NCBI GenBank assembly: GCA_026874595.1
Contig: CM049316.1
Coordinates: 29,185,339-29,249,338, forward strand
Direction of reading: 5' to 3'
DNA length: 64,000 nucleotides
Origin: Sipunculus nudus
Taxonomy: Eukaryota; Annelida; Sipuncula; Golfingiida; Sipunculidae
Shown: in pieces, positions 1-64,000 of the stretch
Numbering within the stretch: the stretch's first letter is position 1
Layout: each line of letters begins with the position of its first letter
The notes under the pieces: generated by a model
Told to the model about the DNA's origin: nothing
Database searches by the model: none
Seen by the model: the letters and a program-made list of their open reading frames with translations, nothing else
Made by a program: the position numbers and the translations under genes

Positions 1-2139
1 TTTAAAGGTAACAAATGATATTTAATATAAATAACAATAGATCTTTTATCGATTGTTATTTTAAATAATATCAGCTCTTTAAATCTATCTGCCACTAATG
101 AACAATTATTTCAACTCGTTCCATGTTCCCGTGTGTCACAACTTTGCACACACACTACTTTATCTAATTATTTCATGTATAATGACATATTTCAGGTACA
201 TTTCTTGAACCCTCGTGAAAAAAAGAATAAAAAAGTGTAAATCACGAAATGTTAACTCCGCGAATATGAAGTATACATCGGTTTTCTGGCTGGAAGTAAC
301 CTGATGGTAAATGTTTCGTTAATCGAAAATCATGGTACCATGAGGAGTGGTTAAAGAACAAGTTGTCTGGTCCTGTGATCTGTGTAATTTCTTGTCCACA
401 AAAGGATAATTTACAAAAAAAATATAATCCCCTAATTAAGTACCAAGAAATTTTTCTTGCGTCAAAACAGACATAATGCAAGTTGCGTAATATATAAGAG
501 GGGAGTTCCAAATTTAAATAAATAAAAACTGATTTAACAGTGAGGATGATCTGACGACTACTACTGTTAATTTTAAACTCCTTAAATATAAATACAGACG
601 GCAAAAAATGTCGGATAAGTAAATTCAGAGGACAAATCAACGAATCCCAAGTTTCTTATTTGCTTAAATCAGGTTAATTTTTATATTAAATTTTGCGTTC
701 CATAATTAAATGTATAAATTATATGTTGTCATAAACATATCTTTCCAAAGATGTGGTTAATGTTTACTTGCCGTATTCCAATTTAGACTCCATCACTTCA
801 TTTTGCACAAATGGTCTGTGGACCTAATTACAATACAATTCGCAATATAAGCAATATAACCAAGTCTCTCATACTCATACAAAGAAGTGAGTAAAATATT
901 TGGCGATCATTGATCAATTAAGATAAACGCACTATAAACAGATACCTTAGAGTTTATAAGTGAATGTCGCTTGAAAATGAGCCATGAAATGAAAATGGTA
1001 CGCCAGAATATGTTTAAATACCTGACATAAACAGGTACTTCTTTGGCCATGCAAAAATATGTGTGGCCGCTCCAATCGTTCAAGGATTATTTTAATTTAG
1101 CAAATGAGGACCAAGCACTTGAAAATGTTGCTAATTTGTGCTATGGCACAAATTTTATTAAAGTATCCTTAAAGATGTGGCAAAATGACTCATTTTCGCT
1201 GATCATATAAAACATTTCAACAACTGAAGCAATTTTCTTTTATTTTCTAGTCAAAATTCGGTGTATAGTGTCTCGAATAAAGAAAAAGTTGCCCGCTTTC
1301 ACCATACTGTTTTGTCCCAGAGTCGGTACAGCATAAACATTTTTTTGGTGGCCTTATTTAACTTTTTTAATTCAGGTGCATGAATTCAAGCAGCCACTCT
1401 TGTTCTGCACCTGGCATAAATTGGGTACGAAGCGCAACCACTGATGCCCGTGATCCAAATAGAACTTAGACAATATGAACAATTAGAATCAACACAAAGA
1501 TAATTTCCATGCAGATCACGTTAGCTAAAATAGGTTTTATGATGGATATACTCAAATGGAACCATCATTATTCTTAAGCCATTACTATAATTAACATCTT
1601 GTACATCGAGGTTTATTCGATAACGAGGTCATTTGATGACGTCATGGTGCCTGGCAACGGGCACACCAACTGGTATTCGGGTAATGTTTTGAAGAATTTC
1701 ACGACCTCTTTAAAATTGTTATAACTACCGAACGTTTGTGAAGGTGCGAACTATGTCCGCATCGACACGTCAGCACCGCTACCAGCTGCCTATGACGTTA
1801 AAACATGCCAGCAACCATCAGGAGAGCCACCTATCTGCAGTCTGTCTTGCTAAGACAGCCAAGACTGATTTGAGGCCAACAGTGCTCCTCGCGACAGGTG
1901 TTCTGTTTGCCCGCCTTTATGAGAAAAGGTACTCTTGGTGCAGTGAATATTTTCTGCTCTGCGTGCTTCAACATGCGTCCGTGCCAGTAGTCATCAATAA
2001 GCATAATAATGACAAGTACCGGTTTATTTGCCCCAAAGACATTTGTCTTCTGTCCGCCGTTTTTGTTTTCTGCATAATTATAGTTTTTTTTTGTCCGTAT
2101 GAAAGGATTCGCCATTGTGGAATACAAAATAACCTCGAT

Positions 2140-2206
2140 CCACTTCACAGTGGCGGATCCAGAGGGGTAGCTTTGGGGGCTGAAGCCCCCCCCCCCCCCC
2201 CCCCAA
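2140..2206. repeat. GGATCC / poly-C dispersed repeat motif, copy 1
   Basis: The sequence GGCGGATCC is followed by a short GC-rich stretch and an uninterrupted C tract of about 18 bases ending near 2203. A similar arrangement of a GGATCC word beside a C or G homopolymer occurs at 4155-4200 and 45774-45890, which indicates a small dispersed repeat rather than chance. The class is not recognised. A homopolymer of this length is likely to be length-variable and error-prone in assembly. Confidence 0.5.
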
Positions 2207-3092
2207 GACTGAACCATTGTTATCATTTTTTATCAGAGAAGATTTTCTTTACATTATTTCCAGTTGCCGTCATACAAATATCACCCTATCAACTGAAAAA
2301 CAAATTTTGAAAACCCAAGGAATCGTTAGGGGAAGCGCATGTCGACACCAGTATCAGGCATCTTTTTTATTCCCCCGCCGTTAGGAGAGAGGACTACTAA
2401 AATGGTCCGCGTCTGTCAGTCCTTCAATCCGTTCGTCCGTCCCGCATCATCACTGATGCCACACTTTCATAGTTAAACATATGGCCGGGGACCATTGTGG
2501 CCCGAGGTCCTTGTTGTATTTTTAAATTATTAGTTGGGTATTTTCCAACATTGGTTATAGACGTTACAAATTTCGATCTACATGATCTATCAACCGTGAC
2601 TCCCTCAAGCCTTTCTCATGGGATGTTCCAGCTGTCCTTGGGCTTGGACATCTTGCTTGTGAACATGATTAAGCGTTAAAATAAAAAGCAAGACTTGTTC
2701 ACCTGTCTTTATCCTAGGAATAAAGTAATGCATTTTAAATTTCAGACGTATATATAAAAGAGATCTGACGTTTGAACGCATTAAAGCAAAAATTATAGAC
2801 TAATGAAGCAACTGCACAGGTGGAAAAGTAGTTCAAGCTATACCAGTTATTCAAAATAAACGCTGGTGAGTAATGCCTTAAATAAGTAGTTAGAAAATAA
2901 TATTCAATCATGAGTTATTCGTTTGCCTTTTTCAAAGATGTTTAATGCAACTTAAAATGTTTATATGTATAGTTGTGTCTTTATTTTATGACTGATCAAT
3001 TATTTGAGATTAAATAATGAACAAAATGTTTACATCGTTGGGCACTTGTGCTCACACATCATGTTCATCTCTATACGATACCTAAAAGAGAG

Positions 3093-3138
3093 ATTATTAA
3101 TACATGTATATATATGTATATATATGTATATATATGTA
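3093..3138. repeat. TATATATG-type microsatellite
   Basis: About four copies of a 10-base unit of the form TATATATGTA. It has no coding potential and accounts for the repetitive tyrosine/isoleucine/methionine peptide in the overlapping open frame. Confidence 0.7.
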
Positions 3139-4049
3139 AATCGGTTGATAGAAAAAAATCATGTCCAGATCATTTATTCTTTTACTATGAATTCCCCATT
3201 CGTTCTGCTTGCTCCAGTGAAGTTTTTATTTGCTTTTTTTATTTGAGTTAATTATTCCTCTACGAAGCAAGGTTTTCATGTAATTATCGACGTTGGTTGA
3301 TTCGTCCGTTAGCAGCTGTACTCAACAGTTATAGAAGGACTTATCAGGAGAGACAGAAAAAAATCAATGTTTACCTGGATCACAATAATATCTCACAAAT
3401 ATATTTATAAAAAGACCGTCTTTATTTTTGGTTTTAGGGGAACCTTTAATTAGATATAAATTTCTGAGAGGGGCGAGCAGACCGGTTATGCAAAATCGAG
3501 TTGGTAAACTTGCCCCACATTTCTCTTGAATTTATATAATTCTCCCAATAAACTGTAAATTCACAAAATTTAAAATACACATAATATGAATAGTCTGACT
3601 TTAAAGTCTGCATGTACGTTTAGTCTCAACTTCGTTAATGAGTTTCCAATTGTAAACTATGTCTCCGGAAAATATTATGTTGCACATCTGTTCCCATTTA
3701 CAACAATTTCACAATTTACAAATTGTCAGATCGTATAAGAAGTTGGAAAATGCAAAAGGTATATTTTGATATCTATAGCCGTGGAGTTATGTTTTTTTTA
3801 GTTTCCAGTCTGCAACTTTTTTAATGTTAGACCGAAACTACGACTACATGTTTACAAGAGATTGAATGTGGCACTGGCCATTCGGTACCTCTGTCTCTCA
3901 TCCATCGATAACAGTTGATTTAAAAAAAATAATTATCCTGAAGATTATGAACAGAAAAAAGGCAGTTTTTTCGTTTTTTTTATAGGTACAAAGTGACTTA
4001 AATTCAAATAACGTATCCAACGATTGACCGATTATAACCTTTTGAAATA

Positions 4050-4051
4050 TA

Positions 4052-4094
<43 letters not shown>

Positions 4095-4140
4095 CAGATA
4101 AATGTCTATGGCAAGTACCTGCGCCAATATATATATATAT
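4050..4140. repeat. (TA)n microsatellite pair
   Basis: Pure TA dinucleotide from about 4055 to 4090 and again at about 4127-4140. The overlapping minus-strand open frame is an artefact of this repeat. Confidence 0.85.
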
Positions 4141-4154
4141 TATGCAAAATATCC

Positions 4155-4200
4155 ACAAGCCCCCCCCCCCCCCCCACTTGCAAAATCCTGGATCCTCCCC
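4155..4200. repeat. Poly-C / GGATCC dispersed repeat motif, copy 2
   Basis: A run of about 17 C residues is followed by ACTTGCAAAATCCTGGATCC. The words AATCCTGGAT beside a homopolymer recur at 45774-45890, supporting a shared dispersed element. The class is unknown. Confidence 0.5.
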
Positions 4201-4496
4201 TGCTTCATATCATTCCGGTCATTATGATTACATTTATTTTGAATGAAATTATAATATATATATATATATTTATATATAATTCTACTTGAATATTTGATAC
4301 CTATATTGTTTTTTTTAATGCATTTTTTCATCTCTTAGATAGAAAACTACTATTCTACATCCTGGTTATGTATTATGCATGCCATTTTATATAAATAATT
4401 TGGTAATATTTTCACTTACATAAACGAACATATGAAGAAATGCAAATTACTGATTTCAAACCTATGAAATAAAGTAGTGGAAGATACATAAGACTG

Positions 4497-4497
<1 letters not shown>

Positions 4498-4549
<52 letters not shown>

Positions 4550-4554
4550 TATAT
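4498..4554. repeat. (TA)n microsatellite
   Basis: Uninterrupted TA dinucleotide of about 50 bases, then one AGAT interruption. Other (TA)n tracts in this part of the window lie at about 4250-4278 and 4639-4662. Confidence 0.9.
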
Positions 4555-4637
4555 CATGTGTAAGGAATCAACTGGAGGGATTGTACATTGATCGTCTGGT
4601 TGATCAGTGCATTGCAAACAGCCTAGAAAGAACAATT

Positions 4638-4693
4638 GTATATATATATATATATATATATAAAGAGAGACAGAGACAGAGAGGGAGGGAAGA
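4638..4693. repeat. (TA)n followed by (GA)-rich tract
   Basis: TA dinucleotide of about 24 bases runs directly into a purine-rich stretch (GAGAGACAGAGACAGAGAGG), a compound microsatellite. Confidence 0.75.
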
Positions 4694-6647
4694 AGAGTAT
4701 CTGGTGAAATAAAAACAGTTATATATAGCCTCCTTGATTATATATAACTTGTTGTTGTTGCAGACCCTGATGTTACTCTCTTCAGTAATAATAATAACAT
4801 TTTTATCTAAAAAAAATAATTTAATTATCCGAAACAAAGAATAACAATTACAAAATGTTTTCTTTGAACTGTGTTATTCCATTGGCTTTTAAAAAGGATC
4901 AACGACAAAGAGGAACTTTTTTAGGAAGTTATGGAGTCGAAAATGAGAGTTTTAACCCTGAAAGAATTACATTTAAGTCTGCTTTGAGAACACAAAAGGA
5001 AGAAATACATCCTCATTATCGAAACAGCAGAACCGTTTATAAAACTTTTCGATTGGTACAACACAAAGGTATATAAGAAATATTAATGAATCTCACCCAC
5101 TCTATATTTTTTTTCTGTATTGGCGTCTGGATTACTGTAGAGAGCAACAGCATGTTAACCTGTCCCAATAGAAACTCCTTTACCCATCAGACAATTGCTT
5201 TGCACAATACTGGTAACATTTTATCTTAAGTATTATTGTAAGGTATTCGGTTTGTCATTGTCCTTAATGTCTTTGATCAAACTGACAACAGTTGAGATCT
5301 TATCACATCTTATTTTCTTGTGTTATCTTTAATTACATTAAATAAAGAAATAAATAAACGAACTAAAAGCTTCAAAGGGGTACATTTTTCTACAATAATC
5401 TGTGTTATTATTGAAAATTATTTATGAGATGGAATACCTCTAAGTGTAGACAGATTGACCGATTTTACTTTTTTTTTGGGGGGGGGGGTACATATATGTA
5501 TATAGATATGTTTTTATATTGCTTTTACAAATGAAGATTTGGGTTCAGAGAAATACCGTCGATTTTGGCGAAATGTTCGTGTATGGAAATACCGTTTATT
5601 TTTTTTTAGAATACGTATAATTCTTAGGAAATATCCTTACTGTGTTTTCATGTGAGAAAATACCGTTTAGTTTTCTTTAAATGAATGTTAGTAACTGGGC
5701 AACGCCTCGACAAAAGAAACATTATATTTTCTATAATCGGAATAACTAAACAAATACGCGGCGAGAGTATATTCTTTCAGACAGATAATGTGAAAGGCCT
5801 TTGCTAAAGTGAGATCTTTTTGGAAAGAGAATATAAACGATGTGAGCGAATAATGTAGGCGAGAAAAGTGACCGAGAAAACATAAGAAATTTTTCTCTGT
5901 CAAAGATGAACTAATTCTCCGTGTTTTACTAGATATTGCTTTATACCATGCTTCCGAAGCTCTTACCAAATTAACAAACCGGTGCTTAAGTTTTATAAGA
6001 GTAGAAGTGAAATTCAGTGTGCAAATACGGAATATTGCATCGCCCACATTTATACAACTTAAAAACAAACAAACATTTTAAAAAATCTATATTAGAATCT
6101 TACATACTAGAAAAGAATAACACATAGATAAAAATAAGAACGTTGTATTGGTAAAAATATCACAACATATATATATATATAAACTTTATTACACGTGGCT
6201 TACTACTTGAGGCAGCCTTGCAAAAACCGTTACAACTTTGATACACACTTCATGTATAGAAAGTTAGTAGAATTGATGGAGTAAAGGATTTCAGAACAAA
6301 CAGTTTTTGCGCCACAGGAGCCTGCCATGTGGTCATTTAAACAGATATGTCATATATCAAGACTACTTGATAAAGAGTCTGCGCGGCCTGCTTCTCGGCT
6401 TTAGCACTGGATCACGGAGTACTCATGGTAAGGAAGCTTTATCTTTATTACACATCAGTTAACACTGTTAACATGAAATGAACCATTAAATCAAACAGCC
6501 TCAGTTGTGTCCGATCAAAGATACCAGGAACTTCTTCATTTTTCATCAAATAAACAATAATAAAATGACCCATAAAACAGAAACGGTATCCTTAGTTTAT
6601 CCACTATAGGATGAATCATGCTCTTCCCCAAGGACCGTGTGCATAGT

Positions 6648-6694
6648 CACGTGATGAATCACGAGGTATGCATTATCACGTGACCTATCACGTG
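6648..6694. promoter_or_regulatory. Cluster of three CACGTG E-boxes
   Basis: CACGTG palindromes lie at 6648-6653, 6677-6682 and 6689-6694, each in the wider palindrome TCACGTGA. This octamer is the preferred site of MiT/TFE and USF-type bHLH-zipper factors. Three sites in 47 bases of AT-rich DNA are far more than chance would give. The cluster lies inside the inferred junctophilin intron 1, so an enhancer role is conceivable, but no exon or promoter is visible beside it. The sites are seen directly; function is inferred. Confidence 0.5.
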
Positions 6695-6729
6695 AGTTTT
6701 GTGCTGGAGCTGTTTGTCCCCTCAAAACT

Positions 6730-6925
6730 CAATGAGGGAGAGAGAGGAAGAGAGACAGAGAGACAGAGAGAGAGTGAGAGAACGTTGGTGAGAAGTATAA
6801 ACCAGTTCGTTCAAGCCCGATTGTTATAATACAGTATGATGTGTACTATGGTACTGTAGCTGATGGAATACTCAATTCTCTATGGGTGAGAGAGAGAGAG
6901 AAAGAGACAGAGAGAGAGAGAGCTT
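6730..6925. repeat. Two (GA)n microsatellites within a partial duplication
   Basis: GA-rich tracts at about 6733-6781 and 6889-6922 are each followed by a related stretch (GAGAAGTATAAACCAGTTCG, then GAAGTATAAACCAGTTTG). The region is therefore a short direct duplication of about 150 bases containing the microsatellite, not two independent repeats. Confidence 0.7.
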
Positions 6926-8141
6926 TGGTTTGAAGTATAAACCAGTTTGTTCATGCGTGATTGGAATAATCAAGATGTGCTTGAAAAAAAAGTATAATTA
7001 ACAGTTAATACCCCGCCATCTTTTAAAGTGTCACGCATAGGAAGAACTGACTTAAAATATGGCATCCTCTAACTAACTGCGTGAAACTGTTTGTACAAAT
7101 GGCGTCCTCCCCGGCCCGCTTTGAAACATGATGAGAAGCAAATGTTCAGCGCCGATATCTGCGCTCTCACCTGGGAGTGTTTATCCTTTTTTGTTGCCAT
7201 AGGATACACAGGTGTCTGACAAAATATATGGCTCCTGTGTATGAGCTATAAACCTAGCTCCCTGGAACATGCTGTCTCTCGTATCTGAGTCAGGGGGCTT
7301 TACAATACGAGAGAGATTAACACAAGCAGGAAGTCTTCTCTATCTTTACTTTACTCCAAATCATAAAACGATATTCTTTATCGAGTCATCCTGGGTTATA
7401 ACTTATGTTATCATTATATAAAATTGCATCATTATATAAAATGTATTTAAGCTAATAGTAATATAGTGATATATTATTTCTCACCATCCATAAACAGACC
7501 TTACAGATATACCTAACATCCTGTACACAAATATGAACATTAACGTCTTAGTTTCGTCTAAAAACCATTAAGTGTGCACTTTTCAAAGACACGTTGTGAA
7601 CTACTAAATCATTGTTAAACCAACTTTGTAACAAAAATGTGAAATTGTCAATAACATTTATGATTAAGTAAGCGCAAATGAAAATGTTGCGATACTTTTA
7701 AAGTCTTAGCGCCAACAACAGAATCATTGTTGACATAATACAGAGTATTCCTGGGATTTAAAATATGAACATATCGTTGGGGTTGAATTACCTTATTTTA
7801 ACATATATGTAAAAACTTATTTGAACCAAGGTAGTTTAACGATACTAGGACCTTCACATGTATTAACTATGTACAAGTCTACAACAAGTAGGTTTTTGTA
7901 AAAATGTTTACAAAATAAAGAAAAGGTATGTACAGCAGAACTTGGGAGGCCATGGATATAAAAATTACAGTTGTTCTTTGACTCCAACATGTGAGATGGT
8001 GTTTGTGTACTTTGACTGCCTCCTCCACGTCCCTTCTCACAACATGCAGGTCCTCCCTGCTCCTCCTACGCTAATGTATTTACTCTAGGTGTGTTCAACG
8101 TCCATCTCCGAGGTAGCCTTGCGGATATTTCCTTAACACCG

Positions 8142-8202
8142 TAAATATATATATATATATATATATATAAATATATATATATATATTTATATATATATAT
8201 GT
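8142..8202. repeat. (TA)n microsatellite
   Basis: TA dinucleotide with single-base interruptions. The minus-strand open frame over it, rich in isoleucine and tyrosine, is not a gene. Confidence 0.85.
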
Positions 8203-8689
8203 GAATAGATAGACACAGTGAGAGAGACAGAGAATAAATATCAGAGTCAACGGCTATATAAATTGTCATTTCCATATTCCCAAGGTTATGAGTACAATAT
8301 TTTTATGTAAAATATTTGAAAAATTTGAACATCACCGCCAACTTATATGCATTCTTTTTTTTTTTACATTTCCTCATCTGGTTGACGCCGGTCAGTAATT
8401 ATAATAGACAAGTCAACAAAAACATTCTCGAACAATTACTTGTTCAATATTCAACATAATGTTAAAATATGTTATCGCAAGTGTAATAAAGTATCTGGTT
8501 GATATTACTATCATGTATTGTCATGACAACAGCACAGCGACTGCCTGCATCTAGTTTGGACTAAGTATGGGCAAAACTATACCCTGATCATATGACATTC
8601 TCATCGAAACATACAAAAAAGGTAAATAAAATTTGTTTTTCCTCTAAATAATCATTTTCTGATCTTAAGCGTATTCGTGTCTCCAACTA

Positions 8690-9040
8690 ATAACCGCCTT
8701 CCAACTCTCGTATGCATCACCGTGATCTCTTAAGGCTTCTTAAGCAGTTCACCATTGACACATTACCTAAGGTCTTCACGGCAACGTTAATATCAGGAGA
8801 GTTCAGAAAGTCATGGATCCAAAATTTCGTAAAACCGATTGTGGCATCGGGGGTCCTCTCACTCCTCTGACCTTCTAAAGGGGGGCAGCCTGGAAGTGGC
8901 CCGTTCATTAATCTTAGAGAACCGTTGCCAGGCGCGTTATCTGTCTCGTTGCTATCGTGTGTAGCCCTGTAGGTATTAACAGCTGGGCCTGTAACCTAGG
9001 CGCCGCGTGCAGGAATGCGGGTTCATTAGAATAGTTGCTA
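8690..9040. other. Unidentified block of higher GC
   Basis: This stretch is visibly less AT-rich than its flanks and lacks simple repeats. A minus-strand open frame (8717-8908) crosses it, but its peptide has no recognisable domain. It might be a remnant of a transposon or a conserved noncoding element inside the inferred junctophilin intron. I cannot decide from sequence alone. Confidence 0.25.
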
Positions 9041-10234
9041 TTATTCAAATTATTAATGGCCCACCTTTTATCCCCCACTACAGAGCACGCAATGTACTGT
9101 TATTTTGTGGCATGAGAGCTATTGTTGTTTAACAATACAAACGTCCGCCGCAGCACGTGGATGCTGGTATATAAGCTGATCTCTTTCCGGCTTTAGCATG
9201 TACTAATCAGATATAATTATATGGGCTATTTTATTTAAACCTCTGATATACGTGACTGTTAATGACAACGATTAGAGCACATAAGGGTGGGGAGTGGCAC
9301 ATAAGCAATTAATGCAAAAATAATGGATTTTAATCTGTAAACCATAGTCGTTAGATACAATGTTCCGTCCAAGTAACTTTCATTAAACTTCCATTTCCAG
9401 TCTGTTCCGTTTTCCCCCAATAAAATATTCCTTCGTTTCCATTCCATCGAGCAAGTTTCCATCGATTTGGGATTTCCATTAAACATTTTCGGTCAGTGTA
9501 CGATTTTGTAAAAAAAAAAAAAAATTTTCTATCCAGAGAGATTTTCTTCTAGTCAGATTTTAAACAAGGGAGAATTTGCACATTAAAGCATTTCTGCATT
9601 CAATGTCTAAAAATATAAACATGTTACCATCCGAATCCGGTAGGGTTTTTTTTTGGGGGGGGGGGACCTACCCCCAGATTCCAGTTCAGTGAACTATAAA
9701 TTAATCAATGGGATTCGCATCCAGCAGGATGGATCCAAATAATTATCCATACAGCGGGATTTCCCCTTTTTGGGATTTCAAGCTAGGAGAGGATTTTCAT
9801 CAGGAAGAATAATTTACACTCAATGTGATTTAAAACAGCATCATTTTATCATATATGATCTCCAAATTATTAGGATACCCATTTATTTTGATTTCTCCAA
9901 TGCGATTACGACTTAGTGAAATTTGTACCCCGTAGGATTTCTACTCAGAACATGGGGTATGAGAGGGAGTTCCATCAAGGAGGATTTCGACATTTTGGAA
10001 TTTTATCCAATTTGAAAATCACCCATGCAGTGTTGCAGTGTCAAGTACAGTTTACTTGGAGTGTGTTTTCAACCCTATAGCGCCACAGAGAAACGTATAC
10101 AGGAAGAACGGGGAATCTGCCGTACACACATTATAGATAGGCCAAAGGATATTAAGAGTACCAAGATTTTTAGAACATGGATCGCTGGATAATGTCTGTA
10201 TCAGCCCCTGGAAGATGTATTGTTTCTTGAACCG

Positions 10235-10239
<5 letters not shown>

Positions 10240-10292
<53 letters not shown>

Positions 10293-10325
10293 GTCCCATG
10301 TTGTAGTGTATATATATATATATAC
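10240..10325. repeat. (TA)n microsatellite
   Basis: About 50 bases of pure TA, a 17-base spacer, then another short TA tract. There is no coding content. Confidence 0.9.
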
Positions 10326-10539
10326 TTTACAAAACCCGCTTCGGAAAAATATCATTTTTTAAAATCATGGAGTAAAACTGTATACTCTGCTGGCGTCTTG
10401 GCTGACTGCACTTACTGACTAATTGTGTCTGACGTGATCCTGACTATTCATTCTTGACTAAGAGAAATTAAACCTTGCCAACTGATGACTATGGCCAGGT
10501 GACCTTTACATTTCCGTTACAAATGTAACACACCTGTGC

Positions 10540-10548
10540 ATATATATT

Positions 10549-10593
<45 letters not shown>

Positions 10594-10665
10594 GTGTGTG
10601 TAACTAGAATGAAGTTTATACACACATATACACACACATATTTATACATATATATGTGTGTATGA
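10540..10665. repeat. (TA)n then (TG)/(CA) compound microsatellite
   Basis: TA dinucleotide to about 10590, then GTGTGTGTG, a short spacer, and CACACATATACACACACATA. Dinucleotide repeats of both orientations make the region weakly self-complementary. Confidence 0.75.
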
Positions 10666-11783
10666 ATCAGAAATGGATTGCATCATTTGGGAAAAGTAAA
10701 ACAAGTGTTTTTTATCATTCATGTTCGAAACTAAGTTTACTGAACCAATATGCCGCGTGGCATCAAAACAAACAAACGTCCATGCACATTAGTACATCTT
10801 TACAAATACTAAATTTGAAAATTTAATTAACAACTTAATTTACATTTTACCAAATCGTAAAAATTACTGCAAATGGTAGAAAATGGTACAGTATCGATAA
10901 CATTTTCTGAAAGGTACATAACATCAAACAAAAGGATACAAAAATACGAAACACTAACCAATAATATCAAACCAAACGTGAATGCAAACAGTGATCGTTG
11001 CCCAAACAAGCAGGTTAGCATTCAATAATAACAAACAATAGCTCACAGTGAGCGATAAATGAGGATTAACCACTTGCGCCCACTGTCATGGAAACAGGTC
11101 GCACCTTGTAGCATAAAAAAAATGAAAATCCGATCCTTAAAGCAGAAAGGGGGGAAGGGAAAACAGATTGATTTGTCGAGCATGTACCTGTGAGCTGGCG
11201 GTACCAGCAGTCACGATACACGAGATCCCGGGGACGCCATTGATCTATGCTTATACTTTTTAAGCACTGTCGTATACTTTGTAACTTAAAACAATCCCTG
11301 ACTGCCAGACAACGTCCCACCACCGTCGGCCGTCAATTAAAAGCCCTGGTTACAGACAGCCGACCGGTAAATATTGTGTAAACCAACAGGAGGTTATCCA
11401 GGGCTCTACTCATCGTTTCTACCATATACCCCCCTATATATTACCCTGGTTCTCATGCATTAAATTTAAATTCCCTGGATAGAGAAACGAGGCTTTAAAT
11501 AAACTTAATGAAAATGGCTCAATAAAATTTATTTTAAATTTGGATATTAAGATTTCCTTATTTTTTTCTTCATTTTTTTTATAGTATATCATACCCATTA
11601 TTAGATATACTAGTAATCAATGTGTATGCAAAATGTTTTATTATGACACTATGTTGTCGTATATCAATTCATGAGCCAAAGCAATAAGTTCCTCTATACG
11701 GATAGAGTATTATATTAACAAACATCAATCCCAAAATTAACAGATATAATCATAATCACCTACTCAGTGTGCTGCAGTGAATA

Positions 11784-11785
<2 letters not shown>

Positions 11786-11814
<29 letters not shown>
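11786..11814. repeat. (TA)n microsatellite
   Basis: Uninterrupted TA dinucleotide. Confidence 0.85.
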
Positions 11815-11817
<3 letters not shown>

Positions 11818-12156
11818 AAATGAGCATTTGTGGGATATTAGTAATTTTAAATACGCGCCCATAAGAAGTTCTTCGTAATACATGAACCCGATTATTATCT
11901 TTAGTGTAGGTTTGGGGTTTTGACAATTGCGTGTTTGGTTATTTGTGTTTACGAACATTACGTATTTTAATAAGACAAAATATAATCCTTTAAACATGAC
12001 GTTAACAGAACCAAATATTTTTTACAGGTACAATGCATAAGCAAAAAAAAAAAATAGCAACCGCAAAATGGTTAAATGCACATGACTTTAGGGGTATGAC
12101 AGTTATGCATGGGGAGCATTTAATGCTGAAGTTGGCTGATGAAAAGAAGGACATTA

Positions 12157-13449
<1,293 letters not shown>

Positions 13450-13450
<1 letters not shown>

Positions 13451-14189
13451 ACAGCACCGCAGAGTCAGCGATACCGCGGAAAAGCCTTTCGGTATAGCAC
13501 AGTACATAAGAAAAAAAGGCCGGCCAGTCGGCGTATTGCCTAGATACTTGAGATCACCTTTTGTATTCGGCCAAATTACATCTGACAAGCGCTGTTGTGT
13601 TTTTTTACATCAGTCATAGTCTTTTACTATGATTTTCCGCATGGGTGGGCCATGGTACAAGTTTAAATAAGCGATAGAGGGATGCATTTGAAGGCAGGTG
13701 CGCCCCGGGGTATTAGAACACAACCATGGCGAGAAAGCTGCATCCCTATCACCTCTAAACTAAGCAGCGTGTATGCTGAAAGCCGGCTGATTGGGTTGTC
13801 TGAGAACTGGCGTGTAACAGTCCCTTCTGGCAGCATAAGATGTAATGTTTTCACTGGCTGCACAAGCACGTCAATCTTCTGATCTCGTCAAGGTCAAAAA
13901 CAGTTCGTGAAGGTCACGGTGGCAGCCTCTTGAACGCGTATCATTATTTAAACAAGGGCAAACGTCGGCATCATACTCGCATCATTCGAACGGAGTAAAC
14001 ATAATTTGATCTTTTCTGTAAATAATGATTCCTTTACTTGTGTCTCCCGGCACCTGTCGTGGGGGTATCATGTCAGCTCATCATTGTGTCTTATGCTTTG
14101 ATCCTGAGAGGGGTATACATATTTTGTTTGCATTATATATTTTATGATCTATCATGAATTCGGAAGACAAAAAAATCTTTATTTAATAA
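13450..14189. other. Intergenic, no gene seen
   Basis: Moderate GC fading into AT-rich DNA. Overlapping open frames at 13663-13869 (-) and 13682-13882 (+) are mirror images on opposite strands with no recognisable domain. I see no RNA gene. Confidence 0.4.
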
Positions 14190-14450
14190 ATGATACCGTT
14201 ATTATAATAATAACGTTAGAATAATAATAATTATTATAATAAAAATAATAACGTTACTAATAATACTTCTTATAACAATTATAAAAATAATAATAATAAA
14301 ATAATAATAATAATAATAAAATAATAATAATAATATTAAAATAATAATAATGATAATAAAAATAAAAATAATAACACTATTTATACTGATACTACTTCTA
14401 ATAATAATAATAATTATAATAATAAAAATACATATAATGATCTTTAACAT
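14190..14450. repeat. (AAT)n-rich imperfect trinucleotide repeat
   Basis: About 260 bases made mostly of AAT/ATA/TAA triplets with interruptions. The isoleucine-only open frame on the minus strand is a translation of this repeat. Confidence 0.9.
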
Positions 14451-15007
14451 TAATCTTTAAATCATAACAAAATGTTAAATTTGAAATAATATATCAATAT
14501 AAATGTATATCAAAAAATTCTGTAATAATACAAAGATGATCAAAATCGTATATCTTGTGAGAAAATGTATTGTTTTCTAACTATAAGTACATGTGGTATT
14601 AAATTATGCAGAAATAATAAAAATACTGTCCAAAGTACTAGCTTTGTGTTATGATATAATAATGGATATCTGTTATAATTAATAGTCTATGTGTAATCCA
14701 TAACATTATATACTATATTATCCAAAATATATGGCTGATCATATTTGTTGTTAATTTTTATTCCACAGAAGCAAATCAAAATAAACAATAATAGTTAACA
14801 TCACAACAACAACCAAACAATAATATATATAAAGATCAAGAAACCAACTGCTATAATATTTTCCTTTTAATCAGTAGTAGCTAGAATAAAATTTATTCAT
14901 TTAAAAGTGACCATTAATTCACTCATTTTTTTTAAAACAATTTTATGTGATTTCTGGCTTCTTCTGTGTATATATTAATGATATAAGGGTAGTTCTGTTT
15001 ATGAACA

Positions 15008-15158
15008 GTTCTTATAACGCCTCCGTGAAGTAAGTATGAGCTTGTTTATCAACAACATGTTTGTAAACACAGCTTTGTTGATAAACGGGAAAAAATGTAA
15101 CCTAAGGTGGTAGGTTGCATATATGCGGAGGTAGAAAAGTCACTTGTTGCAAAACGCC
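15008..15158 (+). repeat. Dispersed repeat, copy A (inverted relative to copy B at 55441-55640)
   Basis: Starts GTTCTTATAACGCCTC and ends CACTTGTTGCAAAACGCC. Both ends, plus the internal words GAGCTTGTT and GGTGGTAGGTTG, recur in the same order in the reverse complement of 55441-55640, so the two are copies of one element, the copy here about 50 bases shorter. The interior contains a perfect 12-bp inverted repeat (GTTTATCAACAA at 15044-15055 with its complement at 15075-15086, 19-base loop). No protein is encoded and the ends are not inverted repeats of each other. The family is not recognised. Confidence 0.75.
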
Positions 15159-15164
15159 ATTTTC

Positions 15165-17940
15165 AAAGCTCTGGCTTATCTGACTTGCCGCCAGAAGCCC
15201 TTAATTGTTGAATTTATTTTGATTATTTTGCCTTTGTGCGGTGATATCTACGTTTTTTTTACCTATTTGTATAAAAGTTAGAAGGGATTACCTTTTGTTT
15301 ATAAAGGGCAGTTTAACGGGCGCTTTGATATATCTTTTTAATTCATCGTGCTGTAAGGCCCAACCAAACTATATATTGTTGTACAGACTCTGAAAACAAA
15401 AGATGAGGGACGATTTTTTAAAATAAGAGACAGAATTCTTTAAATATTGCACGCATCACGGTAATTCTTGAAACAGTATATAAAATCAATGCAGATACAT
15501 GTGCGATAATTTCTTTTAGAATTTTTTTCAAGGGATCCAGGAAAAAAGCATATATTAGTAACATTACAAAGGACCTTGTCCTCATTTTGGAAAACAAAAA
15601 TCACAGGAACGACGAATCCAAATAAGATTAGGAATTGGAATAATACTATATATTTAATAAGGACAGCTCTATTTAGCAATCATTGTATAACACTGTATTC
15701 TCTTTAAGGAAAGAAAAATGAAGGGAAATTTCTCCGTATAATGTTTGTTTTCTAATATTTAGAAATTTAGACTTTGCTCACCAGGTTTCAGTGAGGCCAA
15801 TTTTTACCTCCAGAAGACAATTGAAAAGATGTGTTCTCATGACGAAAAAGAAAAATGAAGGAATTTTCCCCGTATATTGTTTGTTTTCCTTTTTTTCTCT
15901 ATTTAGACTTTGGGGTCTGTTCACCAAGTTTCAGTTAGGGGCTTTGTTACTCCGGGAAAACAAAGAAAAATGTTGTCTCTTTACGATACAAAAATAAAGA
16001 AAAAATTGTATATATGATTTTGTTTTCATCTATTTATAATTTGAAGCCTGTTCACCAAGTAATATTTGGATCCATTGGTGTCCAAGCCAAATAAAGCACA
16101 ACCATCTGATTCCAAACTATGCTTAGTTGTTTCCCATAATTATTTTTCAGTGCTATTTAAATGTCCAATGTGATTTAATCCTATTTTTTGCATCCGCCAG
16201 GAGGGTACGCGTTCATCCCCGTTCGCGTGTGTGTTTTGTGTGTGTTTGTTCACAATGTAATGCACGTAACCATGAACGGAATCTCATGAAATTTACAGGG
16301 CTTTAAGGAAATGCGCGATTGAAGAAATGATTAGAATGGTTGTATCAATCTCATGATCTGGATTCAAGAAGAAGATGAATATTCATAAATGTAAAGACAC
16401 TTATACTTGAATGAACCTGTGAATATGGGCCGAATAAGTGAATGTACACATGGATTGGAAACCATCCTACAATAGGGACCCCCACATGGCGCAGGCTTAC
16501 TTCCTTAGAATGCAGGTTTCTATATGCAGGTATGTTGTTAATGTTCTTCAAAAGATGATGCACTCAGGGAAAATATTTTATACACTAATGGGAATAAATG
16601 TTGTTTTACCATGACCTGTTGACCTTAAATATGAACCATAAAATGCATTAGTTATGAAAATAATTAGAATGCAACACAGTTAAAAAAAAGAAAATCAGAC
16701 CCTCGATATCGCTAACACACTTCCATTTATTCCATCTTACATAAGACATGAACCTAAACCTAAATGTAACTACGCAGAGGGGATTCAACCTTAACTTTAA
16801 CAAAAATCTAAAAATTAAAACTTACTTGGCATTAATTTCCGCACTTGACCTTGGGATCTTGATAATCAATTGCCGATTTGGCAACCTAATGATTCTTAAA
16901 CCTTTAAGAGTGCATGGTGACACGGCCAACCGTTTGGTATATCGGATTATAAGTTTAAAAGGACTTGTTGAGCTGTGACAGTGGTGGTATCCAGAAAAGC
17001 CTAGGATCTGGACACTCTGGTACTGTACACTTTATTTATTATACTGTGTAATTGTATTGATTTAGTGTATTGTAATATTAGGGTTGTTTTAAGAATAAAT
17101 TATAATTATTTGTTAACAAAAAAAAACCACTGATTTCTTTATTCATTTCCCTAGACATGTCACGCTGCCTAGTGTTACAAAATCTGTTTTTTATTTATCT
17201 CCGTAACAAAATTTATGCTCGTCACGACTAAGTGATCTGTTTTTATTAGGTTCTGTAACACTACAATTTATCTATAACACTGATGTACTGGTATGGAACA
17301 TATACAGGTCGGACAACCTTTACGGAGAAAAAGAGAACCAGTTACGAACTAGACTCTTGTCTTACAAACTAAGCTCATGTGCACAGAATGACTTCTTAAT
17401 TTCAAATATACAAGTATATTCCATTATATTATATATATATATATTCTCTTCGATTATTATTCAATGTGTACACCTTGGTGTCGTTGCATGCACATGTGAT
17501 AAAATCATATACTCTCATCATACAGATAAGGTATAAAACGAAGTTATTCCGAATATATAGCATTTCACAGTAAATTATAAAAATATAAGTCAAGCTATCA
17601 TTTAAATGACAATAATGTATAAGTATACACCTGTAATTGTAAATACGTTCCGTCGCATCATATATACAGTACGGTAGCCAAAGACAGAAGGGTGCTTAAT
17701 TGACCTTCCCATTGCAACCATTTTGTGACTAGTACGGCAGAAGCAAACCTTTTAGCTGAATAGCATTCGGTATGTAGTATTAGGAATGGATCTCTATAGC
17801 TGATACCAGTAATGTTTTATGTGCCAGAATAATATATCTTTTCTTTTTTATTACCTGCGTGTCCCCAATCTCAGACTGGCTCAGAAAACTAATTTTTCGA
17901 ACAGATACAGGTTTATTCATGCCCCATTCCTAATGCTACG
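15165..17940. other. Intergenic, no gene seen
   Basis: AT-rich DNA with partly repeated passages (the words GGAATTTTCCCCGTATA and TTGTTCACCAAG-like strings recur around 15720-16060). A (TG)-rich stretch lies near 16225-16250. Open frames (16351-16563 -, 16748-16978 +) have no recognisable domain or splice context. Confidence 0.4.
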
Positions 17941-17949
17941 GATCATAAC

Positions 17950-18115
17950 TTTTTGTAACTAAGGCCCTAGTCACAGATTCACTTATACAACCGATCTACG
18001 ACAGGCAACGACCACTTGAAACTTGAAAATCGTAGGTAATCCTTGAAAGGTTGTACGACAAGTTCTAACTACGACATCAAGTCGTAGGTTATCCTATGCA
18101 GCCATAAGGTCTCTT
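17950..18115. repeat. CTACGAC / GTCGTAG dispersed repeat, copy 1
   Basis: Short complementary words CTACGAC, GTCGTAG and ATCGTAGG alternate over about 150 bases, giving a self-complementary region. The same vocabulary, with the words GGTCGT and TCTACG, occurs at 20990-21600. Probably a degenerate fold-back or MITE-like element. The class is not established. Confidence 0.4.
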
Positions 18116-18778
18116 AGGAAGTCGGGAATAGAAAGCGCGCGGATTGACATTCCTATGCCTAAACGGCAGTTGTCTTGGGGAGGTCGGTGGTACACTTATT
18201 AGTCCATGAGCCAGAGGGGATCACCGCTACCACCTGGGGAGGCAAATTTTTAATGTTATCATGAGCAGCCTAATATTATGTGTTTTTTTTGTATTGTAGC
18301 AATGTAAACTGAGTAGCTTATAGTATATTTGAAGAATCTGCATGTATTCTTGAATTGAAGGTACGAGGTAGTTGAGGAAAAGATTAATGTTATGAATAGG
18401 TGACTAACGCATTGGGACAAAGGGTTGCGGTGGATAAAAAACTTTAGAAGGTAACTTTGAAAAGGGGTTATCCTCGCAGCACACTGTGCACTCCGAGTTA
18501 AAGAATACGACTCTGTTTAGGGATAGTGGGCTTAGTAGTACTTTCCCCCACAATGCACTGGTGTTTCTTAATGCACCAATGGTGTAAGTATAAATACAGC
18601 AGAAACATAGTGGATAACAGGTGTTTTAAGGCAAATAATATGTCGGTAATTAGGACCCCGCTTGAATAGCAGTGCCCTATTGTGATCACCGTGTCATTCC
18701 GTCCGGCCTTCCGTCTTTCCGTCCTTCCGTCCATGCATCCTTCCGTCCTTCTGTCAGTGAAGCTTTCTTTCGCGCGCG

Positions 18779-19065
18779 ATTTCTCAACAAGAACATGCTT
18801 GATCTTTTTTCAAATTCCCAGGGATGATTGATACCTATGAAGGCACCTGACTTTTCGAATAACAGATCTTTCGGAATTCCAATACGGCCACCACAGAGCA
18901 ATCGGTGATTTTCTTACACGGGTGATCTCTCAACAAGAACATGCTTGATCGTTCTCAAATTCACAGGGATGATTCTTGTCTATAAGGACTCCATCTCTAT
19001 CGAACTACAGACCGTCGGAATTTCAATATGGTGGCCAGACCACGATCACAGATTTTCTGTTGCAA
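18779..19065. repeat. Tandem direct duplication, offset about 146 bases
   Basis: CTCAACAAGAACATGCTTGATC begins near 18783 and again near 18929, and the following text matches with substitutions (CAAATTC, CAGGGATGATT, AACTACAGACCGTCGGAATTTC-like, ATACGGCCACCA versus ATATGGTGGCC). Two diverged copies lie head to tail. The block is preceded by a CCGTCCTTCCGTC-rich tract at 18695-18755. The frames crossing it in several phases are not genes. Confidence 0.7.
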
Positions 19066-19069
19066 ACAT

Positions 19070-20655
19070 TTTCACAAACAGGACTCCAACACCTTCTACT
19101 TAATGAAAACAAGTTGATGGTACACCAAAACCTGACAACTACGTCTGTTACGTCTGTTAAACCACAAAACTTAATAAAATGCCAGACTACGACAGAAGCA
19201 GACACCATTCTCTTGTTTGCACTTGAATGGCAAATGCTTTTTCAGTTGCGGTCTGTTGCTCCTTTGTCCATATTGACTGGTTAACGTGCAGCTGTAGCAT
19301 TCTTTTTATCATATTACAACATTATCTGCTGGTCCATGAAATGTAATAAACAATTAAGAGGCCCATTCCTGGTTGGAAATTTGGTTTTTCTCTACTGGTA
19401 TCCCAACACACTTTCCCAAACCGTCAAATGTGTGTATTTAGACAAGACAAGACAAGGCAAACAGAACAGGAATAAGTCAGATTTTGGGTCTCCCATTCTA
19501 AAGGTTCGGAGAACAAATACTTAGCGAACCTATTTTATGAATACGACATTGCTGATTTTGTCACAGGGACTGAAAAGTTCATTTGATCAGATATGCCAAA
19601 GCTGCTCTTCTCGATCGTTTGACTACTGGACTATAAAAACAAATTATCAGGTCACTCGCACAACACCAGATGACGGGACAGGAGATTCTTCAGTCACTGG
19701 ATATGGGAAAGTGAATGGATGAAGACCTCAATTCATCGATGCTTTCAGATTAGTCAAAAACATAACTGTATATTTTGTTTGAATAAATATAAATGTGACA
19801 TTAAATAATTGAAAATGATATAGCTACTCCTGAAACAGGGTATACCTATTTTATGATTGACACCTGTTGCGGATCAGTTGTACGAAAAACACAATCGGAA
19901 CACAGTGCTTTCATTTTGGCTATGTTTAACTGGACTTAATCATTGCCTAGAAGCATGTTAATATGTGCCTCTACAAGTTGAAGGATATCTATATATATAT
20001 ATATATATATATACAATGTGCAGGATAAGGAGTTGAGTTGGAGTGTTCAATCTTGCTGGAAAAAGTTATAGTGCAAAAGCTTCGATGATAACTGTAAGAA
20101 TCTTATGATGTAACAATGATATGAAATTATGAATAAACCTTCATATCTCTTTAAATCTTTAGGTTTGGCTATTTTAAGATATTTAAATGAATTCCCCATC
20201 CACAAAAACTTATATTTTTTTAAGATATTACTTGCCAGACTAAGCCAAAAATGTAATATCATGAGGGTAATCGAAGGTTATTGCAGCCATCTTGGAAAAC
20301 GCCCCCTGCTGGCGTTAGCCTACACATTGGCGAGGACCGCCCTATCAATTCTAGTTACCTTTTGAGAGGTCAAATCCACATCTAAACCAGTGTCCATATA
20401 CATAGGTCACAGATTCTTAGCTATTTTCTTCTATTTCAGATGACACTGGTGAAGTCGATGATTACAATTTATTTTTTATAATATACTTTGTATGTTGGCA
20501 AGTTGATTTTCATCTGGCAGCTAGTTATTTTGCTTACAAATGTAATTTTACATAATTTGTCCTGTGTTAGAAGGGACACTTGGTGGTAAATTTTATTTTT
20601 ATATGAATCAATGCTAAAAATGTAAATTAAATGCTTATTTGAAAAAAACAAATGC
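19070..20655. other. Intergenic, no gene seen
   Basis: Contains a short (TA)n at about 19988-20012. Small frames at 19336-19524 and 19537-19722 were examined and show no recognisable domain. Confidence 0.4.
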
Positions 20656-20658
20656 AAT

Positions 20659-20713
20659 TGTATATACATGTAAATTATTAATTTTATATACATGTATATT
20701 ATTAATTTTATAA
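20659..20713. repeat. Two-copy AT-rich tandem repeat
   Basis: TATATACATGTAAATTATTA and TATATACATGTATATTATTA, each followed by ATTTTATA, lie head to tail with a period of about 27 bases. Confidence 0.65.
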
Positions 20714-20989
20714 TGAAACATAGTAGAATTTGTGAAAAAAAATATATTCTGAAAAACAGACTTTTAGCACTCATGCAGTAACCTATAAATGCCATTTTGC
20801 CTTTTTAGGACTATGATTTAACAATGAAAACGTTAAGGTGAAACATTTTAAAACGCAGAGAGAAGTGCCTTTCATAAATGGCGAATTTAAAAAAGAGAGC
20901 TACCACTTACACACTGCTATCATACATTTATGTAAAGTAGAGAAACATGGCTTTCAGAATATATAGGTATTGATTTGCCACAACAGGCG

Positions 20990-21600
20990 GTACCAACCAC
21001 CCCTGTTTTTGGCTTTTTGCTCATGGACCATATGTGGTCGTGCGACTAGTATAAGTGGTCGTATGTATTCATATTTTAAATCTAAGTTCCATACATCGAA
21101 CATCACATATACGTCAGGTCTACGGCAGAAAATTGCTGAAATTCAAAGGATAGACGTGGGTGTTTCGTACGAAATTCAGGTATTTTGTGACGGACATCTG
21201 TCGTAGACCCTACCTATGATGGCCCTACGAATGATCTGCCGTTGTAGGTCGTTTCTGCGATTGCCGTGGGTTTGTCTTAAGCCTAAGTTTACATACACCT
21301 CACAACACATATACGAAAGGTCTACGGCAGAATATTGTGAAAACATTTCTTTTTTATTACGACCTCATATGACTGTCGTGAGGAGAGCGTAGAACTAGAC
21401 TTGGACATGCAGCCCTGACAAATTTCCAACGACCATCGTACGTACAGCATAAATTTTTATGTGAACGCTTCCACGAAATTATAAAAAAAAACTCTACCAA
21501 ACCCACGTTCTATCTGTAGTACTAGTAGCCCTGCTGACATTGTACGACTGTCTAAATTGTAGGTTGTTTTTTGACTTTAGGTTTATTCGGCAGCGATCGG
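20990..21600. repeat. CTACGAC-family repeat, copy 2, with internal direct repeat
   Basis: A stretch near 21078-21140 (ATCACATATACGTCAGGTC, TACGGCAGAAAATTG) recurs near 21279-21345 (AACACATATACGAAAGGTC, TACGGCAGAATATTG), about 200 bases downstream. Between and after them are the words CTACGAATG, TGTAGGTCGTT and TACGACTGTC shared with 17950-18115. This looks like a decayed transposon with repeated subterminal sequence. The class is not established. Confidence 0.45.
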
Positions 21601-21768
21601 AGGTATTGAGCGGTTGCAGACATGAATAATCATGCGATACAAACATAAACATATTGAAATCTCAGTATTTATTTGTAGTTAAACTTAATCGTATGGTGTA
21701 AATCACATTCAGGTTAGTCACACCTCCAAAATATCTGGCATAGAAGGAAAGAATGAAACAAAGTACAA

Positions 21769-22180
21769 AATGGCCGGCTTCTGTGGCTGAGGGGTAGAGC
21801 GCAGGGCTCAAAGCCGGGAGATCGTGAGCTCAAAGCCGGGAGATCGTGAGTTCGAATCTCAGCCGAGCCGGTGAGATTTTTCACGGTCGGCCCCCACCCA
21901 GGGTGAGCGATCTGCAGGCGTAATGGGAAGACTGTACCCAACAATCGTGTTTCACTCACAAACGAGTACGCCTTTCGGGGGTTCCTCGGTGTTATGACCC
22001 AGCAATGGGGATGAGATACACCCAGGACCCGCAGGAGTGATTCACCGAGCCTGGTTGACGCCAGAAAATCGTAATGGAAACCGGAATGGAATTCTGCAGA
22101 TGTACATACTTAGTTAAGCAAGCATTAAAAAATGGCGGTTACCTCCACCAAAAAAATCTTAAAAAAATAAAATAAAAAAA
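21769..22180 (+). mobile_element. tRNA-derived SINE, complete, with target-site duplication
   Basis: The 5' part (21771-21870) is tRNA-like: an A-box (TGGCTGAGGGGTAGAGCG), a B-box (GTTCGAATCTC) and complementary ends (GGCCGGC and GCCGAGCCGG). An unrelated body of about 240 bases follows, then an A-rich tail with the form AATCTTAAAAAAATAAAATA. A perfect 13-bp direct repeat AAACAAAGTACAA flanks the whole (21756-21768 and 22181-22193), as expected for LINE-machinery insertion. A 22-bp tandem duplication lies between the A and B boxes (21806-21827 and 21828-21849), lengthening the spacing beyond that of a normal tRNA. Boxes, tail and flanking repeat are seen directly; the SINE class is established knowledge. 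The family name is not known to me. Confidence 0.92.
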
Positions 22181-22335
22181 AAACAAAGTACAATAGCAGC
22201 TTTTGCATTGGCTATCGTAATCAGTTCCTTAACCAAGAAACAAAGCCATTGACAATGAACTTCAGGTCAGAAAAAGTTTTTAGTTTTCCTGGTTTGTTAA
22301 AAGATGGCGCTTGATACCGGGGCGAGTTTCAATTT

Positions 22336-22823
22336 AAGGGACCTTCACACAGAAAAGTGACCTTTGTGCCTCCCTTGAGCGACCACAACATTTACTAGGT
22401 CGTCGTAGGAGGCAGAATGGTTGCCTAGGTCGTTCAAAGGTGGAACACAGGCGTTTCAGACATCGCCATGAACGCCATGGTCGCCGTTGGTTTTTGAACA
22501 TGTTCAAAAAATCGCACAAAAATGGGTTGCTCAAAGGTGGCTCTAAGGAGGCAGAAGGGAGGCACTAGCATAACCTTGGTTGTAGAAAGAAGGCAGATTG
22601 GTCACGCTGGTTGCACAGGGAAGAAGAGGGAAGGCAGGAATGAAAATGACCTAATGCTGCATTTTGGCAGGTTCAAAGGAGGCACAAGTATCGCTAAAAC
22701 AGTTACGGAGCATTTACACAGAAACAGGATTTTCTGGGGTAGGCGACCATTGAGCGTCTTGATCATTTTTTGATTGCTAAAAGGTGGCACAAAGGTGGCA
22801 GCCCTATGTTAAGCGGCCTTTAC
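22336..22823. mobile_element. Non-autonomous DNA transposon with long terminal inverted repeats, copy 1
   Basis: The left end (AGGGACCTTCACACAG, then TGACCTTTGTGCC) and the complement of the right end (AAAGGCCGCTTAACATAGGG, then TGCCACCTTTGTGCC) match as imperfect inverted repeats of roughly 40 bases. The interior, including the words GGAGGCAGAATGGTTGCCTA and TTTTTGAACATGTT, matches the reverse complement of 57790-58076, so this is a dispersed family. No transposase frame is present. The end sequence loosely recalls PIF/Harbinger elements, but no matching target-site duplication was found, so the superfamily is left open. Confidence 0.7.
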
Positions 22824-22825
22824 CT

Positions 22826-22945
22826 GTCTGTACTTGAGTCTTGACTTAAGTCTTGAAGTGCGGTCTCCAGTTTTGAAGCAGTCTTGAGTTACACAACTCT
22901 CAAGTCCGTATCAATGTCGCGGTCTAACTCAAGACTGCCTTAATC
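22826..22945. repeat. CAAGACT/AGTCTTG repeat, left arm
   Basis: ACTTGAGTCTTGACTTAAGTC and related words repeat over about 120 bases. Matching vocabulary (CAAGACTCGGTCTTCAAGACC) resumes at 24360-24560, on the far side of the hAT insertion. This suggests an older repeat split by the hAT element. The class is unknown. Confidence 0.5.
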
Positions 22946-23011
22946 TTTACCGTAAATAACAATATACACATCTTTGGCGCCGCGTTTTACCAAAATTTAC
23001 TGTGTCATCAT

Positions 23012-23799
23012 TAGTGGTGGGAGTCGGTTCCTTTTTAATAATCGATCATCGGTTTGAGCAAACCGACCGATGATCGATTATTAATCGGTTCAGACAAATA
23101 TAAAGAAATATACAATTATTTGTGAAACTGTACTTTCTTCACACTGCCCGCATGTCTTAGTAATTCTACCTTTAGGAAAAAAGTTTGCCTTTTTTTTATA
23201 TTTTCCTATTATTACTAAGATATGCTATTCAAAATTTCATTTTAATTAATTATAATGATCAAGAATTAAACCACAATTCAGGACATCTACATGCTGGTCC
23301 TCATGAATACTCCCGCGTCTTATTTTAACTTCACCACCAGGAAGGACTTTCATTTCATTATGACGACTGCCGACATGCATACTGGTTTCACAGGCCCGCA
23401 AGAAAATTACAGGCCCATATATTTTTTTGTATAAAAATTTTTAAAAAGTAATTGTAAGCTAAAAATTTAAATAATCATGTATGATCTATTTATATAACGT
23501 TAACTGCCCAAAGGCTTCGGGGTAAGTATTTCTATATGTTTTTGGTTCGAAAAACTAAGTCACCTCTGTTTGATTTTCAGTGCCATTATCAGCTTGATCA
23601 TATTAAAAAAAATGTCACAGACGTCATACTCTGATATATATACCAGCAGTTGTGTGTAATTTAAGACCATACTAACGATACAATGTGAGGTTGGGGATGT
23701 CCCCACCTTGTGTCACAAGCAGTAGCTGATTGCGTGGCTGACAATGTTCTAAGACCAGTTTGATATTAGAAGTCTTTATTCAACAGCAAACAATCTGGG

Positions 23800-23855
<56 letters not shown>

Positions 23856-24261
23856 AGAGAGAGCCGCCCGCTCTCTGCTCAAAGCGCGCACTACAGATAG
23901 TTTTGTTAAATTGGCATAGACCTGGAGAATTTTATGGAGCATTTTAACGCCATACCGCCCATATTTTGCAATGTACATATCGTTAGAATTCTGCAGCTCC
24001 CTGCCAGTTCACAGAGGTTTATTAAGTCCTGCCGTGTCATGCTCAGTCACATACGGAAGTTATTTCGGAACTCAAACTCATTAGATGAAGCCCGGAATGT
24101 TGTAAAAAATGGAAGAATAATTTTTGCCTATAACATAACGGCATTCTAGAAAAAAAAATCATGGTTATGATGTAATCGATAGTTGCCTTTGGTAATCGAG
24201 CGCTTAAAAGTGGCAGCAAACAACCGACTTTCGATAAAACTCGATGATCGGCCCACCACTA
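23012..24261. mobile_element. Non-autonomous hAT-type DNA transposon with exact 8-bp target-site duplication
   Basis: The element starts TAGTGGTGGG and ends CCCACCACTA, perfect 10-bp terminal inverted repeats. Inside these lie imperfect subterminal repeats (AATCGATCATCGG on the left; the complement of CTCGATGATCGG on the right). The eight bases GTCATCAT occur immediately before (23004-23011) and immediately after (24262-24269). An 8-bp duplication with TAG...CTA ends is the hallmark of the hAT superfamily. The 1,250-bp interior holds a (CT)n tract and no frame resembling a hAT transposase, so it would rely on an element elsewhere. Ends and duplication are seen directly; the class is established knowledge. 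Confidence 0.92.
23803..23863. repeat. (CT)n followed by (GA)n inside the hAT element
   Basis: About 48 bases of CT are followed directly by GAGAGAGAGAG, so the tract can fold on itself. It lies inside the hAT element and is the source of the RERERE peptide on the minus strand. Confidence 0.9.
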
Positions 24262-24359
24262 GTCATCATATTGTATCACGTTTTCTCGTCGTACTTGTCC
24301 ACATTTTATAATATAATCTTAAAAAGGGCCTTCTTTTACATTATTATACCTCATGACTG

Positions 24360-24560
24360 GCCGGGACCTGTCTTGGGTTATCATAGCAATCAAATGTTTA
24401 TCAAGATTGTTCTCAAGACAGTCTTGCATATTGAAACCCGACTTTACTCAAGACTCGGTCTTCAAGACCGGTCTCGAGATCAAGACTGTCTTAAGATATT
24501 TACTGAAACCTACCCCTGGTCTTGACATTACGGGTCTTGACGGAAACAAGAAATCCAGTG
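24360..24560. repeat. CAAGACT/AGTCTTG repeat, right arm
   Basis: Repeated words CAAGAC, GTCTTG and GACCGGTCTCGAG over about 200 bases, continuing the vocabulary of 22826-22945. If both arms belong to one element, the hAT insertion at 23012-24261 is nested within it. Two overlapping plus-strand frames here are repeat artefacts. Confidence 0.5.
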
Positions 24561-24569
24561 CGATATGAT

Positions 24570-25809
24570 ATGCAAGATTATTGCTTCTGTCGGCGCTGAC
24601 TGATACTGAGTGTTCGGGTCATGAAACCGATAAGAAAATCATTTTTGTTATATTTCCAATGATCAACTTGTAAGACATTATCCCAGTGAAGCCAACGAAT
24701 ATGAATACTACATGTGTATCTGCTTTCTCTTGACATATCCCGCTTGCTGAATATCATATCCGAACTGGCAGATGGCCATTACGTGCAGAGCGCATACTCG
24801 TTGGAAAGGTTCGAAAGAAGTAGTTATCAAGATTCTGCATGTATATATACTTTGTCTAGGTATTATTTGATCCACAGGTCATTATGCAAGCGTTGCTTCA
24901 GGGATGATTTTTTTCATTATAATTTTACAAAAAACTAGTCTTCTAAAATTATCCTGGCAGTTAATATCACGCTCTACATTATGCTAAATGAGAATAATTT
25001 TTTTCTGATACTGTTTTTTTTTGTCACACATGCTGTACAGAAATAAAACCTCAGGGTCTCATGTTAATATGTGCGACCCCGACGATTTTCTTTTTAATTT
25101 GAGATGTCAACTTTCAATAATATTTAATATTCACCTACTGAGGGCTTTCAGTTTAACATAAGCCGAAAAAAAAACCATTACGCTTTTAAGAGTATATATT
25201 TACATCTCAATATGTTGTTCATTTTGACTGAGAAATATCGATTAAAAATTACCTCTGTAAGAACTAGTAATTTTTAAATCTTAAATAAAATTAACCATAT
25301 TTGGACATCCCTAAAATTTTTCAGATACATGTTTATTTTAGCTTTCACAGAGGGCACATGTCCAGCGATTTCATAGTAGTGTTTGTAAGGTAATACTAAG
25401 GAAAACTGAAAAAAAGATCACTCATGAGAGTGTTCTGAGACCTAATTACAATTTTAAGTGATACATACCGGAACCATTTTTTTTTTTAATTTTAATCACA
25501 AGTTGAGCATCTTCGCTGTCGAAAGTGTGCCTGTAATTGTATTCAAAGTTACGCCTAGGGATATTTAAACTGCGGATGCATCCTAGATGTACTATGGCTT
25601 ACGGAGATAATAAGGCTAGTTTAAACATTTTTCTTCATTACAGTTTACTGAGAGAATAAAAATCACAGAATTAAATCCAACTTTGGAAGTTGTTCCTCTT
25701 AACCACTAAAAAAAAATGTTTTTACTAGGGGGGGGGTTCAACATTTATCTTAAAAGGATTATTCAAAAACAAAATATTTTTTTCTCAGGCATTAAATATG
25801 ATATATACC

Positions 25810-25810
<1 letters not shown>
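24570..25810. other. Intergenic, no gene seen
   Basis: AT-rich DNA with homopolymer A/T runs and a short G tract at about 25729-25736. No exon, RNA gene or complete element was recognised. Confidence 0.4.

Positions 25811-25812
<2 letters not shown>

Positions 25813-25873
<61 letters not shown>
25813..25873. repeat. (TA)n microsatellite
   Basis: About 60 bases of uninterrupted TA, abutting the GACCACC repeat that follows. Confidence 0.95.
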
Positions 25874-25876
<3 letters not shown>

Positions 25877-26020
25877 CAACCTGTCTGAACGACCACCTGT
25901 GAAATGCGGGCACCTGGCTATTACGACCACTAGATATCAGCCCCTTTTGAAACTCTGTTATATTATCTATAGATAAAACCTGTGAAATATGACCACCTGG
26001 CTATTACGGATAACAGGCAG
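25874..26020. mobile_element. Degenerate GACCACC-type MITE fragment
   Basis: Begins GTCCAACCTGTCTGAACGACC after a TA and contains GACCACCTGTGAAATGCGG, GGCTATTACGACCAC and, further on, AACCTGTGAAATATGACC. The opening resembles the end of the better-preserved MITE at 44091-44250 (CAGTAAAACCTCGAAAATAA, then GGCGACC). Related fragments lie at 26700-26745 and 41732-41911. The family resembles pogo/Tc1-mariner short elements. That assignment is inferred from TA flanks and end sequence. Confidence 0.5.
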
Positions 26021-26699
26021 TTTTCCTGACCAAAGTGACATATAATTTATTAATTGACCTTCCTAATGCGGGCATTCTTTGTGCTACTAACTGACCAGCG
26101 CTGACCGGTCGGTTGATTGACCATGCATGAAGCTTCGGTCACTTGCACCGCGCTTTGTTTGTTTTACTGGTGTGCGTGTGTATGGAGCACAGACTGGTGA
26201 TTATTTGGACCCTTTGTCTACCCTTGGCCTGGAGGTCTACCCTGGGCCGGGAGCCCCAGGCGGGCAACGTGACTGGCTGAAACGACCTATTAATTCTAAT
26301 CCACAGGAATGGAGGTCCCCCAAAGTTAATCTTTCATCTGTGCCCCTGTGAACTGTCTTTGACATATTCAGTGCATTATATCCTCAAATATTAAATAATC
26401 TATGATGTTCCTAACAAGCGAGTGATGTTAGTAACCAGTGACGTCAGCAAACAATTTTGAGTCGTTTATATGAGCACATTCATCGTGCTAGAAGAACCTT
26501 TATAAATGTGTGCAAATTCATTTTATGTATTTACAAATCAAATTACCCATAAATACATGGACATTTGTATGGAATTACAAAATACATGTAACACCAAGAT
26601 CGTTCCCTTCTGCAAATATGTTTTTATTTATAGTCATAAAGATGTTCTAATATGTATTTTCCACTATACATATCATCTAGATTTGTGCAGTTTCTTAAT

Positions 26700-26745
26700 G
26701 TTCAGAACCTGTCAAATACGACCATCTGTCAATTGCGACCATATA
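26700..26745. repeat. Short GACCACC-family fragment
   Basis: AGAACCTGTCAAATACGACC followed by ATCTGTCAATTGCGACC, two tandem units of the same vocabulary as 25874-26020, ending in a short TA tract. Confidence 0.45.
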
Positions 26746-26749
26746 TATA

Positions 26750-29700
26750 TGTTAACATCAGGATGATTTTCAAACTGTGCGAGGGAACATTTCAACGTTG
26801 ATGGAAATCGACTAAAAGTACCATTTTAATCTATTACTTTTTTATTGCTTAAATATAAGTAATTCTAAATATTTTATTCCATGTGTTTAGAGGGTGTGAT
26901 TATCCTTGTACACTTAGCCATTTTTATAGAATGGACGTTCAGTGATAATGGAGGGTTATCAAGTGTAGCTTAGAAGATAGATCTATGTTGGTGGTAACTT
27001 AAAGGAAGTCAGGATGAGGGGACCATATCAGAACGTTATGCTGTTATTCATAATTCCATATTTCAGGCTTGATAATCACGGGGCAAGGAATAATCCAGAA
27101 GTCATTTTCTAGTTAAATAATATTAGAGCGAGTCACAGGTCTATATCGAAATTATATTATCATGCATTGAATTAGTGATCGAACCAGGGTGCTTCAGCTG
27201 CGAAAGCATAATCAATATATAGCCAATGTCCTGTCCCCAGAAATCATCTATTTTCCGATGCATATATGCTGATAATTCGAGTTCCTGAATTTGCAGGTAA
27301 CCGTGACGGTAAGCTACACCAGCTCAGGTGACTTTCAGTTATGCTGTGCTGTAACAACAGGGCACAAATCGTAACCACCTTTATTATTTTATTTTTAAGC
27401 ACGTTCTGTTGAGACTGTTACATTAAATTTTAGATTTGGTTTATACTATCGTTTCATGTATTGTTATAACACAGGGTCTTTAGTTATTGATAATGAGAAG
27501 TTTGATGAGCTGAACAAAATTGGCGGCACCACCTTTACTTTATTGCATTGATACCGATTTAACTCCTAATTTCTAATAAAAAATCGAATTTACAGCAATT
27601 GTATAAGTTTCTCAGAGTTGACGTATGTTTTGTCCCAATACTTGGTATGCTTACTTATCGTAGGTAGATATATCAGCAAAACAAAATAAAATCTAAATAT
27701 GATGCCGTGTTTATTTTCATTAATTATGCATTTTTAGTTCACACTTCGAATTTAAAGGGGCCTATTCCGTTCTGACGTTTAATAACAAACAAAAATTTTC
27801 TTCAAACTTTCATAATAAATAAGCTAGAAACCTCACAACGGCTGTCCGCTTTGTTTATATCCACGTTGCTTATAATATATGTGTAAAAGTAAGAAATCTT
27901 GCTTATAATATATATGCGTAAGTAAGAAATCAAATAATTAAATCCTCGAGAATAGGAACGTGAATAGGTGACTTTGTTGCAGCGTCCACCAGCCGTCCAG
28001 CGTCCACCATCTGTCACCATATATCTCAACAGCTGCAGTTGCCATCATATAACTCTGCACATTTGTAAATCATATAATAATCAGAAAAAAATAAGCGTTT
28101 TGTTCCGCCATCTGCGATGACCTTGTTTTAAAGAGATAAAATGTCTGTCGATTATTTGGGAGAAAAGTGTAAATATTTTGTCTTGTCTCATCATTAAAAA
28201 TGAGTCGAATAATTTACAAATGATGCTTTTATTGATTGCATGGTCGCAAGATCTTAGAGCTACATTGATTCTGGGTGGCCCTACAAAAAAGCCGTACTTA
28301 GGTGTCCTTCTGAATAATGCAGGGCTCACGTGTATACCTGCTATAGCTGATAAGCACACAAGGAATTCTATTTCTTAACATAGACCGACATACACGTTGT
28401 ATTTAGGAATAAAATCAAAATTTCATGTAAAACACAAAAAAATAAAAAAGAAATGCCTTATATATTTTAAATGCCTTCATTGTTTTAATACACTTAATAA
28501 AGTACCATATACGTATTGCACAAGGCTAAACAAGAAAGTCCTGTCCTGTAAAAATCTGTTTAAATTAAAAATATTTCTTTCTAAACTCCGTTCCACCAAC
28601 CTCTATATTTTTTTTTTTTTTTGATAATTTATAAAATGTTTATATTTATCAATTATTTCCTAGAAAGCAGCTTATGGAAGGAACGGCCTAGTTTACAATA
28701 AATCTCCAATTTATGTTTCCAAATTTTTCTACTCTTTACATTGATCTGACAGATCAGTTGTATCTCTGTATGAGTAGCCACCTTTGGTTTAGCAATTTAT
28801 TTTTTAGTGTTTACATGACATCATCCAATCAGCATTTGCTAATTTAGCCTGTTTTGCATGTAACCAATAACCTTGACAACCATAAGTAGGGCAGATATAT
28901 TGTAAAAATGTAGACTGATTTCTCATTCTTAAGTACTTCAGTTTCTTAAATAAGGTGTAAGGTAAATATAAATTAAAACTTGTAGAACACTACCCTTTAA
29001 TCTTCTACCCTAAATTACCCACCCCCCCCCCCCTTGAAATGCAGCTGATAATAATATACATAGCAAACACAGGTGGACATAAGGGGATGGAACGGTCTAT
29101 AGACGACGTAGGTTCTTCACTTGCTTTCACGTCTGTTTGTTGCTCATTCTTGCATTGCTCACGGTGGCCAAGTCCTGCCAACTGCCTTTATTTACCCCCC
29201 CCCCCCCAAAAAAAAAGAGAACTTTAATGTCATAACACATCTATATTTTAGTAAAAGTAATAAAATTGCTCCCGATATGTAACAATGTTATAATTGATAA
29301 CCAATCTGTGAAGCAGCAATAAAACCCATTTTAATAATTCTCCTAAACAAAGAAAATATAGTTCCCATGAATTGGGCATATATATATAAGATGTAAACTG
29401 AGTTCTGAGAAATACTAGTCCGGAACGCTCACGCAAAAAACACTGGAGATACCCATGGGATTTTGGAATGTTCCTAGAGTAAAGAATAGTATTTTACGTC
29501 AGTTTATGGTTAAATATTGTGTTATTATCTGATTTTCTGATTAAAGTGCATGAATGCAAAGTCAGTTTGCAATTGTCATCACAGTTATTAAGAAGTCGGC
29601 AAAATCCAGACGTTTAATAAGTCTGAATAATATGTTTCATTCTCTGTTGAATGTACATTTTATAATTTTCTGTCATTGCAGCTTACTATACAGAAATATG

Positions 29701-30690
29701 ATTATTTCATAATTATAAAAAAAAATCAGTTTGGCTCCACCCGGTTGACGGACTATAAAGAAGTTGGACAGCAGGGATAACTTGCTCAACTGCAAACTTA
29801 AAAAAAAATGTCTTACGTTTCAAGTATACATCTTCTATTTTTATATTACACGTGCGTGTGGATACAACAGTACGTGATATATTAATGAAATATTCTGTGA
29901 ATTCCTTAATACAAAAAAAAAACATGTTTATACTATTTGCCTTGAAATAATTCCAATACACGTATAACATATTTAAACGGATTACATTACCCTCTTCTCT
30001 ATATTTTTACCTACGCCGTTGGTGTATGTAGAAGCCGCGGTGCATTGTTTGGGTCAGATTGTGACGCCCATAATCCCTAGACAGCAGAGTCGTACTCAAG
30101 TCTGCACAATGTGAGTGAGCTTGGGTTTACTTGCATGGCAACGGGTTTTAAACTTCAAGAGTGTTCAGGATAATTTTAGGGGCAGCAGCTTTTATCTGTA
30201 TTACAGCTCGTGGGGAGATTAGAAAATGAACTTGATTTTAAACGTTTAATGGGGTACCTTTGAAAAAGATTTAGTTATTTACGGTAACTCCCGCTTTTGC
30301 TTCTTATTGCCATCTAGAATTCAAACATTCAACGATTTCGAAGTTTAAGATATCTATGCTTTCGATTAAACGTTAATTTTAATCATATTTCAGCTCAACG
30401 CAGTGAAACGTAAGGTATTCTCGTTGGCGATCCACGTAAATGTTTAAGAATATACAAAGGAATTATCCAGTTTTAATGCCTTACTGAAACGCCATGTGTT
30501 TCACTAAATGAAGACAAGATGGCGCTGATATGCAATCGCGGTTTACCGTAATTAATAATGAAGACTTTTGCTGAGGTACCCCATTATTGAATACAAAACA
30601 TGCTTTATACTTTTAGAAACAAGAAACAATTTACATTTTATGTATTCTTTCCCAAAAATATAATATTTTGAATTTAAAATATCGTCTCAT
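26750..30690. other. Intergenic, no gene seen; possible tRNA-like relic at 27175-27225 (-)
   Basis: Mostly AT-rich DNA with C tracts at about 29020-29033 and 29193-29205. On the minus strand near 27225-27175 the order TGGCTATAT ... GCTTTCGCAGCTGAAGC ... GGTTCGATCAC resembles a decayed tRNA or tRNA-derived SINE head: the B-box is good, the A-box poor, and no acceptor stem or tail is visible. Frames such as 28081-28359 (-) and 28178-28378 (+) overlap on opposite strands and match nothing I recognise. Confidence 0.35.
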
Positions 30691-30697
30691 AGATGGC

Positions 30698-30761
30698 TTT
30701 ATTTTAGATATATCATACACTTGAACAGAACAAAACAATATTTTTTTTCAGAAATTTTATT
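30698..30761 (-). terminator. Candidate polyadenylation signals of the carboxypeptidase gene
   Basis: AATAAA hexamers on the minus strand at 30761-30756 and 30703-30698, about 72 and 130 bases after the stop codon. The spacing is normal for a short 3' UTR. Which one is used cannot be told from sequence. Confidence 0.5.
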
Positions 30762-30832
30762 ATGAACGTCTAGTATTGTAGTCGATGAAAATTCATGAGG
30801 CTCCTTATGAATATTCATGTACTTGTAGACAT

Positions 30833-31020
30833 TCAAGAGTTGTTGATGATGTACGTTGCCATGGCTTTGATGCCGGCCCAAGTTTCCGTGGCCGTCGGTA
30901 CAATCTGCTCAGGGGGAAGTATGAATCCGTAGAGGCCGGTGTCCCTCAGTTCAATAGTGTAAACCCAGCGGATGTTGGCGCCACCGCGGGCCCAGTCACG
31001 TGATGTTCCGCTCGATGGAT
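30833..31020 (-). CDS. Carboxypeptidase terminal exon 11 (catalytic Glu, stop)
   Basis: Completes Tyr, then PSSGTSRDWARGGANIRWVY and TIELRDTGLYGFILPPEQ, and ends YIINNS with TGA at 30835-30833. Glu of IELRDTG is the catalytic base (Glu270 bovine). Arg in TSRDW occupies the specificity position 255. One residue is inserted between that Arg and the catalytic Glu relative to bovine carboxypeptidase A. Acceptor TTATTTTAG|ATC. Confidence 0.96.
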
Positions 31021-34000
31021 CTAAAATAAAAACCGAATATCTTTAGCTCATCTTACGGTGGTACCACTTGACTTTTGCCACATAGCTTCTCCGTCTTTCT
31101 TCTTGGAATGTTGAGAATGATGCCAAATGTGTCATAAGGGGGGACATTTCACATATTTTACCCGCGAATCACGAAAACGGGCTATTGCAGCGCCATCTAT
31201 CAGGAACTACATGAATTACGCCAGAACGGGTGTTGTCCTGGTACTTCCTTATTAGGGCTGCAGGGATACATAGGTGCACCGATACATTACATATACATGT
31301 ATAGTATCGACCGCGTCATATTTACTTGCATCTATACACAGAGAATGTTTAGTCATCAGAGGATCGAGAAATCACATTTAATAAATGGTTTCAAAACGCC
31401 GAAAATTCGTGTACGCCATTGGTCAGAAACGAGTCTACAATCATCTGCTTGAATAATTATTTGTAATGTAAAAGATGCTACCTATGGTTTTAAAAGTACT
31501 TCCATATAAACGAGAGGTCAGGAGGGAGGGTATAAGGAATTGGAAATTGAGAGGTCGGCCGGGATGGAATATGGGGTGGGGGGGGGGGGGGGGGGGGTGA
31601 CGGCAGTTCAGGAGTTAGATTATTAAGAGTTGGAGGGCGAGAGATGGCTTGGGACGCTATTGGGGGTGTAGTATAGTGACCAGAGGTTAGAAGGGAGGGT
31701 ATTAGGAACTGGATGGTTATAGGTCGACCGAGACGGTATTGGTTGGAGGGTGGGGGGGGGTCGACGTGAGGTCAGGAGGGTGGGTATTAGATATTAGAGG
31801 GGGCTAGAATTCGACAGGAACGGTTTTGGGATGGGAGGGGTGACGAGAGGTCAGGAGGAAGTATATTAGGAACTGGAGGTCGGCCTGGACGGTATTTGGT
31901 TCGGGGTGGGTGGGTGGGGGGGGGGGGGTAGGTCACCTGGGAGGGTATTCGGATTTCGAGGGTTAGTGGTCGGCCGGGATGGTACTGGGGCCGGGGGCGT
32001 GGGGGGGGGGGGGGGGAGGGGCTGACGAGTGGTCTGGAGAGGTTATTAGGAATTGAGAGGGGGGGTGTAGAGGTAGGGCGGAACGGTATTAGGGCGGGGA
32101 TGCCGAGTGGTCAGGAGGGAGGGTATTAGGATTTGGAGGATGAGAGGTCGGACGGGATGCTATGGCGGGGGGGGGGGGGGGGAGGGAGGGGGGTGACGAG
32201 AGGTCAGGAGGGAGGATATTCGGATCGGGGTGTGAGAGGTCGGCAAGGACGGTTTTGGATGGGGATGACGAAAGGTGAGGAAGAAATTGGGATGAGGAAG
32301 GCAACAAGTAGGGAGGGAGGGAAAGGGGATGGGAAGGGAGATTATTTGTCTTGGGAGGAAGAAAGGTTTAGGTCGGTATATGGAGATGAATGAGTGGCGT
32401 AATTTTGGATAAGAAGGATGACAGGTCGGCAAGGGACGGTACGCCTATACGGAGGTAGATGACGAGAGGGATCGGGCAGGGACGGTATTTGATGGAGAAG
32501 GTCACGGGTTTATTAAAGGTCACTTACAAAGTACAAGAGAAGCCGGGCCAACCGTGTATTGAGTATTCCAGGGCTGACTTGCGATGGCGCCGGCTGCTGC
32601 CTCACCTGCGGCTATCTGCATATACAAAATCAATCACATGAAAAAGTTACATGATAAACAATAACATAAAAAATGAAATGTATATGCGTAAGCTAATGAA
32701 ATGACCATATGTTTTCTTATTCAAGAACAAAATAAAAACAAATGGACGATTTTGGTTATATGTTTTGGCAGACAGTGCCATAAAGATGCAGTTGTTAATG
32801 TCAATTGCATGTACAACATACTTTCTTTGAGTAGAGCCACACGTGATGGCTGGTAGAGTTAATTAGTCAGCTTTTGTTGAGACATCTTAGTTTTTACAGC
32901 ACATGATAAACGACTTCTGCAAGAATTGGAATTAATAAAAAAGAACATTTTTTTAACGGTATGTGAAACATTACACTATACAATATGATGTAAAATATAT
33001 CACAATACATCAGTATTTTGTAATAGTGAGATATATGAAACAAATGGAATATTATATCAATATTTGTCATTATAATTTTAATAAAGTGAATATTTTTTTT
33101 TCAGTTTAACTGTCATTATCCTCATCATTCTTTATTAAATATTTCACATCATATTATTATATAAGTATAGCTTAAGAAAGAAGACGAAAAATATAATGCT
33201 TACTCAAAATTAGCAAGGTTTACCATATTAGAATACATAAATGTTATTTATAATTATCTATTTTAAGTAAATGACTTTTCTTATACAATTCAACATTACA
33301 GTCAATCTGTCAAATAATTTGACTGACTTTTCAGTCAATTTGAAAAATGCCTGAAAATTTTAGTCATTTTGTAAAATACCTGAGTGAATCAGGCAATTCG
33401 TAAATTGACTGAAAATTTCAGGCAATTTACAAATTGACTGATTTTACACATTGACTGTGACATATACTCAAGTCAAATGTGATACGCCCTCTGGTGGATG
33501 ATTGATGATATGCTAGAACAGCTTCGCCTGAGCTGAGGCTGATGGCTTCATGCCTGGAGTGTGTGTGTCTGAGGATGGGTGTTATTTCGTTGGGAACGGG
33601 ATCACAGGTAGAAGGGAGGGGATTCATAGCATATGTTAACTTTATATCTGCCTTCGCCAGGATTGTATGCGTGCGTGTGTGCGTTTGTGTATTTATGTGT
33701 TTGTTCAAACGTTATAAAAATGCTTATTTGCAATAGAATATTTAGTTCTTTCTTAAACCAGTATTTTTACCATTATATTTGTGGCTGCTCAAGTCAAATT
33801 ATGAGCCTGATGACGGTTCAGTTTTGCATTAGATTTTAGGTTTGCATCAGATCATAAGGTTTTGCCTTTCGAATAATTTCATTAAAAATTTATATTAGTA
33901 TTAAAAACTCCAGTCGAAAATGTACTACACCAGGACCAGGCACCTTGGTATTATACCATTATGGACGGTGATGGCTGCAAAATGTCAAAATGAATAAAAT

Positions 34001-37000
34001 TTAGATTGCATTCGTGCAAATTCTTATATACAATAATCTCTTTTCAGAATAAACAAATGCTTTTATTAAATGCAGTATTATAAATTATAATCAAACTTCA
34101 ACGGTGAAAAATGGCAGTGAAAATCAAGACAATGATGTATTAATAATTGAGAAGTTTGGGCTTTTGTGTCAATTTTAATTGTTCCAATTGCAGAGAAATA
34201 TCAAACATGCAGTTCTAATGAGCTGATCATCCGATTCCGTGCACATTCTGCGTACTGACTGGTACATACGTATACATTAGGTATATTAATTTAATTTAAA
34301 GGATAAGAATTATGAATTTTGTTCAACTGCCTTGAAAATCCAGAAGAATCTGAATTTTGAAAGTTGTTATCTCGTAGAATATTAATCAGGGTGACCTTGT
34401 TGTACAAGAGCTTTCTAGGTCTTATGGTCAAGATTTGTGCCCTGCTAACGGCCGGGCGGAAGGTTCCGTTCGCAAGTGAGCTAAGCTATGAAATCGGGTC
34501 CCTTGGCCCCGTTGGGGCGGGCTGCGGGCTCTGCAGCCAACGGGGCGTTTTGGGATCCTCTCACTCTGATGAGCCCGTGTGCACCATCAGCTTGTGCTCA
34601 CGTCCTTGAAGGTTAGGTAAACGTAACAGCACGTGGCGATGTTTTATGCATGTAAGATTTCATCCAGAACAGAGACCGGGTCCTTATGTGATTGGCTGGT
34701 GCAAAGTTTGACGTCACAGGCAGAATTTAGAAATGACCTAAATCTAGCAATACATATTGTTTACATTCTTCCCTGAAAATTTCGGGCTGACAGTATCAAC
34801 AATACTAAGCGTGTGATGACATCTAGAAATTTCAGTCACATGGGTTTTCCCTGTGTGTGACGGCACTGCTGAGTTGACAGTGCTCATAGATCTGCCAATA
34901 GTTTTTTTAATAAATCACACAACCTTATGTTTTTTTTTTGTGGAATAATAAATAGAAAAAAATTTTTTTCCTTCAAGAATTGGGTTAAACCTTTATTAAT
35001 ATTTTTTCATAGGTAATTGTGTTAAATGATTATATAATGAGATCCGGAGTACGTTTGCTTGATCTTTAGCACATGCCTGCCCATAGCGACGTCTTGTGGA
35101 ACGTTTTGTAACTATAAGAGCTGGGCGTGGGTAAGCCTAATTTGAGTGCAATATATAATATGTATTTCAGTACGCTTAAAGCAATACCCGAATGATGATA
35201 CGCTATTTATTACTTTTTGTGTGATTTTCTTATAAAAAGCATTTTGGGTGAAGGTTTTTAATATTGTTCAACCGAACCACCCCCTCCCCCCCCCCCCCCC
35301 CACTCCCCTACGCTAAAAATTGGTAAATTTCTACCGAAAAATCAAATAAGAATGTTTGATTCTCGGGGTGGGTCTGGGCGAGGTGAGCCGAAATTTACGC
35401 GCGCAGTGCATGAGAAACAAACCTTTTCTGGCCTAAGCACTCACCAGTTCAGATTCGTTGGGTGGTCCGTCAAAAGAGTAGCCATACGGAGTCAGGAAGT
35501 ACTGACCGTAGCTGTGAGTGGTGATAAAAGCGTCAAGGGTCATCCCTTCTCCGGCCAGAGTGGTCAAAACGTAGTTCCTCACAGCCAGGGCCTCGGGTTC
35601 ACTGTACGGCTCCGGTCCCGCGAACGTGTTACTGCAAGGATCGCTGCTGGCACCAATAGCTGAAAGTTAGTAAGAAGGTAGAAAATAGCATGCCAACATA
35701 GATTTCACTCATTGGAAGGCGACAAAAATTTAATATTAAAAAAGGAAGAGTCCATGCGTAATGTTCAGCTGTTGGGTTCGAGTCGAATAATACTGAAATG
35801 CGGTTTATTCACCAGAAACATTTTTAGGCTCCCCAAGGCCCTCCCTTCTGAGATATAAAAATGTATCATTCTATCTTTGAGATGTTAGAAACCCAGTAGC
35901 AGTCGTCACCGGGAGAAGTCTCTTCAATTAGATTGGTACGTTCTGGTAAAATGTATCTAGGGCATACTTATTTTTACTTACTCATCCACTGGAAATCGAA
36001 GTTTCTGTTGGCGTCCGTTCCTATACATCCAGTGATGTCATCCACTCGGTTGTTTCTGGTTTTACGCCACATGCGGTCCTGTGGAAATATCACAAACGAA
36101 ATATGAAATATGATACATGGTTATTTATTGAGCGCGATAATTTGTTACCGGAACGGTTCTTAGTATGTGTAAAATAAAGTTCTAACCTAGATAGAACGGG
36201 TATGGAGGGATGGATGCCAGCTGCTATCAATGCGGTGAGTGTGGGATAAAATCCCCTTTTACTGCGATTTTGTTGGCTACAGTACATGAAAGTTTGGCTA
36301 AATATCTGAAAATGGAAACCTTTGTTTCTTAAATCACTGTAAATTCTTGTTTACTCGCACTATTCATTTTGATTGAAGAGCCTTTTTTTCAATTATAACC
36401 CGGGCTCTATGCGAGCTTTATCCTGCCTTGATTCGTAAACCAAGTTTAAATGATCATAATTGTCTTTCGGCAATGAAGTAGGCTGGGGCGTTGTGTCAGA
36501 TGCCTATGATCAGACGTATGTTTATGAATACCCGGTACCATAAACAAAGATAATCAAAAAGGTTTACACTTCTTAAAAGTTTCTGAAACTTCAGGAAAGC
36601 TATATACTAATATATTGTGTGATTGTAAGCAACGATTTATTAACCGTTTTGTAAATTACTGTACAACAAACAAAGACAAAAATGGCTTTACAGTGTTTTT
36701 TTCTATATTTCCTTTAAATACTTCAACACTTTTACAATATGGTATTTGTATCGGCCATGCGGGGATGTAGTCACGGCGCCATGTGGTGACAGGGGAGTAA
36801 TGCTTTTAACTTCAGTTTCGCTCGTTATGAGTTGAAATACAGTTGCGTCAGTGTGATTCTTAAAATATTTGTGTTTGATGTGATTTAGACCATATACGCT
36901 TTGATTGCTATTTAATTAATCCGATTATTACACAAATTAGAGGCTGCAATTGTTGCATATCAGGATGGCTGGTAGATGGAATAACTTACGTAGATCCGTG

Positions 37001-40000
37001 AATAAAATTAATGACCATGTGTCTGTAACTTTGCAGTTATCATTATATCATTATACCAGGAATTTTATTGATGCGATCATTGACAGTTTTGTGTGTATAA
37101 TGAGGTCACTTACATATGCATTGAGTGGTCACCTACAAATGTATGTGTGTGTGTGTGTGTGATGCGGTTTCCTGCAGTTTTGCGTGTGCGTTGTTGTGAT
37201 GCGGGTACTTACAGCTGGGTGTACGATGCGGTCACTTACAGTTGTGCGTGTGTGTGTGATGCGGTCACTTAAAGATGCGTGAGACATGTTGTCACAGTTG
37301 TATGTGTGTGTGTGTGATGCGGTCACCCTAAGTTCTGTTGTGTGTGTAATGCGGTCACTTACAGTTGTGTGTGTATGTGACGTGGTCACAGTTGTGTGTT
37401 CGATGCCGTCACTTACAACTTTGTGTGTGATGCGGTCATTAACGACTGTGTTTGTGATGTAGACATAGTTACATTACTTGTGTATGATGCGGTCATTAAC
37501 AGTTTTGCGATTTAAACTTACCGTTGTGTTGTGTGATGCAGTCATTTACAGTTTTATGGTTTACTCTTACCGTTATGTTTGTGTGATGCCGTTATTTACA
37601 GTTGTTTGTGCAATGCGGTCACTTACAGTTGTGTGTGTGAGATGCGGTCACTTACAGTATTGCGGTTTAATCTTGGCATTGTGTGGAGTGATGCGGTTGA
37701 CACTTACCGTTGTGTGAGTGTACACGTATCCATCGGCGTTCATAACGGGGAAGAAATAGAAATCCCATCTGTTCAGCATCTGAGTGGCCACGGAATCAGA
37801 GCCATAGTCGTTTGTGATCTGTGTAATGTACAAGACACAAGCCCAGCTGAAGTATTTTTATTTATTTCGGTAATCCTTTTTTTGATACAAATTTTTCTCA
37901 CGTCTTACGTTTATGGGGCCGTACAAGATATATGCAATATGGTCTAAAAATGTTATTGTCTGTGTGACACATTTCAGATATATTACAAAAAGTGTAAGGT
38001 TTTGAAAAATAAGGTTTTATGTTTCCAGTATTAGTTAATTGTTAACCAGGTTTAGATGTATACTATTTATGATAAACTCAGGGAGGATGATTACATTGAA
38101 CATCATGCACACGTTGCGTAAAAAGGGGGGGGGGATATATACCCCCATCTCCCCTATATTGACGCCCCTGTAAAACACTGTGGTATGGAACTGGACAAGA
38201 CCCTCAAAATCAAGCTTTAGCTTTAGAACATACGCACGGTAACCGTATATGTCACAGTATTTGCTGTAACTGAAAATGCCAAGGACTTTTAGTCATTTAA
38301 GTCCGCATATTTTGGGAAGGACTTTTAGTCACTTGATTCAGTATATTTGCAAGGACTTTTCGTCACTTAAGTCAGTATTTTTTGCAAGGACTTTTAGTCA
38401 CTTAAGTCAGTTTATTTTTGCAAGGACTTTTAGTCACTTAAGTCAGCATATTTTTGCAAGGACTTCTTGTCACTTGAGTCAGCATATTTTAGCAAGTTAA
38501 ACCTAGTAGCCCTATACTTTTCAAATCAAGAATGTTATTCTAAATACGCCGTTTTACAGTTATTAAGTGATAAGGTCAGTAAGTGATAGGCGGATCCATT
38601 TTTTTCATTCCGAAATCCGATTACTGCATTCAGGGAGGAAAATGGTTGATTAAAAATACTGGGGTAAAAACACTTTGTCCGTATATGTTGCATACCGCTT
38701 TACCTCCTCCTCCCGTAACTGCATGACGCGTAACCGCAGCTTTATGGTATCTACGTATGCTGAGTTTATGTTTGTTCATCTAAAGCAGGCTTCTTTTTGG
38801 CGTATAACAATGGTGGAGTAAAATGTAACATTGAGTACTCGTTACCATGACTACAGTCTTCCATCGACATATAAATGTATCGTGCAAGCCTTAATTAGTT
38901 CTAGGCATTTTTTTTCCTTGACAGCGGTTAATTGACAAATTATATCTGATGACATGGTTTTAATGTTTATCAAAATAAGAAAAAAAATATAAAAAATACA
39001 AATAAATCACATTTGAATTAAGAAAGGAACAATCAACTCCGAATTGTCATAATCAGTATTTTAAATTTTCAAAACTACCGTTAAGACTCGAATGAATACG
39101 ATAAAATATATAATGGATTTACCCTGTCCAGCATAAACAGCACGGTGGCAGGTGAGATCCATTCACGGGCGTGGATTCCACCGTCAATCCAAAAACCTCT
39201 GGTCTTCCCGGCACCTGCTGACACCTGGAAGCAAAATACTAAACTATCATCAACCAAGATGAGATACATACATACCACAAAAAAAACATGTTTTCTGCAA
39301 AATTTTGTTGGACGCACTTTGGCTTTCACAAAGAATGACCGCTTTTCATGTTAGACATGGACAACGAATGCCCACCACTTTTCAAATCAGGGGCGTATTC
39401 AAGGGGGTCCGATGGGGCGCCACTTCCCCCTTTCTGACGGACAATGCTAATAAACTCAATTTACTACGATCAGTCAAGACTGATTTTTGTAAGCATACAT
39501 AAATTAAGTAGTTTTTTTTGTTTCTTTTTTTTCCGTAATGAATAAAATCAGTTGAGATGAATCTATTTGGTTCGTCCTTATCCTGAAAATTAAAAGAAAA
39601 CTTTCCACTTGACGTCATTTTTTAATCTTGAATTACGCATATTTTAAAGGCAACCTTATAAAACTTTGTGCTGTGGCTGAACAGCCAACTATTAATAAAT
39701 TTTTCTTTCACATCGTTGGAAGGGAGAAGTTCGTGTAATAACAAAGCAGTCCTCCGTAACCGAAGAAGATGCTGGAGGTGCAGGCCGGCTGGTCCTGACC
39801 AGACCGCTAACAAAATACCAAACTGCTCAGACCACCCTTTCTTAATTAATTTGCCTGTGCTATAGATGAATTTGTTATATTTGAAAAGTTTCAGCTGATA
39901 ATCTAATCCTTATTATGGGCAATGTGTTTGTGTTTTGAACTAGTTTCTAAAAAAATACTCCTTGACTAAAATAATTGTGTAGAAAAAATAGTTTTGAAAT

Positions 40001-43000
40001 TTTGTTTCATACTCTAAGCTTGTACGTTCCTGGCGCCCAGTAAAATGCTTAAAATAAAGAAGACGCACAAATGTGCAAGATATTATAGTGTGCATACGTA
40101 TTAATCAGGAGTGACACGGAAGGACTGAGAGTAAAACGAAGAGAATATATGAATGAGAATGTTTAGAGTTTTGGATGCATTTATTGTTTCACTATTTTGT
40201 AAAACTTTATTTGACATTGACAGTATCGAATTCATAGTATGCATTTAAGTATTTGCAGGTGATTCACTGAAACAAGTACGACATTATTATTTAATTATAT
40301 CTTCACGTTCTGGTATAACAGTCACATGTATTACAAGAAACCGGCCAGCCCTAGTACCGGACCACCAATGGCTGAACAGGACCGACCGGACCGCGCCCGT
40401 GTAAGACCGGACTATCCCTGTCCGCACCTCTAGGAGAGATCGATACCACAAGCACCCCATTCAGAAGCGTTACAAAAGTCACTGAATCTAAATGAGGGTT
40501 ACCACTATACTTAAAACTGGTAATTATCACGACATCGGAAATTATAAAATCTGCAATGACTTGACCTTTCTTCTTTTCCAGAATATTAAAAAAAACGCTT
40601 ATAGGCAAGTATGATATCTGGATTTTGAAGTAGCCATCCACATGGCATACTCATGATATATCTTTCATTTTGAAAAATGAAAGTATAATCGAAGCAGGTA
40701 ATTGACTCATCCACCACAGCCCATATGCTCAGACCTTTTAACCAAATTATCATAATGAGCCCCAAAAACGCTGCTAAAAAGGTCTTCCATGTCCATGGTT
40801 GCGAGAGCTGTTTACAAAACAATAATGACTTCACAAAAGTCGATGACGTCGCATTGATTGACGTCATCAACTTGAATCGCTGTTCTCCATGGATGAGTAT
40901 ATTGCAGTCATCCATGCAGCCATATTTTGGATTATTTGTCTCATACGAATTACGTGCCAGGTACAATCACTCGGTAGTCGGAGGAATGGCTCCTGCAACC
41001 TAAAGCCTAGTACGTTTTATACCGTCTTCTTTGTATTAAAATATCCCAGAAAACATGTCGACATGGGTACTGATACAGATTACACGTGTTCTGTTTGGCA
41101 GCCAAAACTCTGCCAAATTATGCAAATTTTGTGCTTGTCAGATGATCGACGGTTTACAATGCCAACGGTCACCTATTTGGTTGCTCGCTAGTCCAATGCT
41201 TATGATTATCATATGCGATTAAGGTCAAAGAGTTCATGGATAGGTCAATTGTCTTTCGAAACGTTGGCTGTCCATCATTGACAACAAGTAGGACTAACTT
41301 CCTACAGGTTTGATCGAAAGCTCTTGCTTGTAAATGTTAATTCTATTGGTCACTTTCTATTACTTTATTTAAATCCTGCATCGATATATGATAGAAACTA
41401 TCCCATATTTTGATTTCAATTTTCCCCAAGACGTCCTACCCATTAAAACCATAACATTAATGCTCGGAAGTATCCAAAAGGCGTATACATCCAGAAGTGA
41501 CAGGTGTTTGCTTCTTTTGATTGAAACATCGATATGAAATTTAAACTCCACATTAATAATATTACCTTGACCACTGGCAGGTCTCTTCCCTCAAAGGAGC
41601 TTCCGATGCTGATCTTGGTACACATGTTACAGTTGGCGACCTTGTTGTCGATCCACTGGACGATCTGTTAACGATAAGAGTAAAACTTATTTGATTTTAT
41701 TTAGGTCTTAAACAGCACAACAAGCATGGTACGATGGAACCTGTTTAAAAGAACCTAAATCTAATGAGACCACCTCTCTATTAAGACCACCATACAGGGA
41801 ACCGGAAGCATTCACGTCGATTATCACTGACCTGCCTCATATCACCACTTGTGAATTAAGACCAATTTTGGCCAGTCCCAAGAGTGGTCTAATTGCAAAG
41901 GTTTCCTGCTCTACACTATAATCTTACAGAAAGAGGGAGCTACACATATCGGTGATAGAAATGAGGAGACACGAAACAATTTAAGGATAAACCCCTAACC
42001 ATATATTCCTTTCACACTGACATTTAAAAGTGGCTCACAGGCTATAGCTGTCAGAGTATGTATATAGCGTGTGATTTATGATAATTTAAGTAAGTATAAA
42101 ATAAAATATATTTAATTTGGTCTCTGAAGAGCCATAAATGAGGGCAACGTCCAACTTCCTCAAAAATGAGTCATACACATATCACTAATTCACTCAAGTT
42201 ACGTGAGTTCTGCCTCTAAAATTTAGTAAAAAAAATGTTAGTCAGGCCGAAAGTGAAATGTTTATTGTTAACATTACCATTTTAAATCATTTAAATGTGG
42301 CATTTCTTAAATAAAAGGAAGGCTGTAACTTATGTTGCCGTCAAGTTAAACGACACGTTTTCTGTTCTCCTGCTACGGCAAATATTGACAAGGCCATACA
42401 AAATAAATTATTGTTCTACGAACTCTGGTAACAAAATATCCGGTGCGAGCGAGAAATGTTTACCAGTAAAGACACAATGCGTGGAATTCTGTCATTTTTA
42501 CTAGACAATAAAAACATTAGCTTCAGTACTTGAAATGGTGTAAATGTTCAACGCAAATATTAATTCATTTGCCATATCTTTGGGGATTATTTTAAGAAAT
42601 TTATGCCATAGCACAAATTAGTATCAATACCGAGAACATGGTCCCATTTGCAAAAAAAAAATATCTGCGAATAAAAATAGAGCGGCGAATCCGAAGACCA
42701 TTTAATTGTTTTGTATGGCCTAGTCTTTGGTACATTTTATAAAATGATTATCACAATAAATCAGGAAACATGTCCATCGGGACAAAGTATTATTGAAGCA
42801 ATGAGTTTAACTACTTTTCTTACTAAATCAGCGGAAATGAAAATCAAATGTTAGGGTTCTTCTCCAATCATTCCTAATAAAAAGGGGAATAATTCAAAGA
42901 GGATTTTTTTTTCTCTCAAAATGTTATTTCACTATTAGCCAGCAATTATCAGGACACGAGTGTTAATTTCCTATCATTTGCATTTCTTTGTCGAATTCCC

Positions 43001-46000
43001 CCATAATTTCGCCCGCATTTGGTATGACAGTTGTTAAGCTTTGTCCGCCCCTCACTGAAAAAAAACTTCAAAGTGATATAATCCCTAATGATTGGAAAAC
43101 TGCCAGCCAAGATCGTTCCTATATATAAAGGCTCTGGTACGAAGAGAGACCCAAATAATTATCGACCAATATCTGTCATTGGTCATATACCAAAGATATT
43201 GGAATCATTCGTCAAACATAATCTCTCAAATAGATCTGAGCATCTCGCACTGCACACAGTAACAGTTAAATGTTTAACAAACATGAACAACAATAGATTA
43301 CTGCAGCTTCCTACATGGACATAAGAAAAGGATTTAACAGCCTAAATCATTCAATTTTATTAGGCAAACTAAAACAATACGGCATCATTGATACTGAACC
43401 TATTTGGTTAAAAAATTATTTATCTAACAGGTGACAATTAGTATGTGTGAATGGAACTCTCTAAAGAGTGCGTTTTGAATAACGGGACCCCTCAAGGCAC
43501 AATTCTAGGTCCGGTTTTATTCCTTGTGTATATTAATGACTTGCCTAAATATTTAAAAGAGAAATGTATGATATATGCTGATGACATCTCAATATATAAT
43601 TCCTCAGATTCACCAACTCAGGCGACTAACCGCCTTCAGAAACTTATTGACATCGCTCTTAAGTGGTTACATAATCCCCGACTTTGCATAAACCCTGTAA
43701 AATGCACGGTAATTTTATTCGGCCAAAATAAAAAAAAAAAAAAAAACGATCTCCTTTTCTTGCTTGCAGCTTAATGTCATAAAACTTATTTCACACGTAG
43801 ATACAATTTTTAATTTCCCTCGCCATTGATAGCTCACTTCAAGAACAACGCACTTGTAACGCACTTGCTCTTTCACCTTACACTTTCTTTTGTATTTATC
43901 TTGCGGGAATTAGTCAATCATAGATGCCGTTCAGGTCTGTGAAGAATGGTGTTAATCTTGCAATGCCGTTAACGTGGCTAACCGACTAATTTAACTCATA
44001 GTCGCAGGTCGCAAAACTGATGATCAAGAATCGTAAACGTTTCATGTGAACAGAAAATTATTTTTCAAATTGAGTTTAAAAATATAAATACAGTAAAACC
44101 TCGAAAATAAGGCGACCAATGCGACTATTAAAGTGGTCGCATTTTCTAACTGGTCGTCTGATATGAAAAGCAAATAATAATTGGGACCATGAAAAGTTTT
44201 CGTTTTATTGAGGTGGTCGCGAAACTGAGGTGGTCGTTAGGGGACGACTGTACTCAAAGGATTCCATGACCTACCTCGGTATATGTCATATAACGATCAA
44301 AGGTGTAGCGGGAAACATCGTAGTCGGATTTAAGCCCAGCGAGGTGGTTCTTCATCAGCTGTTCATCTACCAATCTGAGAATAAAGTTAATCTCTATTTC
44401 ACTTATACATTGTGTGATCATATACAAATCTGAGAATAAAGTGTATTTCCAATATACCTATACAGCGTGGTCATTTACATGCCTGAGACTAAAGTGTATC
44501 TATAATATGTACTTATATTGCGTAGTTATCTATCGACAAGAGAATAAAGTATACCTTGAATGTGCATATTCATGGTAAATACGCTGTGTGGTCATACACG
44601 TACCAAAAATTAAGTATAACTCGAATTTACTTACATTGTCCGGTCATATTCAAACGTAAGGATTAAAAAAAGTCTCTACCTCATAAATATGGACTATCTG
44701 GTACCCTAGCATTTTTTTTACGAAACAAAACTGATATGTCCTTATGCCTTGATACTCATCAGTTTTCCTGTAGTATAGGCCATTGGTCGGTGGGTCCAAT
44801 GCCTGTTGTGTAAGTAACCATATTATGTGAGATTGTGTGATTCTTATGTTTTCGAAAGTTCTGTTTTTTTACTTACTTTACTATTACTACCAAAAAAAAT
44901 CATGAAAGTGAATTTAAAATAGTAGAACAAAACCCTGGGGCTCTGGTGATACATATTTTGCGTTGATACTGTTATTGGGTCAACTTGGTGATTTTCAGAA
45001 CCTAGTCTTATCCACTAAGGTAGGACGTATCATTCTCCTTCTATTGATTTAGCTACACATGTCAGTGTAAAACAGGGTCAAATTCAGTGACGGAGTCCCA
45101 TCCAAAATTTGAAGAATAATATTTCACGAGATTTTTCCATTAAACCTCAGAAGGGGTAAAATGTTAAACTCTCCATATTCCGACATTTAACAAAAAGACA
45201 ATAAGGCGTAATGGTGGACTAATAGAAACCGTCTGGGGAAGAACTAACCGCCTGAATAGCAGAGCTATCACAGAAATTGCAGGCAACTTCTCGCAAACCG
45301 TGGATTCAATAGAACTCTTACATTGGCTACAAGATTAAAACCCACAGCTTGGCATATACTGGTAATTGGAGAATCATTATTCCATTTTATTAATTGGCCG
45401 AACGTACCACAGCAAGTCCTCGCAGGTGTTCAAGGTTAAAAGGGTCACAGTCTGCAATTACCAGCGCATCCGGTGACACTCTCATTAACAGGATACTTCT
45501 ATTGTGTAGGATAAGCATAAAAAAAACTCGTATATTAAAAAGTATTCTGAATTTATAATTGCACTGAGCAATTTAGAAAATACGTGTACTATTATTTATT
45601 TTAATCAAATTTCAACCAATGTCTGTAATTTTTTTGTACCCCGCTTGGAAATCTGGAGAGGATAAAAAAGATAAGTGGTCCTATATATTAATTATCATGC
45701 CTATCATGTAAGGAAGCAAATAAAATCAACTAATATTCAAAGACCCCACACTCTGGCGTTCAAGCTAGATTGCAGGCGCGGATCCGGGGGGGGGGGGTCC
45801 ACCCCTTCTCAACCAACGACCTTTTTTTAGACATTTTTATTCATGACACCCGCTGACCCCTCCCTGCAAAAAAATCCTGGATTGTAAGAAGAAAAAATCT
45901 TAAATCCGATGTAACAAGAGTGTAAAGAAAAATGAAAGTATTAGGCCAAAAAATAAAAAGGTATGGTTCTCAGACACTTTTTTTTCAGAAATCACTGCCA

Positions 46001-47561
46001 GTGGGCGGTATTTTATTTTTTTACCTTTTCTGCATGTTTCGATAAAACTGTCATGTGACCAGCAAAAGGCATGAAATAACAGATTTTTGTTTTTATTTTT
46101 TTTTTTTGCCTTATATTATCATCTGATGTACATTAGTTCAAGGAGATGAAAATGTAAAATAAGAAAGTCAATGAAGGAAATTTTGTTCTTCATATTCCAT
46201 ATAAATAAAGGTGTGCGTGAGTAAAATTTGCACTCGTTATTCTGTTTGCAGAATCTTCAGTGTACATGCAAAACAAATTTGACGCTTGTACGTCTGAAAA
46301 ACAAACAAGTCGTTGAAGCATTATTATACGAATATTTTTGTCGGAAATGATATTATACACGACCCGGCAGGTCTAGTAGCCGGGTATACTGCGAACGCCT
46401 TACTCTGCCGAACGCTGTGGGGAAAAAACGGACCATAGATGAATGCAATGGGCGATTTTGACGTCACTTTAGGTAATTGTCAAGAAATTTGGAAACTCTC
46501 TTGTATATCTACGACAAACTTGCCATAGCACATCTAAGTCAAGAAGGATACACATTCTTAGCATTTCAGCTTCCTTAATGATACAATTTATTGGCAGATG
46601 CGTGTTAAACGGAAAGATGCGTATTAATCAGAAATTGCGTAAATGGGGAACTATTAAAATGCTTTTGTACAAAAAAGTGTTTAAGTTACAAAAGGGGAAC
46701 GTTTATGTGCTGATTTGCTAAAATATTAACTTAATATCTGTGCGTGTGTCTGAGCTTATATCCTTTACCCTTGGACGTCATGGCGTATGATCTCGTGTCT
46801 CATTCCGAGGGCGTTGAATTTCATCAGGGTACCTGGCAGCTCATTGGCTGGAACCTGTACGGTAACCGGCTTATTGTGGGCGACATCCGTCCAAAGATCG
46901 ACCTGAAAAGGAAAAAGCGAACTTATGATAATATACTATAGAAATGCTTCATTGACTCTTAACGCTACACTGCACAACCTGTGATTGGCACCTAGAATAC
47001 AAACATTAACCTAAAATTTGCTTTTGTTCTAGCGCCGGCTAGTGAGCCGGGTTGGTGAACCGTGACACTGTGTATACAGGAAATTTGGAAAATTTTATCG
47101 TAGTTTTCGTGGAGGTTTGTAGGCTTCGGCTACATATCTTTTGCAAATACATCTGCCCCACCCTCGGAAACTCCACATTGCGTGTTCATTATATGTGTAA
47201 ATATAATTGCCTTAGGGTACCTTACATCAGTTTTATAATCAGTTACTCATTTATCAATCATATACAATGTATTTTAATATTTAGTATACGTTAAGATGTA
47301 GAATTTGTCGGGCCAGAGTACATAAATACTTCCCGACAGCTGATAGCACATTATAAAAAAAAATTAAATAAACGCGTTAATTTATAGTTTACGTTATTTT
47401 TCACATGACTGCAGTGGGGCTTTGTACCATTATTATGCAATTAGTCCATGAATGTCATTAAAGATAGTTTTATACTTACGCCAGTTTGAGAATCAGCATC
47501 AAGATCCGCCAAGAACTGTGCGTGCTGTCTCGTTTCGGGGTACACCTTCAACAACTTGTCT
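30833..47561 (-). CDS. Digestive-type zinc metallocarboxypeptidase (M14 A/B), ten exons; first exon missing
   Basis: A secreted zymogen that removes C-terminal residues from peptides. Exons, 5' to 3': 47561-47480, 46902-46769, 44374-44275, 41664-41566, 39224-39123, 37818-37708, 36078-35982, 35659-35445, 32615-32528, 31020-30833. All have GT-AG borders and their phases join without a break into about 404 residues. Counting from DKLLKVYPE as 1, residues 1-94 form the propeptide and cleavage after DVSR (Arg94) would leave a 310-residue enzyme, near the family's 307-309. Zinc ligands are His156, Glu159 (GGIHAREW) and His290 (THSYG). Substrate residues are Arg214 (WRKTR), Asn233-Arg234 (DANRN), Tyr292 and Tyr343; the catalytic base is Glu366 (IELRDTG). 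Cys227 and Cys250 match the family disulfide in spacing. The position equivalent to bovine residue 255 is Arg350 (TSRDW), unlike Ile in CPA or Asp in CPB, suggesting acidic-residue preference as in CPO. The signal-peptide exon was not found. Confidence 0.95.
31511..32480. repeat. G-rich minisatellite in the last carboxypeptidase intron
   Basis: About ten diverged head-to-tail units of roughly 85-95 bases, each opening with a form of GAGAGGTCAGGAGGGAGGG, continuing TATTAGGA...GGTCGGCCGGGACGG, and often ending in a long G run (up to about 20). It fills most of the 1.5-kb intron and stops about 50 bases from the exon-10 donor. The G-rich strand is the template strand, so the pre-mRNA is C-rich. 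The proline/serine and glycine/arginine open frames on both strands here are repeat artefacts. Confidence 0.9.
32528..32615 (-). CDS. Carboxypeptidase exon 10 (S1' pocket)
   Basis: A short exon, easily missed: IAAGEAAAGAIASQPWNTQY then TVGPASLVL and the first base of a Tyr codon (T|AT), equivalent to Tyr248 of bovine carboxypeptidase A. Acceptor GTATATGCAG|ATA, donor CTTT|GTAAGT. Both phases fit exons 9 and 11 exactly. It lies between the G-rich minisatellite and unique AT-rich DNA. Confidence 0.95.
32616..33298 (-). other. Carboxypeptidase intron 9, AT-rich part
   Basis: No exon, repeat family or RNA gene recognised. Homopolymer T runs and imperfect AT repeats only. Confidence 0.5.
33299..33465. 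repeat. Self-complementary tandem repeat (AGTCAATTTG/CAGGCAATTT)
   Basis: About five to six diverged units of roughly 28 bases built from words such as TTGACTGA, CAGTCAAT, AATTTCAGGCAATTT and CTGAAAATTT. The words include their own complements, so the region can form hairpins. It lies in intron 9 of the carboxypeptidase gene. No known family is recognised. Confidence 0.7.
34506..34546. other. Perfect GC-rich hairpin in intron 9
   Basis: GCCCCGTTGG (34506-34515) and CCAACGGGGC (34537-34546) are perfect 10-bp inverted repeats around a 21-base loop. The loop side offers an alternative pairing GGCTGC/GCAGCC (34520-34525 with 34533-34538). It sits in a GC-rich patch of about 200 bases inside AT-rich intron. 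A short open frame spans it (34364-34609 +) but the peptide is not recognised. Confidence 0.5.
35279..35310. repeat. Poly-C tract
   Basis: CCCCCTCCC followed by about 16 C residues, in intron 9 near exon 9. Confidence 0.8.
35445..35659 (-). CDS. Carboxypeptidase exon 9 (third zinc ligand)
   Basis: Completes a Thr codon, then runs IGASSDPCSNTFAGPEPYSE through LDAFITTHSYGQYFLTPYGY to GPPNESEL. His of THSYG is the third zinc ligand (His196 bovine) and the Tyr two residues later lines the active site. Acceptor ACTTTCAG|CTA, donor CTG|GTGAGT, ending phase 0. Confidence 0.96.
35982..36078 (-). CDS. Carboxypeptidase exon 8 (substrate-binding Arg and NRN)
   Basis: Encodes DRMWRKTRNN followed by a variable stretch and GTDANRNFDFQWM. 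Arg of WRKTR and the Asn-Arg of DANRN bind the C-terminal carboxylate of the substrate in this family. The Cys of TGC lies where the family's disulfide partner sits. Acceptor ATTTCCACAG|GAC, donor ATGA|GTAAGT, ending phase 1. Confidence 0.96.
37102..37701. repeat. Degenerate tandem array carrying repeated splice-donor sequence
   Basis: On the plus strand the unit reads roughly GATGCGGTCACTTACAGTTG then TGTGTGTGTG, repeated with decay about 15 times. Its complement contains GTAAGT, the same hexamer as the authentic exon-7 donor at 37707-37702. Exact ACTTAC copies start at 37108, 37207, 37234, 37357, 37411, 37516, 37621 and 37650, and near-matches lie between them. The copy at 37516 shares CTTACCGTTGTGT with the true donor. 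The array begins directly at the exon border and runs downstream into intron 7, so it probably arose by amplification of the exon-intron junction. Confidence 0.85.
37708..37818 (-). CDS. Carboxypeptidase exon 7
   Basis: Encodes ITNDYGSDSVATQMLNRWDF and YFFPVMNADGYVYTHTT, the conserved NxDGYxYT stretch of the M14 fold. Thirty-seven whole codons, acceptor TTACACAG|ATC, donor ACG|GTAAGT. The donor neighbourhood appears to be the seed of the tandem array that fills the next 600 bases of the intron. Confidence 0.96.
38125..38180. repeat. Poly-G and GGGGCG-type dispersed motif
   Basis: A run of about 10 G, then ATATATACCCCCATCTCCCC and GACGCCCCTGTA. The complement (CAGGGGCGT...GGGG) resembles CAGGGGCGTATTCAAGGGGG at 39389-39440, suggesting a dispersed short repeat. 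It lies in intron 6. Confidence 0.4.
38281..38496. repeat. 36-bp minisatellite, six units, in intron 6
   Basis: Six head-to-tail units of AAGGACTTTTAGTCACTTAA followed by GTCAGCATATTTTTGC, with one to six differences per unit; 216 bases in total. The frame over it encodes a repeating peptide (ARTFSHLSQ), which follows from the unit being a multiple of three and is not evidence for a gene. Confidence 0.95.
39123..39224 (-). CDS. Carboxypeptidase exon 6 (first zinc-ligand pair)
   Basis: Encodes VSAGAGKTRGFWIDGGIHAR and EWISPATVLFMLDR. His and Glu of HAREW are the first two zinc ligands (His69 and Glu72 in bovine numbering). Thirty-four whole codons, acceptor TTGCTTCCAG|GTG, donor AGG|GTAAAT. 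Confidence 0.96.
39389..39440. repeat. GGGGCG-type dispersed motif, second copy
   Basis: CAGGGGCGTATTCAAGGGGG followed by TCCGATGGGGCGCCACTTCCCCC, close to exon 6 in intron 5. The opening resembles the complement of 38150-38180. The family is unknown. Confidence 0.35.
39450..41560 (-). other. Carboxypeptidase intron 5, no exon seen
   Basis: Holds AT-rich DNA, a GACCGGAC-rich patch at about 40340-40430 and two CRE-like TGACGTC words near 40845-40865. The 126-residue minus-strand frame at 40586-40966 has one hydrophobic stretch but no recognisable domain and lies wholly within the intron. I do not call it a gene. Confidence 0.45.
41566..41664 (-). CDS. Carboxypeptidase exon 5
   Basis: Encodes IVQWIDNKVANCNMCTKISI and thirteen more residues ending GRDLPVVK, the first helix and strand of the mature domain. 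The SFEGRDL stretch corresponds to SYEGRPL in carboxypeptidase A. Thirty-three whole codons, phase 0 at both ends, donor AAG|GTAATA. Confidence 0.94.
41732..41911. mobile_element. Degenerate TA-flanked MITE in intron 4
   Basis: Starts after TA with CGATGGAACCTGTTTAA and ends GGTTTCCTGCTC before TA. The ends are imperfect inverted repeats, and the interior carries GAGACCACCTCTCTATTAAG and GAGTGGTCTAATTGCAAAGG. Length (180 bases), TA flanks and vocabulary match the better copy at 44091-44250, so it is probably an older member of that family. Confidence 0.55.
43030..43775 (+). pseudogene. Non-LTR retrotransposon reverse transcriptase fragment, frameshifted
   Basis: Antisense within carboxypeptidase intron 4. 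Pieces in three registers read SDIIPNDWKTA, AKIVPIYKGSGTKRDPNNYR then PISVIGHIPKILE, DIRKGFNSLNHSILLGKLKQ, and GTPQGTILGPVLFLVYINDL followed by YADDISIYNSSDS. These are the ordered reverse-transcriptase blocks of Jockey/CR1-like LINEs, with the YADD catalytic motif intact. Frame changes occur near 43097 and 43310-43320, a TGA lies at 43432, and another frame change follows near 43450. The coding trace ends in an A run at about 43733-43746. Neither endonuclease nor 3' end is recognisable, so this is a dead internal fragment. Clade assignment is tentative. Confidence 0.88.
44091..44250. mobile_element. 160-bp TA-flanked MITE (pogo/Tc1-mariner-like) beside exon 4
   Basis: Begins CAGTAAAACCTC and ends GGGGACGACTG, with CAGT/ACTG termini inverted to one another and TA immediately outside each end (44089-44090 and 44251-44252). 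The interior is made of GGTCGC and GCGACC words (AAAGTGGTCGCATTTTC, GAGGTGGTCGCGAAACTG). TA target sites and CAGT termini are typical of pogo-like Tc1/mariner elements. No transposase is present. It lies 22 bases downstream of the exon-4 donor of the carboxypeptidase gene. Confidence 0.8.
44275..44374 (-). CDS. Carboxypeptidase exon 4 (propeptide end and activation site)
   Basis: Encodes the end of a Gly codon, then LVDEQLMKNHLAGLKSDYD and VSRYTFDRYMTYTE. The likely activation cleavage is after DVSR, by analogy with trypsin activation in the family. The acceptor is TTCTCAG|ATTG and the donor GAG|GTAGGT. A MITE lies only 22 bases beyond the donor. Confidence 0.93.
44400..46765 (-). other. Carboxypeptidase intron 3, no exon seen
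   Basis: The first part (about 44380-44660) repeats words such as GAGAATAAAGT and ATACACGTAC at about 80-base spacing, a weak tandem repeat. The rest is AT-rich with one GGATCC/poly-G repeat (45774-45890). No other exon fits the carboxypeptidase phase. Confidence 0.45.
45774..45890. repeat. GGATCC / poly-G dispersed repeat motif, copy 3
   Basis: GCAGGCGCGGATCC is followed by about 12 G and TCCACCCCTTCTC. The other side ends CCTCCCTGCAAAAAAATCCTGG. The two ends resemble the motifs at 2140-2206 and 4155-4200, with AATCCTGGAT shared exactly with the latter. This copy, about 115 bases, may be the most complete. The class is unknown. Confidence 0.5.
46769..46902 (-). CDS. Carboxypeptidase exon 3 (propeptide)
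   Basis: Encodes VDLWTDVAHNKPVTVQVP and the following propeptide strand and helix, ending HDVQ plus two bases (GG). The acceptor is CCTTTTCAG|GTCG and the donor GG|GTAAAG. The VDLW start corresponds to the conserved LDFW of mammalian procarboxypeptidases. Confidence 0.93.
47480..47561 (-). CDS. Carboxypeptidase exon 2 (propeptide start)
   Basis: Encodes the third base of a split codon, then DKLLKVYPETRQHAQFLADL and seven more residues, ending in Gly at donor GGC|GTAAGT. This is the first strand of the M14 propeptide. The acceptor is AATTCCAG|AGAC. The preceding exon must end with two bases of a codon whose third base is A; Gly (GG|A) would fit the family's YxG just before this point. That exon was not located. 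Confidence 0.9.
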
Positions 47562-49530
47562 CTGGAATTATAAACGTCCTTTTTACACAAATGTTTACCT
47601 TAAAACATAAACCATGCATGAATATTTTACTCATTCAATATTTACACATAAAAAGCATGTTGATATGCTGAGCTAGGTATATGTCATCGGAATTATAAGA
47701 TGTAATAATCGAAATGCAATTAACAGTTGATTTTATTCCGGATATTGTTTCCTGTAGAAAAGTTGTTGCAATGTTACTCCTGGAAACTGTTTTTTAATAG
47801 AAAATACAATCAGCTTTATCCTCTCTATTCCATGTTTCTGGCAAATCTTGTTAGCGGATTCCAGATTTTTCATGATGGATACAAGGGGCCGATTTGCGAT
47901 TTAGAGGCAAAGGAATTTTTCAGTTGGGCCATTGATATAACCAAAATGTTGACGCCGCACATATTTTGGTCGAATTCAGTCACGTTTCGTCGGCCTGTAT
48001 ATCAAAAGTAATATAATATGAAAGTACTTGGGTGTATGTCAATTTACATCTTTGCAATCCTCTGTAAACAATGTAGGTTTACCGACACTTTGTTATTACA
48101 GGCCTTGGAATTTTATTAAGTGCTGTTTATATATATAACCGGCACCAGCTCAGGTTTTATAACAATCCTGTTGCCTTCTAGTAAATGTACGTAAACGTAG
48201 TACAAGGGGCCAATATTTAATTAAATAAAGTGCTTGTTTTATACTTTATTATGACATGTTAAAAAGCAGAGATGTTACATTTTCAACGTTGTTCCAAAGG
48301 CACCAATGTGGTATATGCAACTTTAATATTTCCATTCAGCACCACATGATCGGCACGCGAGAAGTTCTGATCTACCGTATTGGACCTGTATTGTTTGCCC
48401 TAGTAAATATTATTTATTTAGATTATTAAGACTTATGACAACATGAAACATACATTAACACATATAGAACGCTCAACAAATATTTCTAATTATAATGGCA
48501 CTGAATTTCCATGGTTTTGAAATTAATTGCATTTTGAGTTTTATTATTTCATAGTGTTCACGTTTAGCCAGATCCAAAGATATGTGAAATTAAAAAAAAA
48601 ACATAATATAAGAAATTTTGAATCTTCAATATTGATGTATGTTTCAAAGTAGTGAATATTTTTATGTAAGTGGAATTTAAAAAAATGGCTCGGGGTTGTT
48701 TAATATAATGATGGCTTATCAGACATTCTTGAAAAATGTACATTTCAACTACTTTGCTTGGGTCCTAAAATGATGGAAAATGGTTACAATGAAACAAACA
48801 GAAAAAAAACAATTAATACGGAATCTGGATTAAAGATTTAAATTATGATATCTAAAACCATGACCCTTGAATTATAATGTATGGATTAATTGATTAATTA
48901 TCACATTCCTGTTGCAGATGGCATAAAACCATAAGACTATAGCTTTTGAATAAAAGCATTATATCTGACACATTCTAACTGTTGTTACGCGAATAAACTT
49001 GACATCAAGCTAATCATTAATAAAGTTCTATTAACTGCAGTAACAATTTGTGGCACGGAGTCCCGTCACGTGACCGACATGTTTGTCACGTTCCCGGGCC
49101 CATCCGGTATTCCGTAGCTGTCTTGAACTATAATTCATTTTGAATATTTCATGAGTCTTTTGCAATTTTCTGTTTGTCACTGCTTAGAATCTTCATTGAC
49201 AATCAGGTCAGTCGGCGTGTAGCTCTGTCTGGCCTCAATTTCCAGCTTGTTTACTGTTTTAATGGATCGTTCCCATACGGGGCTTGTCTGAATATTAACA
49301 TCGTCCAGGGACTGTCCCCAGTATGTTCTTGCTCAGCTCGTGTCGCCTTCAGTAAAATATCTTCTCGCTCCCAAAGACCGGTTTACGCTCCCTTTGTCGT
49401 TTGTGAAGTACGTTTCTGTGCTCTTTGTTCCGCTGTCTTTCCCTGTCTTATACACTCTCTGTCTCTGCCTCTTATGTCGATAAGATATTTAATATAGATT
49501 TTGCCACTCCCCATCAATCCTTCTGGTCCA
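47562..49530. other. Upstream of carboxypeptidase exon 2; no first exon seen
   Basis: I looked on the minus strand for a short exon with ATG, a hydrophobic run and an end in GG at a GT donor, as the exon-2 phase and family structure require, and found none. The plus-strand frames at 47727-48011 and 49174-49497 have no recognisable domain. Probably intron 1 of the carboxypeptidase gene. Confidence 0.4.
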
Positions 49531-49536
49531 ACTCTC

Positions 49537-49539
49537 CCC

Positions 49540-49602
<63 letters not shown>
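49537..49602. repeat. Poly-C then (TC)n microsatellite
   Basis: About 14 C residues run into about 50 bases of TC. The all-serine/leucine frame over it is an artefact. Confidence 0.95.
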
Positions 49603-49605
<3 letters not shown>

Positions 49606-50554
49606 GTCTCACGCTCACGTCCGCGTTTCTAGGCTCTCACTATTTCATTAATTTGCTTAATAAATTAGTCACATGTCTGTCTGTCTCTGTCTAGATACAA
49701 AAATGAGAAAAAAACTGGTGACAGTCACCTGCGTCTGCAGGAACCTTTGTAGTATTTGAACAGCTATGAATTGAGCCTAGAATCACATATCCTAGCCCTT
49801 GTCTGTGTACCGCACACTCTGTTCAAAGTCTCTTACAGCGTTTAAGCATCAATATCCAGGCAGGCGGATCACGGCCGGCAACTATATTAGCCTGCCGCTG
49901 AACAGAAGGGATTCATTTATTAGGTAAATCGTCGTCAAAGGCATCACGCAAGGCCGATTTCCTCACAAGTAACAGGCCATAAAAACCTAACCGGCTGTCA
50001 ACTTCTCCCCAATGCGTGTTCATATGTTTTATCGCTATGTGGCAGCTGCCGTCTCTGGTCCGTGATGAACGGTTCTGTAACTCTACACAAATCAATGGAA
50101 AACCAAAATCTCAGTCAACACCGCTGCTGGTTTAACGAATTATTCCGTAAATGTAGGTACTATGTTTCATGATATTTCGTTAAAAAGTTATTTAAAGGTG
50201 CATAAAACTTTTATAAAATGTGCAAAATGCTAAAGTAAAATTGTTCAAGCCTTCCTGTCAAAATAGTTTCCTTGTGGTCACTAAAACAGTAAAGATAAAT
50301 TTATTAACTACCTTATCACATATATCAAGCTATTTTATCATTTAATGTGCAAACACAAAAGGAATTAAGAAATACCTCTTGGACCATTGCGGTGAGGTTC
50401 TTCAACCGGTGAAATATTGTAAAGAGACTGTTTTACATCTGTAGTGCCTATTTATATGTCTAGGATTTTCTTGTATTTAATATCCTATGGTTTAGCTTGT
50501 TGTATGTGCTGTATTAAACATATTTGTGAATATCCATTTTATGTTATATTCTAG

Positions 50555-50712
50555 CGGCTTAAATCTGGACTCGACGCTATTGATGTGGGACTCGAGACCA
50601 GGGTCCACTTTTTTTACAGGGACAAGGACTCGAAACCCAATTACTGTAGGACATGGACTCCGGTGGCCTGGATTCGGACTTTGATTTTGTGGACTCGACC
50701 GCATCACTATAC
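50555..50712. repeat. GGACTCG-type dispersed repeat, possible hAT end
   Basis: GGACTCG, GACTCGA and their complements recur at least five times, ending GTGGACTCGACCGCATCACTA. The complement of that end starts TAGTGATG, a form seen at the ends of hAT-type elements. No matching opposite end or 8-bp duplication was found, so the class stays open. Confidence 0.4.
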
Positions 50713-51256
50713 TCACAGTGATAGATTGCTAATACATGGGGCAATATTTCCCTTTTCAGCGACGTTTAAATATCATTGAGTGCATGTGCTGTCGTCATAA
50801 GCTTCATCTAATCCTGCTAAGTGTAGCGTAATGAAAAGGCACTGTACGTGGCGAGATTTACCCAGGCCAGGTGATCTTTTGCTGAGTTCATGTAATCTCG
50901 GGTTTTCTACTGATTGAATGTTTGATCTAGAAAATTGCGGTTAACCATTTACTCGTGTGTTTCATAAATAGCATGTTTATAAATAGCATTACGCAGGGCT
51001 GAAGAGGCACTTAATCGATATAAATATATCTTTGGTTAGAAAGTGTGCATGCTTTTGATACGTAGATTTAAATATATATGCCTGTGTGTGCCACTCTCTG
51101 CTCCCTCGCTCTCTCTTTCTCTCTGTATCACACGCACAAAAACGTGTGTGTGTGTGTGTATATCTATATATAAACAACAATCGATAAAAATATAAGGGCT
51201 GATAAAGTAAGAGGGCAAATGTCAATATTCTTTTACTAGTTAAAATACCCTTATTT

Positions 51257-51262
51257 TAAAAC

Positions 51263-51301
<39 letters not shown>

Positions 51302-51359
51302 TTTATTTTAATTATTATTAATTATTGTTAATTTTATTATTATTATTATTATTATTATA

Positions 51360-51406
<47 letters not shown>

Positions 51407-51418
51407 CATTATTATTAG
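51257..51418. repeat. (TTA)n trinucleotide microsatellite
   Basis: About 160 bases of ATT/TTA triplets with a few interruptions. Confidence 0.95.
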
Positions 51419-51424
51419 TCTGAG

Positions 51425-53455
51425 TTTGAGACAGAAAAAGAAATAGTTAATTGTCTCCTGCCTAGACCGTACAAATGCCTATGTATGTTATTCATCCCAT
51501 ATCTATATCAGTTATCATTAGCAGTCGTGTGTACGGTGCCGGTCCCACGTGAACGCGCCATATGCTACCTAGGCCACACCCTTTCCTTAACGTGAACGGT
51601 GGTGTACATGGCAGTCTTAGCTTTATACTGCACGTTAATTAGAAGGGTTGCAGGAGTGCACTACTATATGTCCCTGCTTTATATCAATAAAACTATTAGT
51701 ATATATATGTATTTATATATATGTGTGTATAAATCAATAGGTTTAAAGAACAGTTAACCCAACACAGGATAATTATTGAAAATGGCCAGTTCCATTACAT
51801 GAGGGTTCCTTGATGAATTCTGGTTTTCCTATTGTTTGGACAATATTTATACCTGTGCCAAGCAGGTGATGTCTTCACCAATGTTTTCTCTTTGTCTTGT
51901 CTTTTTTATGTTGGTCTGTTTGCGGAATGTCTGTTAGCAGAACTGCGTAAAATGCGTTGAACTGTTTTTCAGTTCAATCATTATGGAGAACTTGGACAGA
52001 CAGAAATCCCATAAATTTAGTGCGGGTTTGCACCCTCTGCCGAGTGTGTTATTCTAATTAGTATGTTTGTAAATATATTAATTTTATCTTATCGGTGATA
52101 TAACCAGGGATGATATACATTTTTCCACCCTAATTTGTATACAACATTACAATGTGTGAAATACAAATCCATGACAACAAAAATTAAAATGAAAATGCTA
52201 ATCAAAATATTTGAACTGCGTTATACAATTACGCAGCTAAAACAAAGATCTATATCTCAACTCCGCGGGTGTTATCTTAGCAATAAAATTCTACGTGTAA
52301 CTCAAGAGTTAACAGGTGCACATTTCTTTTGAACATTTGTAGCCGGTCAGACTCGGGAACTTAAGTTTCAGCTATTAAATTCGTGGCCCTTTATCGAAAT
52401 ATTGTGTTATATTGAACCCGCTTGGCACAGACTTCTCACGATTGTTTTCCCATAATAAATTAGATTTTCTAGTCCTCTCTGCTGTCCGTCTGTAGTCTTT
52501 CCTTTGTTATAGCGATGAGGAGGATACTTAACCGGCTCTGACAATTGAATTAACAGCCAGGAAAGGGCGGCGCAAAGCTATTGACTTACGAATCTTAACA
52601 AGTGCTCTTGAGCCACAGCTCCTTGTAACTCTCTGGGGGAGTCAAAATTGTCTCTTGTCTTATCTTGTGAATCTCAGTCTTATATACTAGTCCACCTTTT
52701 TTTAAAGCTGTGCGGCAAAGGCATGGCTTGCAGTGCGATGTTCACACTGCAACCGTATTCACTAAATTCGATCGAAATACGATTTGATTGCCTCTAAATC
52801 TACGTTCGGTTCACATTTAACACTCATCCGTTATTTGTTTTTTTTAAGCGGATGCGCTCTAACTGAAAATAGGGCGTATATCAAGAAGCGTAATGAATAC
52901 CTTATCGGATATGGCACTGAATACGTAACGCAGAATGAACATGAATTGTTTGCTGTATTCTGTATTTGGGAAAGTTATTGCACACGTTTGTAGGGTGAAA
53001 ACGGCTATGTTCAGAGTAATTCAGGAAAAGAAAGTGTGTTTTGAAATATATCGTGTTTAATACCGCAGCCGTTTCATTTCATATACCCCCGTCTTAATGA
53101 CAAGTCTAATATCATACGAATAGTAACGTATGGCGACCAGTATTTAATATCAGTGTGAAACATATTGTGTTTTTAATCATGTTTAACATTATGATTCCGA
53201 AGTTTATCGGACACCAAGGGTTTAATGTTTACACTGTAAATCTCTTTATGTGGACGCAATAAGGAATTATAGAAAACTTAACACATCCAAGATTCGATAT
53301 TAGTAAGTTTTACTTGGATAAACTTTTACCGATTTTTCATTTACCTGACGATGACGATTAATGGTTAGATTTAGCAATACCAATATTTTTTATACTGCAA
53401 TTTTCTCACCTTACAAATAGTAGGAAATCCATCATATATCCTTACATAATATTTC
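51425..53455. other. No gene seen
   Basis: AT-rich DNA with a short TATATATG stretch near 51700-51730. Frames at 52135-52332 and 52784-52993 have no recognisable domain. Confidence 0.4.
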
Positions 53456-53456
53456 G

Positions 53457-53459
<3 letters not shown>

Positions 53460-53516
<57 letters not shown>
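53460..53516. repeat. (TA)n microsatellite
   Basis: Uninterrupted TA dinucleotide of about 57 bases. Confidence 0.95.
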
Positions 53517-53521
<5 letters not shown>

Positions 53522-54104
53522 TATGAAACATGATTAACTTTGTTAAAATGAACCGACGTACACGTGACGTATAAAGGAAAGCTAATACTTTGGAGTAAGT
53601 AGATTTTAATACTACGAGGAAGGTTCAGAACCACAACATTGATGAGGAAATCACAACCATGAATATCGGGCTAACAGTAATGAACTCATTACAGGTATGT
53701 TTGAGGTAACACGTCTCTCTGTCAACCTGCTCCTAACGTGACGCCTCGTGTTGCTTGGCCTCGGGTTGAACAAAGAACTTGATCTGTACATAAGGAGTCT
53801 CACGTGATGACAAGGTTCAATGCAGGACCCACCCGCAGAGGTTTTAATATGAACATGAGACTGCGGAAAAGTTACATTCAGATGATTAAATACACACACG
53901 CGTGACATTTGTTAGCTTCGTCAAGTTCTGACAATGGCTATGAACCAATTGAGTCCAATGCGCCCTTCGCAAGGCATAAGAGCTTGTCAAAAGTGGTTTT
54001 GCAAAACATGAGATTGAGGTCATCGTATTTTATCACCATCAACCGAGGATCACCCAGGAAACAACCAATAAGGAAAGATGATACTTGTATTATATGACTA
54101 TATT

Positions 54105-54113
54105 GTATTATAT

Positions 54114-54166
<53 letters not shown>
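54105..54166. repeat. TATTATA then (TA)n microsatellite
   Basis: TATTATATTATATTATA grades into about 50 bases of pure TA, a compound repeat. Confidence 0.9.
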
Positions 54167-54169
<3 letters not shown>

Positions 54170-55435
54170 TAACATATTTGCATTGTGTTACATGATTTGT
54201 GATAACAATAAACTCTGTTGACATGCATGCATGCAGAAGGTTTATACACATAACTAACACGGAATTTAAATATAAAGCACGGAGCTTAAAATATAATATA
54301 TCCCCTCTCATCCTTCGTTAAGCAAAAAGATAGAAAGGTTGTTACAGCCTCAAATTAAAATGTTGAAATTTGACGAAAATATATAGATTAATACAAGCTT
54401 GAGTGGCAGCAGATACTAGTCAGACTATTTGTATAGAAATGTTGAAGGTTTCTAGTAGAACTACGCCGCTGTCACCATGCTATGCTTAGTGGGGTATAGT
54501 GGAAAGTTTTATACTAAGTCATGCTCGATTTTTAGTTTCAAATGAATTGGTCTGGTGTCCAATTAAATTGACTGCTAGCGTCTAGACAATAATCGTTCAA
54601 AGATGCCAGAAACAGAGAAATGATACTCTGTAAATACCTCCGCGAAACGACCCATTCCTTGCCCAAAGACACCCTTGTCTTCCTGATAAAAAAATTCTCC
54701 GTCAGATATCAATACCAATGACGGTCACGGTTCTTTATCAACATCGGCTTGCGTATACGTCCTTTATACTTGTCTTGTATAACAATAATGATATTTTGAA
54801 AATTTTGTACACAGCAGAAGACCGACAGGATTGCATTTGCTTCTTTGGCGAAGTCACCTATTCTCAAGAAGTAGACGAACAGTTCGTGAACAGTTCGAGA
54901 AATGATCGAAATCCACTTAGACATGTCCGAATCTGTTTGGGGTTCAACTACGTCGTGAGCAGGTCCAGCATATATGACGAAATTTTTTAGACGTTTTCGA
55001 GGAAATCAAGACCCGGGATTCTTGAAACGTTCACAAGAAATTTCATTTTTTTTTTGTAATTCCTACCGAACTAAAATCGACAATTGATTACATTTCCAAA
55101 CCCTGTGCACGATTTGTGGAACTTATGAATGTTGGATTTTGCCATCTTTTGACATTCGCATCCTTTGGGAATCGTTCTTGTGCCCCGTAAAAATCCACGC
55201 TAATGGAAATGCAGACATGGGTTAACATATATCCTCCTTCATTATTGCACCGAATTTCTGTCACCAAATACATACGTACTAAACCAGAACCTTCGCATTG
55301 TCATTCGGATGGCATATTCTCTTAACTGTTTAGTGTAAATCGTGGAATTTTTTATCTAAAGGGGCTTATTTCTATATCTGTCGTAAATTTATTATAGAAA
55401 ATCCCTTGAATTTTCATAAAAAGACAAGAATACGC
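54170..55435. other. No gene seen
   Basis: AT-rich DNA. The frames at 54709-54924 (-) and 54718-54990 (+) lie on opposite strands over the same bases, and neither is recognisable. Confidence 0.4.
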
Positions 55436-55440
55436 CAAAG

Positions 55441-55640
55441 GGCGTTTTGCAACAAGTGACCTTCTAACGTCCGCATTTAATCAACCTACCACCTAACGTT
55501 ACATGGTTTTGCGGTTTGTCAAAATGCTGTATTTGCTAACAGCTTGTATAAAAGAACACTCATATATCGAAGCGTTATAAGGAGTTTTAAAACTTGCAGG
55601 TGAACAAGCTCCCACATCCGTTACAGAGGCGTTATAAGAA
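55441..55640 (-). repeat. Dispersed repeat, copy B (inverted relative to 15008-15158)
   Basis: Plus-strand start GGCGTTTTGCAACAAGTGAC and end GAGGCGTTATAAG are the complements of the end and start of copy A. CAACCTACCACCTAACGTTA matches the complement of TAACCTAAGGTGGTAGGTTG there. This copy is longer by about 50 bases in the middle, where a second GCGTTATAAGGAG occurs. No coding capacity; family unknown. Confidence 0.75.
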
Positions 55641-55644
55641 CGTG

Positions 55645-57785
55645 AATCATCCAGAGATCATTAATTTGTACCCAAAGTAAGCCAGAAATAACATAAATTC
55701 TACAGGATAGGCAGGTGAATCGCTGAATAAAAGAAACAGGTATTGTCACATGCCTACGTTAAACAGTGATTTAATAATTTGTCTGGGGTTGGAAGAATTA
55801 CGTGGTTGTCCTGTAAAACGACACCAGACAAGAAGGAGATTTTGTCAGATAGTCGATACACTTTTACTGTGCTTGATCACCCACGACAATCGTAAGACGA
55901 CGGATAAGATAACGTGCGATTGGCGAGACAGACCTTTAATTTAGGATCAGTATCCTGGATTTCTTGCCTTCTACCCTCAATTTTTAGGAGCATTTTCTTT
56001 CAAGTAGGATACAACAGGTTTGAAAAATGGACAGGTAATTTGATTTTAGATGTATTGCCAAAAGGGCCCATGTTATTAATATATTTCAAATAACCAATCT
56101 TGAATTTTACAACATTTTTTGTATTGTATATTGTTGTGTAAATTCTAAAAATATGAAAACATTGTAGACTTTTTTAAAGACTCAGACTTTTTGCTTAATT
56201 ATCGTAAATATTGTACGAATAAATTGGTCTGTGTATGTACAAAAAATGAAAAAGGCTGTATACTGTGGTTTTCTTCATATTCGCGATTTTCGCTTTTTTA
56301 AGTGGTTCACGAGGTTTCCATTTCTGCGATATGACATGAAATTATCTTTACAGAGCAAATCCTTTATTTTCTCAAATAAATAAATTTAATTATATGAGAG
56401 AAGTATCCTATAAGAAGGGGCCCAAGGGAACATTGAATGAATGGAATTGATTGTTCGTCATCAACAGTTAATTTCTTAAATCGTTTATGATAGCGATGTT
56501 TGATTAACGGGTAACCTATGCTATTTATTAGAGTACATATGTATTCATAATGCCAAAAGAAAAATGTAAGGTATGGTTCTCAGGCAGCGCGCGAATCAAT
56601 TTTTCCCTCCGCATAAAAATCTTTATTTTGATTTTCAATAGAAACATCAATATTGAGCTCAAGCCGCTCGGACATCTTCTTTCAAGAAGATGAAATAATA
56701 CTGTTAAAATATAATTTTGATAAGATTTCTTTTGCTTTGTAGTGTTTTTACCTGTTTATTCTGTTGTTAACATGCTTTACCTTGATCATATGACATTTTT
56801 TATCGAAACATACAAAAAAATGTAAAAATATCGTCCTTCCGCACTGATTTCTAAAAAAAGTGCCTGAGAACCAAACCCTTTTTATGGACCTAATATCAAT
56901 ATATTCGACTATAGTTCAACTATGTGGGATCTATTTTTGTGTAGGTTTCATTTTCACGGTTCCCCTTTTTCACGAGTATCACGAATTTGAAACCCTCGCG
57001 ACTAATAAGACAACCGCATTATCCATAGTATATGCCTATGTATACGGAAACGAATTACCTACATGCGTGCGTGTTTACCGAATGGAAATATGAGCAAATC
57101 TGACAAAAGAAATTCAAATCTATGTTCATAGGAAAGGTGAAAATAGTCCAGCCATGGTGTGGCTGGTATGTGTGGTATCACGACCATGACCTCCCTGAAA
57201 TCCTCGATACCCCGGCAACTAACATTCCCGAATTACATTTCGCTCCTAAAGTGACAGATCTACATTGACTGTAGCCTGGGTCGCCATCTCACAAAGGTTG
57301 GAATCCTTTGTCTTGTCAGCGTCCTCAGTAGGTAATCAGTAATGAGCTAATCTAATCCCCATCCTTGTTTCTAGCATGGTAATATGCAACTGGTAATGAT
57401 GCTCGTAATGACTTCAGAGTAAGTGACAGAAATACCACAATTGACCTAATGTAATAGTCATGGTGCCCATATAGTAGGTAACATTCTGCATAATAACAAA
57501 CGCACACTATTTCATCCTACTATCCCGAATGTATCGTGAGTAATGTGTGTGAGTTTCACGTCATACAGAGGTCTGACAAGACGTGTGCTATTGCTTATAT
57601 GTATACAAGTGGCATTTTTTTGTGACACTTTCTTTATATTTTCAATGATTTCGACTTTTATTTGGATTAATTTGACTCTAGGATACCTGAGGAAATTAGA
57701 ATTTTAAAACTACATTGTTACTTTAAAATAACGGACCAATAAGTGGAGATATACCCTTTAACGGCAAAATAATATTTCCATTTTG
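55645..57785. other. No gene seen
   Basis: AT-rich DNA. Frames at 55750-55944 and 56860-57093 carry no recognisable domain. Confidence 0.4.
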
Positions 57786-57789
57786 ATTA

Positions 57790-58076
57790 AGGCCCCTTTA
57801 CACAAAGGTGGCAGCCCTGTGTAAAAAGGCCTTTACTTCGTAACACTTTTGAGAAACCAACACCCTCGGCGACCTTTGTGCGACTGTTTTCAACATGTTC
57901 AAAAATTAACGGCGACCCTGGCGTCAATGGCATAGTCTGAAACTGCTGTGTACCACCTTTGAAATATCTAGGTAACCATTCTGCCTTCTTTGAGCGTCTA
58001 ACGATGACATGGTATATTTAGTGGTCGCGCACGGGAGGCACAAAGGTCGCCATTCCGTGTAAGGCCCCTCTAATCT
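57790..58076. mobile_element. Non-autonomous TIR element, copy 2 (inverted relative to 22336-22823)
   Basis: Begins AGGCCCCTTTACACAAAGGT and ends GCACAAAGGTCGCCATTCCG then TGTAAGGCCCCT, imperfect inverted termini. The interior, in reverse complement, follows copy 1 closely: GCGACCAC, GAAGGCAGAATGGTTACCTA, TTTCAAAGGTGG, GTTTCAGAC, GTCGCCGTT and TTTTTGAACATGTT. It is shorter (about 290 against 490 bases). No transposase. A third terminal copy (GGGCCTTTACACAGAATAGC, then GACCTTT) follows at 58097-58133. Confidence 0.72.
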
Positions 58077-58096
58077 AATAAAGATCGTTGCGTTAA

Positions 58097-58133
58097 TGGG
58101 CCTTTACACAGAATAGCGACCTTTAAACTCAAT
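58097..58133. repeat. Isolated terminal repeat of the TIR element family
   Basis: GGGCCTTTACACAGAATAGC followed by GACCTTT matches the outer end of the elements at 22336 and 58076. No partner end was seen, so it is a truncated or solo terminus. Confidence 0.6.
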
Positions 58134-58146
58134 TCAGTCTATAAGA

Positions 58147-58172
58147 GAGAGAAAGAGAGAGAGAGAGAGAGA
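58147..58172. repeat. (GA)n microsatellite
   Basis: Short GA dinucleotide tract with one AAA interruption. Confidence 0.8.
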
Positions 58173-58174
58173 TG

Positions 58175-61100
58175 TAATGATATATAATTACAGTAAAACC
58201 GGAACTAGTTCCAAACGTAAAGGCCTAATGTTAAAACACGTCTAAACTCCATATCGACTTACTTGGGTTCTTTCTTTTGGGGGCGTTTTTACTATACTAT
58301 AATTAAATCACGCACATATTTCCTGAGATATTTATTTACAAAAAAAGGATGCCTAAACCAGGTCTGCGTTTAAGTGGTCTGTTTACAATGTAATTAACAA
58401 TCCTAATGCGCATTTCAATCTGAGATCGTGCAAGATTGAGCCTGCCGTAATTATCCGACTTGTCTCGCTCCGTGTCATCACACGTGTATCAAACCATGTA
58501 ACGGAAGTCATTTCCTTTACCTCTGTCGTTTTAAGGTTGATCTTTAGAAACATAATCGTCCTTTCATTGACCACTTTGCCCACAGGGAGAAAGCAAATTG
58601 ACTCCTACATGTGACTAAAAGAGATTAGCCCCGCTGTCGTCTGCTATCTTATGCTAGTATTACCCATAAGGGACCCAATGATCTGACATCATACTTGTCA
58701 TGTGACCTCGTTTTCGGTGGTTTCGGTTTTTCACAGCCGACGTAAGAACAGGCTTTCTGCTATCAACCTGACATTCGTTACAGTTTGGGACAGGTTCACG
58801 CTCTCCAGAATGCTTTTTATCCCCACATTTTTCCCATCCACATGGCACGACTGTCAATACAGTGTTCAGCTGTGACTTACATAGCTTTGTCAACTACGGC
58901 TTGTAGCAACACATGCCATCAAAGAAAAAAATTAAAAAAAAACACAGCATACAAAAAATAAGGAGGTCTGTTTATAAATATTTGTACACAATTTTTGATA
59001 ACCAAACAATGCCTTTGTCTTGCTTACATAATCCTAAACTTGACGTAATGTGAAACTACTCTAATGTAAATTTTCATTAAGAGAAAATTTAAATTCAATG
59101 AAACAATGTTAACCATGAATTCAAGCCGCAGTTTTGGCAAATTGGATTAGCAAACTATTGAATGTCCCACGCGATGACAGAAATGGGATGAGCAGCTTTT
59201 GCCACATATTACCAGGGAAAATATTTCCCAGTCTTATTATTTATGCAACTATGATGCTTTGAATGGTCTCCAGCGGCCAAAGGGGTCACTTCCCATAGAT
59301 TTTTGGGGAAACCCCCTGAAAATATCGTGGAATATAAGAGGGTAAAACATCGAGAGGAAGAGAAAAGAAAAGGTTGAGCAATTAACATTGACGTCAAATT
59401 GACAAAAAATACCTTTACATTTATCCCAATATTCAAGAATTCAGGACCACAGATATTAGACCTAGGAAAAAAAAAGGATGAGAAATCCAACGGGTAAAAC
59501 ATGACAAAATATTATAAAATTCAGGCCTTTCTGCTTTCCAGATCTAGCTGAAAGACAATATGAAATACGAAGACATCACGTCAACATTGTTCTCCTGACC
59601 GTAGGTCCTTTAGACTAAGTCAATAGGAAAAGGTGGCTTCAAGAGCTATCATATTTAGTAACACTCAGATTGACCCGGCTTTACAAGACACCTTAAGAAC
59701 GGTAATTCCGTCTTGAGAACGTGATGTGGACTTTGGAGGATGCGCTCCGCTAACAGAGATCAGGTCACTTAGTGGTCAGGACGTGAAGGAGAATCTCGTG
59801 CGTCATTGTGCTTTAGTTGTTCGGTTAACGCAAAGAAATCCCGTACTAGCAAGGATATGAAGCTAATATAAGGTTTGGGTGTTGTGGTGCCATATGTTAT
59901 CTGTGTCACCAGTTAGGCCACTCAAAATTAGAATGATTACACACAAAATTCTAGAAGCTTGCCAGCTTGTAAGGAAAACTTTTAATATTGCTTCTTTCTT
60001 TAAATAATACGAGCATAAAATCAACAAATTTTGTTTTGACCATTTACAAGGTGTGCTTTGTGATCGAATTGAATGAATAGTCGCAAAAGTACAAATAAGC
60101 AACATTACAGAATACAGGGTCATCAGGTGCAATACAAATGATTCACGAAAAATGTGGCCTTAAATTTTAAATCAGCATAAAAAACTGCTCACGGAAGATA
60201 GGATCTAACTTTACCATATTATACGTGATCAGAGAAATAAACTGAAAGACAAACCTGTTTTGGTCGTGAGCAGGTCAATAGCTGTCGTTATACAGAGTGT
60301 TGGGTCAGACAGAAAGATATTGAGGTCTTCTTGTGGTAAAAGCATGTTTAACCTAATAGGTCAAATAACGTTCTCTGATACTTGATAAGGAAAAGGTTCA
60401 CGGGACGGTATAAATATATTCCTGGTATATTTTCGGCATATTTTAATACGACTTTCAATGTTTATTTTTGATATAAGCGACTTTTCAACCAGCAACAATT
60501 TTTAAATGAACAAATCCTTCCACACCTGATCATGCTTTTATACTGAAAGCTTTCAGCTCTAATTCCATCACCAGCTATCAAGGTACAGAACTTACTGCAT
60601 TTATTTTATGCAAATGTCGGAACACATGAATAATCTCCCCTGAAGAAACTACAGGAAATCGTAACCATTTTCCTTTGAATTGTAAACTTTTATGTCGATA
60701 TATACTTCGTATTCAAACGTCCAACATAACTCTTTCTCATTGATTTAATGACTCAAAAACCCACAACAATACCTGAATAATCCAACGAGCCACAAACATT
60801 GTTTTCCCACATGACAGACGAAAACAAGTGACTCGGGGCCAGGTAGACTAGACTAATTATAAAAGGTCAGTTTTCTCTCATGTCATCAAACATAATAAAT
60901 TGAACAAAGCCAGACTACCATCAATTATTGTGGAATATGCGACCAGACTACTTTCTTTTGAGAGTTCATTTGGCCACAGGAATTCTAGTGGGCCTAGAAA
61001 AAGAACATAGTTCTATTTGAATTCAACTAGTCTAGGCGTGGTATAATTACCCTCTATCGTCGAAGACGTTCGAAAACACATGTTCAATTGCAATTTAGAG

Positions 61101-61370
61101 TGGGCAATGGCGGACACACCCTGATAAAACAAGTATGTCAGACTTTGGGGATGAAAATAGGACCAGTCGCAAACTCTGGCCCTTTTTCGGTAATAATCGT
61201 AAATCATTCTGTTTCCAATATTTTTTCCCGTTGACAAAGAGGGAAGCGATCCCAGCGCCCCCACAAATCCGCAGTTTGTGGGGGCATAAAAGTAAACCAT
61301 CATTCAAAATTGCAAATAGCTATTCAAATTCACACGCTGTCTCTTTCAGAGGTTTTCAATGTCTCACTTA
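58175..61370. other. No gene seen
   Basis: Several minus-strand frames (58660-58893, 59209-59502, 59863-60132, 61013-61303) were inspected as possible first exons of the carboxypeptidase or separate genes. None has a signal peptide or recognisable domain. Confidence 0.4.
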
Positions 61371-61375
61371 TGACT

Positions 61376-61502
61376 TGAGTATAATATATTACATGTACAT
61401 GTATTATATAATATATACTTTAGTATAATATTAAATGTTATAATATTTTATATAATAATGTGTAATATATTATTATGTAATATAATGTAATGTAATATAC
61501 TA
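61376..61502. repeat. AT-only palindromic tract
   Basis: Almost pure A/T, built from TAATATA, TATAATA and ATGTACATGT. The centre TACATGTACATGTA is a perfect palindrome flanked by further self-complementary AT words. A candidate for cruciform or easily unwound DNA; no gene. Confidence 0.65.
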
Positions 61503-61504
61503 AA

Positions 61505-64000
61505 ATATCAGTGATCAGGGTTAATAATCTTTATATTAAATCAATGCTTACTGTGCATATTTATCTCTTTAAGGGAAACTGAAGTATTCTATTTTGATGA
61601 TGTGAACATTGTTAATCTCAAGCATAGATTAAACCCTATTTTAATACTTTAAGGTTTGCATTTAGGGATAAGGTTTTTTGTGGATTAAGGGAGTAATTGA
61701 TCTATAGCCGTTCAGTGCTTGACAAATATGCCAGACTACAGAAGCCAAACAAACAAGACATTAATTAATCTTACCAGATTTATTAGCGTAGACTCCCAGA
61801 TTTGTCTAATCAGCAAGACGAGCTTAAAGGCTTATAAGGGCAGCTATATGACATCATTAAAAGCAGCAGTTTCCTACAGATAATGTAGCCAGTCTCCCAG
61901 GCTTGGGACTACGGTAAAAAAATTCTTGCTTCGATTATTGGACAAATCTTCACAGAGCCAGCTCTAATTAATTGACAGTAGGTAAGAGCATTTGGTATTG
62001 TTCCTATCTGTACATAAGGCACAAAAATATATTAATCTTGGAACAACAAAATATAAAGTGTGAGCGGGCAATATTTATTTTACTGGTCCAGACATAGCAG
62101 ATTTTTGCCAGTGTCCTTATAAAATACAACATATGCATTAATTCTTAGAACTGTGTATATGATTAACACATATTTTAGTCATTTCCTCGTACCGTTAAGA
62201 ATTCTGCCATAGCAGTTACATTACCAAGCACCTGATCTTTATTTGCAAAAAAAAATGGATCCACAAAAAATAGGAGCAGCGGACCCACAGAACAATGATT
62301 TGTTTTTTGTATGGCGTAAGGGTAAGGGTTTTCAGAATGCTTAATTCGAGCAGAGCGCTCTTCTTTCTAAATTCTTATCCTACTTATTCTCCCCTGATTT
62401 AATATACATTGTCAGCCTGAGTACGTCTCCTACAATTGGCAAGGGAGGCTTACAGATGATGAAGACTTTATTACTTTTTCGATATTTAGGTTTCGAATTG
62501 TATTTCTCATATTCACCCAATTGGAAAAAAAAATCTTTTTGTTTGCTTTTTTCTTCTGCAAGTGTTTGAGCTTGATTGAGCAATGTTTTCACGGGTGACA
62601 GGTTTGGACTTAAATTTATTATTGACAATGTCCTAAAGATTGAGGAAGTGACCTGGAGACGCTTCATGTGATCAGAGAAGTTAATTTTTAATTAATATGA
62701 TAATAAATCGCAATATTACAAGCAACGACGTAAGAACAACGTTGCGGGTTTTAATTAGTAAATTCTCTACTCATTTCTAGCAAAACACACGCGCGACAAT
62801 ATTTTGTTTACTGTTCTTCAACGTCTGGCAGATTTTTTAAAGTTTGTTTTACTATACACCAATGCTTTATCAAACTCGCTATTAGAATAAGAAAAACAAA
62901 ACAGATAGAAATGGAGTCTAGACTGGGTCTGCCGTTAAAAAATAATAAACGAGGTTTAATGAGTGACATTATAGACAGATATAATGAAACAAGATAATGT
63001 TTACCGCCATCAAGATAAATCAAAGAATTACCATAAGGGAAAACAGAGGGTTTTGTTCTGAAGTCAATATTGCTGAGAAAAAAAATCTATATGGAGTTTT
63101 CTAGTCTTTAATTTAGAGAGAACATAAAACAAAGTGTTCAGACTACGACCGGAGCTATATCGGTATGATTCAGATGTCGCGACCATTTAGTCATGAAGTG
63201 TAGAGCCAGCCTCAGTGGACCAAGTACTTCGGCATGAGAGTAAAGCAACCACAACGCAGCTTTAAACCTCTCATACGTCGCGCCATATAGTTTGATTTCT
63301 TCATGAAGCCTAGGTTTCGGTACCTAGAATGTAAATACGACACCAGGTCCCACCCGACTGCTCGAGCAATCGGACCAATTCATTGCAATTTTATCCCAAC
63401 GGACGCTTTTTTACCTTTCCAGCCATTATGTATAGACAGATCTGCTAATATAGTTAAGGCATAAAAATAAATTGAGCATATAAAGAATGGACAATTAAAC
63501 GAGCTGTTAAATAAAAGTCGAAATAAGTGTGTTATCTTTATGACTAAGCTTAATAAATGAAAAAACGTTGATATATATCCCACACGCTTTATTAATATAT
63601 ATAAAGGACAGAATGTTCTTCACATCAATAGATCTACGTAATATAAGGTTCGTTTCAGCGGATACATAAAATGTTTTTTTTTTTTTTATTTTCTTTGCAC
63701 TGATTCACAATGTTATTTTTTGTTACAACTATCAACTACTATGGGATCACAAAGGTAATGCGTTATTTTCTTATCTGTGGTTGCATGTTTTTAATGTATA
63801 ATGCCACCAACACTAACAGATAGACCAACACACCAATCGATATTTCCTGCAGATCAACAGATTTCTCCAGTCATTTCGGTCACTTCTAATTTTGTCTGAA
63901 GTATCATTATTGGGGTCAGAAATGATAAAAGAAGGAGGAAAGGTAGATTGTTAATCAGCCGGGTTTTTTTTCGTATCAACCATTACATCAACCAAGTTTT
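61505..64000. other. No gene seen
   Basis: AT-rich DNA to the end of the window, with homopolymer T near 63672-63690. Frames at 62380-62667 and 62808-63023 (-) are not recognisable. Nothing else supported. Confidence 0.4.

Follow-up and report, generated by a model that had tools for sequence, protein, structure and literature searches.

Why should an intron carry, close behind its own splice donor, eight further exact copies of that donor, and what, if anything, do the copies do? The question is raised by a 64,000-nt stretch of contig CM049316.1 of Sipunculus nudus (assembly GCA_026874595.1), which we analyzed as a whole and call the window; coordinates refer to it, and features lie on its minus strand unless stated otherwise. 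The explanation that we regard as best as a whole, with a probability of roughly 0.7, is that a minisatellite was seeded by the exon-intron junction itself and that its copies are mostly silent.

The gene concerned encodes an M14 carboxypeptidase. Ten exons were placed from 47591 down to 30833, and they form a single open frame of about 414 codons. The first placed exon has an uncertain 5' end and the start codon was not placed, which makes a further upstream exon likely. The encoded protein carries the propeptide (Pfam Propep_M14, E=2e-10) and the zinc carboxypeptidase domain (Peptidase_M14, E=1.5e-90), its closest solved relatives are procarboxypeptidases A2, A4, and A1, and the gene is an animal-type digestive carboxypeptidase. 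The exon that ends in the repeated donor had been labeled exon 7 in the initial annotation; it is the sixth of the ten placed, and with the likely upstream exon the number 7 may prove right.

This exon (37708 to 37818, 111 nt) ends in NADGYVYTHTT, and its last 13 to 14 nt make up the exon part of the putative repeat seed. The next coding exon (35982 to 36078) starts with DRMWRKTR, and this start places the true donor at 37707. At the join (37708/36078), the protein aligns without gaps to carboxypeptidases A1, A2, and A4, and A1 reads DGFAFTHST/NRMWRKTR. Since the join lies within a stretch that aligns gap-free to all three solved enzymes, the donor GTAAGT at 37707 to 37702 is real, and since solved carboxypeptidases can be aligned with the domain region that the exon encodes, the protein dictates the exon's tail at least in part. 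The residues THTT at the exon end correspond to THST, SQTK, and TQTQ in A1, A2, and A4, where they are followed by NRMWRKTR or NRLWRKTR.

The gene holds other repetitive sequence as well. Plus-strand frames at 43082 to 43771, in one of its introns, contain what appears by eye to be the remnant of a LINE-like reverse transcriptase (NNYRPISVIGHIPKILE, YADDISIY), and its last intron includes a long C-rich repetitive stretch with a proline-rich translation (31493 to 32390). Elsewhere in the window, a minus-strand exon at 12157 to 12594 encodes three MORN repeats; we take it to be very like the first exon of junctophilin.

A degenerate minisatellite downstream of the donor

From the donor, a degenerate minisatellite extends into the intron (37057 to 37707). 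Hand cutting divides it into 23 segments including the junction, with a median length of 28 nt and a commonest full unit of about GTAAGTGACCGCATCACACACACAACT. The initial annotation had already claimed an array here; the array is real, and by hand segmentation it reaches further than was proposed, to about 37057. The GTAAGT motifs that had been reported, the donor at 37707 to 37702 and eight exact downstream copies, are all present on the minus strand, within 37108 to 37707. The eight copies occupy 37108 to 37655, with first bases at 37655, 37626, 37521, 37416, 37362, 37239, 37212, and 37113. The series of copies is nevertheless not unbroken, as the first intronic copy (37677) lacks GT. Also borne out was an identity of 13 nt between the copy at 37516 and the true site, CTTACCGTTGTGT on the plus strand.

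By eye, the units fall into two types (a slash marks the position of the splice boundary). A units, AACG/GTAAG..TAAACCGCAAAACT, resemble the junction and are confined to the first ~210 nt of the array; among them are AACG/GTAAGT at 37501 to 37521 and AACG/GTAAGA at 37550 to 37570. B units, ACT/GTAAGTGACCGCATCACACACACA, make up the bulk of the remainder. The intronic copy nearest the junction, CACTCCACACAATGCCAAGATTAAACCGCA (37661 to 37690), was delimited by hand segmentation and alignment, and its donor is destroyed. A profile built with the 22 intronic segments recovered in nhmmer the junction unit, which spans the exon-intron boundary (37689 to 37720, E=2e-4), and outside the array it found no match below E=1.8 in the 64-kb window. 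Within the window, then, nothing points to a dispersed satellite or a transposon-borne unit.

The concentration of donor motifs exceeds that expected by chance. In a 606-nt span the array holds nine exact GTAAGT, against at most three in the richest 606-nt span when a single strand of the window was simulated 200 times under a first-order Markov model. Tandem Repeats Finder, proposed at the outset as a check, reports five overlapping rows with periods of 27, 29, 32, 49, and 58 and matches of 61 to 78%, a significant but degenerate repeat. A tenth GTAAGT of this intron, at 36984, lies outside the array.

GTAAGT is not the dominant word of the array. Six hexamers outnumber it, and the commonest, CACACA, occurs 28 times in 606 nt. 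We nevertheless reject a plain (TG)n/(CA)n microsatellite, the finding that the initial annotation had said would overturn its proposal, as the blocks GTAAGT, ACCGCA, and CCGCAT each recur 9 to 11 times in these 606 nt and do so in register.

Predicted effects of the copies on splicing

Could the array act on splicing? In such a scenario, the GTAAGT copies would bind U1 and either compete with the donor, generating a fraction of extended, truncated transcripts as a poison-exon-like brake, or raise U1 occupancy on the transcript and suppress premature polyadenylation. We consider this unlikely, even though several observations speak for it. Intron 6 contains 10 GTAAGT, its own donor included, compared with 0 to 2 in each of the other eight introns, and it also contains three AATAAA. 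Predicted U1 pairing, calculated as duplex energies with the 5' end of U1, is -6.2 kcal/mol or better in 9 of the 22 copies, a level equal to that of the gene's weakest genuine donors (3/9 at -6.2). Moreover, human IFI6 employs downstream repeat units as donors (PMC4526556).

Against an active array, the best predicted pairing belongs to the true donor (37702 to 37707), whose -11.2 kcal/mol is the strongest value among the array sites examined; the strongest decoy, the A-type copy at 37521, reaches -9.3 and the second strongest, at 37570, -8.2. At position -1, the copies carry T in 17 cases, G in three, and C and A in one each, leaving 19 of the 22 without the G. If the exon were extended to any of 21 of the 22 copies, the frame would close at codon 236 to 238 of 414 (numbering begins with the first placed exon), and the single copy that would keep the frame open (37677) is the one without GT. 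From the reading frame, use of any GT-bearing copy would thus truncate the protein.

The donor motif also shows no special conservation. Across 16 B units, two of which were shifted by hand by 4 nt to keep register, GTAAGT is no better conserved than GACCGCATC (82% versus 89%, Fisher P=0.18); the seven of 23 segments that were omitted are the junction, junction-like, or badly broken. In the lack of any excess over the rest of the unit, we reject selection for the GTAAGT copies. The array is therefore most likely a by-product. Low-level decoy use of individual copies is possible from their sequences, and we infer that a large effect on splicing is absent.

Likeness of two arrays to their splice junctions

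Whether the array grew from the junction, as the initial annotation proposed, is a separate matter. The proposal is supported by an in-register likeness that continues for about 13 to 14 nt into the exon, and it stays unproven. The last 14 exon nucleotides have a mean identity to the 22 unit tails that no other of the 1233 coding 14-mers attains; beyond the array, 5 of 63322 positions on the minus strand do. Four array copies were compared singly with the exon tail in the same register over 14 nt. Those at 37626, 37362, and 37239 each match at 11/14 positions (1/1232 coding words each), and that at 37521 at 8/14 only (23/1232 coding words). Deeper in the exon the likeness fades, copy 37626 passing from 11/14 to 11/20. 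The nearest copy (37690 to 37661) agrees with the junction at 23 of 30 aligned positions and has CACTC in common with the exon, a word that also occurs in one distal array segment, at 37136. Likeness of the units declines weakly with distance from the junction (Spearman -0.36, P=0.10), and we set this gradient aside as support.

The main competing account of these matches, which we hold to be improbable, is that an unrelated CA-rich minisatellite expanded up to the exon edge, and that the likeness reflects convergence on CA-rich sequence or conversion of the exon tail towards the array. It draws on the prevalence of CACACA described above and on the CA-rich composition of the exon tail, by which part of the likeness between junction and array could be coincidence. 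When the local search is freed from the register, the donor array is matched equally well by 9 of 1232 coding 14-mers, which is unremarkable. Conversion of the exon by the array at the THTT codons is possible because these residues are not strictly conserved among the relatives. What speaks against an unrelated origin is that ACCGCAT and GTAAGT keep their register with the junction likeness across the boundary, and that the pattern recurs at an acceptor whose junction is itself free of CA bias.

This second array (44356 to 44501) has a period of about 55 nt and 2.7 copies in Tandem Repeats Finder, covers the first 19 nt of the exon at 44275 to 44374, whose start is 44374, and multiplies the acceptor ACTTTATTCTCAG/ATT. 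The acceptor and the first ~15 nt of this coding exon are copied upstream, with the first exon-like bases of the copies at 44429 and 44482. The acceptor array lies upstream of the donor array's exon in the gene, in a mirror arrangement. Its nearest copy matches at 13/13 positions on the intron side and 12/15 on the exon side. Among 1231 coding 15-mers only this exon start itself does as well as the latter, as do 5 of the 63616 remaining minus-strand positions. The agreement weakens when more of the exon is included: 13/20 (2/1226 coding, 64/63611 other), 16/25 (2/1221 and 24/63606), and 18/30 (1/1216 and 26/63601). A free local search is again less discriminating, with 92 of 1228 coding 18-mers scoring equally against the acceptor array. 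Use of either acceptor copy would end the protein early, at codon 89 or 91.

We also compared all 18 junctions with their introns, using 100 shuffles per junction and, for long introns, only the 1500 nt closest to the junction. Two junctions, donor 6 and acceptor 3, stand alone in having intronic copies beyond all shuffles (0/100 each), with scores of 35 against a shuffle mean of 19.4 and 41 against 18.2, respectively. The next best, donor 1, is reached by 1 of 100 shuffles.

The position of the arrays carries no such weight. The placement test used the gene's four array loci with a unit of at least 20 and at least 2.3 copies, hand-picked from the Tandem Repeats Finder rows. When these four long-unit arrays were placed at random in the gene, contact with junctions was not significant at tolerances of 0, 10, and 20 nt (P=0.58, 0.60, and 0.20), with 1, 1, and 2 contacts observed against random means of 0.76, 0.80, and 0.85; the donor array was entered as 37195 to 37697 and so counts as touching only at a tolerance of 20. 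Such unremarkable placement sits as well with an unrelated CA-rich array, and we do not accept array position as evidence on its own. The case for a junction origin rests on the register across the junction, not on where the array lies. The two further long-unit arrays in the gene, at 33315 to 33441 and 38280 to 38496, have no contact with placed junctions; the latter consists of six copies of a 36-nt unit with 85% matches, in the intron before the donor array's exon.

Another possibility, to which we give very little weight, is that hnRNP L or another CA-binding protein recognizes the CA-rich copies just past the donor, so that they enhance or silence splicing from within the intron independently of GTAAGT. 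CA repeats are bound by hnRNP L and can influence splicing, and CA runs are present in most array segments; a splicing role here is putative.

Proposed seeding by the junction and comparable systems

For a minisatellite seeded by the exon-intron junction, we propose the following course. A segment of about 30 to 35 nt, from ~13 nt inside the exon to ~17 to 20 nt into the intron, may have been duplicated in tandem beside the donor. The extra copies, intronic and free of coding constraint, would then have spread through further unequal duplication. A-type copies (AACG/GTAAG) would have remained near the exon, while most of the remaining copies would belong to a derived B type (ACT/GTAAGTGACCGCATC) that has lost 3 nt and carries T at -1. 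GTAAGT would have been copied as part of the seed, not through selection. The true donor most likely still wins, both as the sole site to combine a G at -1 with GTAAGTG and given that mis-splicing would yield truncated products. The acceptor in the same gene may have seeded the second, shorter array likewise.

Since this exon codes for a portion of the enzyme that can be aligned with solved relatives, copying from junction to array appears to be the simplest direction. One further match was considered and set aside. The first letters of the next exon, GACCGCAT (36078 to 36071), occur eight times in the array; this is probably chance, since the junction unit reads GTCAACCGCAT and GACC accompanies the loss of 3 nt in B units.

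Minisatellites that multiply a splice donor are already known, as in human IFI6, and the present array belongs to that kind: units of minisatellite size stand in tandem at an exon-intron junction, and the real donor is repeated in them, keeping its register relative to that junction. The repeat unit of IFI6 is shorter than the unit here. Variation in copy number between individuals is a feature of many minisatellites. For IFI6 (also 6-16 or G1P3), a minisatellite with multiple splice donor sites was reportedly described by Turri et al. in 1995 (Nucleic Acids Res 23:1854). According to a later paper (PMC4526556), two downstream repeat units serve as donors and three mRNAs are made. In both genes, then, a minisatellite supplies several donor sequences and the real site is repeated downstream, but the repeat-unit donors of IFI6 are used, whereas the copies described here are candidate donors whose use would truncate the protein.

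Other systems share single aspects of the arrangement. De Grassi and Ciccarelli (2009; PMC2812944) describe internal tandem repeats at exon-intron boundaries of human duplicated genes, with units of 30 bp on average; these likewise are minisatellite units at such boundaries, but they lead to new introns in paralogues, whereas the array described here lies inside an existing intron. In the fungal stwintrons of Lipomyces (PMC7138796), a duplicated intron donor provides a second donor within the intron, through duplications of 4 to 7 nt that give nested introns rather than a long array. In Drosophila, introns gained where proto-splice sites were duplicated in tandem (PMC2891723) offer a similar multiplication of splice motifs, but the new introns are born there from coding sequence. 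In polyubiquitin UBC, a tandem array likewise repeats a splice motif within one gene, in the form of dual-specific splice sites; these sites lie in coding monomers and are used (PMC10809524), unlike the intronic repeats and candidate sites of the present gene. Earthworm metallothionein introns carry repeats (PMC12783039), and we set them aside as a comparison. Full-text searches of open-licence papers turned up no acceptor-seeded array, which is no proof of absence, and no gene with both a donor and an acceptor array.

Judged by the gene and its repeats, this appears to be a case, of invertebrate type, in which an intron has grown through copies of its own splice junction; that a single gene should show this at a donor and at an acceptor may be less usual. 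A far broader claim, which we consider highly doubtful, would be that splice junctions, donors and acceptors alike, are preferred birthplaces of minisatellites in this genome, with introns growing outward and fossil sites tuning splicing as decoys. The gene lends itself, as a natural experiment, to the question of how a true donor prevails among many near-copies. If junction arrays were common genome-wide, they would provide a simple route to intron growth and to alternative splice sites.
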